Positions 1 to 64,000 of a stretch of DNA of 64,000 nt are shown here, one piece after another. Numbering within the stretch: the stretch's first letter is position 1; each line of letters starts with the position of its first letter. Where the stretch lies: positions 2,086,501-2,150,500 of the forward strand of contig NZ_JBBOYD010000001.1 in the NCBI RefSeq assembly GCF_038007965.1, given 5' to 3'. The notes below the pieces were generated by a model. It saw nothing but the letters and a program-made list of their open reading frames with translations. It did no database searches and was not told where the DNA came from. The stretch is from Niallia sp. FSL W8-0635 (GTDB lineage: Bacteria; Bacillota; Bacilli; Bacillales; Cytobacillaceae). Made by a program: the position numbers and the translations under genes.

Positions 1-22
1 GAACGTATCATTTTAAAAATAA

Positions 23-694
23 TCAAGATTCTTCCCTCCTTATGATCTGATGAACCGTAGCAAGAGGTGATATTGTATAATGGTCTTTGTAATAAAGTTT
101 CTGTATCTCACAGTTCTTATTAATAGTTACTACATTGCCTTCCACGGTTTTAGCAATTGTGTGAGATAATCGGATAGTATCTCCTTTAATTTGCTGGCAA
201 ATTAGTCTCTTATTCCATGATGTTAAATTCATTTTTGTTTTTTGAACACATATATCATTCGCTATAAGTAGATCAATTTTATTTGTACCAGCTAATTTAA
301 GGTAAAAGCTATCAGAATGTATTTCTTTTCCATGAACTACGCCTATAGCATTTATTTGTGTTACATGAATAATATCCATTACAGTAAGGCTTCCTGAACT
401 AGTAAGTTGCTTTATCTCTCCTTTGTTTATTTTTAGTATTCCACGATTAGTGAGTTTTTCCACTTTATTGTCTCCGTTTAAGATACATTTTTCAGTGTTT
501 TTTAAGATTTCTGAAATAACTTGGGATTGAAACAAACTGTAACCATGAGTAGAGATTTCTTTCAATTGAACACCGTGCAGTACTTTAACCGAACCGCGGA
601 TTTTTAATTTTTCATAATCCTTTTCTATAGTATCTATAGTACCATTTGTGAGGGTTAAACTAAGAAGTCTTCCGTTTTGCTCATTAGTCATCAT
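23..694 (-). CDS. Bactofilin-like polymer-forming protein
   Basis: The protein has 223 residues and no signal peptide or membrane segment. It is built of short beta-rich repeats with regularly spaced hydrophobic and Gly residues (for example KLKIRGSVKVLHG and NRGILKINKG), the look of the right-handed beta-helix fold of bactofilins. The nearest family I can name is the Bacillus YhbE/YhbF type, cytoplasmic scaffold proteins that in B. subtilis lie near a MarR gene, as here. The start has two ATG codons in tandem (694, 691) and only a weak upstream GGTAG. A 51-bp palindrome lies 17 bp upstream, so it is probably controlled separately from the MarR gene, which ends in its own hairpin. The family assignment rests on repeat pattern and context, not on a catalytic motif. 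Confidence 0.55.
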   Translation of the reverse strand: MMTNEQNGRLLSLTLTNGTIDTIEKDYEKLKIRGSVKVLHGVQLKEISTHGYSLFQSQVISEILKNTEKCILNGDNKVEKLTNRGILKINKGEIKQLTSSGSLTVMDIIHVTQINAIGVVHGKEIHSDSFYLKLAGTNKIDLLIANDICVQKTKMNLTSWNKRLICQQIKGDTIRLSHTIAKTVEGNVVTINKNCEIQKLYYKDHYTISPLATVHQIIRREES

Positions 695-710
695 TTCACT
701 ACCATATAAA

Positions 711-761
711 TACTTTAATAATTATATATTTTAACGATTAAAATATATAATTATTAAAGTA
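711..761. promoter_or_regulatory. Perfect 51-bp palindrome, candidate MarR operator
   Basis: Two perfect 24-bp arms (711-734 and 738-761) are separated by CGA. The arms are almost entirely A/T with the core ATTATATATTTTA. It lies between the start of the bactofilin-like gene and the terminator of the MarR gene, so it is placed to act as an operator for the former. MarR proteins bind AT-rich palindromes. A cruciform or terminator role is less likely because no U-run follows on either strand. Confidence 0.5.
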
Positions 762-820
762 TATTATTGCATGTTTGTCAATGTTACTAATTAATTTATG
801 GAAATTTAAATATTCTCAAT

Positions 821-850
821 AAAAAAAGGATTTCTGTGAAGAAAATCCTT
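821..850 (-). terminator. Terminator of the MarR gene
   Basis: Stem AAGGATTT (826-833) pairs with AAATCCTT (843-850). Read on the minus strand it is followed by a run of seven T, and it begins at the MarR stop codon. Confidence 0.8.
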
Positions 851-1262
851 AGAATATAGTACTCATTAACGTATTTACTTCTTTTAAAACTTTTGTTATG
901 GAAGTGAGTTTCTCGTGAGGAACTTTAAGGAATACTTCTTGAACTTTAACTTCTCCATCATGTGTTAACATGATATTTACTACGCGGCGATCTTCTAGTT
1001 CACGTACACGTTGTATAAGGCTTAGTTTCTCTAATTTATCAACCATAGATGTGATAGCTCCTGGAGTTACACTGAATACTCCTGCAATTTCTGTTATTTT
1101 CATCATCCCATTAATTTTTAATTGCAAAAGAAGCACCAGCTGGTTTTCGTGGAGCAACTCATTCTCCGTTAGTAGGTTTATAAAAGCTTTAGATTTTTGT
1201 TGAATTTCTAGCATTTCTTTCATTATAACTTCTATTTCTTGTGTTTGACTTGGTTTTGACAT
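849..1262 (-). CDS. MarR family transcriptional regulator
   Basis: A 137-residue winged-helix regulator, the usual MarR length. The recognition region at residues 55-75 (ITEIAGVFSVTPGAITSMVD) is followed by a wing with the family signature LEDRRVVNIMLT near residues 90-100 (the D-R-R motif). Such proteins are dimeric cytoplasmic repressors that often respond to small phenolics or oxidants; the ligand here is unknown. The gene is monocistronic with a hairpin terminator at its stop codon. The palindrome at 711-761 beyond that terminator is a plausible target, and a related inverted repeat precedes the chemotaxis receptor gene at 8.0 kb. Confidence 0.9.
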   Translation of the reverse strand: MSKPSQTQEIEVIMKEMLEIQQKSKAFINLLTENELLHENQLVLLLQLKINGMMKITEIAGVFSVTPGAITSMVDKLEKLSLIQRVRELEDRRVVNIMLTHDGEVKVQEVFLKVPHEKLTSITKVLKEVNTLMSTIF

Positions 1263-1583
1263 GTGATCACAGCCTATTTATATTTTTAAAATAATTTCCT
1301 TCAACACAATGGTTTACTTAACAGTTCAAATTATACAGTATAGGGTTGTCTTGGGAAATATTCAACTTCATTAAAGTAGCTTCAAAGAAATAAATTATAG
1401 TATGGGTTAGTATTCTTTTTTAAACAAAGCGGCACTTTTCATATAATAAGGAACATTGTTATTGGTTGTGAAGCATTACACTTAAAGTAACGGGGGCATT
1501 TCTTTTATAGAAAATCTGAAAAAGAAGTATATTTTATATATTACTAGTTAATAATGTTCCTAAAAAGTTAGGAAGATACGAAG
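1263..1583. other. Intergenic region with a dispersed repeat
   Basis: This divergent spacer between the MarR gene and the recombinase has no supported gene. It contains TTGTGAA followed by ACACTTAAAGTAACGGGGGC (1466-1497), which recurs with few changes at 2935-2966. The match looks like the edge of a lost mobile element, but no transposase is present. Confidence 0.5.
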
Positions 1584-2423
1584 ATGATATTATCTGAAGC
1601 GTGGCATTTATATAAAGCCGATAAACAAATTCAAGGTTATTCATCACAGACATTAAAAGCATATAAAGTACAATCCATCCTATTAATAAATAATTTAGGA
1701 GATATTCTGCTAGAAGATATTACAACAGAATCTATAAAATTATATTTAGGAGAAGTGGCTAGTAAGTTGAAAGCATCTAGTTTATGCCATAGGATTCGCT
1801 TTATTAAGTCTTTATTTAAATGGGCACAAGAAGAAAAATATATAACTTTTAATCCAGCACAAGCCATTAAAGAGCCGAAATTAGAGAGTAAGATTCCAAA
1901 GTTTTTAACGGAAGAGGAAATAGAGTTATTACGGGAAGCCTGTCTAACTACCTTTGAAAAAGCTTTATTTGAGTTTATGTATTCGACCGGGTGTAGAATA
2001 GGAGAAATCACGAGCTTGGATAAGAGTGCTATTAATTTTTCAGAACAGTCGGTTGTTGTATATGGTAAAGGGAAGAAGGAAAGAGAAGTATATTTTAATA
2101 CACGAAGTAGCATTTGGCTAAAGAGATATCTAGAGGAAAGAAAGGATACAGAGGAAGCTTTATTTGTTACTCTCCGTGCTCCACACCGAATGGGTGTTGC
2201 ACAAATGAGATATGTCATTAAACAGATTTCGTTAAGAGCCAAAATTAGTAAGTGTATACATCCACACCAATTAAGGCATAGTTATGCTACCACCTTAATT
2301 AATAATGGAGCACCATTAGAAGTTATTCAAAACTTGATGGGGCATGAGAAAAGTGAAACAACAAGGATCTATGCTTATCTAAGTGGACAATTAAGACGTG
2401 AATTATATAAGAAGTATTTCTGA
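1584..2423 (+). CDS. Tyrosine recombinase / integrase
   Basis: A 279-residue site-specific recombinase with the XerC/XerD layout: an N-terminal SAM-like core-binding domain (residues 1-85) and a C-terminal catalytic domain. The visible catalytic set is Arg in TGCRIGE (about residue 136), His-x-x-Arg in HPHQLRHSY (about 230), a second His in GHEKSETTRIYAY, and the Tyr nucleophile at its end. It should cut and rejoin DNA through a 3'-phosphotyrosyl link. It is slightly shorter than XerC/D (about 295-305) and lacks the xerC/codV or xerD context, so it is probably an accessory integrase. It lies between the two copies of the dispersed repeat at 1466 and 2935. It ends in a strong terminator. Confidence 0.9.
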   Translation: MILSEAWHLYKADKQIQGYSSQTLKAYKVQSILLINNLGDILLEDITTESIKLYLGEVASKLKASSLCHRIRFIKSLFKWAQEEKYITFNPAQAIKEPKLESKIPKFLTEEEIELLREACLTTFEKALFEFMYSTGCRIGEITSLDKSAINFSEQSVVVYGKGKKEREVYFNTRSSIWLKRYLEERKDTEEALFVTLRAPHRMGVAQMRYVIKQISLRAKISKCIHPHQLRHSYATTLINNGAPLEVIQNLMGHEKSETTRIYAYLSGQLRRELYKKYF

Positions 2424-2424
2424 A

Positions 2425-2460
2425 AGAACTGCGGGAAAAATGGCAGTTCTTTCTGTTTTT
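2425..2460 (+). terminator. Terminator of the recombinase gene
   Basis: AGAACTGC (2425-2432) pairs with GCAGTTCT (2443-2450), followed by a T-rich tail, just after the stop codon. Confidence 0.85.
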
Positions 2461-2657
2461 ATCAGAGCCGTATTTCAATAATAAATGTCTTATGTCACAA
2501 TAGGGGCAGGTTTCTACAAGAAGGGATCTTCTCAAATTTTAAGAAGTAAAATTATTAAAAAAAAGAAAAGCTAGTATATTATTTTTTTGAGTGGAACTTT
2601 TAGCACTATTCGATCGTACCTAAATAAACAGATTTAGTAATTAAAGGGGAAATAAAA

Positions 2658-2855
2658 ATGGAATGTATTCACTGTCAAAATGAAATGATAACAGGTTGTA
2701 AGGTAAATGTTGAAGGAGGTATGTACGGAATTAAGATAAGTAAAAAAGGAAAGGGACTTTTTAAAAATGTATCAGCAAAACCTAAAGCAGCCGTTTGCTC
2801 AAGTTGTGGTTACGTAGCTTACTATATTGATGAATTTAAAAAATTTAGTGAGTAG
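2658..2855 (+). CDS. Small zinc-ribbon protein
   Basis: A 65-residue cytoplasmic protein with two knuckles, CIHC at residues 3-6 and CSSC at about 47-50, spaced as in a zinc ribbon that binds one zinc. A basic stretch (KISKKGKGLFK) separates them. Such proteins often bind nucleic acid or partner proteins, but nothing here fixes a role. The ribosome binding site AAAGGGG lies 8 bases before the ATG. It stands alone between the recombinase and a non-coding stretch. Confidence 0.7.
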   Translation: MECIHCQNEMITGCKVNVEGGMYGIKISKKGKGLFKNVSAKPKAAVCSSCGYVAYYIDEFKKFSE

Positions 2856-3343
2856 ATGAAAAATATTGCTTAACAAATTGTTGAAGCATTTTATTCTCAT
2901 AAATTAAGTTAAAAAGGATTAATTATCTTCCAATTTGTGAAAGAATACACTTAAACTAACGGGGGCGTTACTTGAACAACAAGAATTATAAGTCCTAATT
3001 TAGACGGTGTGTAGCAAGTGTATTATAATGTGGATTTAGGTGAGTAATATAGTGAACTACACCCCACTCTTGTATGACAGATATCATACGAAGGGTGGGA
3101 TTTTTCTTTGTTAATAGAAATGGAAATCAAGAATTTTTATATGATTAATCAAAATGATTCGCCGAGCTCAGTTACAGCATTTACTTTTCTGAACAACTTG
3201 TCATTAACACGACTTGTAACATTACCACTTAATAATTTATATCCAAATTTTCATTAAGATTCCTGATTCTTTTTGTTTGTATTTTTAGGATTAATTTTCA
3301 TTTATTAGGAAATACTAGAAGAAAAAATTAAGGATGAAATCTT
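2856..3343. other. Intergenic region with repeat copy, terminator and a possible gene remnant
   Basis: It contains the second copy of the dispersed repeat (2935-2969), an uninterrupted hairpin with a T-run (3063-3105), and on the minus strand a 33-codon open stretch (about 3149-3255) ending VTSRVNDKLFRKVNAVTE..., which reads like the tail of a lost gene. I cannot assign that fragment to a family. Confidence 0.4.
3063..3105 (+). terminator. Rho-independent terminator without a local gene
   Basis: CCACTCTTGTATGA pairs with TCATACGAAGGGTGG around a 6-base loop and is followed by ATTTTTC. No intact gene ends just upstream, which suggests that the transcript it served has been lost. Confidence 0.65.
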
Positions 3344-3634
3344 ATGAAGAAAAGATACTGGCTTCTATTACTACTTTGCTTTGCCTTAATGATTTCTATT
3401 GTAACTAATCCTTCAGATAAAGATGAATATGCAGAATGGGTCGGAGATCAAATTAAACAAGAAGAGGGACCATTACTAGGATTACTTGGTGGATCTTTGA
3501 TTAAAATAGGTACAACTAAAAAAGATTTTGTCTTGTTCACGCTCTATGAAACAAAATATAGTAATAATACTGAAAAATCTTTGTTAGCAATAGGGATATT
3601 CAATAATTTCATCTGGTTGAAGGAAGGAGAGTAG
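3344..3634 (+). CDS. DUF4359-like exported small protein
   Basis: A 96-residue protein with an N-terminal hydrophobic segment (YWLLLLLCFALMISIVT, residues 4-20), either a signal peptide or a single membrane anchor. A soluble part of about 75 residues follows, with a Gly-rich LLGLLGGSL turn and a beta-rich end (FVLFTLYETKY ... LLAIGIFNNFIWL). Length and layout fit the DUF4359 family of Bacillus, whose function is unknown. Its ribosome binding site is AAGGA, and a clean terminator follows at once, so it is a single-gene transcript. Confidence 0.55.
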   Translation: MKKRYWLLLLLCFALMISIVTNPSDKDEYAEWVGDQIKQEEGPLLGLLGGSLIKIGTTKKDFVLFTLYETKYSNNTEKSLLAIGIFNNFIWLKEGE

Positions 3635-3661
3635 CATTTTATTTCAAGCTACTTTTTTTTT
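3630..3661 (+). terminator. Terminator of the DUF4359-like gene
   Basis: AGTAGC pairs with GCTACT around a 12-base loop and is followed by eight T. Confidence 0.85.
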
Positions 3662-3781
3662 GCAAGGATAAGAGCTTTGCTTAACTAAACTCTGATTTTT
3701 ACAAAAGAAATAGAAAGGATATCTATCCCTTTTGTCGAATGAAGTTAGGTAATCTTACTTTATCCAAAAAGGAGAATCAAG

Positions 3782-4201
3782 ATGAATACAATCATTCACA
3801 GAGTTGGAACAATTTATCTGCCAGTTGAAAACCCGGAGCTAGCTTCAAACTGGTATCAAGAAAAATTAGGTGCAATAGAAAATTTCAGAAATGAAGATAA
3901 AGCGATTTTGGACTTTGCAAACCAAAGCTTCTTTCTTGTTAAATCAAAAGAAGGAGCAAAGGCTACTTTTCAAGATGATAAAGGCAAGGAGCATTTTTTC
4001 CTAACATTTGAGGTAGATGGAATAGAACAATTGCAGAAACTTCATTCCGAACTAAAGGAAAAAGGCGTCGAGGTTGGAGTTATTGAGGATAGAGGACATC
4101 CAGGTAATAATTTCGTCTTTTACGATCTGAATGGAAATAAATTTGATGTGTGGAGTGAGTTAAGTCCAAGCTTCAAAGAGAAATATCTTATTAAGTGCTG
4201 A
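3782..4201 (+). CDS. VOC (glyoxalase/bleomycin resistance) family protein
   Basis: A 139-residue single-domain VOC protein. Two beta-alpha-beta-beta-beta modules are visible. His at residue 6 in IIHRVGTIYLPV, His near 68 (KEHFFLTFEV) and Glu/Asp in FYDLNGNKFDVW are the usual metal-facing positions. The GHPGNNFVFYDLNGN motif is typical of this fold. Family members include glyoxalases, dioxygenases and drug-binding proteins; the substrate is not deducible. The RBS is AAAAAGGAG. It overlaps no neighbour, and the DUF3892 gene starts 62 bases downstream and may be cotranscribed. Confidence 0.85.
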   Translation: MNTIIHRVGTIYLPVENPELASNWYQEKLGAIENFRNEDKAILDFANQSFFLVKSKEGAKATFQDDKGKEHFFLTFEVDGIEQLQKLHSELKEKGVEVGVIEDRGHPGNNFVFYDLNGNKFDVWSELSPSFKEKYLIKC

Positions 4202-4263
4202 AAAATGAAAGATACATAACTATAGTACTCCCAGAGCATACTAATGTTTTGGAGGTGGCAATG

Positions 4264-4578
4264 ATGGATGAAAAAGACTATCAAAAAATATATGACGAAT
4301 ACTTGCAACAAGCACAAGGACAAGCGCAAATGGAAGCCGCTGAGGAAATTGATTCAGGTGTAGAGCAAATAGTCGCTGTTCGAAAAAATGAGGACGATGA
4401 TATTATCGCTTTTAAAACAAGCAGCGGCAGAGTATTAGATTATATTACTGCACTAGATGAAGCAAAAGCAGGGAAGTTAGCGCATGTAGATGTTTTTCAT
4501 AAGTATGGCAGGGACATTATCCGCAGTGAACCGGATGGGATTAAAGAAAATAACTTAGATAATTTACCTGATTTTTAA
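4264..4578 (+). CDS. DUF3892 domain protein
   Basis: A 104-residue soluble protein. A Gln-rich helical N-terminus (residues 1-30) precedes a DUF3892 domain: IVAVRKNEDDDIIAFKTSSG, ALDEAKAGKLAHVDV, then the family-typical ending NNLDNLPDF. The function of the family is unknown. The start was placed at 4264 because GGAGGTG (4251-4257) gives good spacing to it; a longer reading frame from 4195 would overlap the previous gene and has no ribosome binding site. Confidence 0.8.
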   Translation: MDEKDYQKIYDEYLQQAQGQAQMEAAEEIDSGVEQIVAVRKNEDDDIIAFKTSSGRVLDYITALDEAKAGKLAHVDVFHKYGRDIIRSEPDGIKENNLDNLPDF

Positions 4579-4659
4579 GGTATAAGAAAAAAATCTCTAT
4601 TGACTAAAAATTTAATATAAGGTAATATTTTCTAAAATAAATACGGAATATTTTGGCTA

Positions 4660-4960
4660 GGAAGAGAAGAGTAATTTTGATTCATTATTTAAAGAGAGCT
4701 CCAGTTGGTGAAAAGGAGTAATAAGAATCTTAATGAAAAAAGACTTGGAGCTTTCGCACGGATCAAAGAGTATGGTTCATTTTGTGATGCTGCGACGGGA
4801 TCTCCCGTTATAGAGATAGGGTATAATCAATTATTTAACGTTGCCGTACCCGAAGAGGTTGATATGGCAACATATCAATAAACTGGGGTGGTACCACGAA
4901 GTTTATAATAACTCTCGTCCTCAAGATGAATAATCTTGGGGGTGGGAGTTTTTTTATTTT
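4660..4960 (+). promoter_or_regulatory. T-box riboswitch, lysine type, upstream of the LysRS gene
   Basis: The leader has all T-box landmarks in order: the AGAGAGCTCC / GGTGAAAAGGAG distal stem I region, the specifier loop, the T-box ACTGGGGTGGTACCACG (about 4882-4898), and a strong terminator stem (4911-4946) with a T-run. Aligning TGAAA-NNN-(9 nt)-GGAG with the argS T-box at 47.8 kb gives the specifier AAA at 4739-4741, a lysine codon. Uncharged tRNA-Lys should bind the specifier and T-box bulge and allow read-through into the synthetase gene. Confidence 0.9.
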
Positions 4961-5021
4961 AATCGATACATGCATAAATCAGTATTTGAAAAATCTAGTA
5001 AAAAGACTGGAGTGCATTAAA

Positions 5022-6482
5022 ATGAGTCAGGAACAAACAACGCGGAGAATCGAAAAATTAGAGGCTTTAAAAGAAAAAGGAGTTTTCGTCTATCCAGAAA
5101 GATTTGAGACTAATTATGAACTTTACGAAGCAGCGTTGCTTGAGGATGGTACAGAAGGAGTGCGAGTAGCAGGAAGAATCATGGGGATTCGTAAGTTTAG
5201 TAAATTTAGTTTCATCACGATTTCAGACATACAAGGGAGTCTGCAACTTCTTTTGAAAAAAGAGGAGGTTGGGGAGCAGTCCGCTAATGATTTCGATACT
5301 TTTTTGGATGTAGGCGATTTTATTGGCGTGGAAGGAAATATGTATTCGACGAAAACAAAGGAAAAAACGCTGCGGATTAAAAAATATGTTTTACTTGGAA
5401 AAGCATTACACCCGCTTCCGGAAAAATGGCATGGATTAAGCAATGTAGAAACCCGTTATCGACAGCGTTATTTAGATTTAATGATGACGAAGGAAACAAA
5501 AGAGCGAATGTTAACACGAACAAAGTTAGTGCGAGCTGTTCGTAGATTTTTAGAAGAAAAAGGTTTCTTAGAAGTGGAGACACCCGTGTTACAGCATACT
5601 TCTTCGGGGGCGTTAGCTCGTCCATTCAGAACGTATCATAACACATTGGATTCAGAATTAAATTTACGAATTGCACCAGAGACTTACTTGAAAAGATTAA
5701 TTGTAGGTGGCTTTACAAAAGTATTTGAGTTAGCAAAGTGCTTTCGAAATGAAGGGATCAGCCCTCAGCACCTTCAAGAATTTACAATGGTAGAAGGCTA
5801 TGCAGCTTATTGGAATTATGAAGATACAATGGCTCTCATGCGTGAAATGATTTTATATGTGCTGAACCATACTTTTGATACAACCGTTATTACCATTCAA
5901 GGAAAAACAATTGATTTCTCTTTAGAATGGAATGTTGTTTCATTTAGGGAGTTAATTCTAAAAGATACAGGCATTGATATAGATTTATTTCCCGATGTAA
6001 AAGACATATATGAAGAAACAAAGCGGAGAAATATTTATTTAGAACAAGAGGATATCGAGACTTTAGGTAGGGGGAACTTCATCGATCATCTATATAAAAA
6101 AATGTGTCGTCCACATTTAATAGGACCAACCTTTTTAATCAAACATCCTATTGATTTATCACCATTAGCAAGGGCAAATGATGACAATTCAACAATTACC
6201 GATCGTTTTCAATTAGTAGTCAATGGTGCTGAAATTATCAATGCCTATTCAGAATTAGTGGATCCTTTAGAACAAAGAAGAAGATTAGAGGCACAAGCAG
6301 TTTTGAAAAGCGGCGGTGATTTAGAAGCAATGGAAATGGATGAAGACTACTTATTGGCAATGGAATATGGAATGCCGCCAATTTCTGGTTGGGGGTTTGG
6401 AATTGAACGTCTTTTAATGGTTTTAACAGAAGGTGAGACGATTAAGGATTGTGTGTTATTTCCTTTAACTAAAAAGGTTTAG
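5022..6482 (+). CDS. lysS: Lysyl-tRNA synthetase, class II, divergent paralogue
   Basis: A 486-residue class II enzyme that charges tRNA-Lys in the cytoplasm. The N-terminal OB fold spans residues about 50-140 (VRVAGRIMGIRKFSKFSF), followed by the catalytic domain with motif 1 (FLEEKGFLEVETPVL), motif 2 (FRNEGISPQHLQEFTMVEGY) and motif 3 (GWGFGIERLLMVLT). Housekeeping LysRS usually reads RHNPEFT in motif 2 and GLGIGIDRL in motif 3, so this copy is divergent. It is not in the usual dus-lysS-ctsR context and is preceded by a lysine T-box, which suggests a second, starvation-induced LysRS. The start at 5022 has GGAG 9 bases upstream; the longer frame from 4926 would begin inside the T-box terminator. 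The symbol follows the family. Confidence 0.85.
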   Translation: MSQEQTTRRIEKLEALKEKGVFVYPERFETNYELYEAALLEDGTEGVRVAGRIMGIRKFSKFSFITISDIQGSLQLLLKKEEVGEQSANDFDTFLDVGDFIGVEGNMYSTKTKEKTLRIKKYVLLGKALHPLPEKWHGLSNVETRYRQRYLDLMMTKETKERMLTRTKLVRAVRRFLEEKGFLEVETPVLQHTSSGALARPFRTYHNTLDSELNLRIAPETYLKRLIVGGFTKVFELAKCFRNEGISPQHLQEFTMVEGYAAYWNYEDTMALMREMILYVLNHTFDTTVITIQGKTIDFSLEWNVVSFRELILKDTGIDIDLFPDVKDIYEETKRRNIYLEQEDIETLGRGNFIDHLYKKMCRPHLIGPTFLIKHPIDLSPLARANDDNSTITDRFQLVVNGAEIINAYSELVDPLEQRRRLEAQAVLKSGGDLEAMEMDEDYLLAMEYGMPPISGWGFGIERLLMVLTEGETIKDCVLFPLTKKV

Positions 6483-6505
6483 TTGGACTTTTTAAAGGGA
6501 AGACA

Positions 6506-6546
6506 GACAAAGGGATCTAAGTAATCAACCTTTTGGTCCCTTTGTC
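6506..6546. terminator. Convergent hairpin between the LysRS and chemotaxis receptor genes
   Basis: GACAAAGGGATC pairs with GGTCCCTTTGTC (one G-T pair) around a 17-base loop, 24 bases after the LysRS stop. No long T-run follows, so the terminator call is moderate. Confidence 0.5.
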
Positions 6547-6608
6547 CTATTATCACTAATTGTTCTATCCAGCATTTTGGGATTGAATGTTTCGAGATGG
6601 AATCACCA

Positions 6609-7940
6609 TTAGGAAATCTTAAACTTATTAATCTGCTTATTTAATCTACTAGCCAAAATGTCTAATTCTTTAGCAGCACTGGCAATGGTTTCAGTAGAAA
6701 CTAACTGCTCTTGTCCTGTTGCGGATATTTCTTCTGTACTTGCTGCAAATTCTTCCACACGTGATGTTAATTCTTGAATTTGATTCGATACAGTTTGAGA
6801 ACTTCCATTAATAGTCTTCATAGCAGTTGCCGTTTGTTTAAAACCGTCTACAATTCCTTTATACATCCTTCTAATTTTATCAAAAGCTTCTTCTGTAATC
6901 TTTAATGCATCTCTTTGTTCATCTATTAATTTATTGGATTGTTCAATATTTGCAACAGCTAAATCAGTCTTCTCAGAAGTCTTGTCGATAATGGATGTTA
7001 TTTCACTTGCTGAATGAGATGTCTGTTCTGCTAGTTTCCTAATCTCGTCTGCTACTACGGAAAATCCTTTTCCAGCTTCGCCAGCTCTGGCAGCTTCAAT
7101 AGAAGCATTTAATGCCAATAAATTCGTTTGTTCTGCAATAGAGGTAATAATACCAACAAATCCTGTTACTTGATGAATCATATCTTTTAGTTCATTAATG
7201 GAATGATTGACTTCATTTGATACAAGAAGTGTTGCCTCCATTTTCCTCGTCTGTATATCGACACTTAATTGACCTTCCTTAATAGAATCTAATGAGTGAG
7301 TAGCTTGCTCTGCATTTTCCGAAGTTTTCGCGGCTATTCCATCAATTAAAGAAACGACATCTGTTAAAGTCCTGCTAATTCCACTCATGGTTTCCGCTTG
7401 TTCTGAATTTCCTGCAGCTAGCTGATCGATTGTATTTACGATTTGTGTAATGGAACCTACATTTTCATCTGTGTTTTTAGTAAGTTGATTGGATTGATTA
7501 GTAACCGTTGAAGACACTATTTGTAGTTCAGAAGCAATATTTTTAAGCGCTTTTCTAGTTTCATAGAGTGCTCTTGCCATATTCCCAGATTGGTCTTTTA
7601 TTTCTACTAATTTTTCTAAATCGTCATCTGTATCAACCAAATTTAAATCGGCTGTTTTCTTTGCAAACTCCGTCACCTTCACTATCGGTTTTTCAATCGC
7701 TTTTCCTAAAATATAGGATAATATAACGCCAATAATTAACGAAATAATCAATCCCCATAATATAGGTGCGGGAATCATAAAGCCAGTTTGCATTGGTTGT
7801 GCCGCGCCTATGTTTGGATCAGCGGCAGCTGTATCGCTGCCACTCCCATTCATAAATAATGATGCACTAACATTTATAATAGCTACTAACACGGAGTTTA
7901 ATAAGGATAAAAGGATAATCTTTGTTGATATTTTTTTCAT
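6609..7940 (-). CDS. Methyl-accepting chemotaxis protein
   Basis: A 443-residue transmembrane chemoreceptor. TM1 is residues 8-30. A very short outside loop of about 30 residues ([22 protein letters not shown]) is followed by TM2 (about 58-80), a HAMP linker ([16 protein letters not shown]) and a long cytoplasmic coiled coil with the conserved hairpin tip [20 protein letters not shown]. The tip recruits CheW and CheA. Because the outside domain is almost absent, it probably senses through the membrane or the cytoplasm, or works with a partner. It is monocistronic. An AT-rich inverted repeat lies about 70-105 bases upstream. Confidence 0.93.
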
Positions 7941-8299
7941 ATAGTCTGACCGCCGTTTATAATGTATTTTTGAATGACCGATATAAATATATTGGATTTA
8001 CTTAGTTTTAAAATATATAATATTCAGAAAGATTATATATTTTAGCTTAAATTCTAGGATAATATGTTTCTTGTTCTTCCAGTTATTTTTAAATCTTCTG
8101 CAATCCTCCTTATTGTGGAAATCTGAGTATAAAGTCCTGTTAATGGTTCTTATTATTACTATTTAACCTTAATTTATCCTTAAGAGAGATGGAAGACTGA
8201 AAGGAGCAGCATAGTTATAAAGGATAGAATAATAGAATAGTGAAAAGAAATAATTCTAAAAAGAAGCAACTATGCCAACTAATTTAAAGAGGTGAGTAT
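7941..8299. other. Divergent intergenic region upstream of the chemoreceptor
   Basis: It contains the inverted repeat described at 8009-8044. On the minus strand, about 8062-8157, a short open stretch reads LYTQISTIRRIAEDLKITGR and looks like the tail of a lost gene, though the family is unclear. Nothing else is supported. Confidence 0.35.
8009..8044. promoter_or_regulatory. AT-rich inverted repeat sharing the 711-761 half-site
   Basis: TAAAATATATAAT (8009-8021) and ATTATATATTTTA (8032-8044) are perfect 13-bp inverted repeats with a 10-bp gap. The same 13-mer forms the core of the large palindrome beside the MarR gene. It lies upstream of the chemoreceptor start and could be a shared operator; low sequence complexity limits certainty. 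Confidence 0.35.
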
Positions 8300-8695
8300 A
8301 TGTTTTTTGAAATGACCTATCAAATAAGAGTATCGGATATAGCGAATGGAATGAAGTGGTACAGCACTTTTTTTCAAAGGGAACCGGATTTTATTCCCCA
8401 TGAAGGGTTTGCGGAATGGGAAATACTGCCGGGGTGCTGGCTGCAAGTGGCAGAAGGTAGTCCATCCAAAGGTAGCGGACCCCTCCGCTTGGCCGTAAAG
8501 GATATCATTTTCGAGCAGAATCGGTTAAGGAGCGAGTTAGAAGTAGTAGATTTTCAGATAGAAGGAAGGGAAGAAGTGCCTGTTAGATGGGGAACTTTCC
8601 AGGACCCTTGGGGGAATCAGATTGGTCTATTTGAATACAAAGATAAAGAGGAAGAACGAGAGCGAATGATGGCTATTTTAGGGAAACAACTGTAA
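8300..8695 (+). CDS. VOC family protein
   Basis: A 131-residue VOC-fold protein. The first beta-alpha module (MTYQIRVSDIANGMKWYSTFF) and the closing DPWGNQIGLFEY motif are diagnostic. The second half of the fold starts near residue 60 (PLRLAVKDI). The usual N-terminal metal His is replaced by Gln in TYQIRV, so it may not be a metal enzyme but a binding or resistance-type member. The RBS is AGAGGTG. The kinase-like gene follows by 19 bases, so the two are probably cotranscribed. Confidence 0.85.
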   Translation: MFFEMTYQIRVSDIANGMKWYSTFFQREPDFIPHEGFAEWEILPGCWLQVAEGSPSKGSGPLRLAVKDIIFEQNRLRSELEVVDFQIEGREEVPVRWGTFQDPWGNQIGLFEYKDKEEERERMMAILGKQL

Positions 8696-8714
8696 AAAGA
8701 AAAGAGGGGCTAAT

Positions 8715-9308
8715 TTGCAAGATAATATAAATGCTATAGCAGCAAGCATTCCAACACCGGCACAAGGGAAAAGAGTTGTTGTGGGTATTGACGGGCTAAG
8801 CCGGTCTGGAAAAACAACGATGGTAAAAAAACTCCAAGCATGTCTCCATGAAAAAAGATTTTCTGTGAAAATTTTACATATAGATGATTATATTGTAGAA
8901 AGAAATCGACGTTATCATACTGGTTATGACGAGTGGCATGAATACTATCATTTACAGTGGGATGTTCGTGCATTGCAAGAAACACTTTTTAAAAAGCTCA
9001 AAAATGCAACAGAATTAAAGTTGCCTAAATATAATTCAAAATCCGATACCCACCAAATAGAAATGATTTCCTTGTTACATACTGACGTAATCATAATGGA
9101 GGGAGTTTTTTTACAACGAACAGAATGGAGAGATTTCTTCGATTTTATTCTTTATTTAGATTGTCCCAAAGAAACTAGATTTGCACGAGAAAGGAAGGAA
9201 ACACAGCAGAATCTGGATAAATTTAAGAACAGGTACTGGAAGGCAGAGGATTATTATGTAGAGAAAGAATGCCCAAAAGAACGTGCAAATATAGTATTTC
9301 AAGTTTAA
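8715..9308 (+). CDS. Uridine kinase-like P-loop protein
   Basis: A 197-residue cytoplasmic P-loop kinase. The Walker A motif GIDGLSRSGKTT is at residues 24-35. HIDDYIVERN (about 55-64) matches the substrate-binding DD region of uridine kinase and phosphoribulokinase relatives. VIIMEGVFLQR (about 126-136) is the Walker B-like strand, and a lid with RERKETQQN follows. The substrate is uncertain. The gene uses a TTG start with GAGGGG at good spacing and lies just after the VOC gene. Confidence 0.8.
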   Translation: MQDNINAIAASIPTPAQGKRVVVGIDGLSRSGKTTMVKKLQACLHEKRFSVKILHIDDYIVERNRRYHTGYDEWHEYYHLQWDVRALQETLFKKLKNATELKLPKYNSKSDTHQIEMISLLHTDVIIMEGVFLQRTEWRDFFDFILYLDCPKETRFARERKETQQNLDKFKNRYWKAEDYYVEKECPKERANIVFQV

Positions 9309-9368
9309 GGGAAAAGGAGAGCGCCATTATACAGAAAGGGCAATCGATTTTTTGCAAAATGGTGATCA

Positions 9369-10277
9369 TCATTGTTGCCCTTTCCTTCTTGGATGGTTTT
9401 TATCTTTCCACGATGAATAGGAAAAAATAGCAAGAGAGAACCATATAATACTAAATGAAATCCATTTCATCCGAGTAATGGTATTTTCAAATATAAACAA
9501 TCCAAGGATAAAAGTGATAGTCGGAGAAATATACTGAAAAAATCCAATGGTTGTTAAAGAAATTCTTTTGGAGCCTTCTGCAAACCAAAGCAGTGGCAAC
9601 ACTGTAAGGATACCTGAACCAATTAATAATAAGGAAAAATGAACGTCTGAGCCAAACTGCATTTGGTGATTTTGTTGTAAAAACAGTAAAAAAACGATTG
9701 CAAATGGGGCGACCATCAATGTTTCCATAAACATGCCTACTAGAGCATCAACCTTGATATACTTTTTCATTACTCCGTATATTCCTGAAGTAAAAGCTAA
9801 TGAAATAGCAATCCAAGGTATTTTTCCGAAATCAAACGTAATAACGAATACGCCTAAAAAAGCCGTTCCTATAGATATAATGGTACCTTTCGTTACACTT
9901 TCTTTCAGTACAAGAATACTGAGAATCATACTAATGATTGGTGTAATATAGAGTCCTAAACTTGCTTCGATAAGATGATTAAAATTAACCGCCCATATAA
10001 ATATGAGCCAGTTTAGACTTATCGCAAGAGAGGCTACAAAGATATAAAAGATTTGTAGAATATTCCGTTTAAATTCATTTACAAACGAAAAGAAAGCATG
10101 TCTCTTTTTGGTATGGAAAAACAGAAGAGGAGCAACAAAGATAAATCCCCATAAAATGCGATGTGCTAATATCTCCATGGAGGAAACCGAATTTAGTGTG
10201 TTCCAGTATAATGTTAAAAAACCCCAAAGTAAGTAGGCTGTGGCGGTATAAAGATAACCTATTTTCTCTTGATTCAT
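9369..10277 (-). CDS. rarD: RarD / EamA family permease
   Basis: A 302-residue integral membrane protein with ten predicted membrane segments. The opening GYLYTATAYLLWGFLTLYWN and the HRILWGFIF segment are characteristic of RarD (chloramphenicol-sensitive protein family, DMT superfamily). Members export or import small metabolites; the substrate is unknown. The start at 10277 was chosen because GAAAGGTG sits just before it; a GTG three codons earlier overlaps that site. It is divergent from the LysR gene, with an acetyltransferase remnant just upstream on the same strand. Confidence 0.9.
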   Translation of the reverse strand: MNQEKIGYLYTATAYLLWGFLTLYWNTLNSVSSMEILAHRILWGFIFVAPLLFFHTKKRHAFFSFVNEFKRNILQIFYIFVASLAISLNWLIFIWAVNFNHLIEASLGLYITPIISMILSILVLKESVTKGTIISIGTAFLGVFVITFDFGKIPWIAISLAFTSGIYGVMKKYIKVDALVGMFMETLMVAPFAIVFLLFLQQNHQMQFGSDVHFSLLLIGSGILTVLPLLWFAEGSKRISLTTIGFFQYISPTITFILGLFIFENTITRMKWISFSIIWFSLAIFSYSSWKDKNHPRRKGQQ

Positions 10278-10304
10278 ACCTTTCACCTTTCTATAAAATT
10301 TATT

Positions 10305-10529
10305 TTATTCCTCTAAAGGTTTAGTGAGACCATGTAGTGCCAATTGATAAAAAGCTAATTCTAGCCATCTATTGAACTTGAATCCTTGCTTTTTTATGGT
10401 GCGAGCATGGACAATGCTAAAGTTTTTATGAATAGCAATACTTTTAACAATTGCTGCATCCATTCTAGCAATTAAGATCATAAACTTTTCCAGGGCAATA
10501 GCAATTATATTTTCCTTCTCCCATAATAT
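10305..10529 (-). pseudogene. C-terminal remnant of a GNAT (phosphinothricin-type) acetyltransferase
   Basis: Translation of the minus strand gives an open tail ending ...HARTIKKQGFKFNRWLELAFYQLAL... and a stop at 10307-10305. The pattern SIAIHKN, then KKQGFKFNRWLELAF, is the conserved end of the phosphinothricin N-acetyltransferase-like GNAT family. About 70 codons remain, and the N-terminal acetyl-CoA-binding half is missing. It ends 27 bases before rarD. This is a decayed gene, not an active enzyme. Confidence 0.7.
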
Positions 10530-10652
10530 GTTTTCCTATTTATTATTGTAGAGTGTTCCAAACAAAACGTAAAATTGAACTTTTTAATCGTTTGCTATAG
10601 GATAAAGTTATAGCAAAGAATCCAGCATAACTAGATAAGGGAAGGTGAGGAC

Positions 10653-11573
10653 TTGACTCCCCAACAACTTCGATACATAGTGGAAATTTCCAAGCATAAT
10701 TCTATCAGTCAAGCTGCTTCCGCACTTTTCGTAACACAGCCGAGTATCAGCAAAGCAGTGCGGGAACTCGAAACAGAGTTAGAGATTACTATTTTAGATA
10801 GAACGAATAAGGGGGTCGTCTTTACAAAAGAAGGGACAGAGCTATTATTTCACGCAAAAAAATTGCTAGAGCAAATGGAGTTTGTTGTTGATCATTTTAA
10901 CAAAGCGAAGAAAGTAAACTTAACAAAGTTTTCTATTTCCTCTCAACACTATGGTTTTGCGATAGAAGCTGTTGCAAAATTCATGGAGTATTTTGCAGAG
11001 CAGAAATATGAACTGTCGATTCGTGAGGGGAAGACAACAGATGTAATTGATGACGTGTATACAGGAAGAAGTTTGCTTGGAATCGTATCTCTGACCGATT
11101 TAAACAAGCATTTTTTCAAACGTTATTTCACCACAAAGTTACTAACGTTTACTCCCCTTGCTACATTGAAACAGCACGTCTTTCTACGAAAAGAGCACCC
11201 TCTGGCTCATTTGGAAAGTATAAACTTGGAGCAGTTAAGAGACTATCCTTATCTAACCTATCAGCAAGACGACATGTTGCTGCATTTTGCTGAAGAAACG
11301 CTGAGTGTAGATAATATGGAGAAATTAGTCTATCTCAAGGACAGAGGAGCAATGAATAATCTCTTATCTAATACAGATAGCTATAATTTGGGAACAGGCT
11401 GTATCGTAAATAATTACATGAACTCTAATATTATCTCTATTCCATTGGAAGAAGGCACGCCAATTCAAGTGGGCTTGGTGAAACGAAACGATGTATTTTT
11501 ATCTGAAGAGGTTCTAGTATATATTGATTACTTAAAAATAGCTTTGGAAAAATCGTTACCGAAGGAACTGTGA
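10653..11573 (+). CDS. LysR family transcriptional regulator
   Basis: A 306-residue LysR-type regulator. The N-terminal winged helix (residues 1-60; TPQQLRYIVEISKHNSISQA, AASALFVTQPSISKAVRELE) is followed by a linker helix and a periplasmic-binding-like effector domain (about 90-295). It works as a tetramer that binds promoter DNA and responds to a small metabolite. TTG start with AAGGTGAGG. It is divergent from the acetyltransferase remnant and rarD, the usual arrangement for control of a neighbour, so rarD is a candidate target. Confidence 0.92.
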   Translation: MTPQQLRYIVEISKHNSISQAASALFVTQPSISKAVRELETELEITILDRTNKGVVFTKEGTELLFHAKKLLEQMEFVVDHFNKAKKVNLTKFSISSQHYGFAIEAVAKFMEYFAEQKYELSIREGKTTDVIDDVYTGRSLLGIVSLTDLNKHFFKRYFTTKLLTFTPLATLKQHVFLRKEHPLAHLESINLEQLRDYPYLTYQQDDMLLHFAEETLSVDNMEKLVYLKDRGAMNNLLSNTDSYNLGTGCIVNNYMNSNIISIPLEEGTPIQVGLVKRNDVFLSEEVLVYIDYLKIALEKSLPKEL

Positions 11574-11957
11574 AGTAATCAAAGCTTTGGCTACTTTGAA
11601 ATTCTTTCGGACTTATTTATCGGTAATATAATCCCATTTAATGGATAGAGGATTATGTACGGAAAGTATAATGGGACCTTGTAAAAGAGGGAAAAATCAA
11701 GAGAAAGTTTCTGTGGGTGAAAACAGAAAAAGAGACTAAAAGGCGAGCATATTATACTAACCTTTTTAGTCTCTTTTGTTTTTATACTCTGCAAGCCTTT
11801 ATTAAAATTTTTATCCTTCACACTTCCAACAAATATCTACTGAAATAAAGTTAATCTTCGAATATACTATTATCATGAGGTTAATATTGTTAATCCACCC
11901 TAACATTCCGAGATTTTTTAAAAGGAATAATATAAAACTACCATGGGAGAGCATAAA
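11574..11957. other. Intergenic region with a terminator
   Basis: No gene is supported here. It holds the hairpin at 11728-11783 and the promoter region of the nuclease gene. Confidence 0.5.
11728..11783 (+). terminator. Terminator downstream of the LysR gene
   Basis: AAAAGAGACTAAAAGG pairs with CCTTTTTAGTCTCTTTT, followed by TGTTTTTA; about 155 bases after the LysR stop. Confidence 0.7.
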
Positions 11958-12893
11958 ATGAAAAAGAAAATGAACTATTTACTCATGATTTTAATGACCA
12001 TTTATATGGTTGGTTGTACTAATGTAGAAGATACGTCCAATAAAAATGGAGAAACAGAAACACAAGAAGTAACCACTGATAATACAAATAAAAATAGCGA
12101 AGAAGAAACTAACACTAAGGATGTCGAAGAATTAGTAGTAGAGGAAACACCAACCCAATCAAAAAATGAACTGTTCAAAGGATACAAACTTATTGAAGTG
12201 GATGGTGGGGATTTGTCTGGAAATCGTGAATCTAGCGTCGTGGTGGACATTGGATATGGGGACCGTGAATACTGGGCATTTACGAATAAATATGGGCAAT
12301 TAGTACGTGTTGTTGCTGATGAAATCATTCTACAAGATGACGATAGCGAACCTGTATTATCGTCTGGCAGATATTACCCAGATGAGGCAAAGGTTCCTGG
12401 TGTCGAAAGTGACGTTTTAGATGAAGGACATATCATTGCTGATTCTCTCGGAGGGGTATCGAATGCTTATAATATTACTCCACAAGATAGCACGCTCAAC
12501 CGACATGGTGATCAAGCTTATATGGAAGAAGTTATCCGCAGTGCAGGTGGAGCCACAAATTTTGAAGCAATTATCACTTATCCGAATACGAAAACGCAGA
12601 TTCCTTCCAGTTATCATTATACCTATACAATAAACGGAAATGTCATTACAGATTCATTTGAAAATGTGAACCCTGATAAAGTAAACGAATCACTTGGTTT
12701 AACAGATAGTGAGCCTTCCGATTCAAGTAGTACAAACACAAACGATGATATTTCTAGTATTGATACAAATGGAAATGGTATCGTGACAATTGCAGAAGCA
12801 AAAGCAGCCGGTTTCAGTATGCCAATAACAAGTGATCATTGGTTGTACAAATATATGCGCGATAATGATAACGACGGTATGGTAGGGGAGTAA
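11958..12893 (+). CDS. Lipoprotein nuclease (DNA/RNA non-specific endonuclease fold) with C-terminal excalibur-like domain
   Basis: A 311-residue surface lipoprotein. Its signal peptide has the lipobox MVGC (Cys at about residue 20). An acidic Thr/Asn/Glu-rich linker of about 45 residues follows. The nuclease domain (about 65-235) contains DEGHIIADSLGG, then NITPQDSTLNR, the His and Asn/Arg motifs of the Endonuclea_NS_2 family. The end (from about 270) has DTNGNGIVTIAEAKAAGFSM and DNDNDGMVGE, an excalibur-type calcium-binding domain without its usual Cys pair. It probably degrades extracellular nucleic acid for nutrients or uptake. The start at 11958 was chosen because GGGAGAG lies upstream; an in-frame ATG at 11943 overlaps that site. 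Confidence 0.85.
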   Translation: MKKKMNYLLMILMTIYMVGCTNVEDTSNKNGETETQEVTTDNTNKNSEEETNTKDVEELVVEETPTQSKNELFKGYKLIEVDGGDLSGNRESSVVVDIGYGDREYWAFTNKYGQLVRVVADEIILQDDDSEPVLSSGRYYPDEAKVPGVESDVLDEGHIIADSLGGVSNAYNITPQDSTLNRHGDQAYMEEVIRSAGGATNFEAIITYPNTKTQIPSSYHYTYTINGNVITDSFENVNPDKVNESLGLTDSEPSDSSSTNTNDDISSIDTNGNGIVTIAEAKAAGFSMPITSDHWLYKYMRDNDNDGMVGE

Positions 12894-12970
12894 ACCTCGA
12901 TAACTGTAGGAGATTGGAAATTCCTGTGACACTAAAAATTCTTATTTTTAATAAAATAGGAGGGAATGAT

Positions 12971-13147
12971 TTGAATTCATTTATCGAAGTAACGGATAAA
13001 AAGTCCAATGAAAAAATATTGATTAACACTTTGTTGATAATAGAAGTAAGAGAAAATCGTATAACAGTAGCGAATGGTTTCTCTGTAAACACATATAAAA
13101 CCGTAGAAACTTACGAAGAAATAAAGGCTAAATTGAATGCGAGATAA
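12971..13147 (+). CDS. Small protein of unknown function, FlbD/SwrD-like in shape
   Basis: A 58-residue protein starting with TTG at 12971, placed by the excellent AGGAGGG at 12959-12965. It is beta-rich: FIEVTDKKSNEKILINTLLIIEV, then ITVANGF and a final helix TYEEIKAKLN. That order resembles the short FlbD/SwrD proteins (strand, strand, NGKKY-like turn, helix), but the match is loose. It lies 77 bases after the nuclease gene and may share its transcript. Confidence 0.5.
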   Translation: MNSFIEVTDKKSNEKILINTLLIIEVRENRITVANGFSVNTYKTVETYEEIKAKLNAR

Positions 13148-13431
13148 TATTCTTTTTATTTCATTACTCGAGAAATTATGAAATATTAAATAAAAAAATG
13201 TAGCTGATAATATTAGTTACATTTTTTTGCTCTTCTAAACTTCACAACAGTCATCTGAATTGATTGATGGACAGAACTAAATAAAAGCTAAACTGTTTCA
13301 CCTGTTTTTTGAGCCATCTTTGCTGCAGAAGGGTTTTAAAATTTATGCTTATGATAGCAGAAGGAAAGTTGATAAAAAAATAATTATTTTAAATGAAACA
13401 GACAAAATTAAGTACCTTTTACTTTATTGCA

Positions 13432-13480
13432 AGAGTCTGTCACTAAGGGATACGTATGTCTCTTAGTGACAGGCTCTTTT
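13432..13480 (+). terminator. Long hairpin terminator
   Basis: AGAGTCTGTCACTAAGG pairs with CTTAGTGACAGGCTCTTTT with one mismatch. It lies about 285 bases after the 58-aa gene and abuts the DinB remnant, whose terminator it may have been. Confidence 0.6.
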
Positions 13481-13485
13481 CTGAA

Positions 13486-13602
13486 TTATGTTTGATTTGG
13501 GACTTTAATCGATTTGATCATCTGTCGTATTGTTCCGAGATGGTAGGCGGAGTGAGCAAGCGCTTCCGACAAACCATTCGATGTCTGTCTAAGGAGTCAA
13601 GA
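13486..13602 (-). pseudogene. C-terminal remnant of a DinB-like protein
   Basis: The minus strand translates to about 35 codons, SEALAHSAYHLGTIRQMIKS, ending in a stop at 13488-13486. The H-x(3)-YH-x-G-x-IR pattern is the last metal-binding helix of DinB/YfiT-type four-helix proteins. Everything upstream is lost. Two intact DinB proteins lie elsewhere in the window (24652 and 36044). Confidence 0.6.
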
Positions 13603-13861
13603 GAATCAATTTAAGAAATGATGATTTGTCTGCAGATGTAGCAAGCTAACTGACATTTGTATTTATTCAATTATAAAGGAACAATCACACTTAAATTAAT
13701 AGGTACTTTTATCAATAAACTAGGTTGTTTTTTGCTTAAGTGAAAAATTTACAAATCTACGTGGATATATCTTATGAAAGCATAGTTGGAGGGTGGGACA
13801 AACCCTCCTCTGATAAGAACAGCTGAAGATTGTTTAGCTGTTTTTACTTACTTCATGTTAA

Positions 13862-15439
13862 TTAATACCCGGAGTCTTCTGAGGTAAGGTTATCGAACAT
13901 TTTATAATCATATTTTTGTAACGGCTTTTCAGCTGGTCCTTCCAGCACTTCCCCTGTATACGAGAATCTTGAACCGTGGCACGGGCAATCCCAAGATCGT
14001 TCACCATCATTCCATGCAACTTCACACCCCATGTGAGTACAAGTTGTATCGACAATATGAAGCGTACCTTCTTTATCTCTATATGCACCTTTTCTGTGCC
14101 CATTAATGTCAATAACAGCCCCCTCATCATGGGATAGATTATTGATATCGTTCTGAGGAATTTCTAACTTACCTTTAATTAGGTGACTAACAACGTTCGC
14201 ATTTTGCATGAAGAAATTTTTTAGACTTGGATTCAAATTGAAACGGAAAGGAGAATACAATTTCTGGTACTTGTTCTTATTACCAAGTATGATATCTCGG
14301 AATAAAAGCGCAGCTGCAGTTCCATTTGTCATTCCCCATTTCCGGTATCCAGTGGCAATTAGTATATTTTTTTGGCCGGAAGTAATTTCGCCAATGTAAG
14401 GAATCTTATCTAGTGTAGTTAGATCTTGAGCTGACCACCGGTAGGTAATATTTTCAATTCCGAATACTTGTTGACCGAAAGTCTCTAAGGCCTCGTAATG
14501 CTTCAGTGTTTCTCCGCCTTGTCCTGTTTTATGACTTTCTCCAGAAATGAGAATCATTTCTTCCCCATTGATTGTTGCATAGCGGAGAGATCTTTTCGGC
14601 TCATCTGCACTAATATACATACCACCTGGATAGTCTTTTTTAACCTTTGCAGCAATAATATAGGAACGGTCTGCGTGCATTCTTGTAGAATAAAGTCCAG
14701 CACCTTCATAAAAAGGGAAATGAGAACAGGCAAGAACATATTTCGCTGTAATTCGTGATCCTTCCCGGGTAAGAACTGCTGGGTGTTCGCCAGTCTCGAT
14801 ATTTACAGCTGTTGTATTTTCAAAGATGTATCCTTCTTTTTCGGTGATTATTTTTGTAAGATGAGCCAAGTATTTAAGTGGATGGAATTGAGCTTGATTT
14901 TTCATAACAAGTGCATTATATATTTCTAAATCGAAAGGAAGTTTGTTTATGAGTTTGCCTTCAATAAGAAGTTCCTCATAGGCTTCTGCTTCTTTTTCTA
15001 GTTTACGCGCATATTCTTCTGTTGTGGAATAGACATAGGCATCTTGATGAGTGAAATCACAATCAATTTGATGCTTATTGACCGTTTCATGAATAAATTT
15101 TAAAGCATCAGTGTTCGCCTCGTAATATAATCTTGCCATGTCTTTCCCGGCATAGCGGATTAATTCATCATAAATTAAATCGTGCTGGGCAGTGATTTTA
15201 GCTGTGGTATGTCCCGTTGTTCCGTTCAGTAATTTGTTTGCTTCAATAAGAGCAACTTTCAGACCTGCATTCACCAACAGATAGGCGGAAGTAATGCCTG
15301 TAATTCCACCACCTACAATAACCACATCAACTTGCATGTCATCCTCAAGGCAGGGGTACTCTGGTAAATGAATAGTGTCTGTCCAATAAGATTCGGCGTT
15401 AGGTGGTAATTTGTCATTGTAATTAGTGTTGTTAGCCAC
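13862..15439 (-). CDS. yhfW: FAD-dependent oxidoreductase with C-terminal Rieske [2Fe-2S] domain, YhfW-like
   Basis: A 525-residue two-domain protein. The N-terminal DAO-type flavoprotein (residues 1-425) has the dinucleotide-binding motif VVIVGGGITGITSAYLL at about 40-56 and an ATGYRKWGMTNGTAAA FAD motif near 370. The C-terminal Rieske domain (about 430-515) has CTHMGC and CPCHGS, giving the two Cys and two His cluster ligands. B. subtilis YhfW has the same fusion and similar length. It is cytoplasmic, transfers electrons between a substrate amine or alcohol and the iron-sulfur cluster, and its true substrate is unknown. It appears to be a single-gene transcript. Confidence 0.92.
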   Translation of the reverse strand: MANNTNYNDKLPPNAESYWTDTIHLPEYPCLEDDMQVDVVIVGGGITGITSAYLLVNAGLKVALIEANKLLNGTTGHTTAKITAQHDLIYDELIRYAGKDMARLYYEANTDALKFIHETVNKHQIDCDFTHQDAYVYSTTEEYARKLEKEAEAYEELLIEGKLINKLPFDLEIYNALVMKNQAQFHPLKYLAHLTKIITEKEGYIFENTTAVNIETGEHPAVLTREGSRITAKYVLACSHFPFYEGAGLYSTRMHADRSYIIAAKVKKDYPGGMYISADEPKRSLRYATINGEEMILISGESHKTGQGGETLKHYEALETFGQQVFGIENITYRWSAQDLTTLDKIPYIGEITSGQKNILIATGYRKWGMTNGTAAALLFRDIILGNKNKYQKLYSPFRFNLNPSLKNFFMQNANVVSHLIKGKLEIPQNDINNLSHDEGAVIDINGHRKGAYRDKEGTLHIVDTTCTHMGCEVAWNDGERSWDCPCHGSRFSYTGEVLEGPAEKPLQKYDYKMFDNLTSEDSGY

Positions 15440-15747
15440 TTTAACTCCTCCATTTAATAGTTTATAATATTATTATTTCCATTTACTAGAAGGATAAACT
15501 TTTAGTTTGGAAAACTGCGGACTTTTATATCGTTTTTAATGGGTAATAAAAGTGATTCTATGACCTATTTTTATACGTATTTAGGCTGTACCACTATATA
15601 AGTCCTAATATGTAAACATGAGTACAATAGGATAGCGGAAAGGCTAAGGGTAGGGAATTATCTTTATGATTGGACTATAGTGTCAAAAACAATAAACATC
15701 CACTCAAAAATCTGAGTGGATATTTATTTGGGTATAAATAAGAAATA
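15440..15747. other. Spacer upstream of yhfW
   Basis: AT-rich promoter region of yhfW plus the terminator of the yndM-like gene at 15685-15721. No other feature is seen. Confidence 0.5.
15685..15721 (-). terminator. Terminator of the YndM-like gene
   Basis: On the minus strand ATCCACTCA pairs with TGAGTGGAT, followed by GTTTATTGTTTTT. Confidence 0.8.
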
Positions 15748-16188
15748 CTAAGATTCATCATTATCTGTTTTTTTGCTTGGATGAAATTCTTCGGCCATTT
15801 CGGTTTGAAACTGAAGTTTTTCCTGTCGTGGATTGGATTTCGCTTCCTGTATAAAGTTTTGAATAAGGTACTTATGAAAGAAGTATTCAAAAATTAAAAC
15901 TCCTAAAGAGGCAATTAACGACATCATAACCGTATTTCCTCTGTATGTGAAATTTTCACTCATTAGCCATAAAACGAAGAAGGCTAATCCAAAATCTGAA
16001 AGGGTAGCAACTAGATTATTGGTTCGCGGAAGAATAAATAAATCTCCAATAACGTATGCTAAAACTCCTAATACAACCGTAATCATGAAGACATTTGTAA
16101 ATGGCAATTTAAATAGAACCATTAAAATTAACGATAATAGGACAAGTGTTGAAATAAACTTTATCGCAAAAGCTTTAACATGTTTCAT
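15748..16188 (-). CDS. yndM: YndM family membrane protein (DUF2512)
   Basis: A 146-residue membrane protein with four hydrophobic segments (about residues 6-27, 30-50, 60-78 and 88-106), then a soluble charged C-terminal tail (KSNPRQEKLQFQTEMAEEFHPSK). The fold and the sequence IGDLFILPRTNNLVATLSDFG between segments 2 and 3 are characteristic of DUF2512/YndM of Bacillus, whose function is unknown. The start at 16188 has GGTG at proper spacing; an upstream in-frame ATG at 16245 lacks a site. It is a single-gene transcript with its own terminator. Confidence 0.85.
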   Translation of the reverse strand: MKHVKAFAIKFISTLVLLSLILMVLFKLPFTNVFMITVVLGVLAYVIGDLFILPRTNNLVATLSDFGLAFFVLWLMSENFTYRGNTVMMSLIASLGVLIFEYFFHKYLIQNFIQEAKSNPRQEKLQFQTEMAEEFHPSKKTDNDES

Positions 16189-16626
16189 TATAACACCACT
16201 TTCCTCCATTAAATTATTGTGGTTTTTAATTTGATTTTTATACAATAGGTTTCTTATCCTAAAGCTCGTACATTAATAATTGGGTGCATTTGTTTAAGAA
16301 AAGTTAACATTACCTAAGAATAATCAATCCATTTAGATACAATTTAAGACTTAATAGAGAAGTTTTTTTCCTTCATAGTTCTTTCAGAGTTTTAGTTCAT
16401 TGCTGTGAGCCACCTTATTAAGTGATTTCAGCAGCCATTTCTTTATAAAGACTGAAAATCAGGTGTTGTCTATTAGCATAGTATTGTTCATTGTTGTGAT
16501 AGCTTATATTATTTATTTGAAAAAAACGACCAGTAATATCAATAATCTTCTCTATTGTTGGAAAAGATATGGAAGTGCGAACAGATGCACTAACTAGAGA
16601 ATTATTTAACATGAAGGAGGATTATA
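16189..16626. other. Divergent spacer upstream of the DUF3231 gene
   Basis: Promoter regions of the yndM-like and DUF3231 genes. A minus-strand open frame at 16418-16612 has no ribosome binding site and no recognisable family. Nothing else is supported. Confidence 0.4.
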
Positions 16627-17138
16627 ATGGGGATTTTATCTGGAAATCCAAAGGAAGAGCCCTTACACTATGGGGAAGTTTTTGATATTTGGGCTTCCCT
16701 ATTGGCCGGAAACAGTATGACAGCAGGTTACCAAACGATGTTGAATCATGCTGGTGATGGGGATTTAAAGAAGTTATTAGTCGAAGCTATCGAAACTTGT
16801 CAGGAAGAAAAAAAACAGCTAGAAGAAATTCTGAAAGAAAATGGTGTCGCTACACCATCAGCTGCTCCCGAACCTCCTGAAGCATGTTTAGAGGATATTC
16901 CGGTTGGAGCAAGAATTCCAGATCCTGCAATAGCAGCTACACTTTCTGCTGATATTGCTGCGGGCTTAGTTACTTGCAGCCAAAAATTGGTAAATCCATC
17001 AGAGAAGACGTTGCGGCCATGTATGGTCAATTTCATACTAAAAAGGCAGCTCTTGGAGCGAAAGTCCTTCGCTTAAATAAAGAAAAAGGCTGGCTTATTC
17101 CACCACCATTACATCTTAATAAACATGGTGATTGTTAA
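16627..17138 (+). pseudogene. DUF3231 family protein, single frameshift
   Basis: The first frame gives a helical DUF3231 protein (ILSGNPKEEPLHYGEVFDIW, then LLAGNSMTAGYQTMLNH) up to about residue 120. After the five-A run at 16982-16986 the family sequence continues in the next frame: IGKSIREDVAAMYGQFHTKK and a C-terminal GWLIPPPLHLNKHGDC. One missing A explains it; restored length would be about 170 residues, the usual single-domain size. The family is a ferritin-like helical bundle of unknown function found in spore formers. RBS is AAGGAGG. Either real inactivation, programmed or polymerase slippage, or a sequencing error. Confidence 0.88.
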
Positions 17139-17526
17139 CTCTAAAACACGGTTAGTTCTAACCGTGTTATTTATTTTAGCTAGCTAACAGAGCTATTCGT
17201 AGTACATAAGTATCAAAAGTATTGTTTTCATATTATAGTTCTGTTTTGTTTATTTTTGTTAAAATAGAAACTATGAAAAGAAATATAGTAATATCATAAA
17301 AAAGGTGAATACAATAAAAAAATGACTGAAAACGAAACATTTTAAACAAAACGAAGCTATTTTCTACCTTTACAAGATAATGCGGAAAGATTTCGATTAT
17401 TCCGAATAAATTCATTTCTAAAATACTGGTCCTAAAAAAGGGTTGGGAATCATTTACTTCGACTACTAAATTAGACTTAAAAGAGTGTGTATCTATCTTT
17501 ATCCTTTAAAGGGGAGGCGCTAGAAA
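17139..17526. other. Spacer with a terminator and a tiny broken frame
   Basis: After the DUF3231 terminator, a frame starting ATG ACT GAA at about 17323 is cut by a stop after seven codons and then stays open for about 30 more codons (TKRSYFLPLQDNAERF...). It may be a decayed small gene, but I recognise no family. Confidence 0.35.
17145..17177 (+). terminator. Terminator of the DUF3231 gene
   Basis: AACACGGTTA pairs with TAACCGTGTT around a 4-base loop and is followed by ATTTATTTT. Confidence 0.85.
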
Positions 17527-17703
17527 ATGAATAAAAAAGACATTGAATATAAAATATTAGAATTAAAGAACGAATATTTACAGGTTCAAGATAATTTAGA
17601 AAAATTGGAGTATGTAAATGGTAATATACGACCTTTAGAAAATAGGCTTTCTAAGATTGAAGAAGAACTGAAATCTCTTAATGATATTCTAAATAAACTT
17701 TAG
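17527..17703 (+). CDS. SE1832-family small coiled-coil protein
   Basis: A 58-residue, almost wholly helical acidic protein, MNKKDIEYKILELKNEYLQV at the start and RLSKIEEELKSLNDI near the end, with heptad-like Leu/Ile spacing interrupted once by NIRPLENR. The layout of two helices joined by a short loop matches the SE1832-type small proteins of Bacillales, of unknown function. RBS GGGGAGG is strong. It ends at a hairpin with a T-run. Confidence 0.7.
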   Translation: MNKKDIEYKILELKNEYLQVQDNLEKLEYVNGNIRPLENRLSKIEEELKSLNDILNKL

Positions 17704-17789
17704 AAGAATACACTTATCCATGCAAAAGATAAATATAATAAACATATTTTCATGTAATATGCTTAACGCTTCAATGATTTCTAAAAAAT

Positions 17790-17828
17790 GTCTAAATTCT
17801 GTTGCATAAGAAATTAGACGTTTTTTTG
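17790..17828 (+). terminator. Terminator of the SE1832-family gene
   Basis: GTCTAAATTC pairs with GAAATTAGAC (one mismatch), followed by GTTTTTTT. Confidence 0.75.
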
Positions 17829-17862
17829 TATCCCATGATATGTTTAAGATGAGTTAAAGGGA

Positions 17863-18273
17863 AATAGTTACATGGAAAAGTAGTGAAGGTACCGAAAAAG
17901 AAGGGGTAATATCAACACCAGTAAACTATGATTCTACTAAAAAATATCCATTATTAGTGGTAGTCCATGGCGGTCTTGCTTGGGCATCCTTTCCCATATA
18001 TTCAGATTGCTTTAATGGAAAATACCCTATTGAACAGTTTAGTGAAAAAGGCTTTATTGTGCTAGAACCAAATTATAAAGGCAGCTTAGGCTATGGTAAT
18101 AAATTTTTAAAAGCAAGCTATAGAGAACTTGCAATTACGAATTACGATGATATTCTATCTGGAGTGATAAGCTCGTTGAAACAGGGATAGTGGATGAGGA
18201 GAAAGTAGGCCTTATGGGCTGGAGCAATGGTGGATATCGTTCAATAGATTGTACTTATCGTATTAACGCTTAA
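17863..18273 (+). pseudogene. Fragment of an S9 (prolyl oligopeptidase/acylaminoacyl peptidase) family gene
   Basis: The first frame reads VTWKSSEGTEKEGVISTP and then KKYPLLVVVHGG, the start of the S9 catalytic domain, continuing to NYKGSLGYGNKF. A one-base loss near 18168 shifts the frame; the next frame continues KLVETGIVDEEKVGLMGWSN with the nucleophile motif GWSNGGY. The sequence then ends abruptly at 18273, before the catalytic Asp and His. The N-terminal beta-propeller is absent too. So the gene is truncated at both ends and frameshifted, and is surely inactive. Confidence 0.88.
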
Positions 18274-18280
18274 ATCATTA

Positions 18281-18320
18281 AACGTCTAAAACCTTGCTAA
18301 ATAAGGTTTAGACGTTTTCT
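18281..18320 (+). terminator. Terminator after the S9 peptidase fragment
   Basis: AACGTCTAAAACCTT pairs with AAGGTTTAGACGTT with a short loop, followed by TTCTTT. Confidence 0.8.
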
Positions 18321-18421
18321 TTATTATTCAATAATAGAAGGATTAACACATACTTCTTAAATAATACTGCGCAATAGTATAAACCAAATAGTGATTCTAG
18401 CTAGAGTTGGTACAAGCTTAT

Positions 18422-19819
18422 CTATTTTGCCATTTCCCAGCATTGCATTAATTGGTGAATGCTTTCCTCGATTTTCTCTAATGGGATGCCTCCGAATCCT
18501 AACAGGAATGTTGGATGCTTATATTTTATGGGTTTTAACAGATAATCGCTTAAAGGATAAATGGAGATATGGCTTTTGGCTGCGATGGCTTTTAACTCAT
18601 TTTCACTTTTTTGCAGCGGAAGGGAAATTAAAATATGCATTCCGGCTTGATCTCCAGTGATGATGACTTCAGGATAATCTGTTTTAAAGATATGGGTCAG
18701 TTTATCAAGTTTCTTGCGATAAATTTTCCGCATACGGTTTAAGTGTTTTGAAAAATAACCGTCTTTCATGAAGCTGGCTACTATATGCTGGTCAAATCTT
18801 GGAACAGTTGCTGAATAATAACTGAATGTTTCCTTATATTTTTTCAGCAAGGTTGTTGGTAAAAGAAAATAGGCCAGTCGCAATGAGGGCATTAATGACT
18901 TGGTGAATGTACTTAGATAAATCACCTTATCGTTTTGGTCCATCCCGTGTAAGGCGGGAATGGGTTTACCAGTGTAACGAAACTCGCTGTCATAATCGTC
19001 TTCAATGATATAGCGATTTTTACTTTTTGCTGCCCACTGCATTAACTGTGTTCTTCTTGTGGCAGAAAGAACGGCACCTGTCGGAAATTGATGAGAAGGC
19101 GTAATGTAGACCACATTGGCATTTGTTTTTTCAAGTTGTTCCACTATCAATCCATCTTCATCAACTGGGATAGGGATCGCCTTATTTTGCAGTTGAATTC
19201 TAGGGCTTGCTGAATAGCCAGGATTTTCAAGGGCTAAGGTTGAATCATTCTCAAGCAACCTTAAAATCATGGGAAAGAGTTGTTCTGTTCCTGAACCAAT
19301 TACAATTTGCTCCGGTTTACACACAATCCCACGCGATTGATATAGATATTTGGCTATTTCCGTCCGTAAAGTGTATTCTCCTTGGGGTTCTCCAATCTGT
19401 AACAACTCCTTCGACGAGCTATCATATAAATTTTTTGCATACTTTCTCCACTGTGAAAAAGGAAAGGAGTCTGTATCAATTTTTCCAGGGTGAAAGTCAA
19501 ATTGAATCATTTTCTTCTCCGTATCCTCTATAGGCAACTCAATATGTTCTGTTTCAATATAAGGTAATTCATTTATATCCTCTACAAAAAATCCAATCCG
19601 CGGTTTTGATACAATAAAGCCCTCTGCAACCAGCTGCGCATATGCCACTTCAATCGTTGTTTGGCTGATGTTTAAAAAATCGGCCAATTTTTTTTTGGAG
19701 GGAAGTTGCGTCCCAACTTCGATTTGTTGACTCAAAATAGCAGATTTGATCCCCATATAAAGCTGCTCATACAAGGGTTTTGTTGTGTTTTTATTCAATG
19801 CAAACATAAGCATATCCAT
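18422..19819 (-). CDS. MocR/PdxR-type regulator (GntR HTH fused to aminotransferase fold)
   Basis: A 465-residue regulator. The N-terminal GntR winged helix (residues about 10-80: PLYEQLYMGIKSAILSQQIE, LPSKKKLADFLNISQTTIEV) is joined to a fold-type I aminotransferase domain (about 115-460) with the PLP-binding Lys in STFTKSLMPSLRLAY and a DDYDSEFRY motif. Such proteins bind PLP and act on vitamin B6, GABA or related genes. It is divergent from the ECF transporter gene with a short shared promoter, so it probably controls that gene. The start at 19819 has AGAGGG upstream; an in-frame ATG at 19903 would lie in the promoter. Confidence 0.9.
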   Translation of the reverse strand: MDMLMFALNKNTTKPLYEQLYMGIKSAILSQQIEVGTQLPSKKKLADFLNISQTTIEVAYAQLVAEGFIVSKPRIGFFVEDINELPYIETEHIELPIEDTEKKMIQFDFHPGKIDTDSFPFSQWRKYAKNLYDSSSKELLQIGEPQGEYTLRTEIAKYLYQSRGIVCKPEQIVIGSGTEQLFPMILRLLENDSTLALENPGYSASPRIQLQNKAIPIPVDEDGLIVEQLEKTNANVVYITPSHQFPTGAVLSATRRTQLMQWAAKSKNRYIIEDDYDSEFRYTGKPIPALHGMDQNDKVIYLSTFTKSLMPSLRLAYFLLPTTLLKKYKETFSYYSATVPRFDQHIVASFMKDGYFSKHLNRMRKIYRKKLDKLTHIFKTDYPEVIITGDQAGMHILISLPLQKSENELKAIAAKSHISIYPLSDYLLKPIKYKHPTFLLGFGGIPLEKIEESIHQLMQCWEMAK

Positions 19820-19860
19820 TCGGGAACCCTCTTTTCTGACCATGTTAACTTTATAAAAAT

Positions 19861-19887
19861 TGACACTTTTTATATTGTCAGTTTTTA
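19861..19887. promoter_or_regulatory. Direct repeats in the MocR/ECF intergenic region
   Basis: TGACACTTTTTA (19861-19872) and TGTCAGTTTTTA (19876-19887) are imperfect 12-bp direct repeats on a 15-bp period. TGACA and TGTCA also form an inverted pair. GabR and PdxR are known to bind paired repeats near the promoter, so this is a good candidate operator. Confidence 0.5.
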
Positions 19888-19968
19888 TTATACTAGTAAT
19901 CATGGAAGAAGAGGAGATTCTTTTTTATAAACTAAAAAACAAACACTTGAAAGAAGAGGATGATTTGC

Positions 19969-20490
19969 ATGTTTGCGACTGAACAAAACAAAACGAGAAT
20001 CCTGGTTCTCAATGCACTATTTATTACTTTAACGTTTCTTGCAACAATGTTTATTAACATCAGGCTGCCATTGATGGGAAATGGGGGACTAATCCATTTG
20101 GGTAACGTGCCGTTTTTGATTGCTGCATTTATTTTTGGCAAGAAATCAGGTGCGATTGTAGGAGCTTTTGGAATGGCTTTATTTGATATAATGTCAGGAT
20201 GGACATTATGGGCTCCGTTCACATTTGTTATCGTTGGTACTATGGGGTATATAGCTGGACTTATTGTGGAAAAGATGCCTGGCAAAAAATCTCTTGTATA
20301 TATACTGGCAGTTGCTGTTGCCATGATTATCAAAGTTGTCGGCTACTATTTTACAGAAGTAATCCTTTATGGAAACTGGATCCTGCCATTCGGCTCCGTC
20401 CCAGGTAATATCATGCAACTAGTCATCGCCGGTATTATCGTTGTGCCACTAACAAAAGGGTTTAAGCAAAGAATTGTGCGTACTCAATAA
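19969..20490 (+). CDS. ECF transporter S component, vitamin-type
   Basis: A 173-residue membrane protein with about five to six hydrophobic segments. NIRLPLMGNGGLIHLGNVPF and FGKKSGAIVGAFGMALFDI are typical of substrate-binding S components of energy-coupling factor transporters that share an EcfAA'T module encoded elsewhere. The substrate is not readable from sequence. Divergence from a PLP-dependent MocR regulator favours a vitamin B6 form or a related compound. The start at 19969 has AGAGGA at good spacing; the ATG at 19960 overlaps that site. A strong terminator follows. Confidence 0.88.
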   Translation: MFATEQNKTRILVLNALFITLTFLATMFINIRLPLMGNGGLIHLGNVPFLIAAFIFGKKSGAIVGAFGMALFDIMSGWTLWAPFTFVIVGTMGYIAGLIVEKMPGKKSLVYILAVAVAMIIKVVGYYFTEVILYGNWILPFGSVPGNIMQLVIAGIIVVPLTKGFKQRIVRTQ

Positions 20491-20517
20491 TAAGGGTGCC
20501 AGGCACCACAAAAAGAC

Positions 20518-20570
20518 AAAAGGTATTTAAATGTCCTTGCTGAGAGGACATTTAAATACCTTTATTTATT
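20518..20570 (+). terminator. Terminator of the ECF transporter gene
   Basis: A 19-bp perfect stem (20518-20536 with 20544-20562) around a 7-base loop, ending in CCTTTATTTATT. Confidence 0.85.
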
Positions 20571-20738
20571 GTTAAAAGGATAATATTTTAGTGATATGGA
20601 GAGCTAAAACTTTAATATATGAGATTAGATGTTTTATTTTTGCTCTTTTCTAAAAGATTGTTGCAATTAAATCAAAAAAATGTATATTATACTAACAATA
20701 GAAAAATTTGTAAATGTCTAATTAGGAGGTGTTTTTTA

Positions 20739-20975
20739 ATGAAATTAAAGGGGTTCATAGTTACTTTTGGGTCGTTTGCACTGACAACTGCCTTCCTTTA
20801 CTTGCTTGGTTATGTGTTTACTATTCCTTGGTTAATGTTGCAATACGAGTACACAGATAATGCAAGCGGATTCTTTGTATCAATAGGGTCGTTAGTTCCC
20901 TTAATAATCGGTTTGTTGATAAGTTTTATTGCCGAAAAAATTTATATATACAAATACCGACAAAAACTTGGTTGA
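20739..20975 (+). CDS. Small two-TM membrane protein
   Basis: A 78-residue membrane protein with hydrophobic segments at about residues 5-33 and 47-65, joined by an acidic loop (QYEYTDNASG) and ending in a basic tail (IYKYRQKLG). No family is recognised. The start at 20739 is set by a perfect AGGAGGT eight bases upstream; the longer frame from 20619 has no site. A terminator follows directly. Confidence 0.75.
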   Translation: MKLKGFIVTFGSFALTTAFLYLLGYVFTIPWLMLQYEYTDNASGFFVSIGSLVPLIIGLLISFIAEKIYIYKYRQKLG

Positions 20976-20995
20976 TTTTGACCAAGTTTTTTTTC
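20963..20995 (+). terminator. Terminator of the 78-aa membrane protein gene
   Basis: AAACTTGG pairs with CCAAGTTT, followed by eight or nine T. Confidence 0.85.
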
Positions 20996-21243
20996 ACCCC
21001 TCGTTTAGCAATGGTTGATAAATTTAGTCTCTGACAAGAACTTAGAAGCATTTTCTTAATAACTTCTTTGGAAGGTATTTGCTTGTTTAGTCCCAAAAAC
21101 GATACCAAAAATATGTAGTTATCAAGATACATCGTAGCTACTGCTTGAAATCTATCCATCCACTTTTTCAATCGTTTGTGATAGCCGTTGACGTTGTTTG
21201 ATATGGTATATACTTTTCTTTTTGTACGGTTTTTTGCTTACAT
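20996..21243 (-). mobile_element. IS1595-type transposase remnant
   Basis: The minus strand reads NNVNGYHKRLKKWMDRF, then VATMYLDNYIFLVSFLGLNK and IPSKEVIKKMLLSSCQRLN. The H-x-x-LK-x-W-M-x-RF-x-x-VAT-x-YLDNY pattern is the C-terminal end of IS1595/ISXO2-group transposases. A stop in the same frame lies just upstream (about 21244), and nothing of the DDE core remains. The element is dead; no inverted repeats were seen. Confidence 0.75.
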
Positions 21244-21576
21244 TGATGACCATGATTTTAATCTTGGCAACAATTTATGCAAAAACAGCATTTATTTTAG
21301 AGAAATCAAAGGTAAATATGAGGAGAAGCTATCTGAGCACTCTGATGAAAAAAGAAGGGGAAATCTTTGTGATTGTCGAAATATATTTCATAGAAAAATA
21401 GATTATTTTATATTGCTGTTTTTACCAATTGAATATGGCAATCAGTAAAATATAAAAAAATTCTCGAACTGAACTTTCGAGTGTTTAACATTTTACAGGG
21501 TAATATAAAAACAGGATTAGTCAAATCTCTATTTTGACCGTTTTTTTAATATAATATGTCAGGAAGTGAGCAAAGT
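21244..21576. other. Spacer between IS remnant and the 172-aa membrane protein
   Basis: Plus-strand open frames here (such as from 21198) begin inside the transposase remnant and lack ribosome binding sites. A hairpin GTCAAA / TTTTGAC with a T-run at 21519-21550 precedes a TATAAT-like element at 21549. No gene is supported. Confidence 0.4.
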
Positions 21577-22095
21577 TTGAAGGGAATGGTAGAAAGAAGG
21601 CTATCTTATTTATATACAGGAGAATTAACTTCAGTCATCGTTTTTGTTTTTGTCAGTTATCTATTTAATTATGCATTTCCAAATCTGCGAATGTATTCGC
21701 TATATTCCTTTTGGGCATCATTCATCCTTTTAGAATTTCTTCTAATACAAGGAACCATTTTTTGGTATGCAAAATTAAAAAGACTGCGAAAGGAGAATAC
21801 GTCCATAACACCAATTAAGATCGTTCGACAGTTGTATCGTTTTAAAAGGCTAAACATAATGATGATTATCGTCACAATCATTGCATTTGTTTTTGATTTT
21901 ATTAAATGGTATCCGTTGCTGCCAATAGGTGGGTTATCTATTGCATTATTGATTTATGCTTTTGCAATTTTAGAGTTTATTAACTATTTTTATATTCAAC
22001 TCTCATACGGTAAAATCTCTGATATTAGACATTTGTTAAAAAGTAGAAAATGGAAGAAATCCTGTTTGAATAAGGATTTCAGACGCTTATTATAG
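21577..22095 (+). CDS. Four-TM membrane protein of unknown function
   Basis: A 172-residue membrane protein with hydrophobic segments at about residues 18-36, 42-62, 88-107 and 113-135 (for example SVIVFVFVSYLFNYAFP and IMMIIVTIIAFVFDFI), positively charged loops, and a basic C-terminal tail. No family is recognised. The TTG at 21577 was chosen because AGGAAGTGAG lies nine bases upstream; the ATG at 21556 has no site of its own. The convergent gene at 22130 is also a small membrane protein. Confidence 0.55.
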   Translation: MKGMVERRLSYLYTGELTSVIVFVFVSYLFNYAFPNLRMYSLYSFWASFILLEFLLIQGTIFWYAKLKRLRKENTSITPIKIVRQLYRFKRLNIMMIIVTIIAFVFDFIKWYPLLPIGGLSIALLIYAFAILEFINYFYIQLSYGKISDIRHLLKSRKWKKSCLNKDFRRLL

Positions 22096-22129
22096 GTGCT
22101 TTTGTTAAAGAAGTGAAGAGAAAAGCACT

Positions 22130-22531
22130 TCAAAGGTAGCCTACTAATCTTCTAAAAATATAAGTAACCCCGTTCAAACAAATTAATATTACCATCTCTC
22201 CAAACGAAAAAACAAATATAGTTAAAAATAAATCAAAGTAGAATTCGCCTATAGATGAAAAATCTGCTGTATCTGTTGTCAAAGATTTAAACAGAAAGAA
22301 AAAGAAAGTGGAGCATAGGAGTCCTATATAAATACATACCCAGTGATGATAAAAATTTATCTTAAATTTACTGCGCCAAATCCATACATTCAATGGCAAA
22401 AAAGTGATAAGAAAATATAAAAGCAGCAAATGGAAATCGGAATCTTTAACATAAAAGAATAGATACTGATGTAGACAAAAAATAACGATATTTATAAGGA
22501 AGATTAATAGAAGGGAACGCTTATGCTGCAA
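22130..22531 (-). CDS. Four-TM membrane protein of unknown function
   Basis: A 133-residue hydrophobic protein with four predicted segments (LLLIFLINIVIFCLHQYLFF, LLLLYFLITFLPLNVWIW, WVCIYIGLLCSTFFFFLF and LFLTIFVFSFGEMVILICL), rich in Phe. No family is recognised. The TTG at 22531 is favoured because GGGGG lies seven bases upstream; an in-frame TTG at 22549 overlaps it. It follows the 88-aa membrane protein gene on the same strand by 42 bases, so the two are probably an operon. Confidence 0.55.
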   Translation of the reverse strand: MQHKRSLLLIFLINIVIFCLHQYLFFYVKDSDFHLLLLYFLITFLPLNVWIWRSKFKINFYHHWVCIYIGLLCSTFFFFLFKSLTTDTADFSSIGEFYFDLFLTIFVFSFGEMVILICLNGVTYIFRRLVGYL

Positions 22532-22573
22532 ATTTATACCCCCAGTCAAAATTCATTTACTCATTAGAGGCAA

Positions 22574-22840
22574 TCAAGGTTGATTCCAAAAAAATGAGGT
22601 AACGAAAGGGATTACTATCATTATGATAAAAATAAGGATATTACCGATAAGGCCGCAAAATTTAAAGTATCCTTTTTTTCCTAAGCAACCAAAGATTATC
22701 CCAATGATAGGAAAAATCCAAAGGAGTAATATAGAGAGAGCATTGGGAAAAGGAAAGCTCATAAAAAACGAAAGGATATAAGCCACAAAGGATAGGAAAA
22801 AAATAATAAAAGATCCAACACCAAAGAAATTCTGTTTCAT
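22574..22840 (-). CDS. Three-TM small membrane protein
   Basis: An 88-residue protein with three hydrophobic segments (FIIFFLSFVAYILSFFM, ALSILLLWIFPIIGIIFG and IGNILIFIIMIVIPFVTSF) and a short basic loop GKKGYFK between the second and third. The layout resembles DUF4190-type and similar small Bacillus membrane proteins, but no confident family match is possible. The RBS AAAGGAG is good. It is first of a two-gene minus-strand operon. Confidence 0.6.
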   Translation of the reverse strand: MKQNFFGVGSFIIFFLSFVAYILSFFMSFPFPNALSILLLWIFPIIGIIFGCLGKKGYFKFCGLIGNILIFIIMIVIPFVTSFFWNQP

Positions 22841-23058
22841 AGTATCTCCTTTCCCTTTTTGTTTAATTTTACCATAATGATGTTTTTACTGAAATAGCGA
22901 AATAAAGTATTCTTTTTATGTTTAAAATAACTTTTATTAGAAGCTGTTTTTGCAATATAAATATATGTTTCATGGAAATAATATAATGAATCAAAAAGAA
23001 GGAAATATCTTTTCCATATGGAATGTAATACGCATGTCATTGTTTAGGAGTGAAATAG

Positions 23059-23943
23059 ATGAAAAAAATTTTAGTTCTTGGTGGTACACGTTTTTTTGGA
23101 AGGAAGCTAGTGGAATTGCTGTTGGAAGAGGGGCATCAGGTTACGATAATGACCCGTGGGACAACAAGTCATCCATTTGGCGATCGAGTGGAGCATATCA
23201 TCGGTGATCGCTCTATGAAGGAACAACTTAATAATCATTTTGAAGGACGAAAATTTGATATTGTTTATGACAATATTTGCTATACATCAAATGAAGCAAG
23301 GGATTTCTGTGAAGTTTTTAACGGGAACATTGGCAAGCTTGTGTTTACTTCTTCCTTATCGACGTATGCTGCAGATGGAAAGGAAAAGAGAGAAGAAGAC
23401 TTTGATCCGTATCATTATCCGATAGCATGGGGAGATAAAGAGGCATTTACATATAACGAAGGAAAGCGACAAGCAGAAGCCGTTTTCTTTCAGTACGCAA
23501 CATTTCCAGTTGTGGCAGTAAGGTTCCCCATTGTGTTAGGAGAAGATGATTACACACGCAGGTTGCATTTTCATGTGGAGGGGATTCAGAAAGGAAACGC
23601 AATTGGCTTTGTTAATATGGAAGCAGAAATGTCCTTTATTCTTGCCTCAGAAGCTGCAACATTCTTAAAATGGGCAGGTTTTTCAGACTTTGAAGGACCA
23701 TTTAATGCAACGGCGAATGGAAAAATTTCTATGGGAGAATTAATCCATATAATCGAAAAGGTGACAGGGCATGAGGCGAAAATAACGTTAAAAGGGGACG
23801 AGGAAGATACATCCCCATTTGCCATTCCTGCCACATGGTATATGAATACGGAAAAGGCAGAAAAAGCGGGCTTTGAGTTCAGTAACCTGGATAATTGGTT
23901 GCCAGCTTTGATTGAGGAAATTGCAAGTAAAGATAAGCATTGA
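23059..23943 (+). CDS. NAD-dependent epimerase/dehydratase (extended SDR)
   Basis: A 294-residue Rossmann-fold protein. The cofactor motif is ILVLGGTRFFGRKLVELLL (residues 3-21; GxRxFGR rather than classical GxxGxxG, as in the atypical SDR subgroup). YNEGKRQAE (about residues 133-141) holds the catalytic Tyr-x-x-x-Lys. VAVRFPIVLGEDD follows. Related proteins act on nucleotide sugars or as reductases; the substrate is unclear. RBS TAGGAGTG. It precedes the HIT gene by 77 bases. Confidence 0.88.
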   Translation: MKKILVLGGTRFFGRKLVELLLEEGHQVTIMTRGTTSHPFGDRVEHIIGDRSMKEQLNNHFEGRKFDIVYDNICYTSNEARDFCEVFNGNIGKLVFTSSLSTYAADGKEKREEDFDPYHYPIAWGDKEAFTYNEGKRQAEAVFFQYATFPVVAVRFPIVLGEDDYTRRLHFHVEGIQKGNAIGFVNMEAEMSFILASEAATFLKWAGFSDFEGPFNATANGKISMGELIHIIEKVTGHEAKITLKGDEEDTSPFAIPATWYMNTEKAEKAGFEFSNLDNWLPALIEEIASKDKH

Positions 23944-24020
23944 TTGCGATGGTTAAGAAGAATTTGTTATATTTTGGTGAAGTGGAGGATGAATAAAGGG
24001 ATAGTTATAGGAGGAGAAAA

Positions 24021-24434
24021 ATGGCTTATGATTTAGATTGTCCTTTATGTAATCCACATAAAGATAGCGACCAAAATATCGTCCTGGAGAATGAAACATG
24101 TTATTTTTTGCAACATAACAAACATCAAGGTGTCTTAGAGGGTAGCGGTTTAATAATTCCTAAAAACCATCACAAGGACGTCTTTGAGTTAACACAAGAA
24201 GAGTGGACCGATACATATGAGCTAGTACATAAGGCAAAAAAATTTATAGATAATAACCATTCTCCTGATGGCTATACAATAGGATGGAATGTAGGCAAAG
24301 TCTCTAACCAAGAGATTTATCATTGTCATCTTCACCTAATCCCAAGATATAAGGATGAACCATTGGCTGGAAAGGGAATTAGATATTGGTTAAAACAAGA
24401 GGGAAATAGACGAGTGAAAGGGGAAAGTGAATAG
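24021..24434 (+). CDS. HIT family hydrolase
   Basis: A 137-residue histidine-triad protein. HCHLHLIPRYKDEP at about residues 104-117 is the catalytic H-x-H-x-H; the first half has CPLCNPHKD (a possible zinc-binding pair) and GLIIPKNHHKDVFEL. HIT proteins cleave nucleoside phosphoramidates, dinucleoside polyphosphates or related nucleotides in the cytoplasm; substrate not determined. RBS ATAGGAGGAG. A terminator follows. Confidence 0.9.
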   Translation: MAYDLDCPLCNPHKDSDQNIVLENETCYFLQHNKHQGVLEGSGLIIPKNHHKDVFELTQEEWTDTYELVHKAKKFIDNNHSPDGYTIGWNVGKVSNQEIYHCHLHLIPRYKDEPLAGKGIRYWLKQEGNRRVKGESE

Positions 24435-24496
24435 CTTTTAGGGTGTTTGAGACACCAAAACAAGATAATGTAGTCATTTTTAATCCATACAGAAAT

Positions 24497-24533
24497 AACC
24501 ACTGAAATTGTTTGTTCAGTGGTTTTCTTTTTG
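24497..24533 (+). terminator. Terminator of the HIT gene
   Basis: AACCACTGAA pairs with TTCAGTGGTT, followed by TTCTTTTT. Confidence 0.85.
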
Positions 24534-24572
24534 TAGGATCAGATTCCTTCGTTGCTTTATATATAAAAATTT

Positions 24573-24616
24573 TAGCGATTTTTTCTATTGAGAATATGGT
24601 AAGTAAAAATCGCTTA
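24573..24616 (-). terminator. Terminator of the DinB gene
   Basis: On the minus strand TAAGCGATTTTT pairs with AAAAAATCGCTA and is followed by AAAATTTTTA; it lies about 35 bases after the stop. Confidence 0.6.
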
Positions 24617-24651
24617 ACAACTTCTAGGTAGTTTTTTGTTCACTAATGTCT

Positions 24652-25110
24652 CTAAACAAACCGTTTCAAATCATTGATCGCCTGCAAATGCATGCCTTCA
24701 TGAAAAATCGTTCGAATTAATACTTGTTCTATTGTGTGCATGCCCATATCGATTGGGGGATATTCTTTTTCAAGCTCATTGCGATATTTTTCTAATATTT
24801 CTTGTGGTTGTGCGTTTAAAAGCTCTTTTAATTCTTGGAAGGACGGTGTCTCCTCTGTAAAATTGGCTGGTGTTGTACCAAAGCCAAACCATTGATTGAA
24901 TTGCTTCGAAGTAGGAGAGGCTTCTTTTGTTAATGCCTCGATCCATAAAAACTGATCGAGATAAAGATGACCGAGATTCCAGCGGATATTATTATTAAAT
25001 CCATCTGGAATAATTTCTGCTTGCTCGTCTGTCATCATTTCAACAGTCCCTAACAGTTCCTTCCGATACGTTTCCAATTGTTTAAATAAATTTTCATGAC
25101 GTGCTTCCAT
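24652..25110 (-). CDS. DinB family protein
   Basis: A 152-residue four-helix-bundle protein. Metal-binding histidines are visible in NLGHLYLDQFLW (about residue 48) and TIFHEGMHLQAINDL (HEGMH, near residues 137-141). DinB proteins bind a divalent metal; members include thiol transferases, and DNA damage induction is known in B. subtilis, but a role here is not defined. The start at 25110 follows AAGGAG by seven bases; a GTG three codons upstream is less likely. Confidence 0.9.
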   Translation of the reverse strand: MEARHENLFKQLETYRKELLGTVEMMTDEQAEIIPDGFNNNIRWNLGHLYLDQFLWIEALTKEASPTSKQFNQWFGFGTTPANFTEETPSFQELKELLNAQPQEILEKYRNELEKEYPPIDMGMHTIEQVLIRTIFHEGMHLQAINDLKRFV

Positions 25111-25243
25111 TTTACACACTCCTTAAACATAAACTCACAATCATTTATTCGATATGGCGATATCTATTTCCTGCACGGGAAGAATAGTGATTTTTTCTAA
25201 TGGAAATACTAGAAAAAACAGGAATAAAGATAGGAGAAAAACG

Positions 25244-25552
25244 ATGCCTCGTAAAGATGAAGAGATTAGCGAAGAAATAGAAAAGGAACCGCTGAATACG
25301 AACAAGAAAGAGGGGGAAGTAGATAAATTAAACCGCATGCTAGCAGCGGTGTTGGAGTATATTTCAGACGATGAGGTAGAAGAAATCGATATTGATTACA
25401 TATTGGATCAAACAGAAGGGCTTCGTGCTTGGTGGAATCAATACCGAGAGAAAAACCGTAAGCGCATGGAAGAAGAAATCAAAGAATCATTAGGGGGACT
25501 GTCCCTTGAGGAGCTAGAGAAGATTCGGGAACAAATTAAGGCTAAACAATAA
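25244..25552 (+). CDS. Acidic helical protein of unknown function
   Basis: A 102-residue soluble acidic protein. The N-terminus is rich in Glu and Lys (KDEEISEEIEKEPLN), followed by a predicted helix (VDKLNRMLAAVLEYI) and a charged C-terminal coiled coil (SLEELEKIREQIKAKQ). No family is recognised. The start at 25244 is set by TAGGAGA seven bases upstream; the longer frame from 25154 has no site. It lies divergent from the DinB gene and ends in a terminator. Confidence 0.7.
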   Translation: MPRKDEEISEEIEKEPLNTNKKEGEVDKLNRMLAAVLEYISDDEVEEIDIDYILDQTEGLRAWWNQYREKNRKRMEEEIKESLGGLSLEELEKIREQIKAKQ

Positions 25553-25556
25553 GACA

Positions 25557-25595
25557 AATGGTTTTCATCCATAAAAGATGAAAGCCATTTTTTCA
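25557..25595 (+). terminator. Terminator of the 102-aa gene
   Basis: AATGGTTTTCATC pairs with GATGAAAGCCATT, followed by TTTTTC. Confidence 0.85.
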
Positions 25596-25690
25596 TTTCA
25601 CCAAGCTAAAGAAATGATTATATCGAAATAGTGGTGTGAACAACAACATTCCTTTGATAGAATGAGAGAATGGAATATCCTAGAAGAATA

Positions 25691-25729
25691 TTAAGAAAAT
25701 CTTAAGAATTTTGCTTAGCAGATATTAAG
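25691..25729 (+). promoter_or_regulatory. Tandem TTAAG element upstream of the response regulator
   Basis: TTAAG occurs at 25691, 25702 and 25725. The first two are spaced 11 bp, one helical turn, the usual spacing for tandem OmpR/PhoB-family half-sites. It lies about 50-90 bases before the response regulator start, fitting autoregulation. TTAAG-N6-TTAAG also occurs at 46821-46836. Confidence 0.5.
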
Positions 25730-25781
25730 ATTTTTTGCCTATGATAGAGACATCGAAGAGAGAGAAAGCAGGTGGTTGTTG

Positions 25782-26474
25782 TTGGAGAAAGTAAATGTGC
25801 TAGTGGTGGATGATGAGAAAGAAATTCGAGATGCCATTGAAATATATCTTAAAAACGAAGGGATTACCGTTTTAAAAGCAAGTGATGGACTAGAGGCATT
25901 AGATATTTTAATGGAACAAACCGTTCATTTAATTCTAATGGATATTATGATGCCGAATTTAGATGGGATTTCTGCTACTTATAAAATTCGTGAACAAAAA
26001 AATATTCCGATTATAATGCTGACAGCGAAAAGTGAGGATACGGATAAAATATTAGGCTTGCAAATAGGCGCTGATGATTATATCACAAAACCATTCAATC
26101 CAATGGAGCTAGTCGCAAGAGTGAAATCGCAATTACGAAGATATGTGACACTTGGAACCTTTGATGGTGTGAAGAAAAAAATAGACCTTCATGGATTAAC
26201 ATTAGACCAGGAGGCAAAAGAAGTAGCGGTAAATGGAGAAGGTGTAAAGCTAACGCCGATTGAATATAAAATCGTTGTATTATTAATGAAAAATGCAGGC
26301 AGAGTGTTCTCTATTACGGAAATTTATGAAAGTGTATGGAAGGAACCTGGGTACAATGCTGAAAACACGGTGGCAGTACATATTCGAAAAATCCGCGAGA
26401 AAATCGAAGTGGATCCAAAAAATCCGCGTTTCTTAAAGGTGGTGTGGGGCATTGGCTACAAAATCGAGAAATAA
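25782..26474 (+). CDS. OmpR/PhoB-family response regulator
   Basis: A 230-residue DNA-binding response regulator. The receiver domain (residues 1-118) has the acidic pair DDEKE, the phospho-accepting Asp in LILMDIMMPN (about residue 54), Thr in IMLTAKSED and Lys in ITKPFNP. The C-terminal winged-helix domain (about 130-229) has TPIEYKIVVLLMKNAGRVFS and ends VVWGIGYKIEK. Three TTG codons stand in a row; the third, 25782, is best spaced from AGGTGG. It overlaps the kinase gene by 23 bases, the usual coupling of a two-component pair. Confidence 0.95.
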   Translation: MEKVNVLVVDDEKEIRDAIEIYLKNEGITVLKASDGLEALDILMEQTVHLILMDIMMPNLDGISATYKIREQKNIPIIMLTAKSEDTDKILGLQIGADDYITKPFNPMELVARVKSQLRRYVTLGTFDGVKKKIDLHGLTLDQEAKEVAVNGEGVKLTPIEYKIVVLLMKNAGRVFSITEIYESVWKEPGYNAENTVAVHIRKIREKIEVDPKNPRFLKVVWGIGYKIEK

Positions 26475-28719
26475 AGGGCTTTTTATTGTTTGGACATTGC
26501 TTATTACAATCGGGCTTAGTGGAATTGCTTCGATAGATATGTGGTTTAATAAGTACATGCAATCAGATTTTTATAAAACATCCATCTTTCAAGATAAAAT
26601 GTATTATTATATGGATCTTTTAAGTGAGAATGAGTTATATTATATTCCGATAGAAGAAGCGAAGAAGAATATAACTGTGACAGAAAAAGAAATAAATGAT
26701 TACCGTTATTATTATGGTGATTTGAATGAACAAATCCAAATTATAAAAAGTCAGTATGAGGAACAAATTCAAACTGCTAAATCTACAGGAAGCACGGAAG
26801 CAGAACAGTTATATACAGATGAAAGAGATAAGAAAATCTCTGATATCACTAAAAATTTTCAAAGTAATGAATATGTAGAAGAAAAGATTAAAAAAGAAAA
26901 AGCACGACAATTAGATGAATACTATCAAGACTTACAGAATAGGGAATATGAGTATAAAGACTGGGCTGATTCCTTCCAGTATTATTTTGAAAATAAGAAA
27001 ACGGGAGAAATTATAACAAACGTTGAGGTTGCTCCGGGTGAAAAGATCGATAGTAAGTTAAATCAGAAGAATACAAAATTTCTTCGCGATATCCACGTTG
27101 ATCCCAAAGATGAGTGGGAACAACACTATATTACCTTAGATTCTCCTTGGTATGAGTTTGGTTATAAAGACACAGTTGCGACAGAAGTGTCTATTCTCAA
27201 TAACATCAAAGTAAAAAGAGGCAGCTTTGAAGGAATAATTGCAGTTCCTAACAATTTAAATGCCAATAGTATGATAAATAAAGAAGTGGATAACTATAAA
27301 TCACAACAAAAGCAAGCAATCTCTTTTAGTGTCATTAGTATTATTAGTTTAGTTGCAAGTTGCTTCCTCCTTTTAACTAGAAGAAGCATTTTAACACAAT
27401 GGGAAAACTCATTTTATAAGAAAGTTCCAATAGATATTGGCATTATTTTCCTTATTATAAGTGTAGCGGTTGGGATAATCGGTATATGGGGCGTAATTGA
27501 TCAATTTGAGATACACCTATATAATGAGGGATCGTATTGGAAGGGGATTATTTTATTTGGATGTTTAGCTTGGCTGTTTATATCTTTGTCATTTATTCAA
27601 ATTTCTCTTTTATATAAAGAAAAATTAAAAGGGGATAAATTATTTTGGACGAAAACGTTTGTTGGAAAATGTATAAAAACAGTAAAGAAACCACTTTTGC
27701 AATTATTTTCAAGTAGAACTCCGTTAACTAAATTAATTCTTTGTTTAATCATTGTTTTCGTACTAGGTATCAGTTTAATGGCAACACTTATAGAACCAGT
27801 ATTAGCACCGTTCTATCTTGTAGCAGTAATAATAATTGGAATACCAGTGATCCATTATTTGGTAAAAAATACAAAGTCTTTAAATCAGCTAGTCCTATAT
27901 ACAAATGAGATTATGAATGGTCGGAAAGTAAGCGATCTAGAGATTAAGGCCTCTAGTGAACTTACAACTTTAGTAGAGACTATCAATACACTAAAAAATG
28001 GCGTGATTTTCTCTCAAAATGCCCAAGCAAAAAGCGAACGCCTAAAAACCGAATTAATTACCAATGTCAGTCACGATCTACGAACGCCTTTAACATCTAT
28101 CATTAACTACACGGAATTATTGAAAAATAAAAATCTATCAGAGGAAGAAAAGGACGGCTATCTGGCTATTATTGACCGAAAATCACAGCGGTTAAAAGTA
28201 TTGATTGATGATTTGTTTGAGGTTTCGAAAATGGTTAGCGGCAATGTGGAATTGAAGAGGGAAAAGGTAGATTTAGTGCAGCTTTTACAGCAAGCATTAG
28301 GAGAATATGATGAAACAATCAAAGCCTCTACTCTTGATTTTCGTGTAACCAATCAAGAGCCGTCGATTAATGCAGTAGTAGATGGGCAGAAGCTATGGAG
28401 AGTATTTGATAATTTAATAGGAAATATTTTGAAGTATTCCTTGGAGCATTCTCGTGTCTACCTTTCGATTAAACAAGAAAAAGGGCAAGCAATTCTTCAA
28501 TTTAAAAATATTTCTAAGTATGAACTAGATGACAATATGGATGAATTATTTGAGCGTTTTAAACGAGGGGATACCTCTAGACATACGGAAGGATCCGGAC
28601 TTGGACTTGCGATTGCAAAATCGATTATCGACCTTCATGAGGGAATGATGACAATAGAGACAGATGGAGACTTATTTAAAGTTACCTTAGCGCTACCTGT
28701 AAATGAACAGCGAAGCTAA
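26452..28719 (+). CDS. Sensor histidine kinase with multi-pass membrane region
   Basis: A 755-residue membrane kinase, partner of the upstream regulator. TM1 (about residues 9-27) is followed by an outside domain of about 260 residues that starts with a coiled coil (INDYRYYYGDLNEQIQIIK). Then come five or six membrane segments (about 290-480) and a HAMP-like linker. The dimerisation helix is NVSHDLRTPLTSIINYTELL (phospho-His near residue 541). The ATPase domain has the N box DNLIGNILKYS and G boxes GSGLGLAIAK. It begins with TTG inside the regulator gene. The layout resembles the two-component kinases of Firmicutes that sense cell-envelope or peptide signals; the ligand is unknown. Confidence 0.93.
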   Translation: MATKSRNKGLFIVWTLLITIGLSGIASIDMWFNKYMQSDFYKTSIFQDKMYYYMDLLSENELYYIPIEEAKKNITVTEKEINDYRYYYGDLNEQIQIIKSQYEEQIQTAKSTGSTEAEQLYTDERDKKISDITKNFQSNEYVEEKIKKEKARQLDEYYQDLQNREYEYKDWADSFQYYFENKKTGEIITNVEVAPGEKIDSKLNQKNTKFLRDIHVDPKDEWEQHYITLDSPWYEFGYKDTVATEVSILNNIKVKRGSFEGIIAVPNNLNANSMINKEVDNYKSQQKQAISFSVISIISLVASCFLLLTRRSILTQWENSFYKKVPIDIGIIFLIISVAVGIIGIWGVIDQFEIHLYNEGSYWKGIILFGCLAWLFISLSFIQISLLYKEKLKGDKLFWTKTFVGKCIKTVKKPLLQLFSSRTPLTKLILCLIIVFVLGISLMATLIEPVLAPFYLVAVIIIGIPVIHYLVKNTKSLNQLVLYTNEIMNGRKVSDLEIKASSELTTLVETINTLKNGVIFSQNAQAKSERLKTELITNVSHDLRTPLTSIINYTELLKNKNLSEEEKDGYLAIIDRKSQRLKVLIDDLFEVSKMVSGNVELKREKVDLVQLLQQALGEYDETIKASTLDFRVTNQEPSINAVVDGQKLWRVFDNLIGNILKYSLEHSRVYLSIKQEKGQAILQFKNISKYELDDNMDELFERFKRGDTSRHTEGSGLGLAIAKSIIDLHEGMMTIETDGDLFKVTLALPVNEQRS

Positions 28720-28721
28720 AA

Positions 28722-28901
28722 ATGAATAAGAAACAAGCAGCCTATCTGTACTCATTGGTTTACCCGATTACGAGAAATAAAGTAATTGCAAGGAAAATAG
28801 TATTTGATGTACTAAAGGAATATAAACATGTTGAAGAAAAAATAATCATTCGCAAAGCCATTAACAAAGCGATTGAAGCAGGGAAAGCTAAGATAGGATA
28901 G
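28722..28901 (+). CDS. Small basic protein at the end of the two-component operon
   Basis: A 59-residue basic protein starting two bases after the kinase stop and ending just before the operon terminator. The sequence is helical, AAYLYSLVYPITRNKVIARK then RKAINKAIEAGKAKIG. No family is recognised. The ribosome binding site is weak, so translation may depend on coupling to the kinase gene. Position, compact spacing and shared terminator favour a real gene. Confidence 0.55.
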   Translation: MNKKQAAYLYSLVYPITRNKVIARKIVFDVLKEYKHVEEKIIIRKAINKAIEAGKAKIG

Positions 28902-28905
28902 AAGG

Positions 28906-28942
28906 TACTTCCTTTTCGATGATGAAAAGGAAGTATTTTTTT
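28906..28942 (+). terminator. Terminator of the two-component operon
   Basis: TACTTCCTTTTC pairs with GAAAAGGAAGTA around a 6-base loop, followed by TTTTTTT. Confidence 0.9.
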
Positions 28943-29006
28943 ACTAGAAATATATGTTAAAATAATTTAAAAGATTATGAATAATCACAGAAAGAAGGAA
29001 AGAAAA

Positions 29007-29927
29007 GTGACCATCAAAAAAATCGGTATTGTAGGGCTTGGAGCGATTGGGGCAGTATACGGCAAAATGCTTCAGGAAGTAGAAGGATTAGAAGTACAAA
29101 TTATTGTCGATGAGCATAGAAAAACAAGATATGAAAAAGAAAAATTCTACATAAACGACGAAGAAACTTCCTTTCATTACATCCATCCAGATACACAATC
29201 AGAAGCCTTTGATTTGGTTCTCCTTGCAGTAAAATATGGACAGCTTCAAGAAGCAATCTCCCTAATTCGTCCATTTGTAGGAGAGAAAACAGTAATTCTT
29301 TCCTTATTAAATGGGATTACAAGCGAGGAAGAAATTGCACAAAGCTATGGGGAAGAAAAGATTCTCTATTCCATCTGTAATGGCATTGACTCAACAAGAG
29401 AAGGCAATCGAATCTATTACAGTACTCCTGGAATCATCACTTTTGGGGAGAGAGTAAATATAGAGCTGACGGATCGCGTAAAAGAGGTCAAAGAATGCTT
29501 AGAAAGAGCAAATATACCAGTTGATGTACCAGAAGATATGGAGCGTGCTTTATGGAATAAGTTCATGATTAACGTAGGCATGAATCAAGCTTCAGCTGTA
29601 ACAAGAGCACCATATGCTTATTTTCAAAAAGATGGACAAGCAAGAGAGCTAGCAAAAAGTGCGATGAAGGAAGTAATTCAGCTTGCACAGGCAAAGGAAA
29701 TTGACTTAACAGAACAAGACATGGATTATTTTTTTGCCAATGTGCTAAGCAAAGTTGGCGGGAAAGGAAAGACATCGATGCTGCAGGATATCGAAGCTGG
29801 CAGAGAAACAGAAGTCGCTTTATTTGCCGAAAAAGTTATCGATTATGGTCAGAAGCTTGGGATTGAAACACCTATTAATCAAGCATTCTATCGAATTATT
29901 AAAACAGTGGAGGAAATGCAAGGGTAG
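29007..29927 (+). CDS. 2-dehydropantoate 2-reductase family protein
   Basis: A 306-residue Rossmann-fold oxidoreductase. The N-terminal NADPH site is GIVGLGAIGAVYGKML. The conserved Lys is in LLAVKYGQLQ (ketopantoate reductase family) and a second in ALWNKFMINVGMNQ, with the C-terminal ketopantoate-binding domain (about 175-300). The reaction would be reduction of 2-dehydropantoate to pantoate in coenzyme A synthesis. It is one of several related families in Bacillus, so a different substrate is possible. GTG at 29007 is favoured by AAGGA at good spacing; the ATG at 28977 has no site. Nudix, HAD and DHFR genes follow closely. Confidence 0.88.
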   Translation: MTIKKIGIVGLGAIGAVYGKMLQEVEGLEVQIIVDEHRKTRYEKEKFYINDEETSFHYIHPDTQSEAFDLVLLAVKYGQLQEAISLIRPFVGEKTVILSLLNGITSEEEIAQSYGEEKILYSICNGIDSTREGNRIYYSTPGIITFGERVNIELTDRVKEVKECLERANIPVDVPEDMERALWNKFMINVGMNQASAVTRAPYAYFQKDGQARELAKSAMKEVIQLAQAKEIDLTEQDMDYFFANVLSKVGGKGKTSMLQDIEAGRETEVALFAEKVIDYGQKLGIETPINQAFYRIIKTVEEMQG

Positions 29928-29956
29928 AAAAGCTCTAAAAAGAACGGGGGATTCAA

Positions 29957-30388
29957 ATGGTTCAAAGCACACAACAGTCCTATTCGCCGCCAAAACATAT
30001 CGTTTCAGCAGCGACGATCATTATTAACGAACAAGGCGAAATTTTATTAATCAAGGGACCTAAGAGAGGATGGGAAATGCCAGGCGGACAAGTGGAAGAG
30101 GGGGAGTCCTTGAAAGACGCCGCAATAAGAGAAGCAAAAGAAGAATCAGGTATTGATATTGAGATTGTAAAATTTTGTGGAATATTCCAAAATGTGAACC
30201 GTTCCATATGCAATACGCTGTTCTTAGCAAAACCAGTTGGGGGAGAATTAGCTACTTCTCCAGAAAGTTTAGAAGTAGGATTTTTTCCCATAGAGGAAGC
30301 GCTGAAGATGGTGACATATAAGAATTTTAGGGGAAGAATAGAGAAATGTTTGGATGAAAGTAGCCAGCCTTTTTGTGTAGCTTTTTAA
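29957..30388 (+). CDS. Nudix hydrolase
   Basis: A 143-residue Nudix protein with a complete Nudix box starting GGQVEEGESLKDAAIREAKE and continuing ESGIDI (about residues 47-70), the metal and pyrophosphate site. It should hydrolyse a nucleoside diphosphate linked to another group; the family includes ADP-ribose pyrophosphatase and house-cleaning enzymes. RBS AACGGGGG. It sits 29 bases after the reductase gene, so it is likely part of the same transcript. Confidence 0.92.
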   Translation: MVQSTQQSYSPPKHIVSAATIIINEQGEILLIKGPKRGWEMPGGQVEEGESLKDAAIREAKEESGIDIEIVKFCGIFQNVNRSICNTLFLAKPVGGELATSPESLEVGFFPIEEALKMVTYKNFRGRIEKCLDESSQPFCVAF

Positions 30389-30422
30389 AGAAGTATCCAG
30401 AAATAGAATGGTGGTGAATTAT

Positions 30423-31097
30423 TTGAGCAGCTACAAAGCAGTGCTATTTGATTTAGATGATACCTTGCTTGATAGAGATAATGCAGTAGATAAACTGTTT
30501 TTCATTTTATTAGAAAAATGTTATGAGGATATTGATGATTCCACAAAAAGGGAAATGCTGCAAGAATTTAAAGAACAGGACAAGCGATGCTATGGTCAAA
30601 AGGATAAAACAAAGGTTTTTGAAGCATTTTTCGATTCTTTTCCACCAAAACATAGAATACCACACAATGACATATTAGCTTTTTGGAATCAGCATTTTCC
30701 GTATTGTTTTTCTGTAAATCAAGATAGATTAAACATATTAAATAGGCTAAAGAGTCAAGTGAAGGTTGCAATTATCACAAATGGCACCGTCCATAGACAA
30801 AAAGCAAAAATAAGGAGCACCAATTTACATCATTATTTTGATACAATCATCATTTCTGATGAAGTGGGGATTAGTAAACCGGACAAACGCATTTTTGAAC
30901 TAGCTTTAAATAAGCTTAATGTGCAGCCAGAGGACACATTATTCGTTGGCGATGACTTAGAAAGAGATATTGGTGGTTGTCAAAATGCCAATATAAAAGG
31001 GGTATGGTTTAATCCACTTAGAATCAAGAATGATACCGAGATTAAACCATTTGCTGAAATTGATTCTTTTGATCGATTATTAAGCTATTTTACATAA
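30423..31097 (+). CDS. HAD family hydrolase, YjjG/NagD-like subgroup
   Basis: A 224-residue haloacid dehalogenase-type phosphatase. Motif I AVLFDLDDTLLD contains the nucleophile Asp and acid Asp. Motif II IITNGT, motif III Lys in ISKPDKRIFE, and motif IV VGDDLERDIGG complete the active site. A helical cap is inserted after motif I. It likely removes phosphate from a small metabolite or nucleotide. The TTG at 30423 is preferred, with GGTGG seven bases upstream; the ATG at 30408 has no site. Confidence 0.9.
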   Translation: MSSYKAVLFDLDDTLLDRDNAVDKLFFILLEKCYEDIDDSTKREMLQEFKEQDKRCYGQKDKTKVFEAFFDSFPPKHRIPHNDILAFWNQHFPYCFSVNQDRLNILNRLKSQVKVAIITNGTVHRQKAKIRSTNLHHYFDTIIISDEVGISKPDKRIFELALNKLNVQPEDTLFVGDDLERDIGGCQNANIKGVWFNPLRIKNDTEIKPFAEIDSFDRLLSYFT

Positions 31098-31117
31098 GTC
31101 AATAAGAGGAGTGCTCC

Positions 31118-31618
31118 ATGAAGGTATCTTTAATTGTAGCGATGGACGAGAACAGAGTAATTGGGAAAGAAAATGATATTCCTTGGAGGATTCCGAGAGA
31201 TTGGGAGTATGTGAAAAAAATAACTTCAGGGCATCCCATTATTTTGGGGAGAAAAAACTTCCAATCCATTGGAAAAGCATTAAGAAACAGAAGGAATATC
31301 GTCTTATCTAGAGATAGAGAGTTAGTATTGGACGGCTGTGAAATGGCACATTCATTAGATGAAGTATTTACATTATGTGAAAAGGAAGAAGAAATATTTA
31401 TTTTTGGTGGCGAAGAAATATATATAATGTTTCTTCCATATGTAGAATCAATGTACATAACCAAGATTCATGCAGAATTTGAAGGGGACACGTTCTTCCC
31501 AAATGTTGATTTAAATGAATGGAAGGAGACATCTGTTACCAAAGGAATAACAGATGAAAAAAATCCTTATTCTTACTATTTTCATGTTTTCGAAAGAGAA
31601 CCTCTTAAGCGATTGTGA
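31118..31618 (+). CDS. folA: Dihydrofolate reductase
   Basis: A 166-residue enzyme that reduces dihydrofolate to tetrahydrofolate with NADPH. The start MKVSLIVAMDENRVIGKEND, active-site IPWRIPRDWEYVK (Asp near residue 28), HPIILGRKNFQSIG, and FIFGGEEIY are the standard DHFR landmarks. Usual type I length is about 160. It stands alone, without a thymidylate synthase beside it, so it may be a second DHFR. RBS AGAGGAGTG. The stretch downstream holds repeats rather than a gene. Confidence 0.92.
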   Translation: MKVSLIVAMDENRVIGKENDIPWRIPRDWEYVKKITSGHPIILGRKNFQSIGKALRNRRNIVLSRDRELVLDGCEMAHSLDEVFTLCEKEEEIFIFGGEEIYIMFLPYVESMYITKIHAEFEGDTFFPNVDLNEWKETSVTKGITDEKNPYSYYFHVFEREPLKRL

Positions 31619-32039
31619 AAGGTTAAATTACATGGATTAGGATGGGGAATAGGCCTGTTATTTTCATCGTATATCGTCGATTCTATTTGAGCAATTAAAG
31701 ATAATTAAAATAAACGGAGATTTTCCGGTTAAACAGCAAAATAGTGCTTGGTTAGGGATAAATAAGCGGAGATTTTTCGCTTAAGCAATGTAAAAGAAGT
31801 GATTTTGAGATTTTTCAAGTAAATAGACGGAATTTATACCTTAATTTAGGCTATTTTCCGTGCTGATTTCTAATTAAGAGAAATTTATCCGCTTATTTCC
31901 CCAGCCAGTCTACTATAGTGTCTCCTTTAATTTAACGAGTAAAGACGGAAAGCTTGGGAAAAATCCCATGCTTTCGTATGTTAGTAAATTGCATCCCATA
32001 TTTGTGCTGCAATTTCAGTTTTATGGAAACAAACTACCC
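31619..32039. other. Intergenic repeat region
   Basis: No gene is supported. It contains three direct copies and one inverted copy of a roughly 25-bp element (see the repeat entry), and a hairpin GAAAGCTTGGGA / TCCCATGCTTTC (31948-31975) without a clear T-run. Confidence 0.6.
31707..31900. repeat. Short interspersed element, four copies
   Basis: Copies at 31707-31734 (TAAACGGAGATTTTCCGG core), 31760-31786 (TAAGCGGAGATTTTTCGC core), 31821-31845 (TAGACGGAATTTAT core) and, inverted, 31880-31900 (AAATTTATCCGCTTATTTCC). The inner GCGGA / TTCGC pairing lets copies fold as small hairpins. It resembles short intergenic repeats found in many copies in some Bacillus genomes. Confidence 0.6.
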
Positions 32040-32543
32040 TTAAAAAACAAACCCAAAATAAGCTTCTTCCTGCTCCAAATCCTCAAAATATTTGATGCCC
32101 ATATACTGAAAGCCGATTTTGCCAAGTATGTTTAAAGAAGCCTTGTTTTCGATACTAGCAGAAGCAATTACTTTTTGAACACTTCCTTGCTCCTCAGCAA
32201 ACTTCATACATGCAATGGCTGCTTCTGTCGCATAGCCTTTGTTCCAATTGTCTTTTGTAAAATGGAAAATAAGCTCTACTTCGTCCAAAGAATCCTCTAT
32301 ATTAAAGCCAGCTGCCCCAATCACCTGATTAGTAGCTAAATCAACCACTCCGTAAACAGAAAGGCCAAAATCAGCTTGACATTGCTGGTAAAAGTCAATA
32401 ACTTGAGGAAGTAAGGCAGAGTCAGTACTCCCGCCACAATAGGTCATGACTTCTTCCCTTCCCCAAAACTGTTCACATGCTTCTACATCCTCTAATGTTA
32501 ATAATCGATAACCTAATCGCTCACTCGTAAAAAGAAACTCCAA
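32040..32543 (-). CDS. GNAT acetyltransferase, RimJ/RimL-like
   Basis: A 167-residue GNAT protein. The opening FTSERLGYRLLTLEDVEACE and the acetyl-CoA motif around NKGYATEAAIACMKFAEE (about residues 90-107), followed by IENKASLNILGKIGFQYMG, are typical of the RimJ/L subgroup that acetylates protein N-termini or small amines. The TTG start at 32543 was chosen because AAAGGAG lies nine bases upstream; in-frame ATG codons upstream have no site. The acceptor substrate is unknown. It is monocistronic. Confidence 0.88.
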   Translation of the reverse strand: MEFLFTSERLGYRLLTLEDVEACEQFWGREEVMTYCGGSTDSALLPQVIDFYQQCQADFGLSVYGVVDLATNQVIGAAGFNIEDSLDEVELIFHFTKDNWNKGYATEAAIACMKFAEEQGSVQKVIASASIENKASLNILGKIGFQYMGIKYFEDLEQEEAYFGFVF

Positions 32544-32724
32544 GAAAAAAACTCCTTTAATCATTCTATTATTCATTTAACCATTTTAGCGTATGGGAAT
32601 CATTTTATGCAATTAAATGGAGAGTGGGGAAGTGAAAGAGAGAATATTAACAAATGGAAAAGACACAATAGATTACAGTGATTATCCATTGTGCCTTTAA
32701 GTATGACGTTATATAAATGAAAGG

Positions 32725-32991
32725 TTAGAGACTTTCTTCTAATGAATTTTCATACTTCCCAATAGATGCTGTGATGCATTCTGCGAGTTCGGAACAATTT
32801 CCCTCAAACATGTGAAATGTTAAGGAATGAATTAAATGATCAAATTGATCATGGGTAGAATCTGATTTGCTCAGCTCAGTAGACCAATTAATTTTAGGGA
32901 TAGAAATAACAAAAGAATCAGTTGTTTTCATGATATATAATTTCGTATCTTTTAGTCCTAATGGAGCAATATCTTCTAGTAAGGTAATCAT
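32725..32991 (-). CDS. YueH-like small protein
   Basis: An 88-residue soluble protein. KLYIMKTTDSFVISIPKINW followed by a Ser/Asp-rich turn, then HLIHSLTFHMFEGNCSELAE, matches the pattern of B. subtilis YueH and its relatives, of unknown function. The start at 32991 follows GGGGAGG; an in-frame ATG at 33021 overlaps it. It lies between the GNAT gene and the promoter of the GntR-ABC operon. Confidence 0.55.
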   Translation of the reverse strand: MITLLEDIAPLGLKDTKLYIMKTTDSFVISIPKINWSTELSKSDSTHDQFDHLIHSLTFHMFEGNCSELAECITASIGKYENSLEESL

Positions 32992-33137
32992 TACAACAAC
33001 CTCCCCATTTTTTATTTCCATTATACTCCTTTTTTTCGACGTTTTTTTCCAAAAATAGAAGATTTAAATAAAATGTCAAATGAATGATATGTTTGCAATA
33101 TAAAAGTGTTTTTTGTTTAAAAAAATGAAATGGCAGT

Positions 33138-33180
33138 TTGACAAAAAAGAACAACTGTTGTATAGTTGGTTACATAACTA
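33138..33180 (+). promoter_or_regulatory. Promoter and candidate operator of the GntR-ABC operon
   Basis: TTGACA (33138-33143), a 17-base spacer and TATAGT (33161-33166) form a near-perfect sigma-A promoter. TAGTT (33163-33167) and AACTA (33176-33180) form an inverted repeat overlapping the -10, the expected place for autorepression by the YtrA-type GntR protein encoded next. Confidence 0.7.
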
Positions 33181-33215
33181 ATCAACCGTTCAACGTATGA
33201 GGGAAGGAGAAATCC

Positions 33216-33587
33216 GTGAAAGCTGTTTTTGATGACTCAAAGCCTATTTTTCAGCAAATTTCAGATATGATAGCAAATGAAATTGTGGAAGGGGAGCTTG
33301 TAGAAGGTGATCAAATCCCTTCTACGACTGAAATTTCTAAGTTTTACCAAATCAATCGAGCAACTGCGCAAAAAGGGCTTGCAGCATTGGTTGAGGCTGG
33401 ATATGTATATAAGCAACGTGGTGTTGGCATGTTTGTTGCAGAGGGTGCCAAACAAAAGCTGCTGGAAAAGCGTAAAGAAGACTTTTACAACGAATATGTA
33501 AAACCAATGATGGAAGAAGCAAAGCGTATTGAAATAAAAAAAGTAGAATTACTTCAAGTAATTAAGGAGGATTATACAGATGATTAA
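33216..33587 (+). CDS. GntR family regulator, YtrA-type
   Basis: A 123-residue regulator with an N-terminal winged helix: QISDMIANEIVEGELVEGDQ, then STTEISKFYQINRATAQKGL and a wing ending YKQRGVGMFVA. Only a short C-terminal helix follows, without a ligand domain, the hallmark of the YtrA subgroup that regulates ABC transporter operons. GTG start with GGAAGGA. The gene overlaps the ATPase gene by eight bases. It probably represses the operon until an envelope-active compound is present. Confidence 0.92.
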   Translation: MKAVFDDSKPIFQQISDMIANEIVEGELVEGDQIPSTTEISKFYQINRATAQKGLAALVEAGYVYKQRGVGMFVAEGAKQKLLEKRKEDFYNEYVKPMMEEAKRIEIKKVELLQVIKEDYTDD

Positions 33588-34455
33588 ACTCGAAAATGTG
33601 TCGTTTTCCTATGGAAATGTGCCAGCTCTAAAAAATATAAATATTTCAGAAACAGAACCGATCATTATGGGGCTATGGGGGCGAAATGGATCTGGAAAGA
33701 CGACGTTTATGAAGCTTTTATCTGGTCTGGAAAATATCGATGCCGGTTCTATTAATGTGAATGGTATAACACCGTATAACAATAAAGAAGCAATGAACAA
33801 CATAACGTATATTCAAGAAAATCACCCCTTTTCGATTCTTTGGAAAGTTGAGGATGCGCTTCGTTTTGGTGCTCTATTTAATAAAAACTGGGATGGAGAG
33901 CTAGCTGAACATCTAGTTACTTTATTTGAATTGCCAAGAAAAAAGAAAATCAAAAATTTCTCTAAAGGGATGCAAACAATGCTACAAATTGTCTTGGGAC
34001 TCGCTAGTAAAGCTCCTGTAACCATTATGGATGAACCAACAAATGGCCTTGATGCCTATATGAGAAAGCAATTTTATGATGCACTTCTAGATACGTATGA
34101 GGAAGATCCTCGTTTTATTATTTTATCGACCCATCATATTGATGAGATTGAAGCAATGTGTGAAAAGATTGCGATTATCAATGAGCAGACAATTGTACGC
34201 TATGAAGAAACGGAAGAGTTGAAAATGCATGGTATTCTATTATCTGGTTCAGCGGAAGCGATAGAGCCTTTAATAGAAGGGCAGAGCCTTTTAGAAAAAA
34301 GAAAACTTGGCAAACAAATCAATGTGATGATTGATGATATATTTACTGAGGAGTGGAAAGCAAGAGCTAACAAAGCTGGCGTTACAGTGGAAAAAGCGAA
34401 ATTGCAGGATTATCTAGTTAACTATACAACGAAAAAAGAGGTGCAAAAAGTATGA
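33580..34455 (+). CDS. ABC transporter ATP-binding protein
   Basis: A 291-residue ATPase of the YtrB/BcrA type. Walker A is GRNGSGKTTFMK (about residues 35-46), Q-loop TYIQENHPF, signature KNFSKGMQTMLQ (a variant LSGGQ, as often seen in this subgroup), Walker B TIMDEPTNGLD and switch His in STHHIDEIE. The C-terminal 75 residues are an extra domain. It works with the membrane protein of the next gene, which overlaps by four bases. Function likely export of, or resistance to, an antibiotic or peptide. Confidence 0.93.
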   Translation: MIKLENVSFSYGNVPALKNINISETEPIIMGLWGRNGSGKTTFMKLLSGLENIDAGSINVNGITPYNNKEAMNNITYIQENHPFSILWKVEDALRFGALFNKNWDGELAEHLVTLFELPRKKKIKNFSKGMQTMLQIVLGLASKAPVTIMDEPTNGLDAYMRKQFYDALLDTYEEDPRFIILSTHHIDEIEAMCEKIAIINEQTIVRYEETEELKMHGILLSGSAEAIEPLIEGQSLLEKRKLGKQINVMIDDIFTEEWKARANKAGVTVEKAKLQDYLVNYTTKKEVQKV

Positions 34456-35153
34456 ATACTTTTACTGGACCATTCAAATTAATGATGAGAGAAATGAGCT
34501 TAACATTTTATATAAATGCAGCTATTACTTTTGTGCTCTTTGCTTTCTATAATATTTTAGGATTTATTGGTGTTGCAGACGCTGGATCCTTTATCTTATT
34601 CGGTCCTCTATTTATTGTCTTTCTCATCTATCCGTTTGCTAATTTTAGTGGATACAAATATATTCTTTCTCTAGGCGGTACTAGAAAACAATTTGTTTTT
34701 GCTTTGTATCTTACAGCATTCATTTATGGTGTTATTAGTGTCGTAGTCCTTAATCTATTTTATCTCATTACTAATCATATAAATGGGTCGATTAATCTTT
34801 TGCATTTAGCAGAACTCACAAAAAGCTCTAATTGGCTTGTATATGTATGGGTAGATTTTTGTTGGCTATTCTTTTTATTTAGTTTAGGGATGATTATAAA
34901 AACGATTTGGTTTAATTATGGGACGATTTTATCCCTTTCAGCAGCGACATTCCTTGTAGTTATCGGTACGATTGTAGTCGTTTTTGGAGATATGGGCTGG
35001 TTAACAGAATTGATTTTTACGAAACATCTCCAATTTGTTGCGATTTTGCTTGGAATAGCCATTGTCTTTCTTCTTTCAGCCTATTTATTAATGAAAAATG
35101 CCCCTTTAGAAAAAAGCAATCGTATGTTTATTAGACAAAAGAAAGCATTTTAA
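34452..35153 (+). CDS. ABC transporter membrane protein
   Basis: A 233-residue permease with six predicted membrane segments (about residues 17-36, 45-66, 85-110, 133-152, 160-180 and 195-214). LSLGGTRKQFVFALYL is the small cytoplasmic loop usual in this permease type. It starts inside the end of the ATPase gene, so the two are translationally coupled. It forms the membrane half of the transporter regulated by the GntR protein. A terminator follows. Confidence 0.88.
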   Translation: MNTFTGPFKLMMREMSLTFYINAAITFVLFAFYNILGFIGVADAGSFILFGPLFIVFLIYPFANFSGYKYILSLGGTRKQFVFALYLTAFIYGVISVVVLNLFYLITNHINGSINLLHLAELTKSSNWLVYVWVDFCWLFFLFSLGMIIKTIWFNYGTILSLSAATFLVVIGTIVVVFGDMGWLTELIFTKHLQFVAILLGIAIVFLLSAYLLMKNAPLEKSNRMFIRQKKAF

Positions 35154-35161
35154 TCATCATG

Positions 35162-35192
35162 AAAAGAGCCAAAAGAATTGGCTCTTTTATAT
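35162..35192 (+). terminator. Terminator of the GntR-ABC operon
   Basis: AAAAGAGCCA pairs with TGGCTCTTTT around a 7-base loop, followed by ATATTTAT. Confidence 0.85.
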
Positions 35193-35292
35193 TTATAGCA
35201 TGGATTTTCTTATAATAAATTCTCATTAATAATCTTTTTAACAGAAGGCATCTCAATAAGCTCTTCACCAAAAGTATAGACGCCCCTTTAGG

Positions 35293-35820
35293 TTATAGTT
35301 TTAATTCACCTTTTATCACTGTCAGAAATCGATTATTCCAAATTGCTTCATGATGATTAATAATATCCTCTGCACGTAAAACGGGACCATTAATCGTACT
35401 TTGGGTGTTTTGGAAAAGTAGATTATTTTGAAATCCCAAGCTATAGGCTGCTCGAATAGTAGTATCAAGACAAAACTCAGTTTGAGCACCAGCAAAAATA
35501 AGCTGTTTTATTTTCTTGCTTTTTAGATAATCCAAAAGTTCTGTTTGATAGAAAGCGTCCCATTTTGTTTTTCTGATTATCTTATCCTCAGAGGAAACCA
35601 ATAAAGTTTGATGAAGTTTCCAATCATCTTTTCCCTCAAAAAGTTCATCCTGTTCATTTGAATCTGTATGTTGGATAAAAATAACCTGAATATTTTTTTC
35701 GTGAGCTTGATTGATTAGTATATTGATATTTTGTACAATTTGATCCTTATTGAATAAACAGTATTGGGGATGGTTAAAGAAAATTTCTTGCATATCGATG
35801 ATAATAAGTGCTTGTCTCAT
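35293..35820 (-). CDS. Isochorismatase-like cysteine hydrolase
   Basis: A 175-residue cysteine hydrolase. MRQALIIIDMQEIFF contains the catalytic Asp; Lys is in IIRKTKWDAFYQT; and the nucleophile Cys is in LIFAGAQTEFCLDTTIRAAY. Relatives cleave amide bonds (nicotinamidase, N-carbamoyl hydrolases) or isochorismate. The start at 35820 follows AGGAAGTG; a longer in-frame ATG at 35886 has no site. No pathway neighbours are seen. Confidence 0.9.
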   Translation of the reverse strand: MRQALIIIDMQEIFFNHPQYCLFNKDQIVQNINILINQAHEKNIQVIFIQHTDSNEQDELFEGKDDWKLHQTLLVSSEDKIIRKTKWDAFYQTELLDYLKSKKIKQLIFAGAQTEFCLDTTIRAAYSLGFQNNLLFQNTQSTINGPVLRAEDIINHHEAIWNNRFLTVIKGELKL

Positions 35821-36043
35821 AAAATAACACTTCCTGTTTGTTTCTTTTAAAGTATAGCAGATGGAAAAGGAGCTAAACAAGGACATTTAAGAAAGATTCA
35901 AGGCTAATAAATTCAAAGCAATAGGTCCGTCTTCATATCCTCTTTGTTTAAAAGTCAGAATAAACGAGTTTTAGTGTTGAATATATGATAGAATAGACTA
36001 TAATCAAAAATGCGAACGTATATTCTTTTTAGGAGTGGCGTTA

Positions 36044-36517
36044 TTGAAGAATTCATATATTACTAGTGCACTAAATCAAATAGAAATAGCTTTAAAAACA
36101 ATAATCAAAATAATAGAGACATTAGAAGAGGCTGACTTACAGAAAAGGCCAGCAAGTAATAAACGTTCGATAGGTGAGCTATTAGAACATATTGCTGTAA
36201 TTTGTAAGGCTGATTTATTGATATTAAACGGTTCGATTCAAAAAGAGATGACGGAATACTATTCTAGTGTTTCATTAAAAAGTGTCAAGGATGTAAAAGA
36301 TGCTATTGCCTATAATTATGAAACATTAAAAGAAAGCTATAGCAATCTCACAGAAACAGAATTACAAGAAAGAACGACATCATATTGGGGAGCAACCTAT
36401 ACAAGGTATGAATGGCTATTAGAAATAGTCGCACATATCTATCATCATAGAGCTCAATTACATACACTGCTAGTTTACTGTTATGGAAAAGATGTAAATA
36501 TTTCATTATTTGAATAA
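36044..36517 (+). CDS. DinB superfamily protein
   Basis: A 157-residue helical bundle protein. GELLEHIAVICKADLL gives the first metal His, and EIVAHIYHHRAQLHTLL near the C-terminus gives the H-x(3)-HH-x(3)-H set typical of DinB. Function not defined. TTG at 36044 chosen because AGGAG ends eight bases upstream; GTG at 36035 overlaps that site. It is one of two intact DinB genes in the window, and is followed by a hydrolase remnant. Confidence 0.85.
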   Translation: MKNSYITSALNQIEIALKTIIKIIETLEEADLQKRPASNKRSIGELLEHIAVICKADLLILNGSIQKEMTEYYSSVSLKSVKDVKDAIAYNYETLKESYSNLTETELQERTTSYWGATYTRYEWLLEIVAHIYHHRAQLHTLLVYCYGKDVNISLFE

Positions 36518-36930
36518 GCTGTATCAATAGATACATATATTTTCTAGAGCAACATTTGCTGTTTTAGATAGAGCGGGCCATAATTTGCAGGTTGAACAAG
36601 CAAAGTTATTTACTTCTATTATCAATGAGTGGTTAGATAGAGTAGAAGAAGACATTAGCCTTACTCAGGAGAAGTAGACAATTGACTGGGTAAAAGACAT
36701 TATTCATTTTACAAGGTTTATGCCAATGAATAGTGTTTTTTTGTGCAATCATATGTTAATTGAGGGCTTTAATGAAGATTTATTAGACAACTTAGATTCA
36801 AAAAAATTAAAAAAGGGTAGAAAACTGATAATTATAAAAAAAAGGAAAAGAATAAATTTGTAGTAAAATGAATCATCTAAAGTGTACCACTCTTTAGTAT
36901 GTGACATATAATTTATGAAAAAGGTGATTT
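36518..36930. other. Spacer with gene remnants
   Basis: It holds the alpha/beta hydrolase remnant described separately. A second open stretch (about 36682-36862) reads IDWVKDIIHFTRFMPMNSVF and stays open for 60 codons without a start signal; it may be another decayed gene, with no recognised family. Confidence 0.4.
36537..36677 (+). pseudogene. C-terminal remnant of an alpha/beta hydrolase
   Basis: About 46 codons remain: FAVLDRAGHNLQVEQAKLF followed by NEWLDRVEE and a stop at 36675-36677. LDRAGHNLQ carries the catalytic His of the alpha/beta hydrolase fold, and the EQ-x-x-LF-x-x-I-x-EWLDRV ending is usual for the family. The nucleophile half is missing, so it is inactive. Confidence 0.65.
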
Positions 36931-37611
36931 ATTATAAAACATTTTTGGAAGCCATTCACATTTTTTGTGACGATCAGCCTCTTTATTCTATTTTTCCGCT
37001 ATACCGATATCTTACAGGCTATTCGTCAAGGGGAGATTGATTCTGTCACATCTGTATTTAAAGATAATATTACTTATGCACTTATAGTAAGTTTATTTAT
37101 AATGATTATTCAAAATAGCTTTACCGTTATCCCGTTAATATTAGTTATTACCCTAAATTTTTACTCGTTTGGCTTCTTTTATGGCTTTTTGTGGAGTTGG
37201 TTGTCAAGTGTGATAGCAGCAATGATTATCTTTCTTGCTATACGCTTTTGGTTTCAAGATTTCGTTCATAGCAAAGTCAAAAATCACCAAGATATGCTTG
37301 ATAAAATCGAACATAAAGGAATGAGATATGTAATCTATGGTAGGGTTTTTCCTTTCTTCCCGACTAGTATTTTAAATATCATTGCAGGAGTAAGCAATAT
37401 TTCTTTGCGTCCTTTTACCATTGGAACAGCGATAGGAAATTTCTTTTACTTTTTTGTCCTTGCATTAATTCCCTACGGTGTATTCTCCACAAATATTAAT
37501 CCACTCGCACTAATTGTTATTATTTTGCTGATTACTGGAATTTTTTATTATTTTAACAGAAAAAAGCCATCCTTTATGGAAAGAGTAAAGGAAATGAAGA
37601 AAAGAGCATAA
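36931..37611 (+). CDS. TVP38/TMEM64 (SNARE-associated/DedA-like) membrane protein
   Basis: A membrane protein of about 226 residues with several hydrophobic segments. YGFLWSWLSSVIAAMIIFLA and the signature YGRVFPFFPTSILNIIAGVS (about residues 135-155) identify the TVP38 family, which includes lipid scramblase-like proteins. The start is odd: the first standard codon is GTG at 36967, which would cut the N-terminal segment. AAGGTG (36921-36926) instead points to ATT at 36931 or ATA at 36934, giving IIKHFWKPFTFFV. A non-standard start is likely, or the start has mutated. The gene end is repeated beyond the sucrose operon. Confidence 0.85.
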   Translation: MIKHFWKPFTFFVTISLFILFFRYTDILQAIRQGEIDSVTSVFKDNITYALIVSLFIMIIQNSFTVIPLILVITLNFYSFGFFYGFLWSWLSSVIAAMIIFLAIRFWFQDFVHSKVKNHQDMLDKIEHKGMRYVIYGRVFPFFPTSILNIIAGVSNISLRPFTIGTAIGNFFYFFVLALIPYGVFSTNINPLALIVIILLITGIFYYFNRKKPSFMERVKEMKKRA

Positions 37612-37654
37612 TCAAATTTTCCGAAAGGTAGAATATCTACTTTTCGGTTTTTTT
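37600..37654 (+). repeat. Left copy of the direct repeat flanking the sucrose cassette (includes TVP38 gene end and terminator)
   Basis: AAAAGAGCATAATCAAATTT, then the hairpin CCGAAAGGTAGAATATCTAC-TTTTCGG with a T-run. The last codons of the TVP38 gene lie within it. The right copy is at 44050-44105 in the same orientation. Confidence 0.8.
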
Positions 37655-37655
37655 C
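37621..37655 (+). terminator. Terminator of the TVP38 gene
   Basis: CCGAAAGGTAGA / TCTACTTTTCGG is a near-perfect hairpin followed by eight T, ten bases after the stop. Confidence 0.85.
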
Positions 37656-37715
37656 ATCTCCGACTTTATAATTTAGAATAATATATTTGGAAAGAAAGTT
37701 TATACTTACTTTTTC

Positions 37716-37764
37716 TTGACAATCCATTAAAAAGAAATTATAGTAATTATGAAATCGATACCAT
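37716..37764 (+). promoter_or_regulatory. scrR promoter and operator
   Basis: TTGACA (37716-37721), 17-base spacer, TATAGT (37739-37744). The downstream ATGAAATCGATACCAT (37749-37764) is a palindrome around ATCGAT and matches the element at 38808-38823 at 14 of 16 bases. Both resemble LacI-family and cre operators. This one would repress scrR itself. Confidence 0.75.
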
Positions 37765-37784
37765 AGAAGAAAGGAATGCTTTTT

Positions 37785-38783
37785 ATGGCTACAATAAAGG
37801 ATGTGGCGAAAAAGGCAGGACTATCTGTTTCAACAGTTTCTCGATATTTAAATAATCATCCTTATATTTCCGACGATAAACGAGAAAAAATCAGAAAAGC
37901 AATGGTGGAGCTCAATTATACTCCTAGTTCTGTTGCAACTCAGTTGAGGTCGAAAAAGGGTACAATGATTGGCATTTTGGTATCTCGTATTACCAATCCA
38001 TTTTTTTCATATTTGGTTGACTCCATTGAGAGGCAAGTGAAACTACATGGATACAATGTTTTAATTATGCAAACTTATGATGATAAACATGCGGAGATCA
38101 AAATGTTGGAGATGCTAAAGCAGCAAGTCCTTGCAGGTCTAATCATGTGTTCAGTAGAAGGAGACCCTGCTGTTATTGAATCTTATCGAGAATTTGGACC
38201 AATCGTATTATGCAACGAACAAATTCCTAGTACAACGATACCACAAGTTTACACAAATCAAGAAAAGGCAACGTATGATGCTATTAACTTCTTAATTAAA
38301 AAAGGTTACCGCAAAATTAGTTACTGTACGGGAGGTAGCTTAACTCAAGGTGGACATGGGAATGCTCGTACCAGAGGATTTGAGAAAGCAATAACAGAAA
38401 ATCAATTGCAAATGAAAATAGATTGGATATTCAAACAGGTTCATACAATTAAAGATGGTCAGGAAATTGCGAAGAAAATTTTGGCTTTGCCTCCTGAAAA
38501 TCGACCAGATGCAATTTTTACAAGTAGCGATGAAGTTGCTAGTGGAATCCTCCAAATTATGATGGGAGCTGGAAAGAAGATTCCAGAAGATTTAGCAATC
38601 ATGGGTTTTGATAATCAACCATTTACCGCAATGTTAACAGTACCATTGACAACCATTTCACAACCAGTAGAAGCATTGGGAAAAGAAGCGACTAATTTGT
38701 TGATGGCACATCTTGATGGAATAAATTATCAAATTGATCATTCGGAATTAAATTTAGAACTAATTATCAGAGAATCTGTGTAA
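37785..38783 (+). CDS. scrR: LacI family regulator of sucrose genes
   Basis: A 332-residue LacI/GalR repressor. The N-terminal helix-turn-helix is ATIKDVAKKAGLSVSTVSRY with hinge helix LNYTPSSVATQLRSKK, then the sugar-binding core (about residues 60-330) with IGILVSRITNPFFSYLV and DLAIMGFDNQPFTAMLTVPL. The inducer in relatives is fructose or sucrose-6-phosphate. The start at 37785 has AAAGGA nine bases upstream. It is the first gene of the sucrose cassette. B. subtilis uses SacT-type antiterminators for sucrose instead, so this arrangement is more like that of lactobacilli and enterococci. Confidence 0.88.
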   Translation: MATIKDVAKKAGLSVSTVSRYLNNHPYISDDKREKIRKAMVELNYTPSSVATQLRSKKGTMIGILVSRITNPFFSYLVDSIERQVKLHGYNVLIMQTYDDKHAEIKMLEMLKQQVLAGLIMCSVEGDPAVIESYREFGPIVLCNEQIPSTTIPQVYTNQEKATYDAINFLIKKGYRKISYCTGGSLTQGGHGNARTRGFEKAITENQLQMKIDWIFKQVHTIKDGQEIAKKILALPPENRPDAIFTSSDEVASGILQIMMGAGKKIPEDLAIMGFDNQPFTAMLTVPLTTISQPVEALGKEATNLLMAHLDGINYQIDHSELNLELIIRESV

Positions 38784-38807
38784 ACAGATTCTTTTAAAAA
38801 CAGTGTT

Positions 38808-38823
38808 ATGGTATCGATATCAT
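38808..38823 (+). promoter_or_regulatory. Operator upstream of the glucosidase gene
   Basis: ATGGTATCGATATCAT is a near-perfect 16-bp palindrome matching the operator at 37749. It lies 20 bases before the first structural gene of the sucrose operon, as expected for ScrR control. Confidence 0.75.
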
Positions 38824-38843
38824 AAAAGGGGGAACGTGTAATA

Positions 38844-40571
38844 ATGGAAAATGCCTTTCAAAAAGATACACCAAAGATATTCATGGAAAAACCAATATGG
38901 TGGAAAGATGAAGTTGTTTATCAAATTTATCCAAAAAGTTTTTATGACAGTAACAATGATGGAATTGGTGATATCAAGGGGATAACTCAAAAATTAGATT
39001 ACTTAGAGAAACTTGGAATAACTATGCTTTGGATTTGTCCAATTTTCACCTCACCAATGGTTGATAACGGCTATGATATTTCTGATTATAAAGGTATTCA
39101 ACCGGAATTTGGCACAATGGCTGATTTTGATGAATTATTGACAGCCGCTAAAAAGAGGGGAATCAAAATTATTTTAGATTTAGTTGTGAATCACTCTTCT
39201 GATGAGCATGTATGGTTTCAATCTGCCCTAAATGATCCAACAAGCAAATATCGCAATTATTATATTTTTAAAAAAGGAAAAAATGCTAGTCCTCCAAACA
39301 ATTGGCGTTCAATCTTTGGTGGAAGCGTTTGGGAAAAAGTTCCGAATGAAGAAAATATGTATTATTTTCATACATTTGATAAAAAGCAGCCTGATCTTAA
39401 TTGGGAGAATCCAATTCTTCGTCAAGAAATTTATGACATGATAAATTGGTGGTTAGAGAAAGGTATTTCTGGGTTTCGAATTGATTCGATTACTTTCATT
39501 AAAAAGGACCAAGACTATGCAGATGTAACCCCAGATGGTGCGGACGGATTAGCTAGTGTAAAGCATAAAGGCCGGAATCGTCCTGGCATTAAAGATTTCT
39601 TGACTGAACTGAATCGTGAGACTTTCCAAAAATATGAATGTGTTTCGGTTGGAGAAGCTCCAGGAGTTACATATGAGGAATACGATCAATACATTGGTCA
39701 TAATGGCTATTTTAATATGATATTTGATTTTCATTATGCCGATATAGATGTAGAAAGTGGAAGTGAATGGTTTAGAAGAACTAATTGGCAAGTCAAGGAA
39801 CTTAAGGATCAAATTTTCAAAAGCCAAGAGGCAATTCAAAGAAACGGCTGGGGAGCCAATTTTCTGGAAAATCATGATCAGCCTCGCTCTATCTCAAAGT
39901 ATATCAATGATCCAAAATATCAAAATGACATTGGTGCTAAGGCATTAGGTACTTTGTTTTTCTTCCTAAGAGGAACACCTTTTATTTATCAAGGGCAAGA
40001 ACTGGGAATGAAGAATTTTATTCGGGAAACAATTGCTGATTTTAATGATGTATCTAGCCTTGATAATTATCAACGATCAATGTTAGAAGGCTTCACTAGT
40101 AAAGAGGCATTGGAGTTTGTCAACCAGCGTTCCCGTGATAATAGTCGAACACCTTTTCAATGGAATGCTAGTGAAACAGCAGGGTTTAGTGAGTCTACTT
40201 CACCATGGTTGAAAGTAGTTGGGGATCATAAGACAATAAATGCTGAGTTACAAATGGAACAGGAAGATTCAGTATTTTATTATTATAAAAAAATGATTCA
40301 ATTAAGAAATAGCTCAAAATATCGTGATACGTTGATTTATGGAGAGTTTGTTCCTGTTAATACCAATGATTACATTATTGCATATGAAAGAATAATAGAT
40401 ACGGAGACGATTCAAGTAGTAATTAATCTAAGAAATCAAGCTTCTTTTATCGATGGAATTAGTGGAGAGATTCTATTAAATAATTATTCAGAGATAACTT
40501 GTGAGAGAAACGGATTGAAATTACAACCATATCAAGCACTTGTGCTAAGAAAGGATAAAAATCATGAATAA
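38844..40571 (+). CDS. GH13 alpha-glucosidase (oligo-1,6-glucosidase/MalL type)
   Basis: A 575-residue cytoplasmic glycoside hydrolase of family 13, subfamily 31. The opening WWKDEVVYQIYPKSFYDSNN, DLVVNHSSDEHVWF, nucleophile in GFRIDSI, acid/base Glu in VSVGEAPG and third Asp in ENHDQPR are visible. It cleaves alpha-1,6 or related glucosidic bonds in short oligosaccharides, sucrose isomers (isomaltulose, trehalulose) or their phosphates. It sits between scrR and the PTS gene, with an 8-base overlap with the next gene. Its presence suggests that the cassette handles sucrose isomers as well as sucrose. Confidence 0.9.
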   Translation: MENAFQKDTPKIFMEKPIWWKDEVVYQIYPKSFYDSNNDGIGDIKGITQKLDYLEKLGITMLWICPIFTSPMVDNGYDISDYKGIQPEFGTMADFDELLTAAKKRGIKIILDLVVNHSSDEHVWFQSALNDPTSKYRNYYIFKKGKNASPPNNWRSIFGGSVWEKVPNEENMYYFHTFDKKQPDLNWENPILRQEIYDMINWWLEKGISGFRIDSITFIKKDQDYADVTPDGADGLASVKHKGRNRPGIKDFLTELNRETFQKYECVSVGEAPGVTYEEYDQYIGHNGYFNMIFDFHYADIDVESGSEWFRRTNWQVKELKDQIFKSQEAIQRNGWGANFLENHDQPRSISKYINDPKYQNDIGAKALGTLFFFLRGTPFIYQGQELGMKNFIRETIADFNDVSSLDNYQRSMLEGFTSKEALEFVNQRSRDNSRTPFQWNASETAGFSESTSPWLKVVGDHKTINAELQMEQEDSVFYYYKKMIQLRNSSKYRDTLIYGEFVPVNTNDYIIAYERIIDTETIQVVINLRNQASFIDGISGEILLNNYSEITCERNGLKLQPYQALVLRKDKNHE

Positions 40572-42462
40572 GGAACTGAATTACCAAGATATTGCCAAAA
40601 AAATTGTTGCTGTAGTCGGAGAAGATAATATCGTCTCCGCTACACACTGTGCTACTAGACTACGCTTACAAGTAAAAAATCGTAAAGCAATTGATGATTC
40701 ACGTGTTGAAGAAGTAGAACAGGTAAAGGGTGTATTTTATAATGCTGGGCAATACCAAATTATTTTAGGGACAGGGATTGTTAATAAAGTTTATGCAGAA
40801 ATGCAATCGCTTTATTCTTATAGAGAAAATTCAAAAGATGAAATGATTAAAGATGATTCTTCCAAGTTGCAGCGTGCTGTTCGTAATATTGCTGATATTT
40901 TTGTTCCCATTATCCCTATTTTAGGAGCGACCGGTCTATTCCTTGGGTTAAAGGGTGTTCTCTTTAATGAAACTGTATTAAACACAATGGGGTTATCACC
41001 AGAAACGATTCCTGCTTGGTTAACTGCAATGGTAACGGTTTTAACCGATACAGCATTTGGTTTTCTGACTGCCTTCATTTGCTGGTCTGCATTTAAAAAA
41101 GTGGGTGGACTACCGATTATTGGGTTTCTAATTGGGTTGATGTTAGTATCACCAGCTTTACCAAATGCTTACGCAGTTGCTGAAGGAACAGCAGACCCCA
41201 TTTTGGCTTTTGGCTTTATTCCTTTGGTAGGATATCAGGGTTCCATCTTAACCGCTTTGATTACAGGAATTATTGGCGCAACTCTTGAAAAGAAACTTCG
41301 AAAAGTAATGCCAAATTCGATGGATTTAATTTTTACACCATTCGTAGTCATCTTGGCTTCTGTTTTTATTGCATTATTTATCTTAGGTCCTTTAGTTCAT
41401 GGTTTTGAGTCACAAGCTGTCAAAGTAATTGAGATTTTTTTACACTTACCATTAGGAATTGGTGGGTTAATTATCGGTTTCCTCTATCCGATTGCTGTAA
41501 TGACAGGGATGCATCACATGTTTATCATGATTGAAACTTCTTTGATTGCTTCCACTGGATTTAATCCTTTGATTACTGTTTGTGCTATGTATGGATTTGC
41601 CAATGCTGCTGTTTGTTTAGCTATTGCTTTGCGAACTAAAAGTGCTTCGGTCAAGACGGCTGGTATTTCTGCGACTGTAACTCAATTATTAGGTGTCAGT
41701 GAGCCTGCATTATTTGGAGTTGTCATGAGGGCAGGTATGAAAGCAATTGGTGTTATGCTTGCAAGCTCAGCAATTGGTGGTATGGTACTATCGTTTTTGG
41801 GTATCCAAGCAAACAGCTACGGTTTAGCAGTGCTATTATCACCTTTAATGTATATATATAGTCCTTATCAAGTGACAACTTATTTATTAGTTGGAATTGG
41901 AACCGTTATCTTAGCATTTGTTTTGACCAACTTAATTGTTTTTAAGAAAGAAAAAGCAAAACCGAACTCAAAAAAATTATCAGGCACCAATGAAACTGCA
42001 CTCAACACAAGAGTATATGCACCAATTGAAGGAGAGATTGTTCCTATTACTGAAGTAAATGATAAAGTTTTTGCAAATAAGATGATGGGTGAAGGCTTTG
42101 CTGTTTTGCCAAGTAAAAAAGATATTACTGCCCCAATTAGCGGGGTAATTGAAATGATTGCTCCAACGAAACATGCCATTGGTATTCGTAGAGAAGATGG
42201 TTTGGAAGTATTAATTCATTTAGGAATTGATACAGTAGAATTAGAAGGAAAGCCTTTTGTACTTCACATAAAACAAGGGCAAAAAGTTAAACAAGGGGAA
42301 TCTATCGGCGAAATGAACATCGACCTAATTAAAGCAAAAGGTAAAGATCCTTCGGTAATGGTAGTGATAACTGAATCAAAGGAAACTATATCAAGCTTGG
42401 AATATAATTTTAATTATGTACTGCCCATTTTTGAAATTAAAAAAGGTGTAGAGAAAATATGA
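40564..42462 (+). CDS. scrA: PTS sucrose-type EIIBCA transporter
   Basis: A 632-residue phosphotransferase-system transporter. The EIIB domain (residues 1-85) has the phospho-Cys in SATHCATRLRLQ. The membrane EIIC domain (about 100-455) includes PIIPILGATGLFLGLKGVL and GMHHMFIMIETSLIA. The C-terminal glucose-type EIIA domain (about 480-632) has the phospho-His in EVLIHLGIDTVEL. It takes up and phosphorylates the sugar, giving sucrose-6-phosphate. It overlaps both neighbours by a few bases. Sucrose specificity is inferred from the following GH32 gene and ScrR-type regulator; trehalose or beta-glucoside would need other partners. Confidence 0.9.
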   Translation: MNKELNYQDIAKKIVAVVGEDNIVSATHCATRLRLQVKNRKAIDDSRVEEVEQVKGVFYNAGQYQIILGTGIVNKVYAEMQSLYSYRENSKDEMIKDDSSKLQRAVRNIADIFVPIIPILGATGLFLGLKGVLFNETVLNTMGLSPETIPAWLTAMVTVLTDTAFGFLTAFICWSAFKKVGGLPIIGFLIGLMLVSPALPNAYAVAEGTADPILAFGFIPLVGYQGSILTALITGIIGATLEKKLRKVMPNSMDLIFTPFVVILASVFIALFILGPLVHGFESQAVKVIEIFLHLPLGIGGLIIGFLYPIAVMTGMHHMFIMIETSLIASTGFNPLITVCAMYGFANAAVCLAIALRTKSASVKTAGISATVTQLLGVSEPALFGVVMRAGMKAIGVMLASSAIGGMVLSFLGIQANSYGLAVLLSPLMYIYSPYQVTTYLLVGIGTVILAFVLTNLIVFKKEKAKPNSKKLSGTNETALNTRVYAPIEGEIVPITEVNDKVFANKMMGEGFAVLPSKKDITAPISGVIEMIAPTKHAIGIRREDGLEVLIHLGIDTVELEGKPFVLHIKQGQKVKQGESIGEMNIDLIKAKGKDPSVMVVITESKETISSLEYNFNYVLPIFEIKKGVEKI

Positions 42463-43934
42463 AGTGGACGAATGAAGCAAGGTATCAACCATATGAGAAA
42501 TGGGGGAATGATTACCTAAGAAAATTGGAATCAAAGGTGAAAGAAGCCAAGTGGCGTCTTGATTTTCATATCCAACCTAAGACGGGATTACTGAACGATC
42601 CAAATGGATTTACATTTTTTAATAACCAATGGCATCTATTTTATCAGTTTTTTCCTTTTGGTCCAGTTCATGGTCTTAAATCTTGGTACCATATAGTCTC
42701 AGATGACTTAATACATTGGCATCCTGAGGGTATCGCAATCAAGCCGGATACGTATTACGATTCCCATGGTGTTTATTCAGGGTCCGCATTACCGATAGGA
42801 GATAAGTTGTTTCTTGCATATACTGGAAATATGAGAGATGAAACTTGGCAGCGGGGATCCTATCAAATGGGAGCTTGGATGGATCAGGAAAGTAACATAA
42901 CGAAAATAGAAAAACCACTCATTAATCAAATACCTAAGGGAATAACAGAACATTTCCGTGATCCCCAGGTTATCAAGTATAACAAACACTATTTGATGTT
43001 CATTGGTGCTCAAACTACAAATAAACAAGGAGAAGTTTTGGTATATCAGAGTGATAATTTACTAGATTGGAAAATAAATGGATCGCTAGATTTTAACCAG
43101 GAATCAATGGGCTATATGATTGAATGTCCTAATATGGTATTTTTTGATAAACAACCAGTATTAATTTTTTGTCCACAAGGATTAGATAAAAAGGTTACCG
43201 ACTACCAAAATATTTATCCGAATTTTTATATTGTCGGGGAAAATTATGACCATGAAAGATGCAAAATCAATCATGTGCAAGATTTAATGCTTCTAGATGA
43301 GGGATTTGATCTTTATGCAACTCAGGCATTTACTGCTCCAGACGGTCGTTGTTTAAGTATTGGTTGGATTGGTCTACCAGAAATGGAATATCCAACTTTT
43401 AAGGATGGGTGGGCACATTGTTTAAGTTTGGTAAAGGAATTAAAGTTGATTAACGGAGAACTATATCAAAATCCAGTTACTGAAATGAAAGCTTTGCGAA
43501 AAGAGAATAAGAAAGTTGTCATTAATGACAAAGTGATTACTTTGGAAGGAACTGAGAATTCCTACGAGTTGCAAATTAGAGTGCCTAGTAACAGTATAGG
43601 ACATATGGAATTTTACGCAAATAAAAAACGAGATCATTTTCTTTGTTTAGAATTTGATACTGGAAAAGGAAAACTCACATTAGACCGTTCTCGAACGTTC
43701 AATCCCATTAATCTGGAATATGGGATTGAAAGAACGATTGAACTAAAGAAAAACGAAGAATTATATTTAACGATTTTTGTTGATCAATCAGTTTGTGAAA
43801 TCTTCATTAACAATGGGCAAAAGGTAATGACCACTACCTATTATCCGGAACAAGATCAAAATAATGTTTATTTGGAAGGGGATAAACATTATTTGGTAGA
43901 ATATTATCCTTTAAGAAAAACAACTGAACAATGA
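42459..43934 (+). CDS. scrB: Sucrose-6-phosphate hydrolase (GH32)
   Basis: A 491-residue glycoside hydrolase family 32 enzyme. The nucleophile Asp lies in GLLNDPNGF (about residue 50), FRDPQVIKYNKHYLM has the transition-state Asp, and the acid/base Glu lies in MIECPNMVFF. The C-terminal beta-sandwich begins near residue 345 and includes the IFVDQSVCEIFINNGQ motif. It cleaves sucrose-6-phosphate from the PTS into glucose-6-phosphate and fructose. It starts within the end of the PTS gene and is the last gene of the cassette. Confidence 0.93.
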   Translation: MKWTNEARYQPYEKWGNDYLRKLESKVKEAKWRLDFHIQPKTGLLNDPNGFTFFNNQWHLFYQFFPFGPVHGLKSWYHIVSDDLIHWHPEGIAIKPDTYYDSHGVYSGSALPIGDKLFLAYTGNMRDETWQRGSYQMGAWMDQESNITKIEKPLINQIPKGITEHFRDPQVIKYNKHYLMFIGAQTTNKQGEVLVYQSDNLLDWKINGSLDFNQESMGYMIECPNMVFFDKQPVLIFCPQGLDKKVTDYQNIYPNFYIVGENYDHERCKINHVQDLMLLDEGFDLYATQAFTAPDGRCLSIGWIGLPEMEYPTFKDGWAHCLSLVKELKLINGELYQNPVTEMKALRKENKKVVINDKVITLEGTENSYELQIRVPSNSIGHMEFYANKKRDHFLCLEFDTGKGKLTLDRSRTFNPINLEYGIERTIELKKNEELYLTIFVDQSVCEIFINNGQKVMTTTYYPEQDQNNVYLEGDKHYLVEYYPLRKTTEQ

Positions 43935-44049
43935 ATAGAATATACTTAATCTACTTTCGCTCAATGAGCGCCTTATATTAGTTCCTAATACTGAATCTCT
44001 GTGTTTCATTAAAATAAAGATGAGAGAATATAAAGTAAAATAGAAATAA

Positions 44050-44105
44050 AAAAAGAGCGTAACAAATTTTCCCGAAAGGTAGGATATCTGCTTTTCGGGT
44101 TTTTA
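44050..44105 (+). repeat. Right copy of the direct repeat flanking the sucrose cassette
   Basis: AAAAAGAGCGTAACAAATTT, then the hairpin CCCGAAAGGTAGGATATCTG-CTTTTCGGG and a T-run. It matches the left copy (37600-37654) at most positions, including AGA-GCR-TAA, the last codons and stop of the TVP38 gene. It also works as the terminator of the sucrose operon. Confidence 0.8.
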
Positions 44106-44181
44106 AATGGTAAAAATTATGAAACTATTTCAGAGGAAGGTTCGTATACAAACTATAAGCATAAAGAGGGAGGAGTTAACT

Positions 44182-44418
44182 ATGTTAGGATTCATTATTA
44201 TCGTATTTGTAGCAATCTTCATGATAAATATTTTTAGTGCATCATCAAAAGGAAAGACAAATAACATAAGTCATCATCATAACAGCTATCATTCTCCACC
44301 ATTTTCAGGAACACCAACAGATGGCCCAAATGCATCTTTCTTTGATGGAGGGAATGATTATGGAGGTTCTTCTTTTGATAGTGGGGGAGATTGCGGAGGC
44401 AGTGGAGGAGGAGAATAA
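44182..44418 (+). CDS. Single-TM glycine-rich small protein
   Basis: A 78-residue protein. An N-terminal membrane segment (MLGFIIIVFVAIFMINIF) is followed by a His/Ser stretch (HHHNSYHS) and a Gly/Ser-rich tail (FDSGGDCGGSGGGE) like the tails of TPM-domain and some secretion-linked proteins. No function is known. The start at 44182 is set by GGGAGGAG seven bases upstream; the frame open from 44107 has no site. Confidence 0.65.
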   Translation: MLGFIIIVFVAIFMINIFSASSKGKTNNISHHHNSYHSPPFSGTPTDGPNASFFDGGNDYGGSSFDSGGDCGGSGGGE

Positions 44419-44497
44419 AAATATCTCCAAAATTTTCTTTTTATAAAGAAAAATCGAAACTTTTCTGCAATAACAATCGTCCAATAGTTAAAGAGGA

Positions 44498-44965
44498 ATG
44501 AAAGGGGATAAAACTGTTCGCATGTTTATGGTGGTAACAATAATTGCATTTATTTTTGTTTGTATTTGGGTACTAATGGATACGATTTACTTTTCCAAGC
44601 CACCAAAACCTGAGGTATTATGGAAAGATAACAGAATTCCGACAACAATTGGCTCAAATTGCTGGCAAGGTTCAATGAAAGGATCCTGTGTCGATTATGT
44701 CTATGCATCTCCTTGGGATATGGGGTTAAGAAATGGTTCTGTTACTGTGGAACCGAATACAATGATTACGATTGATTTTAATAAAAGACCATTAGAGGGA
44801 TCATTACAGGTTGCGGAAGTTTTTGAAGATGGGGAAGAAGAATTTATTGAGGTAGACAGAAACCAAATGACTGTTCCAGCCAAAAAAGGAGTATATGTAT
44901 ATATGATCTATGCCCAATGGGATCAAGGAAATCCAAATTATACGTTCTCTATTAAAGTCGAATAG
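44498..44965 (+). CDS. Membrane-anchored protein of unknown function
   Basis: A 155-residue protein. The N-terminal membrane segment (residues about 9-30, FMVVTIIAFIFVCIWVLM) anchors an outside beta-rich domain (VYASPWDMGLRNGSVTVEPN ... GVYVYMIYAQWDQGNPNYTF) with two Cys (SNCWQ and GSCVDY) that could form a disulphide. The pattern occurs in other Bacillus proteins of unknown role. The start is uncertain: AGAGGA is close to ATG 44498, while ATG 44522 is also possible. A hairpin (TTGTCTA / TAGACAG) follows the stop. Confidence 0.7.
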   Translation: MKGDKTVRMFMVVTIIAFIFVCIWVLMDTIYFSKPPKPEVLWKDNRIPTTIGSNCWQGSMKGSCVDYVYASPWDMGLRNGSVTVEPNTMITIDFNKRPLEGSLQVAEVFEDGEEEFIEVDRNQMTVPAKKGVYVYMIYAQWDQGNPNYTFSIKVE

Positions 44966-45057
44966 GTTGTCTAAACCCAGATTCTAGCGGGATAGACAGC
45001 CTATTTTACCGTGATAAATGCATACATAATTATTTTATAAACAAGGAAGGGAAAGGA

Positions 45058-45270
45058 ATGAAAAATTATCCGATTTTTAATTTATTGGTTGCGCTAGTTT
45101 TCCTATTATTATTATTTGTTAGTATGAAGATATTAGACAATTATTTATCTGCTCTTATCATTTTTGGCACTTTTTTCTGTATTTATCTAGGAAGGTCTAT
45201 TTTCTATTTAATCCGTCATTTTGACAATCAGAAAACAAATCGCATACCTGTCAATAGAAAGCATAAATGA
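45058..45270 (+). CDS. Two-TM small membrane protein
   Basis: A 70-residue protein with two membrane segments (FNLLVALVFLLLLFVSMKIL and LSALIIFGTFFCIYLGRSIF), a short loop and a basic tail (KTNRIPVNRKHK). No family is recognised. RBS AAGGAAGGGAAAGG is strong. It lies between the 155-aa protein and an AraC regulator on the same strand, with no terminator before the latter. Confidence 0.65.
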   Translation: MKNYPIFNLLVALVFLLLLFVSMKILDNYLSALIIFGTFFCIYLGRSIFYLIRHFDNQKTNRIPVNRKHK

Positions 45271-45322
45271 ACCGGAAAATGATAATTTATTCCTATAAAC
45301 TAGTATTAAGGATGTGAGATAT

Positions 45323-46180
45323 GTGACATGGTTGGAAGGATTACAAAAAGCATTGAACTTTATAGAGGAAAACTTAGAAGAAAAGCTGGAAATAGAAGAG
45401 ATTGCGCGTGTTGCGAATGTTTCTACTTTTCACTTTCAACGCACATTCGCCATCCTTACTGAAATACCTGTAGGGGAGTATATTAGAAGAAGAAGGCTGT
45501 CAATAGCTGGGCAAAGCTTGCTTCACTCAAGGGAAAAGATTATTGATATTGCTTTTAAATATGGATATGAAACACCAGAAGCTTTTACAAAGGCATATCG
45601 CAAACAACATGGGGTTACACCGAGTGAAACGAGAAAAGGAATAGGCTGTCTGAAAATATATAACCCACTCGTCATTCAAGTACAGCTGAAAGGGGCAGAA
45701 CCAATGAAGGTAAAAGTAGTAGAGAAAGAGGCATTTACTATTGCCGGTATGAAAAAATCTTATTCTTTTCAAGAAGATGAAAATCTTCGCGAAATCCCTA
45801 AGCTCTGGGAAGAGGTAAATAAGAATGGAACAGTGAACGAGCTTTTGATGTTATCAGTAGGTGAAGTGTCAGGCGTACTTGGTGTTTGTGTGGACCAATC
45901 AGAACAAGCAGACAAGGATATGGATTACTGGGTAGCAGTTGCAACAGAGGAAAAGTCAGCAAAATATGACCAGCTTATCATTCCAGCATCCAAATGGGCA
46001 GTTTTTGAAGTACATGGACCAATGCCACATAGTATGCAAAAGGTTTGGAAACAGATTTATTCGGAATGGATGCCGACCAGTACTTATCAACAAGCAGGCT
46101 ATATCTCCTTTGAACGATACACAGACGATGATCCATCAAGCGACAATTGCTACTCCGAAATTTGGATACCAGTTAAATAA
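45323..46180 (+). CDS. AraC family regulator with GyrI-like effector domain
   Basis: A 285-residue regulator. The N-terminal AraC HTH pair (residues 8-105) includes EEIARVANVSTFHFQRTFAI and IAFKYGYETPEAFTKAYRKQ. The C-terminal GyrI/SOUL-type effector domain (about 120-285) includes AFTIAGMKKSYSFQE and ends YSEIWIPVK, as in B. subtilis AraC-type drug sensors (for example YdfP/BmrR-like). It should be an activator responding to a lipophilic ligand. GTG at 45323 is preferred by AAGGATG; an earlier GTG at 45314 overlaps. A strong terminator follows. Confidence 0.88.
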   Translation: MTWLEGLQKALNFIEENLEEKLEIEEIARVANVSTFHFQRTFAILTEIPVGEYIRRRRLSIAGQSLLHSREKIIDIAFKYGYETPEAFTKAYRKQHGVTPSETRKGIGCLKIYNPLVIQVQLKGAEPMKVKVVEKEAFTIAGMKKSYSFQEDENLREIPKLWEEVNKNGTVNELLMLSVGEVSGVLGVCVDQSEQADKDMDYWVAVATEEKSAKYDQLIIPASKWAVFEVHGPMPHSMQKVWKQIYSEWMPTSTYQQAGYISFERYTDDDPSSDNCYSEIWIPVK

Positions 46181-46183
46181 TAG

Positions 46184-46242
46184 AAAACCGATGGAATGAC
46201 AATGCTAGGTGAGCATAAAGTCAGATTCCATCGGTTTTTTTT
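46184..46242 (+). terminator. Terminator of the AraC regulator gene
   Basis: AAAACCGATGGAAT pairs with ATTCCATCGGTTTT with a 26-base loop, followed by TTTT. The array starts just after it. Confidence 0.85.
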
Positions 46243-46283
46243 ATTGGATGAACGGATTTTTTGGTGGGAGGGAAGAGGCGATT

Positions 46284-46790
46284 GGCGTTTAGATGGGGGA
46301 TGAAAACTATTTCTCAGAGAAGGAGAGGAAAAAGTGGCGTTTAGATGGGGGATGAAAACCATTTTTATAGAGAAAGCTAGGGAAAGTGGCGTTCATAAGG
46401 GGGATGAAAACCATTTTTCAGAGAAAGCTAGGAAAAAGTGGCGTTCAAAAGAGTGATGAAAATCATTTTTCAGAGGAAGTAAGGAAAAGTGGCGTTCATA
46501 AGAGGAGTGAAAACTATATTTCAGTGAAAGCAAGGAAAAAGTGCCGTTCATAAGAGGGATGAAAACCATTTTTCAGAGGAAGTAAGGAAAAGTAGCGTTC
46601 ATAAGCGGAATGAAAACCATTTTTCAGAGAAAGCTAGGAAAAAGTGGCGTTCATAAGCAAAATGAACCCCATTTGCCAGTAAAACCAAGTGGAAAAAAGC
46701 TTTCATAAGAGGCATGACTCCCGTTTTTTTGAAAAAAAGCAACGTCCATAACTAAAACGAATCCCCATTCTTCAGAGAATAATAGAATAA
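46284..46790. repeat. Degenerate 52-bp tandem repeat array, 9-10 copies
   Basis: The unit starts GGCGTTCATAAG, has GATGAAAACCATTTTTCAGA in the middle and ends in AAAGCTAGGAAAAAGT. Copies begin near 46284, 46336, 46388, 46440, 46491, 46543, 46594, 46646 and 46698, with a shortened one near 46741. Spacings are 51 or 52 bp. Copies differ at several places and degrade toward the right end. No reading frame spans the array, and 52 is not a multiple of three, so it is noncoding. Confidence 0.9.
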
Positions 46791-46820
46791 TCCTCTCACA
46801 CTCTCATTCTATCAAAAAAT

Positions 46821-46836
46821 TTAAGAAAAAATTAAG
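46821..46836 (+). promoter_or_regulatory. TTAAG-N6-TTAAG element upstream of the 132-aa membrane protein
   Basis: TTAAG at 46821 and 46832, an 11-bp period, 40-55 bases before the ATG. The same arrangement with matching AAAA in the gap stands before the response regulator gene (25691-25706). It suggests control by that regulator or a close relative. Confidence 0.45.
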
Positions 46837-46876
46837 CCAACTCTAGCATAATAAAGCTACATTACAGATAGGAGAG

Positions 46877-47275
46877 ATGAAAGTGAAGAAAATTCAACAT
46901 TGGATAGGTATTATTGCGATGTTATTCTTATTGGTTCAATCAACAATTGGGGTTGTAGCATATGTAAATAGGGAAGAGCCTTCCGAGAGAATGGGGATGA
47001 TGGGACAACCTCCGACGGATGCAACTGCCTCAGCAAATACAAACACAAATTCAGATACGAATACCAATACAACCGAAAATAATGGTTTTTCAATGGATAA
47101 TCAAAATGGCATGGCGCCGTTTAATGGAATGGAAGGAAGAGGCGATGCGCCGATGGGGAACAATGGAAGTACTGCAAGTTTAGTAGGCTACATTGCTGGT
47201 ATGATTCTTTCACTTGGTGGATTAGTAGTAACCTTCTTAAGCTGGCGAAAAAACAAACAAATCATTGCAGAATAA
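46877..47275 (+). CDS. Two-TM protein with Asn/Thr-rich outside loop
   Basis: A 132-residue membrane protein. TM1 (WIGIIAMLFLLVQSTIGVVAYV) and TM2 (VGYIAGMILSLGGLVVTFL) flank an outside loop of about 70 residues made mostly of Asn, Thr, Gly and Met (TNTNSDTNTNTTENN; MAPFNGMEGRGDAPM). No family is recognised. RBS AGGAGA. The upstream TTAAG element links it to a response regulator of the 25.8 kb type. The low-complexity loop suggests a cell-surface protein. Confidence 0.7.
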   Translation: MKVKKIQHWIGIIAMLFLLVQSTIGVVAYVNREEPSERMGMMGQPPTDATASANTNTNSDTNTNTTENNGFSMDNQNGMAPFNGMEGRGDAPMGNNGSTASLVGYIAGMILSLGGLVVTFLSWRKNKQIIAE

Positions 47276-47294
47276 TAGCAGCAAGTAGAAAAAA

Positions 47295-47330
47295 GCAGCA
47301 ACCAGATTCTATTCTAGTTGTTGCCTTTTT
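47295..47330. terminator. Bidirectional terminator
   Basis: GCAGCAACCAG / CTAGTTGTTGC hairpin with T-runs on both sides, shared by the 132-aa gene (plus) and the Gly-rich protein gene (minus). Confidence 0.75.
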
Positions 47331-47337
47331 CATTTGG

Positions 47338-47631
47338 TCAATAAAATGGGTAATTTCCGTAAGTAGAATAAGCTGGATTATAGCCATATGGTTGGGCGTA
47401 AGATGGGAAAGTTTGACCATAATTCCAATGCTGTTGATGCGTAGTAGGAACATGATGGAAAGGAGTAATAATCAGAGGGTTACCTGCAGTAAAGCCAGCT
47501 GCTGGTGTAACTGCGCCAAGAGGAATAGCTCCAACTCCTACTGCGCCATGACCTACGCCTGCAAAACCACCAGCTCCAACAGGTCCAACAGAACCTATAT
47601 GTCCACCGAAAGCTCTATTTTGCGAATTCAT
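47338..47631 (-). CDS. Gly/Ala/Tyr-rich protein, possible spore coat protein
   Basis: A 97-residue low-complexity protein: a Gly/Val/Ala-rich half (VGPVGAGGFAGVGHGAVGVG), then a half rich in His, Tyr, Pro and Gln (YAQPYGYNPAYSTYGNYPFY). It has no membrane segment or signal peptide. Composition is like that of Bacillus spore coat and crust proteins. A CATATAGTA box (47652-47660, minus) fits the sigma-K -10 consensus CATANNNTA, but the -35 is poor and the spacing to the ATG is short. RBS GGAGGGAGGTG sets the start at 47631. Confidence 0.6.
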   Translation of the reverse strand: MNSQNRAFGGHIGSVGPVGAGGFAGVGHGAVGVGAIPLGAVTPAAGFTAGNPLIITPFHHVPTTHQQHWNYGQTFPSYAQPYGYNPAYSTYGNYPFY

Positions 47632-47711
47632 TATTGTTTCACCTCCCTCCATACTATATGTAAATGGAAAAGATTGGCGCTTGCCTCTTTTTTTATAAAA
47701 TAAAAAAAGTG

Positions 47712-47741
47712 TTGGATTCTTCCGAAAAGTGTGTGTATAAT
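47712..47741 (+). promoter_or_regulatory. argS promoter
   Basis: TTGGAT (47712-47717), 18-base spacer, TATAAT (47736-47741), just upstream of the T-box leader. Confidence 0.65.
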
Positions 47742-47747
47742 AAGAAA

Positions 47748-47992
47748 AAATATGGAAATTCGTTGAAAAAGAGAGTAGCTAATTGGAAAGCGATAGCGAA
47801 TTAGGGACGGTGGAAGCCTAATGTGGAACAATTAGTGAAACGCACTTTGGAGATATCATTCTGAATGAAAGTAGGAATGATCGGTTACAGGCCGTTACCT
47901 GTTTAAAGTGGTTATGCAAATAACAATTAGAGTGGTACCGCGGGAATTTGAGCTCTCGCCTCTTCGTTTGGAAGAGGTGGGGGCTTTTTTAT
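47748..47992 (+). promoter_or_regulatory. T-box riboswitch, arginine type, upstream of argS
   Basis: The leader has the stem I elements, the T-box AGAGTGGTACCGCGG (47929-47943), and a terminator stem GCTCTCGCCTCTTC / GAAGAGGTGGGGGC with a T-run. The specifier triplet GTGAAA-CGC-ACTTTGGAG gives CGC at 47841-47843, an arginine codon. Alignment with the lysine T-box at 4.7 kb fixes its position. Read-through requires uncharged tRNA-Arg. Confidence 0.93.
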
Positions 47993-48015
47993 TTTTTCAT
48001 AAAAGGAGAATATAG

Positions 48016-49692
48016 ATGAACATCCAATCTGAAATAGCAACTGTATTAGAAGCAAACTTGGATTTACCAAAGGAAACGATTGAACAGCTGTTAGAAAAAC
48101 CGAAATATGCGCATTTGGGAGATTTGGCTTTTCCATGCTTTACACTCGCGAAATCAATGCGGAAAGCACCACAGCTTATTGCTGCGGAGATTGCGGAAAA
48201 AATAGAGTCCCCACTTATTGATCATGTGGAAGTAGTAAGTGGCTATATCAATATTTTCTTCCATCAGCCATTAGTTGCCGCTAAAGTAATGGAGGAAATT
48301 CTTGATCAAAATGAGCATTATGGAGATTTTCCACAAGATAAAGGGGTAATGACAATTGATTTGTCTTCTCCTAATATTGCAAAGCCTTTTTCAATGGGGC
48401 ATTTACGTTCGACAGTTATTGGGAATGCACTTGGCCTTATTGCGGAGAAAAATGGCTATACCCCCATTCGCATTAATCATCTTGGGGATTGGGGGACACA
48501 GTTTGGTAAATTAATTGTTGCCTATAAACGGTGGGGAAAAGAAGAGGAAGTTAGAAAAAATCCTATCAAAGAATTATTAAAGCTATATGTCCTATTCCAT
48601 GAGAAAGCAGAAGAAGATCCACTCTTAAATGAGGAAGGGAGAAAATGGTTTAATTATCTGGAACAGGGAAATGAAGAAGCTACTGAACTTTGGAAATGGT
48701 TTCGAAAGGAATCTTTAGAAGAGTTTAATAAAATCTACCAGCTCTTAGGAATTTCATTTGATTCAAATAATGGCGAAGCGTTTTTCAATGATAAAATGGA
48801 AGCAGTTGTTGACTTATTAAAGGAGAAAAAGCTTTTAGTAGAATCACAAGGAGCACAGGTGGTAGAGCTTGAAGACTTCCCACCATGCTTAATCAAAAAA
48901 AGCGACGGAGCAACGCTATATGCTACACGGGATTTAGCCGCTGCAATCTATCGTCAGGAAAACTACCGTTTTGTTAAAAGCTTATATGTGGTAGGCAATG
49001 AACAAATGCTTCATTTTAAACAGCTCTTTCAAGTATTGGAAAAAATGGGCTATGATTGGGCGAAAGGAATGGCGCATATTCCATTTGGCATGATGCTGAA
49101 AGACGGCAAGAAGATGTCTACAAGAAAAGGAAAAGTTGTTTTATTAGAAGAGGTACTTCAAGCAGCAATCGAATTGGCAGAGAAAAATATCGAAGAAAAA
49201 AATCCCTTACTTGAAATGAAAGAAGAAGTAGCAAAGCAAGTAGGAACTGGGGCAATCATTTTTCATGATTTAAAGCACTATCGTTTAACGGACATAGAAT
49301 TTTCCTTAGAGGATATGCTTAAGTTTGAAGGAGAAACAGGGCCCTATATCCAATATACACATGCAAGAGCTTGCTCCCTATTACGGAAAGGACGATTTTC
49401 CCATCCAGCTACCATTGCTGACTTGCAGTGGGATGATGTCAGTTTTCCAATTGTGAAGATATTAATGGACTTTCCGATAAGTGTGGAAAAGGCCATCGAG
49501 CATTATGATCCTTCTGAAATCGCCAAGTATGTTATCGACTTAGCGAAAGCATTTAATAAATATTACGCCAATGTTCAAATCTTAGAAGAGAATGACGAGA
49601 AAGAAGCGAGACTTTCATTGGTATATGCTGTTACCCTTGTCTTAAAAGAAGGATTAAGATTGCTAGGCATTTCTGCTCCTGAAGCAATGTAG
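48016..49692 (+). CDS. argS: Arginyl-tRNA synthetase
   Basis: A 558-residue class I enzyme that charges tRNA-Arg. An N-terminal Add-1 domain (residues 1-90) is followed by the Rossmann catalytic domain with SPNIAKPFSMGHLRSTVIGN (HIGH-type signature, here GHL), KMSTRKGKVVLLEE (KMSKS-type) and the C-terminal helical anticodon-binding domain from about residue 435. Usual length 550-590. RBS AAAAGGAG. The gene is alone after its T-box. Bacillus often has argS elsewhere too, so this could be a second copy. Confidence 0.95.
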   Translation: MNIQSEIATVLEANLDLPKETIEQLLEKPKYAHLGDLAFPCFTLAKSMRKAPQLIAAEIAEKIESPLIDHVEVVSGYINIFFHQPLVAAKVMEEILDQNEHYGDFPQDKGVMTIDLSSPNIAKPFSMGHLRSTVIGNALGLIAEKNGYTPIRINHLGDWGTQFGKLIVAYKRWGKEEEVRKNPIKELLKLYVLFHEKAEEDPLLNEEGRKWFNYLEQGNEEATELWKWFRKESLEEFNKIYQLLGISFDSNNGEAFFNDKMEAVVDLLKEKKLLVESQGAQVVELEDFPPCLIKKSDGATLYATRDLAAAIYRQENYRFVKSLYVVGNEQMLHFKQLFQVLEKMGYDWAKGMAHIPFGMMLKDGKKMSTRKGKVVLLEEVLQAAIELAEKNIEEKNPLLEMKEEVAKQVGTGAIIFHDLKHYRLTDIEFSLEDMLKFEGETGPYIQYTHARACSLLRKGRFSHPATIADLQWDDVSFPIVKILMDFPISVEKAIEHYDPSEIAKYVIDLAKAFNKYYANVQILEENDEKEARLSLVYAVTLVLKEGLRLLGISAPEAM

Positions 49693-49796
49693 CAGATTAA
49701 AGAATAATCCTTTTGGCTAAAATAGGATATAGTTCGTTAAAAATACATTTGTCATAAAACGTTCACAGAATAGACACAAACAAAGCTGTTTTTTCT

Positions 49797-49866
49797 TTGA
49801 ATGAGGTTCCCCGATTTGTTATGATGAAGGAGGTTAACACATGAGTGATAGTGTTAACCTCTCTTT
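49797..49866 (+). promoter_or_regulatory. ycnI promoter and leader hairpin
   Basis: TTGAAT (49797-49802), 17-base spacer, TATGAT (49820-49825), then a perfect stem AGGTTAACAC / GTGTTAACCT (49831-49860) followed by CTCTTTAT. The hairpin lies in the probable 5' leader of ycnI, so it may attenuate transcription or be an operator. Confidence 0.55.
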
Positions 49867-49901
49867 ATGAAATCAGTAAAAAAAGTAAAGGAGACTTAAA
49901 A

Positions 49902-50570
49902 ATGATACATAACAAGAAATTATTATCTGTACTAGTTGCATTTGCTGCAGTCTTTTTCCTTGCATTACCAGTTAGTGCCCATGTGACAGTGAATCCTTCT
50001 CAATCGACAACAGAGGCTTGGGAAACGTATCAAGTAAGAATACCGGTTGAAAAAAATGTTGATACGACAAAGGTATCAATTAAAATTCCAGAAAACGTGG
50101 AATTCAAAATGTACGAGCCAGTTGATGGCTGGAAGACCACTACTACAACGGATGATAAGGATAAAGTTGTAACGGTAACTTGGGAAGCGGAATCTGACGA
50201 AAAAGCAATTAAAGCTGGTCAATATCGCGATTTCACCTTTAGAGCCCAAAATCCGAAAGAGCCTGGCGACATCGCATGGGATGCATTCCAATACTATGCA
50301 GATGGCAGTATTGTGGAATGGACAGGGGATAGTGATGCGGAACTACCTCATTCCATAACAAGTATTGCTCAATCCAATGCAACGGTAGATAGTCATGGAC
50401 ATAGCCACGGAACGGATGAAGCAACAGATAACACTGCAGATGATCATCATGCTACCGACGAAGATACTGAGCATTCACATGAAGGTACATACATAAATAC
50501 GATTCTTTCTATTATCGCGATTGTTTTATCAGTTGTTGCGATTGTATTGACTTTTATTAGAAAAAAATAA
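49902..50570 (+). CDS. ycnI: YcnI/DUF1775 exported protein, likely copper-linked
   Basis: A 222-residue membrane-anchored exported protein. Signal peptide LLSVLVAFAAVFFLALPVSA is followed by mature AHVTVNPSQS, which starts with the copper-binding His of YcnI. The DUF1775 domain (about 25-150) has the typical DIAWDAFQYYADGSIVEW end. A His/Asp-rich linker (DSHGHSHGTDEATDN) follows, then a C-terminal membrane segment. In B. subtilis ycnI is with the copper importer ycnJ; here the gene is alone. The start at 49902 has AAAGGAG upstream. Confidence 0.88.
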   Translation: MIHNKKLLSVLVAFAAVFFLALPVSAHVTVNPSQSTTEAWETYQVRIPVEKNVDTTKVSIKIPENVEFKMYEPVDGWKTTTTTDDKDKVVTVTWEAESDEKAIKAGQYRDFTFRAQNPKEPGDIAWDAFQYYADGSIVEWTGDSDAELPHSITSIAQSNATVDSHGHSHGTDEATDNTADDHHATDEDTEHSHEGTYINTILSIIAIVLSVVAIVLTFIRKK

Positions 50571-50921
50571 GATCATCAAAAAGTCCATTTCCTAAGAAGC
50601 AGATTAGCTTTTAGGGAATGGACTTTTTTATTTGATTGGAGACATATAATCCTATCTGCATTATAGCAGATGGATTTTGAACTTTTGGAAGGCATAGTAG
50701 AAATGGATGAAATCTATTTCTCTATTAGGAAACGGCGGATTATAAAAAAGAGTTTGGACGAAGCATTAGGTTCCAAGCTATCCATTCAAAATGCACTCTG
50801 TACAGATACTAGGCGGAGTGCATTGTTCCGTTAAAGAACAGGTTAATTCAATAATCGGAAGGAATAAGGGATATAGAAAGGGAATATTTGATATATCGGA
50901 TTAAGTAAAGGAGAGAAAGCT
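50571..50921. other. Spacer after ycnI
   Basis: It holds the ycnI terminator and a hairpin AATGCACTC / GAGTGCATT (50790-50823) without T-run. No gene is seen. Confidence 0.5.
50578..50630 (+). terminator. Terminator of ycnI
   Basis: AAAGTCCATT and AATGGACTTT pair at the base of a longer imperfect stem, followed by TTTA. Confidence 0.8.
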
Positions 50922-51293
50922 ATGAGTAAATCATTTATTGAACAAGTACATTATATTAGAATACCTGTAAAGGATTTAGAACTGTCTGCAAAATGGTATA
51001 GAGATGTTTTAGGGCTCCAGTTACTAAACAATACGGAGGAACTTTCAATTTTAAAAGTAAATGAAGGACCTTTCTTACTTATCTTAGTACCTACAGAAGA
51101 TGAAACATTTGCACATTTTACAATTGATAATGAACAAGAATTTAGCATTGGTTTTACTAGTCCAGAATTATCTGAATTTCATCAACACTTAATGGAAAAT
51201 CAAGTTAAGGTCGAGGATATAAAAGAAGATAATGGTCACGCCTTTTTCCACTTTTATGACCCAAATGGTAATAAGCTTCAAGTACACTGGTAA
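50922..51293 (+). CDS. VOC family protein
   Basis: A 123-residue VOC protein. FIEQVHYIRIPVKDLELSAK places the metal His near residue 8; FAHFTIDNEQEFSIGF is the central module; and HFYDPNGNKLQVHW closes the fold. Substrate unknown; glyoxalase- or fosfomycin-type relatives are possible. RBS AAGGAGAG. A terminator follows at 51320-51358. It is the third VOC gene in the window, after 3782 and 8300. Confidence 0.88.
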   Translation: MSKSFIEQVHYIRIPVKDLELSAKWYRDVLGLQLLNNTEELSILKVNEGPFLLILVPTEDETFAHFTIDNEQEFSIGFTSPELSEFHQHLMENQVKVEDIKEDNGHAFFHFYDPNGNKLQVHW

Positions 51294-51319
51294 GATTATA
51301 GGGTGCATAAACGGAATAA

Positions 51320-51358
51320 GAACGGGAACGTCCATATCAGACGTTCCCATCTTTTTTG
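51320..51358 (+). terminator. Terminator of the VOC gene
   Basis: GGGAACGTC pairs with GACGTTCCC around a 7-base loop, followed by ATCTTTTTT. Confidence 0.85.
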
Positions 51359-51494
51359 CATATAAAAACAACAATACTATTTAACAAAGCCTTTTTTTAA
51401 AAGGAAAGTAATTCAAATAGGAGATGAAAATTTTTATTAAAAGATAATATATTACGCATGATAAGCAGATACTACAATAAAAAAAGGAATTACT

Positions 51495-52530
51495 ATGCAA
51501 AATAGATTACGTTATATTTCCATTGTTTATTTAGTTCTATTATCTGTTGGTCTTTTCGCTCATGTTGAAATAATTCCAGGAATTTTAACAATAGTTAAAA
51601 GAGACGCGTGGATTAGTGTCCTACTAGCATTCATTGTTCTGCCACTTTGGGTATTGTTGCTTTATAAAATTATTACTATTGTACATACAGACTCGTTCAT
51701 TAAAGTGGTAAAACGGTATAGTAGCTCAGCTCACTACTATTATTTTCTATTGCCATTAGGAATATATATGTATGGCAGTGCTTTTATAACAGCTAAAGAT
51801 ATTGTTTTTTGGTCCCAATTAACATATATGAAGGACTATAATATTTTCTTGCTTGCATCCATCTTACTTATCTTATGTTTGATTTGTAGTAATTTAGGAT
51901 TGTTCTCCATGGGTATCGTAAGCACAATCCTTTGTCCGATTGTCCTTTTTTTAGGTTTTTTTATTTCGTTTGCGAATAATAACAAGAAAAACTATGAACT
52001 ATTGTTACCTATTTTAGAAAAGGGGATTATGCCTGTTTCAAAGGGGCTTATTTATACTTCGTTGCCAATTATTGAACTGTTTGTTGTTATTTTTCTTACT
52101 TCTGTATTAAAAAGTTATAGTGGGCTTAATGCTAGGTCCCACATTAGGAGCTATTGTCGAATTCGGGCCGGAGCTAGCTTCTCAATATCGCTACCCAGCA
52201 TATGAACAATGGCGATTAATATCTATTGGAAAATATATCTCTCACACTGATTTCTTTGCGATATATCAATGGTTAGCTGGTGGCGTCATTCGGATCAGTT
52301 TATTTGTTCTATTAACTAGCCTTATTTTTACGAAGGATGAGAAGAATGGCAAGCTGTTAATTTTCCTATATGGAATATTATTGATTGCTTTGCTTATTCC
52401 TATTGATCAAACGATATTCTCAGAGGTTGTTTTCCGCTATTTTCGGCCAATTTCCTTTGGGTTATTAATCATTCAGATAACTTCATTATCACTCTTTATA
52501 GGGAAGAAAATTAAATCGGAACGGAGTTGA
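51495..52530 (+). pseudogene. gerAB: Spore germination permease GerAB, one-base frameshift
   Basis: Ten-segment membrane permease of the germinant receptor. The first frame covers about 208 residues (LRYISIVYLVLLSVGLFAHV ... VVIFLTSVLKSY), then the frame shifts near 52105-52120. The second frame continues LGPTLGAIVEFGPELASQYR and YPAYEQWRLISIGKYISHTD to the normal end. One extra base explains it. Restored length would be about 344 residues; family size is about 365. If real, the receptor would lack a working B subunit. Its stop overlaps the RBS of the next gene, so the operon is otherwise intact. A CATGATA box at 51457 might be a sigma-G -10, but no good -35 was seen. Confidence 0.9.
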
Positions 52531-52531
52531 G

Positions 52532-53947
52532 ATGGTGGATTATCCTCTCTTTACATCAGTAGCGCTAAAACAACTATTTAATCATTCCTCTGATATTGTA
52601 GTGAAAGAGGATAAGGAAGATTTGCAAATTATCATGGTCTATTGTGTACCATTGACGGATACCAGCATGATTAAAACCATAAATATACCAGAAGTGGGGA
52701 GAACAGAGCAGAATATTTATCAATATGTTCAGATGGAAAGCTTTCCTAAAAAGGAATTTAATCGAGAAAGAATTCAAGAAGAAGTTTTTTCAGGAAAGCT
52801 TCTCGCTATTCCTCCAGGTGACAAAGTTTATCTTTATGATATAAAGAAATTTCCAAGTAGACAGCCTGACGAATCTGTGGTTGAGGTATCAGCGGTAGGA
52901 CCCAAAGATGGATTTGTAGAAGATATAAATACGAATATAGGGTTAATTCGTAAAAGACTTCGTACCTCCTCCTTCGTTGTAAAGGAATATACAATTGGAA
53001 AAAGAACGAATACGAAAGTAGGACTCCTTTATATAGAGGATATTATTAACAATGAAATCCTTATGGATATCAAGACAAGACTATCTAAAGTAGACATAGA
53101 TGTTCTAACAAGCTCGACTATACTAACGGAATATTTGGAACCACGCAAATTTTCATTAATCCCTACCATCCATTATTCCGGTCGAGCAGATTTTATTGTA
53201 CAAGCTTTAAATCAAGGAAGATTTGCGATAGTAGTGGATGGTTCACCTACAGCATTAATTGCACCCGTTGATTTATCTCTATTATTTAAATCAGCTGAGG
53301 ACGAAAATACAAGTTTTTATTATGCATCCTTACAAAGAACGTTACGCATAATCGGGATATTCACTACCATTTTACTTCCAGGCTTTTATACAGCCATTAT
53401 TACCCATCATGTAGGGCAATTACCATTGCCGATTCTTGCAACGATATCGGTGTCTCGATTAGGATTACCTTTTTCCCCGTTAATTGAATCACTATTAATG
53501 GTGATTATGTTTGAATTATTTTTCGAAGCAGGGTCCCGGTTACCAAAAGGAATTGGACAAACAGTTTCTGTCCTTGGCGGCTTGATTATCGGTGATGCAG
53601 CAATTAGAGGGGGGATAACTTCTCCATCCATGCTTGTCGTTATAGGAATTACGGCATTAACTAGCTTTACTTTAGTAAATCGCTCATTGGCAGGAAATTT
53701 ATTTTATTTTCGAGTTTTTGTCTTATTAATTAGTTATTTTTTTGGTGTTTACGGTTTCTTCTTAAGCTTTATTTTCATTATCGTATATATAGCAAGGCTA
53801 GAATCATTTGGTGTTCCGATGTTCTCGAATATTACCACACCATACGGAAAGGATATTCTATTTACATTTTTACGAATACCCAATAATCTTCTAAAGAAAA
53901 GAAATGCTGGTTTGTCCATTAAAGATGGGAAAAGAAAAGGTGACTAA
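52532..53947 (+). CDS. gerAA: Spore germination protein GerAA family
   Basis: A 471-residue subunit of the germinant receptor in the spore inner membrane. An N-terminal soluble domain (residues 1-250) is followed by four or five membrane segments (from about residue 270: LRIIGIFTTILLPGFYTAII, then LFFEAGSRLPKGIGQTVSVL). GSRLPKGIGQTVSVLGG and GDAAIRGGITSP are hallmark GerA motifs. It begins one base after the GerAB stop and precedes GerAC with no gap. The order B-A-C occurs in Bacillus. B subunit frameshift aside, the set is complete. Confidence 0.93.
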   Translation: MVDYPLFTSVALKQLFNHSSDIVVKEDKEDLQIIMVYCVPLTDTSMIKTINIPEVGRTEQNIYQYVQMESFPKKEFNRERIQEEVFSGKLLAIPPGDKVYLYDIKKFPSRQPDESVVEVSAVGPKDGFVEDINTNIGLIRKRLRTSSFVVKEYTIGKRTNTKVGLLYIEDIINNEILMDIKTRLSKVDIDVLTSSTILTEYLEPRKFSLIPTIHYSGRADFIVQALNQGRFAIVVDGSPTALIAPVDLSLLFKSAEDENTSFYYASLQRTLRIIGIFTTILLPGFYTAIITHHVGQLPLPILATISVSRLGLPFSPLIESLLMVIMFELFFEAGSRLPKGIGQTVSVLGGLIIGDAAIRGGITSPSMLVVIGITALTSFTLVNRSLAGNLFYFRVFVLLISYFFGVYGFFLSFIFIIVYIARLESFGVPMFSNITTPYGKDILFTFLRIPNNLLKKRNAGLSIKDGKRKGD

Positions 53948-55078
53948 ATGAAAAAACTAGTTGTTTGTTTTGTTTCTCTCTTCTTCCTAACAGCATGTAC
54001 AGATATAAGAGAAATTCAATATCAAGCATATGCTGTTGGTTTAGGAATTGATTTTAAGGACAATAACTACATCGTAACAATCCAGTTTTTGGATTTTTTA
54101 AATGTTGCCAAATCAGAACAGGGAAAGGGTGATCAGCCTAGTAAGGTGTGGTTGGGAAATGGCACAGGCAAATCAATTGAGGATGCTATTGACCAAATAA
54201 ATAAAGGAATTCAATTACCTTTAAATTTCGATCAAGTGAAAGTAATTGTATTTGGAGAATCTTTGTTGAAAAGCAAATTAAAACCTACCTTATATGCATT
54301 AGATTCTAGCTATAATATTAGATTGACAGGAAATGTGTATGGAACAGCTCAACCTCTTTCGAACGTTTTCACAGCAAAGATTCCATTTTATTATCCTTTT
54401 AATGAGTCACAAATAAGTTATCCAAATGCCATGCAACAGCAAAGCTCGACTGTTCCACCTTTAACATTACAGAAATTCATGTATCAATTTAATGAAAAGG
54501 TTAGTACCATTCTACTACCAGCTTTATCTGTAAATAAAGAAATAATAAAAGAAGACAAAGAAGATTATACGGTTCCAATTATTGAAGGAGCTCATCTTAT
54601 TAAAGATAAAGAATGGAAGGGCTTTTTAAACGCAAAGGACCTGACTGGATTTATCCGAGTGAACAATGAAACAGTACGGACGAAGTTAAATCTTGAATAT
54701 GGCAATAATCAAATGGAAATCGAACTGTCTAAACCGAAAATGAAACAAGTGGTTTATAAGGATAAAAAGAAACCATCTATTGGGTTAAAAATTAATTTGG
54801 ATGCAACTATTTTGAGCTCGAATAATAGGGCAGACTCTAATGAAATGAAAAAGCAAATGAAAAAACAACTTATTGAGGAGATTTATAGCTCTTATGAAAA
54901 AAGCAAGGAGATTGGCGGGGATATTTATCAATTTGAGAATTACCTTTATCGATACCACTGGGACGTATGGAAATCCTATAAAGAAGGACAGTTTCCGCCT
55001 TTAAGCATCGATGCTATTCATATCAATGTGAGAAATTTTAAAAGTGTCCCTAAATTCAACTCGAAATATCAATCATAG
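53948..55078 (+). CDS. gerAC: Spore germination lipoprotein GerAC family
   Basis: A 376-residue lipoprotein. The signal peptide ends in the lipobox FLTAC (Cys near residue 17), followed by the Ger(x)C pattern QAYAVGLGIDF and HYHWDVWKSY-like end (YRYHWDVWKSYKEGQFPPL). It is anchored by lipid in the outer face of the spore inner membrane and completes the receptor with GerAA and GerAB. RBS AAAGGTG overlaps the end of the previous gene. Terminator at 55119. Confidence 0.93.
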   Translation: MKKLVVCFVSLFFLTACTDIREIQYQAYAVGLGIDFKDNNYIVTIQFLDFLNVAKSEQGKGDQPSKVWLGNGTGKSIEDAIDQINKGIQLPLNFDQVKVIVFGESLLKSKLKPTLYALDSSYNIRLTGNVYGTAQPLSNVFTAKIPFYYPFNESQISYPNAMQQQSSTVPPLTLQKFMYQFNEKVSTILLPALSVNKEIIKEDKEDYTVPIIEGAHLIKDKEWKGFLNAKDLTGFIRVNNETVRTKLNLEYGNNQMEIELSKPKMKQVVYKDKKKPSIGLKINLDATILSSNNRADSNEMKKQMKKQLIEEIYSSYEKSKEIGGDIYQFENYLYRYHWDVWKSYKEGQFPPLSIDAIHINVRNFKSVPKFNSKYQS

Positions 55079-55118
55079 TATCCAAGAATTTTCATACGAA
55101 AAAGGAAGAATTGATAAG

Positions 55119-55147
55119 ACAAGCTGCAAATTTGTAGCTTGTTTTTT
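55119..55147 (+). terminator. Terminator of the ger operon
   Basis: ACAAGCTGCAAA / TTTGTAGCTTGT is a perfect hairpin followed by six T. Confidence 0.85.
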
Positions 55148-55300
55148 GTGGAAAATGATGAATGGGCTGTTGCATTTATTTTCCGAATCTTTAAAAAGTG
55201 ATTGCTCGGATATCAAAAGAAAATGTATGATTATACCAACATCCTAAAAATAGAATGGCTTCAGTAATCCATTACTTTGTAAATATCGAGGAGACATTGT

Positions 55301-56230
55301 ATGCGTTTATTTTTTGTTTTAATCGTTTTACTTTTTTGTACATTATTGATATCATTCGATCAAAAAACGGAAGAAGAAAAGTTGATTTATTCTTTCCATC
55401 ATCCTGAAACGAATCAAGCATTTCATATAGTCCATGTTTATAAGCTATATGAAAACTATGAAAAAAGGATAGAGAAGGATTCTACTATACCAATAGCGCA
55501 AATATTTGAAGAAGAAGTAATGGAACCTGTTTTCGAAGCGTGCTATCAAGATGCGGAATACTTTGAAAGAAGCGGGAAAACCTATTCAGTCGAGCCTCCG
55601 GAAGACATGGAACTAGTTAACGCGATTATAAACACAATCGATGAGGAAAAAACAAATAAGGCTATTAAAGAAGCATTAATAGACTCTGCAAATTATATTC
55701 CATCAAACAAAGCGACGAATGTATGTATATATCCAACTCCATATGATCCTGATTTACCGCAAATGGTAACCGAAGGCACAGGGAAAATAAGTGTTCTTTA
55801 CACGCTATTTTTCGATGAAGAATTTTTGAAGGTTGGAATCGCACATGAATACCATCATAGTGTGTGGACGGAAAAGTATTTTAATAGAGAAAGCGCGGAT
55901 ACAATATTGGATATTTTAATTTTAGAAGGAAAAGCAGTTATGTTTGAAAATATTGTTTACCCTGGTAATTCATTTGAAGATCCAGACTATCCTTTTCTTA
56001 CAGAATATTGGGGACTAGTGGAGCCAGAATTAAATTTATATGATGCATACCGTGCCTATGAAATAATCTATGGCGGAGATGACCTTCCAGATGATTATGG
56101 GTATAGCGCGGGATATCATTTAGTGAAAGCTTATTTGGACACACACTCAGAGCTCACTCCTGAAGAATGGACAGAGCTATCTGGAGAAGAGATATATGAG
56201 GATGGAAAGTATATGGAGCTTTATAAGTAA
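55301..56230 (+). CDS. YjaZ-like (DUF2268) putative zinc metallopeptidase, lipobox Cys replaced
   Basis: A 309-residue protein with an N-terminal hydrophobic segment (FFVLIVLLFCTLLIS) and a DUF2268 domain. The zinc motif HEYHH in IAHEYHHSVW (near residues 185-194) is H-E-x-x-H; LILEGKAVMFE supplies the downstream Glu. B. subtilis YjaZ is the closest named relative. The paralogue at 59757 has LLISCEQK where this has LLISFDQK, so the lipid-anchor Cys is lost and it may stay as a membrane-anchored or secreted protein. RBS CGAGGAG. Confidence 0.75.
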   Translation: MRLFFVLIVLLFCTLLISFDQKTEEEKLIYSFHHPETNQAFHIVHVYKLYENYEKRIEKDSTIPIAQIFEEEVMEPVFEACYQDAEYFERSGKTYSVEPPEDMELVNAIINTIDEEKTNKAIKEALIDSANYIPSNKATNVCIYPTPYDPDLPQMVTEGTGKISVLYTLFFDEEFLKVGIAHEYHHSVWTEKYFNRESADTILDILILEGKAVMFENIVYPGNSFEDPDYPFLTEYWGLVEPELNLYDAYRAYEIIYGGDDLPDDYGYSAGYHLVKAYLDTHSELTPEEWTELSGEEIYEDGKYMELYK

Positions 56231-56336
56231 AAAAGGAAAGCACTATAACTGTTTATAGAAAGAAAATTAAGTTATAATGAAAACCAATATATAGTAGAAA
56301 GCGGTCCTATATGGATGCAATATTTGGTAAAGAAGT

Positions 56337-57782
56337 GTGGATGCAATGGAGTGGAAACCTGATCGACAAATAAAAAAAGCAATCTATAAGCAATTAGCGG
56401 AGTTTATTGAAAATGGTATTGCAGATGGTTCCTTTCCTTTAGACAAGCCGCTACCATCGGAAAGAAATTTAGCAAAATTGCTAGAATTGAATAGAAGTAC
56501 AGTAGTTGCAGCCTATGATGAGTTAGAGTCAAATGGATTAATTGAAAGAAAACGCGGCAGTGGAACAACAATCAGCAAGGATATATGGGGAATAACAAAA
56601 AAGCGTGTGCCTAGCTGGAATCGCTATATTGAAGCAGGGTCCTTCCTGCCTAATGTACCTGTCATGCAACGGATACGAAAAGAGATTGTGGATCATCATT
56701 TGATCAATTTAGCTAGTGGGGAGCTTTCAGAGGATCTTTTTCCTTTAAAAACGCTACGGGAAATTACTTCTGACCGATCCTATATTGGGTCATTAGGCTA
56801 TGATCATCCACAAGGTAGCGAGGTGCTAAGAAAGACCATTGCCCATCATATGGAGGAATATCGTGGTTTGCATACGAACCCGTCTTCTATATTGATTACA
56901 TCAGGAGCCCAACAAGCTTTGCATTTAATCATTCAATGTTTGCTTAAACCTGGGGATGCAGTAGCGATTGAGGATCCCTCTTATCATTATAATCTGCCAT
57001 TATTTGAATCAGCAGGAGTTAAAGCCTATTTTTTGACAGCAGATAAAAACGGCATAAAACCTGATGATTTAATCTCATTACATAGAAAACACAGGATTAG
57101 AATGATATTTCTAAATCCAGCCTTCCAAAATCCAACTGGTGTTTCCCTCAGTCAAAAAAGGAGGAAGGAGATTTTAGAAATTTCTTCCCAATATGGCATA
57201 CCAGTTGTAGAGGATGATCCATATAGTTTAACCTCTTTTTCCGGAAAACCAATATTTCCGCTGAAGTCGATGGATCAAAATGGCAATGTATTATATATTA
57301 GCTCACTCTCCAAAATTGTCGCATCAGGTCTTCGAATTGGCTGGATTATTGGTCCAAAGCCAGTGATAGAAAGATTATCCGACGCTAAGCAACAGATTGA
57401 TTTTGGACATTCAAGTTACTCCCAATGGATAGCAAACGATTTTCTAGATTCGCCTTCGTTTGCATCCCATTTAAATCATTTAATTAAACAACTTGAAAGT
57501 AGAAGAAATCAAATCATCGAAAGCTTAGATACCTATTTAAAAGGGGAAGTGGAATTTTTGATTCCGACTGGCGGAATTCATTTGTGGTGCAAGATAAAGC
57601 AAGAAGTCAACGAAAACCGCTTATTGGAGGAGTCTTTAAAAAATGGAGTTATTTATGCTCCTGGCTCCACTATGGGTTCAAACCATCAATATGTTCGATT
57701 TACTTATGCGAAAGAAATTGAAAGTAATATTGATGAGGGGATAAGAAGATTTGCAGAGGCACTAAAGTCTAGTAGAGAATAA
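56337..57782 (+). CDS. MocR/PdxR-type regulator (second copy in the window)
   Basis: A 481-residue GntR-aminotransferase fusion. N-terminal HTH: AIYKQLAEFIENGIADGSF, LPSERNLAKLLELNRSTVVA, then the wing LIERKRGSGTTISKD. The aminotransferase-like domain (about 100-480) has the PLP Lys in YISSLSKIVASGLRIGW and VVEDDPYSLTSFSGKP. It is unusually long-linked between the domains. Targets are unknown; no divergent partner is adjacent, since the preceding gene points the same way. GTG 56337 or ATG 56346 are both possible starts. A terminator follows. Confidence 0.88.
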   Translation: MDAMEWKPDRQIKKAIYKQLAEFIENGIADGSFPLDKPLPSERNLAKLLELNRSTVVAAYDELESNGLIERKRGSGTTISKDIWGITKKRVPSWNRYIEAGSFLPNVPVMQRIRKEIVDHHLINLASGELSEDLFPLKTLREITSDRSYIGSLGYDHPQGSEVLRKTIAHHMEEYRGLHTNPSSILITSGAQQALHLIIQCLLKPGDAVAIEDPSYHYNLPLFESAGVKAYFLTADKNGIKPDDLISLHRKHRIRMIFLNPAFQNPTGVSLSQKRRKEILEISSQYGIPVVEDDPYSLTSFSGKPIFPLKSMDQNGNVLYISSLSKIVASGLRIGWIIGPKPVIERLSDAKQQIDFGHSSYSQWIANDFLDSPSFASHLNHLIKQLESRRNQIIESLDTYLKGEVEFLIPTGGIHLWCKIKQEVNENRLLEESLKNGVIYAPGSTMGSNHQYVRFTYAKEIESNIDEGIRRFAEALKSSRE

Positions 57783-57788
57783 TGGTGG

Positions 57789-57826
57789 AAAGATGCAGGG
57801 AGTAAAGACTTGCATCTTATTTTTAT
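57789..57826 (+). terminator. Terminator of the second MocR gene
   Basis: AAGATGCA pairs with TGCATCTT, followed by ATTTTTA. Confidence 0.75.
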
Positions 57827-57942
57827 TTTTTGAAAGTGGATGGTTAATTTATATGTCAATTGGATGGTCAATATCGAGAAGAAATTTAGTACTATTAATA
57901 ATGTAGAAAACATTAATTGAATACGTAATGGAGTGAATTTAG

Positions 57943-58374
57943 ATGACTTGGATTTCTATCATAGCATTAGTGTTATTTTGTATAATAAAAATTTTAATGA
58001 CATGCTTACCAACTGGAGTGGTAGATTGGCTTTTGGATAAGTATAGGCTCCATTTGAGACTTAATAACCTGGAAACAGAAATAATCTACAACGAAATGAA
58101 GGTTGATGGGGAAAATAAAGAGAAGATAATAAAAGTATTTAATGAAGCGGTGGTCAGAGAAAAATATAGTCTATATCCAGGAAGTGAAGAAACATACCTC
58201 CATTCAAATAACGCTGAGTATTCCCTCATTATTCATACGAAAAAAGGAAATAAGAATATAAAATTATTTTTAAATAGTTATAAGGATCATGTGGATATTG
58301 TGAAAAAATACAAAAATAAAATAGTCGCGTATAGCACCTATCCTCTTCATTTAGATGTTTTAAATAAAAAATAG
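57943..58374 (+). CDS. yfmQ: YfmQ family membrane-anchored protein
   Basis: A 143-residue protein with an N-terminal membrane segment (TWISIIALVLFCIIKILMTC). The family signature MTCLPTGVVDWLLDKYRLHL follows, then a soluble domain with FNEAVVREKYSLYPGSEE, and NYKDHVDIVKKY-type end (SYKDHVDIVKKYKNKIVAYS). It matches B. subtilis YfmQ, of unknown function. RBS ATGGAGTG. Terminator at 58407. Confidence 0.75.
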   Translation: MTWISIIALVLFCIIKILMTCLPTGVVDWLLDKYRLHLRLNNLETEIIYNEMKVDGENKEKIIKVFNEAVVREKYSLYPGSEETYLHSNNAEYSLIIHTKKGNKNIKLFLNSYKDHVDIVKKYKNKIVAYSTYPLHLDVLNKK

Positions 58375-58406
58375 AATTATTTTTACAAATTTATAAAAAA
58401 AATATG

Positions 58407-58429
58407 CTACCAGTTTGGTAGTTTTTTTA
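58407..58429 (+). terminator. Terminator of the YfmQ-like gene
   Basis: CTACCA pairs with TGGTAG around a 3-base loop, followed by eight T. Confidence 0.8.
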
Positions 58430-58530
58430 TGTAATTTTTTGAAAGTTGGTTTAAGAGAAAAAATGAACAAGGGAATTGGCAAAAAATGTCGAATTGTATA
58501 ACTATCAATTATTTTGGAGTGTTGCAAATA

Positions 58531-59661
58531 ATGGAATTTATTGTTGATAGTGAATGCTTAAATAGAGCAATAGCAGATGTGAATAAAGCAGTATCCCAGA
58601 AAACACCTTTTCCTATTCTTTCAGGTATAAAAATTATCGCTAATAAAGAATCTGTAATTGTTATTGGAAGTAATGCAGATATTATTATCGAAAAGGTGAT
58701 TCCATTAGAGATGGATGGAATCAATGTGTTAGAAGTAAAAGAGATTGGCAGTGTCGTATTATCTGCTAAATATTTAAGTGAACTAGTGAGAAAGTTACCG
58801 GATAAAATCCATCTAACAGTTAACGAAAAGCAAATAGCTACCCTGAAAGTGGAGGAGGTTATTACCACAATTAACGGTTTCCAGTCAGAAGAATATCCTA
58901 GGCTTCCACAAATAGATGAAATGAAGCATATTAAAATGCACAGCACAGATTTAATAGAAATGATTAAACAGACAGCTTTTGCTGTATCAAAAAGTGAAGC
59001 GAGACCAGTTTTATCTGGTGTTAATATGTTATTTAAAGATAGTAAACTTACATGCATTGCTACAAATTCACATCGCTTAGCATGGAAAGAGCTTACCATC
59101 GATTCTCATGTAAGTGGTTCTTTTATCGTTCCAAGTAAGAGCCTCATGGAGCTTAGTAAGTTAATTCAGAATGTATCTGGATTTATCGATCTATTTGTTA
59201 CTGATAGCTATATTGTATTTAAAACCAATTTAACTTCTCTTTATTCCCGATTAATCGAAGGGAACTATCCAAATGTCTCAGGATTATTCCCTAAAAATGC
59301 AAGGACTATAATTACGGTCAATACAAAGCAATTTTTAAAAGGCGTGGATCGAGCTTGTCTTTTTGCAAGTGAATGGAAGAATAACAATGTCTATTTGGAA
59401 ATAAAAAAGGATACGAAATTAAAAATCACCTCAAATTCATCTGAAATAGGGAAAATAGAGGAAACACAAACTATAAATAAACTGGATGGAGAGACAGATT
59501 TAAGTATCTCTTTAGATGGAAGCTTTTTGCTGGAAGCTTTAAAAGTAATAAAAGAAGAAGAAATAAGAATAAGTTTTGGAGGTTCAATGAGACCGGTCTT
59601 AATGGAACCAGTTGGGAATAATACGTCTCTTCATCTAATATCCCCAGTGCGTTCGTATTAA
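58531..59661 (+). CDS. dnaN: DNA polymerase III beta subunit (sliding clamp), paralogue
   Basis: A 376-residue beta clamp, close to the usual 378. It has three repeated clamp domains; FIVDSECLNRAIADVNKAVS opens it, TAFAVSKSEARPVLSGVNML starts domain 2, and FGGSMRPVLMEP near the end is the family C-terminal pattern. As a ring-shaped dimer it holds polymerase on DNA. It is not beside dnaA or recF here, so it is a second clamp, of the sort seen in some Bacillus genomes (for example the B. cereus group). Its role, perhaps in repair or sporulation, is inferred. Start 58531 has GGAG with slightly long spacing. Confidence 0.9.
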   Translation: MEFIVDSECLNRAIADVNKAVSQKTPFPILSGIKIIANKESVIVIGSNADIIIEKVIPLEMDGINVLEVKEIGSVVLSAKYLSELVRKLPDKIHLTVNEKQIATLKVEEVITTINGFQSEEYPRLPQIDEMKHIKMHSTDLIEMIKQTAFAVSKSEARPVLSGVNMLFKDSKLTCIATNSHRLAWKELTIDSHVSGSFIVPSKSLMELSKLIQNVSGFIDLFVTDSYIVFKTNLTSLYSRLIEGNYPNVSGLFPKNARTIITVNTKQFLKGVDRACLFASEWKNNNVYLEIKKDTKLKITSNSSEIGKIEETQTINKLDGETDLSISLDGSFLLEALKVIKEEEIRISFGGSMRPVLMEPVGNNTSLHLISPVRSY

Positions 59662-59756
59662 TGACTGTACTTGGCTCCTATTCATTTGATTTTAAATTTT
59701 CTGAAACCTTTTTAGGGTTACGTCCGTAATAAATCAAAAAGGGGTAGGAGAATGTT

Positions 59757-60701
59757 ATGCAAAAACCTGGAGTGCTTGTTATTCTACTATTTTTCCTTCT
59801 ATTAATCTCTTGTGAACAGAAAGAGACAATAAAAGAAGAGAAGGAATCAGATGATATCTATTATTCTTTTAAGCATCCTGAGACGGGACAGGAATATCAG
59901 ATTGTGCATGCTTATAAACTTTATGAAAATTATGAAAATAGAATTCGAGAAGATTCATCTAAGCCAAACTTTTGGCAGTTTGATGAAGAGGTGATAGAAC
60001 CAATTGTGGATGCATGTTATCAAGATGCAGTATTTTTTGCAGGTAATTTTGACCTTACTGTGAAAGCACCAGAAAATATGGAAGAAATTAACGAAATCAT
60101 TAAAATAATGGATGAGAAGAAGCTTAATAAGACGATTCAAGAGGCACTCCTTAAATCATCAGATTACATATCTTCAGAAAATAAGACGAATATATGTATT
60201 TTTCCTGTAGAAGAAGACCAAATTACCCATGGAATGGATGCGTGGGGTGCTGGGAAGATAAGTGTTTACTATAATAAGTATTATTCGGAAGAGTTTATCA
60301 AGACGACAATTGCACATGAATACAATCATAGTGTTTGGTTTGAGAAATACTATAAGGAAGATGAGGAAGAAACTGTTTTGGATCGATTAATTTTGGAAGG
60401 AAAAGCAGTTATGTTTCAAAAATTGGTTTATCCAGATATTGAAGTAGAAAATTTATATTACAACTTTAAAAAGGATTTTTGGAAGCAAATAGAACCAGAT
60501 TTGCAGACATATGATTTAAAAAGGGCTTCTGAAATATTAAATGGAGGAGACAAATTGCCACCTAATTATGGCTATAGTGAGGGCTATAATATGGTAAGAA
60601 CATATTTGAATAAACATCCAGACCTGACACCAGAAGAATGGACGGGACTTACTAGCCAAGAAATATTTGAAGAGGGAAATTATATAGAGCATTATCAGTA
60701 A
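59757..60701 (+). CDS. YjaZ-like (DUF2268) putative zinc metallopeptidase, lipoprotein
   Basis: A 314-residue lipoprotein. Signal peptide VLVILLFFLLLIS ends in the lipobox LISC. The zinc motif HEYNH in IAHEYNHSVWFEKYY is H-E-x-x-H, with LILEGKAVMFQ downstream. It is a paralogue of the 55301 protein: LEVDIYYSFKHPETGQEYQ-like start (DIYYSFKHPETGQEYQIVHA) and a shared end SAGYHLVK/SEGYNMVRTYL followed by PEEWTGL. RBS TAGGAG. The two genes lie 3.5 kb apart in the same orientation and probably arose by duplication. Confidence 0.8.
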   Translation: MQKPGVLVILLFFLLLISCEQKETIKEEKESDDIYYSFKHPETGQEYQIVHAYKLYENYENRIREDSSKPNFWQFDEEVIEPIVDACYQDAVFFAGNFDLTVKAPENMEEINEIIKIMDEKKLNKTIQEALLKSSDYISSENKTNICIFPVEEDQITHGMDAWGAGKISVYYNKYYSEEFIKTTIAHEYNHSVWFEKYYKEDEEETVLDRLILEGKAVMFQKLVYPDIEVENLYYNFKKDFWKQIEPDLQTYDLKRASEILNGGDKLPPNYGYSEGYNMVRTYLNKHPDLTPEEWTGLTSQEIFEEGNYIEHYQ

Positions 60702-60752
60702 GTGATTTGTAAAAAAATAAGTTTATCAAATAAAGAAAATAGGGAGAATTAG

Positions 60753-61045
60753 ATGATACTAGAAGCCGTGATGTTACAAGTTAAGGAAGGCATGGAGTCG
60801 AAATATGAAGAAGCATTTCGCGAGGCATCCAATATTATTTCTTCTATGAATGGGTATATCTCTCATGATTACAGCGCTGTATGGAAGTGAAAGGGAAATA
60901 TTTGCTGCTTGTTCAATGGGAAACATTAGAAGACCATACAGTTGGCTTTAGGAATTCAAATGAGTACCAAGAATGGAAAAAACAGCTACATCATTTTTAC
61001 GATCCATTTCCAATAGTGGAGCATTTTAGTAGAGTCATGCTTTAA
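60753..61045 (+). pseudogene. Antibiotic biosynthesis monooxygenase (ABM) family gene, one-base frameshift
   Basis: The first frame gives ILEAVMLQVKEGMESKYEEA and then SSMNGYISHD before a stop. In the next frame it continues LQRCMEVKGKYLLLVQWETL, HTVGFRNSNEYQEWKK and YDPFPIVEHF, the normal end. One missing T near 60862-60866 explains the break. The restored protein would be 97 residues, normal for the ABM dimeric ferredoxin-like fold. RBS AGGGAG. It is either inactivated or a sequencing error. Confidence 0.85.
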
Positions 61046-61114
61046 TCGGGTTTAGCTATCTCTTTAAATATTAAAATAATATAGTTGCATAATAAAAAGA
61101 GAAGTGGTGTATAT

Positions 61115-61246
61115 ATGATATTTATCATAACGATTGGAATAGTTATATTAGCCATTACTTGTTTATCAATAGAAGTGAAACTAAGAAAAGTGACAGAACA
61201 AAACAAGGAAATTATAGAATTATTGAAAAGCGAAAGAGATAAATAG
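61115..61246 (+). CDS. Very small membrane protein
   Basis: A 43-residue protein. One membrane segment (FIITIGIVILAITCLSI) is followed by a charged helix (VKLRKVTEQNKEIIELLKSE). RBS GAAGTGGTG is at good spacing. The layout (TM then amphipathic helix) resembles DUF4083-type and similar tiny Bacillus proteins; function unknown. Confidence 0.55.
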   Translation: MIFIITIGIVILAITCLSIEVKLRKVTEQNKEIIELLKSERDK

Positions 61247-61394
61247 TCTATTTAACATGTAAGACTATGTAGCTAGTCCGTTTATATTAAACAGCAAAGA
61301 AAATTAATGTACTAGAAAAAAATGGAGCAGATAATTGAAAAGTGGTAAATGTTTTCTGATGATGCCATTTTTGTCTTATACAGAGGGAGGAAAC

Positions 61395-61994
61395 ATGAAA
61401 GAATTTTCTGCCTATCATCTTGTAACAAACAAAAAAATGTCGCTTGGACAGGTCATTAACTTTGATGAACATCAAAAAAATACTTTATACCATTTCTTTT
61501 TTGAAAAAGAACAGTTAAATGATCAAAACAAGGACTTTATGCAAATTTTAAATAATCATTATACAAACGAAGGCTTACACCTTGATAAAGAGAATGCCGA
61601 AGTTGTTGTTCAGTATGCTGGGCACACAATGAGAGCGATAAGAGAAGTAATAACTGAAATGGTGAGACTGCAGGATTACCCCAATTATCCTTCCAGGTTG
61701 TCTTGTTTATATGCTGCGAAAAGCTATGATGAGGTTCTAAAATGGAAAGCATTATTTGATTCCTTTAATCGCAATGTCTTACAAATTGTTAAGCTTCGCG
61801 TGAATGGGAATTATTTTGAAGGGGATGGAGAGCTATTGCCAACAATTGAGGCTGCACCTTTCCATAGAAAAATAGAACAAGCTCGGGAGTATTGGAAGGG
61901 CAATGGGAAAAATGAACTTCCTGAGCTTTTGATAAATGGAAAAATTGAAGTGATGGAAATTATTCGTGATTTTACAAAAGAGGAATTTAAGTAA
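61395..61994 (+). CDS. DUF2441-like protein
   Basis: A 199-residue soluble protein. [20 protein letters not shown] and the later [20 protein letters not shown] followed by [20 protein letters not shown] are the typical DUF2441 pattern. The family has an ADP-ribosyltransferase-like look in some members, but no catalytic role is established. RBS GAGGGAGG sets the start at 61395; a longer frame from 61335 has no site. It stands alone. Confidence 0.65.
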
Positions 61995-62141
61995 AAGTAA
62001 CAAATGGAATTTTGATAGAAAAACTTTAGAGAAACCTTCTTGTGCAACGAACGTATTATTTATTAAATGGAAAAAATAGCAAAATTATCTTTCCCTATAC
62101 ATCAAACGATGAAGAATAATCTCCAAAAGGAATGGTGTTAA

Positions 62142-62330
62142 ATGTTTAAATCTGAAATGGTAAACAGAATTTTTTCATTGGTTGGTTTTTGGATTATCGT
62201 CCTTATTGTCTTATCTAGTGATAATTCGATTGGTAGCAGTTTGATTTTTTGGGGAATAGTGGTTGTGTTTACTGCTTTTGATTTGTATAGGGTTGTGATT
62301 GCTGGAAAGAAAAACAATAGGGAAGTCTAA
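62142..62330 (+). CDS. Two-TM small membrane protein
   Basis: A 62-residue protein with two membrane segments (IFSLVGFWIIVLIVLSSDN and LIFWGIVVVFTAFDLYRVVI) and a basic tail (AGKKNNREV). No family is recognised. RBS AAAAGGAA. A hairpin terminator follows. Confidence 0.65.
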   Translation: MFKSEMVNRIFSLVGFWIIVLIVLSSDNSIGSSLIFWGIVVVFTAFDLYRVVIAGKKNNREV

Positions 62331-62340
62331 AGGAACGAGT

Positions 62341-62371
62341 GCATTAATCTACGAAAGATTAATGCTTCTTT
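62341..62371 (+). terminator. Terminator of the 62-aa membrane protein gene
   Basis: GCATTAATCT pairs with AGATTAATGC around a 5-base loop, followed by TTCTTT. Confidence 0.8.
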
Positions 62372-62433
62372 ACTATTTATTAATGGATAAGCAACCTAAA
62401 TGATTGTTAGCTTATTTTATAGGGGGTTAGAAA

Positions 62434-62625
62434 ATGGAAAAAGAGAAAGATACTCCGGAAATAAGAAGAGAAAAAATGCGACAAGAGGAATTGAAACATC
62501 CATCTAGTAGTATTCATGGCAGCAATCTCCCTGACTTAGTTGGCGGGTTAGGCTGGAAGGGTACTGGAATATTGATTCTTGTCCTAATAGTAGGGTTTAT
62601 TCTTTATGCAGCTTTCTTTCAATAA
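62434..62625 (+). CDS. DUF6366 family small membrane protein
   Basis: A 63-residue protein. The charged N-terminus PEIRREKMRQEELKHPSSS is followed by DLVGGLGWKGTGILILVL, a membrane segment at the C-terminus. The REKMRQEELK and GLGWKGTG motifs are the DUF6366 pattern of Bacillaceae. Function unknown. RBS TAGGGGG. Confidence 0.75.
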   Translation: MEKEKDTPEIRREKMRQEELKHPSSSIHGSNLPDLVGGLGWKGTGILILVLIVGFILYAAFFQ

Positions 62626-62844
62626 GGATAGCATTTTTTGGAAAATGGCTTTTGTTTGTACTGTCAGAGTAGGTTAGTGGAAGAAAAAACAGTTTTTAAT
62701 CGTATACAAAAATTATTAATTGTTTCAAACATTAACTCCTTGTTATATACTTATAGTTCATTATGTATGTTTTTGGCCATAATAAAAGGATAAGACTAAC
62801 TAATGATAGATACGTAAATGGACAAGAAAATCGGAGTTGATTGT

Positions 62845-63018
62845 ATGAGTAAAGCAAAAGGTAAGGGCGGAACAGGCAGAGGAACAGGGAAAAAGGGCTG
62901 GAATCGCTGGCAAGCTAGTGCAAATAAAAAAAAGAGTAACAAGCCTTACACGAGTAAGGGTGTTAAAAATCGCAATAATACAGAGAAAACGATGGATGGA
63001 GAAACTTCCCAAAAATAG
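62845..63018 (+). CDS. DUF3934 family small basic protein
   Basis: A 57-residue, very basic protein, MSKAKGKGGTGRGTGKKGWN followed by RWQASANKKKSNKPY and a charged tail. This Gly-Lys-rich start with GKKGWNRWQASAN is the DUF3934 signature of Bacillus. Function unknown. The start at 62845 has CGGAG eight bases upstream; a longer frame from 62818 has none. Confidence 0.75.
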   Translation: MSKAKGKGGTGRGTGKKGWNRWQASANKKKSNKPYTSKGVKNRNNTEKTMDGETSQK

Positions 63019-63043
63019 TTTCTGTTTCTATATAACTTAATGG

Positions 63044-63078
63044 AGCGATTCTTCCATGTTGAAGGATTGCTTTTTTCT
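63044..63078 (+). terminator. Terminator after the DUF3934 gene
   Basis: AGCGATTCTTC pairs with GAAGGATTGCT (two G-T pairs), followed by TTTTTC. Confidence 0.65.
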
Positions 63079-63162
63079 TATTCAAATTATTATTCATCCT
63101 CTACGGAAAAGCAGGAATCGATTATTAAAACTAGAATTAAAAGTGTAAGGGGATGATAAGCA

Positions 63163-63618
63163 ATGATTAAAATAGCTTTAATGAATGCGGAAGAATATCA
63201 AACATATCTTACTTCAGCGATTAAATACTATGCAAAAGAAAAAGTTTTGTCTGGAAATTGGAAACAGGAAGAAGCCATAAGCAAGGCGGAAGCGGAATAT
63301 ACAAAACTTTTGCCTCAAGGAGAGAAGACGGAACGAAATTTCTTATATACCATTCGAAAGGATGACGAGGCAGTTGGCGTTATATGGCTTGCGCAAAAGT
63401 CTGAAAAACTAGGATTTATCTATGATATACATATAAGTGAACAATACCAAGGGAATGGCTATGCCAAAGAAGCACTAAAGCAAATAGAGATTGTTGGGCA
63501 GGAGCTCGGATTGAAAAAAATAGGTCTCCATGTTTTTGGTCATAATCTAGTAGCCCGAGGATTATATGAGAAAGTAGGATATAAGACTACGAATGTGTTG
63601 ATGGAAAAAGACATATAA
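63163..63618 (+). CDS. GNAT family N-acetyltransferase
   Basis: A 151-residue acetyltransferase. FIYDIHISEQYQGNGYAKEA (about residues 85-104) carries the acetyl-CoA Q-x-x-G-x-G/A loop; KKIGLHVFGHNLVARGLYEK and VGYKTTNVLMEK form the C-terminal part. The acceptor is unknown. RBS AAGGGGATG. The reductase gene follows by 42 bases and may share its transcript. Confidence 0.9.
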   Translation: MIKIALMNAEEYQTYLTSAIKYYAKEKVLSGNWKQEEAISKAEAEYTKLLPQGEKTERNFLYTIRKDDEAVGVIWLAQKSEKLGFIYDIHISEQYQGNGYAKEALKQIEIVGQELGLKKIGLHVFGHNLVARGLYEKVGYKTTNVLMEKDI

Positions 63619-63660
63619 TTCTGCTGTTTATGAAAATCGTTATTATTGAAGGAGAACTTT

Positions 63661-64000
63661 ATGAGTGAAAAACGAAAATTAGTATTATTTATTGCCACTA
63701 GCTTAGATGGATATATTGCCACGAAAGACGACTCTCTTGAATGGCTATTCAATGTAGAAGGGGAAGGGGATAACGGAATTAGCGAGTTTTATGACACGGT
63801 GGATACCATATTACTTGGTAAAAGGACTTATGATTGGATTATGGACCAAGAAAAAGGGGATTTTCCGTATAAAAACAAAAACTGTTATGTCTTTACAAAG
63901 TCTTCTATTGAGGATACAGAGTATGTAAAATTTGTTAATGAAGATGTCACTAAATTTGCTGAGACATTAAAAAGCCAAGATGGAAAATCGATTTGGATTG
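63661..64000 (+). CDS. Dihydrofolate reductase family protein (RibD C-terminal domain), partial
   Basis: The window ends inside this gene; 113 codons are present. LVLFIATSLDGYIATKDDSL and WLFNVEGEGDNG, then DTILLGKRTYDWIM, are typical of the YyaP/YwjB group of stand-alone RibD C-terminal/DHFR-like reductases. The NADPH-binding region continues past the edge. RBS GGAGA at good spacing. Its true folate reductase role is doubtful; substrate unknown. Confidence 0.88.
   Translation, partial: MSEKRKLVLFIATSLDGYIATKDDSLEWLFNVEGEGDNGISEFYDTVDTILLGKRTYDWIMDQEKGDFPYKNKNCYVFTKSSIEDTEYVKFVNEDVTKFAETLKSQDGKSIWI

Follow-up and report, generated by a model that had tools for sequence, protein, structure and literature searches.

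The array downstream of the araC gene

The window analysed here is a 64,000-nucleotide stretch of the 5.14-Mb genome of Niallia sp. FSL W8-0635 (G000). In it, the gene for an AraC/GyrI-like regulator, whose nearest named relatives are in Niallia circulans NBRC 13626 and Bacillus sp. 522_BSPC, is followed by a terminator-like inverted repeat, a tandem array and a further open reading frame. The features are as follows.

45314–46180, plus strand: AraC/GyrI-like regulator gene (Pfam PF12833 and PF06445)
46184–46197 and 46225–46238, plus strand: terminator-like inverted repeat with perfect 14-bp arms, 3′ of araC and upstream of the array
46248–46257, plus strand: left-end half-site (second arm, ATGAACGGAT), 52 bp ahead of the first complete second arm at 46300 (by eye)
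46283–46657, plus strand: main tandem array, period 52 with a 103-bp higher-order period (TRF)
46283–46309, plus strand: core dyad 1, variant TGGCGTTTAG..ATGAAAACTA
46335–46361, plus strand: core dyad 2, first-arm variant as in core dyad 1
46387–46413, plus strand: core dyad 3, exact TGGCGTTCAT-N7-ATGAAAACCA
46439–46465, plus strand: core dyad 4
46490–46516, plus strand: core dyad 5
46542–46568, plus strand: core dyad 6
46593–46619, plus strand: core dyad 7
46645–46671, plus strand: core dyad 8
46697–46723, plus strand: decayed unit 9 (by eye, with a match at 46702)
46740–46790, plus strand: decayed unit 10, 43 bp past the start of unit 9 (by eye and from the D2 repeat copy at 46765–46790)
46877–47275, plus strand: flanking open reading frame of 132 aa, without a Pfam match

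The tandem array was confirmed and comprises ten units (eight good and two decayed) plus the leading half-site at 46248–46790, with the ten cores spanning 46283 to 46766. The first-pass annotation had described about nine units degrading to the right; the array is real and its right end is decayed, but the count is ten plus a half-site, and the left end deviates as well, the first two units carrying GTTTAG in place of GTTCAT. The half-site is also present in the closest relative, G001.

The period of about 52 bp given in that annotation was reproduced. TRF returned a period of 52 with 7.2 copies (46283–46657, score 475) and also a period of 103 (score 518), which corresponds to alternating unit types. 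The alternation of linker types makes the 103-bp period the stronger one, and this higher-order period suggests amplification in two-unit steps. Self-identity of the array was 0.595 at offset 52 and 0.563 at offset 103, compared with a maximum of 0.375 at any offset from 20 to 149 in 500 dinucleotide shuffles.

Each unit in the window consists of the dyad TGGYGTTCAT-N7-ATGAAARCCA and a 25-bp purine-rich linker (plus-strand purine content of the linkers, 0.69). The consensus of 35 units from different loci, read on the purine-rich strand, was AAGGAAAAG TGGYGTTCAT N7 ATGAAARCCA followed by a variable linker, the arms being inverted half-sites. The dyad nature of the unit was absent from the first-pass annotation, and its dispersal and order-wide distribution are invisible from one window. 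The statement that the array holds no open reading frame stands insofar as none of at least 60 aa spans it, but a 70-aa minus-strand frame (46150–46362) overlaps the first two units.

The array was rejected as a promoter or regulatory element serving the 132-aa frame, since a relative (L033) retains this frame and the TTAAG sequence upstream of it at an araC site without an array (by eye). The same reading is further contradicted in Niallia circulans (L031), where the frame appears degenerate and the array persists (by eye). Elsewhere in the window, a T-box leader (47754–47966; Rfam RF00230, 133.6 bits against a gathering score of 93) lies upstream of an arginyl-tRNA synthetase gene. A hairpin at 25559–25587 (TGGTTTTCATC..GATGAAAGCCA plus a T run) directly follows an apparent stop codon, resembles an intrinsic terminator and has arms close to those of the repeat; it is a possible hint at the origin of the repeat units.

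Dispersal and copy number in the genus and the order

Dispersed arrays of the same kind were found in 6 of 13 genomes of the genus, the window genome included, so the array is not missing from all relatives, the outcome that was to mark it as a simple local expansion. Unit counts at an E value of 0.01 were at least 46 in G000, 170 in G001, 178 in G008, 133 in G012, 72 in G009 and 26 in G010, where the arrays are of a variant form (GGTCGTTCAT-N7-ATGAAAGCCC) mostly spaced 51 bp apart. The remaining seven genomes gave no units at this threshold, with 150 first-look candidates scored per genome.

Copy number differed at orthologous sites. At the araC site, 8 cores were counted in G000, 2 in G001, 7 in G009, 4 in G012 and 9 in G008, and the interval between the Pfam-named genes mutS and mutL held 3 cores in G000 versus 9 in G001. 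Among the pairs listed, further orthologous sites carried 6, 17 and 3 cores (G001, G008 and G012) or 13, 4, 7 and 1 (G001, G008, G012 and G000). The G001 araC array retains matches to the window array's first and its last good unit, and by its sequence it looks as it would after loss or gain of middle units. With a tandem unit of 52 bp, the array falls within the minisatellite range of roughly 10–100 bp, and the suggestion of a minisatellite with variable copy number is upheld between species, each represented by one genome. In G009, contigs L283, L285 and L286 stop inside or beside arrays, as if the assembly had broken at long arrays.

Beyond the genus, the unit model matched 29 of 193 family genomes in 9 of 25 genera (own genus included), weakly outside the own genus, and the loci inspected there contained full arrays with different arms. 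At the level of the order, a two-site pattern (TTCAT-N7-ATGAA twice) was found in 53 of 397 genomes, 26 of 136 genera and 17 of 47 families, with no match for the reversed control; it required a step of 51–53 bp, N7 and exact TTCAT and ATGAA, and thus cannot itself show the absence of other geometries. The pattern was absent at this stringency from 344 of the 397 genomes, which, together with the seven array-free genomes of the genus, indicates that the arrays are dispensable. The window array thus belongs to a dispersed family of tandem repeats, mostly intergenic, that many genera of the order share. In G494, which belongs to another family, a satellite-like array of about 2.1 kb (L371:11228–13308) contains 40 exact sites, spaced 52 bp apart except at one gap of 104 bp; its unit types are shuffled, and it sits between two convergent genes.

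Two mobile origins were rejected. A 45-bp mini-transposon bounded by ATGAA..TTCAT with inverted ends fits several arrays, yet the ends of 74 arrays were mixed: left ends lay at the first arm in 34, at the second arm in 29 and were unresolved in 11, and right ends lay at the second arm in 37, at the first arm in 28 and were unresolved in 9. An origin from phages or plasmids was rejected as no match to the repeat was found in them; five pattern matches in viral contigs were without the outer arms of the family (by eye) and were taken as chance.

Unit geometry, arm symmetry and orientation

Spacing was determined in 74 arrays from 73 loci, comprising 429 cores and 355 adjacent steps; the spacing was not preset, and the core scan itself fixes N7. 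In this set L248 gave no chain, and L007 (the array of L293) and L013–L030 were left out. The step was 52 bp in 291 cases, 51 bp in 45, 53 bp in 11, 50 bp in 5, and 47, 49 and 54 bp in one case each. The modal spacing of the 67 multi-core arrays was 52 bp in 59, 51 bp in 4, 53 bp in 2, and 47 and 54 bp in one each. In 11 genomes from other genera, 150 steps (unit model, 40–65 bp, overlaps removed) gave comparable results: 52 bp in 107, 51 bp in 34, 53 bp in 6, 50 bp in 2 and 54 bp in 1. The arrays of G010, G157 and G144 are mostly at 51 bp, showing that the period can shift.

The centre of the dyad was equally constant. With the loop length left free (2–14), a loop of 7 was found in 175 of 176 exact-arm sites of the fetched Niallia loci and, again with loop length free in the count, in 124 of 131 sites of other genera; the loci had been chosen by a pattern tolerating loops of 4–10 or by a unit model whose loop is 7 nt. 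Dyad symmetry around a centre of constant length, the property looked for in a dimeric site, was thus present in both sets.

Sequence diversity was distributed unevenly over the unit. Between arrays it was 0.13–0.15 for the arms, 0.56 for the loop and 0.62 for the linker, and within arrays 0.08–0.09, 0.20 and 0.17, respectively; these values come from 52-bp units outside G010. Loops and linkers are thus homogenised within arrays and near-random between them, while the arms are conserved throughout, and loop and linker sequence is freely replaced with its length kept. The homogenised linkers also exclude CRISPR, in agreement with the earlier statement that no CRISPR spacer structure is present.

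A coding function is improbable, 52 not being a multiple of 3. A simple ORF caller found that 13 of the 74 arrays overlap a frame of 90–209 aa; these overlaps, as well as the open frames in the 51-bp arrays of G010, were taken as chance. At L296:1114–1665 in G010, the 51-bp period leaves frames of 183 aa and 122 aa open on opposite strands, and a 17-residue repeat results.

The outer arms change between species. Before TTCAT, the sequences TGTCC, GGTC, TGTC, CCTC and TGAAC were found elsewhere, and the opposite side usually matches. The alignment covariance that had been proposed as a check gave a divided result. Among 48 cross-species units (one per locus), 50 cells were changed on both sides compared with 14.5 (sd 4.9) after shuffling (0 of 500 shuffles), and the score was 0.58 compared with at most 0.15 for slid versions; this set includes several units per genome and related species, and the shuffles ignore kinship. 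The inner TTCAT and ATGAA are fixed by the search and uninformative on this point. Within the genus, no covariation was detected in 35 units (pairing 82.3% versus 84.4% in shuffles). The Niallia arms are also imperfect, the central pair being mismatched in 28 of 35 units and the next pair in 16, and these mismatches, along with pairing no better than shuffled, leave a maintained hairpin unsupported within the genus. The covariation between species would be produced by a dimer site as well as by an RNA stem.

With the purine strand taken as plus and simple ORF calls as flanks, 33 of the 74 arrays of the six Niallia-group genomes lay sense to co-directional genes and 10 antisense to them, 21 lay between convergent and 6 between divergent genes, and 4 could not be assigned. 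For 20 arrays from five genomes of three other families, the counts were 9 co-directional sense, 1 antisense, 9 convergent and 1 divergent. No called gene of at least 110 aa lay inside any of these 20 arrays. Their chaining accepted only gaps of 49–55 or 100–106 bp, so the period count there is preset, and in several the linker purine content is near 0.5, hence a weak polarity. As raw counts, divergent gaps were rare among the array sites of both sets.

The purine strand was the leading strand in 14 of 15 arrays in G000, 18 of 19 in G001 and 10 of 10 in G008; these counts orient arrays by linker purine, and composition skew contributes to them. A dif site (3 mismatches) was found in G008 only, the termini of G000 and G001 were placed by synteny from it, and the origins were assumed at the antipode in G008 and at the contig start in G000 and G001. 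Mean purine content was 0.77 in linkers and 0.53 in flanks.

Interpretation and comparison with known systems

We propose that the arrays are minisatellites of geometry-locked dyad-symmetric sites whose geometry is kept by a putative dimeric DNA-binding factor, a proposal that we regard as evenly balanced between right and wrong. The unit consists of inverted half-sites (a TTCAT-N7-ATGAA core flanked by outer arms that differ by species) and a linker of about 25 bp, repeated with a period of 52 bp, which is near five helical turns. Slippage or unequal exchange would add and remove units, a dimeric factor would occupy the dyads on one helix face, so that their geometry is kept, and the specificity of the factor would drift from species to species. 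Once bound, the array might serve to organise the nucleoid, to handle supercoils or to insulate gene ends. A dimeric factor fits better than an RNA or a neutral repeat because of the fixed centre, the near-fixed period and the symmetric arm change between species. The same evidence favours the protein-binding array named among the first-pass possibilities, although this computational analysis identified no binding protein for the arrays; taken together, the interpretations offered in the first-pass annotation were partly supported. Rather doubtful is a wider version, an undescribed order-wide chromosomal system of N7 dyads about five turns apart, read by a dimeric factor that would co-evolve with its site and so give each species its own symmetric arms. 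This factor would mark or insulate the 3′ ends of genes, its polarity being linked to the leading strand.

An unlikely explanation is that the units are non-autonomous mobile repeats (REP/REPIN type), their hairpins copied by a Y1/HUH (RAYT-like) transposase and the arrays arising by tandem copying. The units are palindromic, dispersed and intergenic, and the coincidence of leading and purine strands in 42 of 44 arrays would suit such elements. RAYT-class Y1 matches (47–64 bits to PF01797, set apart by our own split from an IS200 class of about 140 bits) occur in all six array-bearing genomes of the genus and are absent from the other seven, perhaps reflecting one clade; across the order, a RAYT match was present in 42 of 53 array genomes versus 187 of 344 without arrays (Fisher p 5e-4, ignoring phylogeny). 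Yet the repeat was absent from 12 Niallia RAYT neighbourhoods (5 kb) save for one match with 4 mismatches, and 30 RAYT loci from across the order (about 3 kb), 5 of them from array-positive genomes, yielded no site pair. The array ends show no preferred phase, and G242 (108 matches), G435 (106), G571 (85) and G402 (73) are rich in arrays and have no RAYT match. As 11 of the 53 array genomes are without such a match, the transposase is unlikely to be required, and a RAYT-driven REP family was rejected as a necessary source despite its good co-occurrence in the genus.

Somewhat less probable still are passive, functionless minisatellites, in which a 52-bp seed spread early and was kept by slippage and loss. 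The wide variation in copy number between orthologous sites, the deviating array ends and the array-free genomes of the genus agree with them, but the loop of 7 and the period of about 52 persist despite near-random loops and linkers between arrays, and the symmetric arm change is equally unfavourable. The lowest probability falls to an RNA-level element, with tandem hairpins at mRNA 3′ ends stabilising or ending transcripts. The structured RNA considered in the first-pass annotation gains from units that fold better than shuffles (z −4.2 for the window unit and −2.2 to −4.6 for six sequences), from the purine strand being the sense strand at 33 of 43 co-directional sites, from terminator-like sites above expectation in 2 of 4 arrays scanned, and from outer-arm covariation between species, as in an RNA stem. 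Against it, the arms do not covary within the genus and their central pair is mostly mismatched, all Rfam matches over the window array were far below gathering scores, a terminator-like site was absent from the window region and from L241, and those of L371 are on the strand rich in pyrimidines, against the sense polarity; moreover, an RNA would not need a fixed loop length and period.

As a separate observation, a RAYT-like gene adjoins a 516-aa open reading frame in G000, G001 (twice), G009 and G010 (L162, L164, L165, L168 and L170). The G000 copy of this frame matches Mg-chelatase ChlI domains, and we take it to be ComM-type.

If a protein does hold the geometry, as in the dimeric-factor proposal, the arrays would reveal a DNA-binding system in relatives of Bacillus, with sites that a pattern search suffices to locate. 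The natural variants in arms, copy number and period (51 or 52 bp) make it possible to test directly for binding, for phasing along the helix and for co-evolution. Should copy number also vary between strains, the arrays could provide typing markers in Niallia.

No earlier description of 52-bp dyad arrays was found in a literature search that included PMC3116915, PMC2267715, PMC3733652 and PMC4666352 and had subscription journals mostly outside its range; an earlier report may exist. REP, BIME and REPIN elements are short intergenic palindromes that are dispersed and sometimes tandem (PMC3116915, PMC3733652), and in this respect the present arrays are similar. They differ in the near-fixed 7-bp centre and 52-bp period and in not lying beside the RAYT genes examined. 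They also differ in tags: no GTAG or CGTC was seen at the palindrome end on inspection of two unit alignments, the cross-species one showing 8 bases outside TTCAT and ATGAA. CRISPR arrays likewise alternate a palindromic element regularly with a spacer-sized stretch, but their spacers are unique, whereas the linkers here are homogenised copies. Mycobacterial MIRU/VNTR minisatellites and the STAR elements of Staphylococcus are likewise tandem repeats of varying copy number that are dispersed between genes; set against these general descriptions, the present unit is distinguished by a dyad whose geometry is constant over many genera and whose symmetric arms are specific to each species. Among Bacillus relatives, the bcr repeats of the Bacillus cereus group are interspersed and intergenic, as are the arrays described here.
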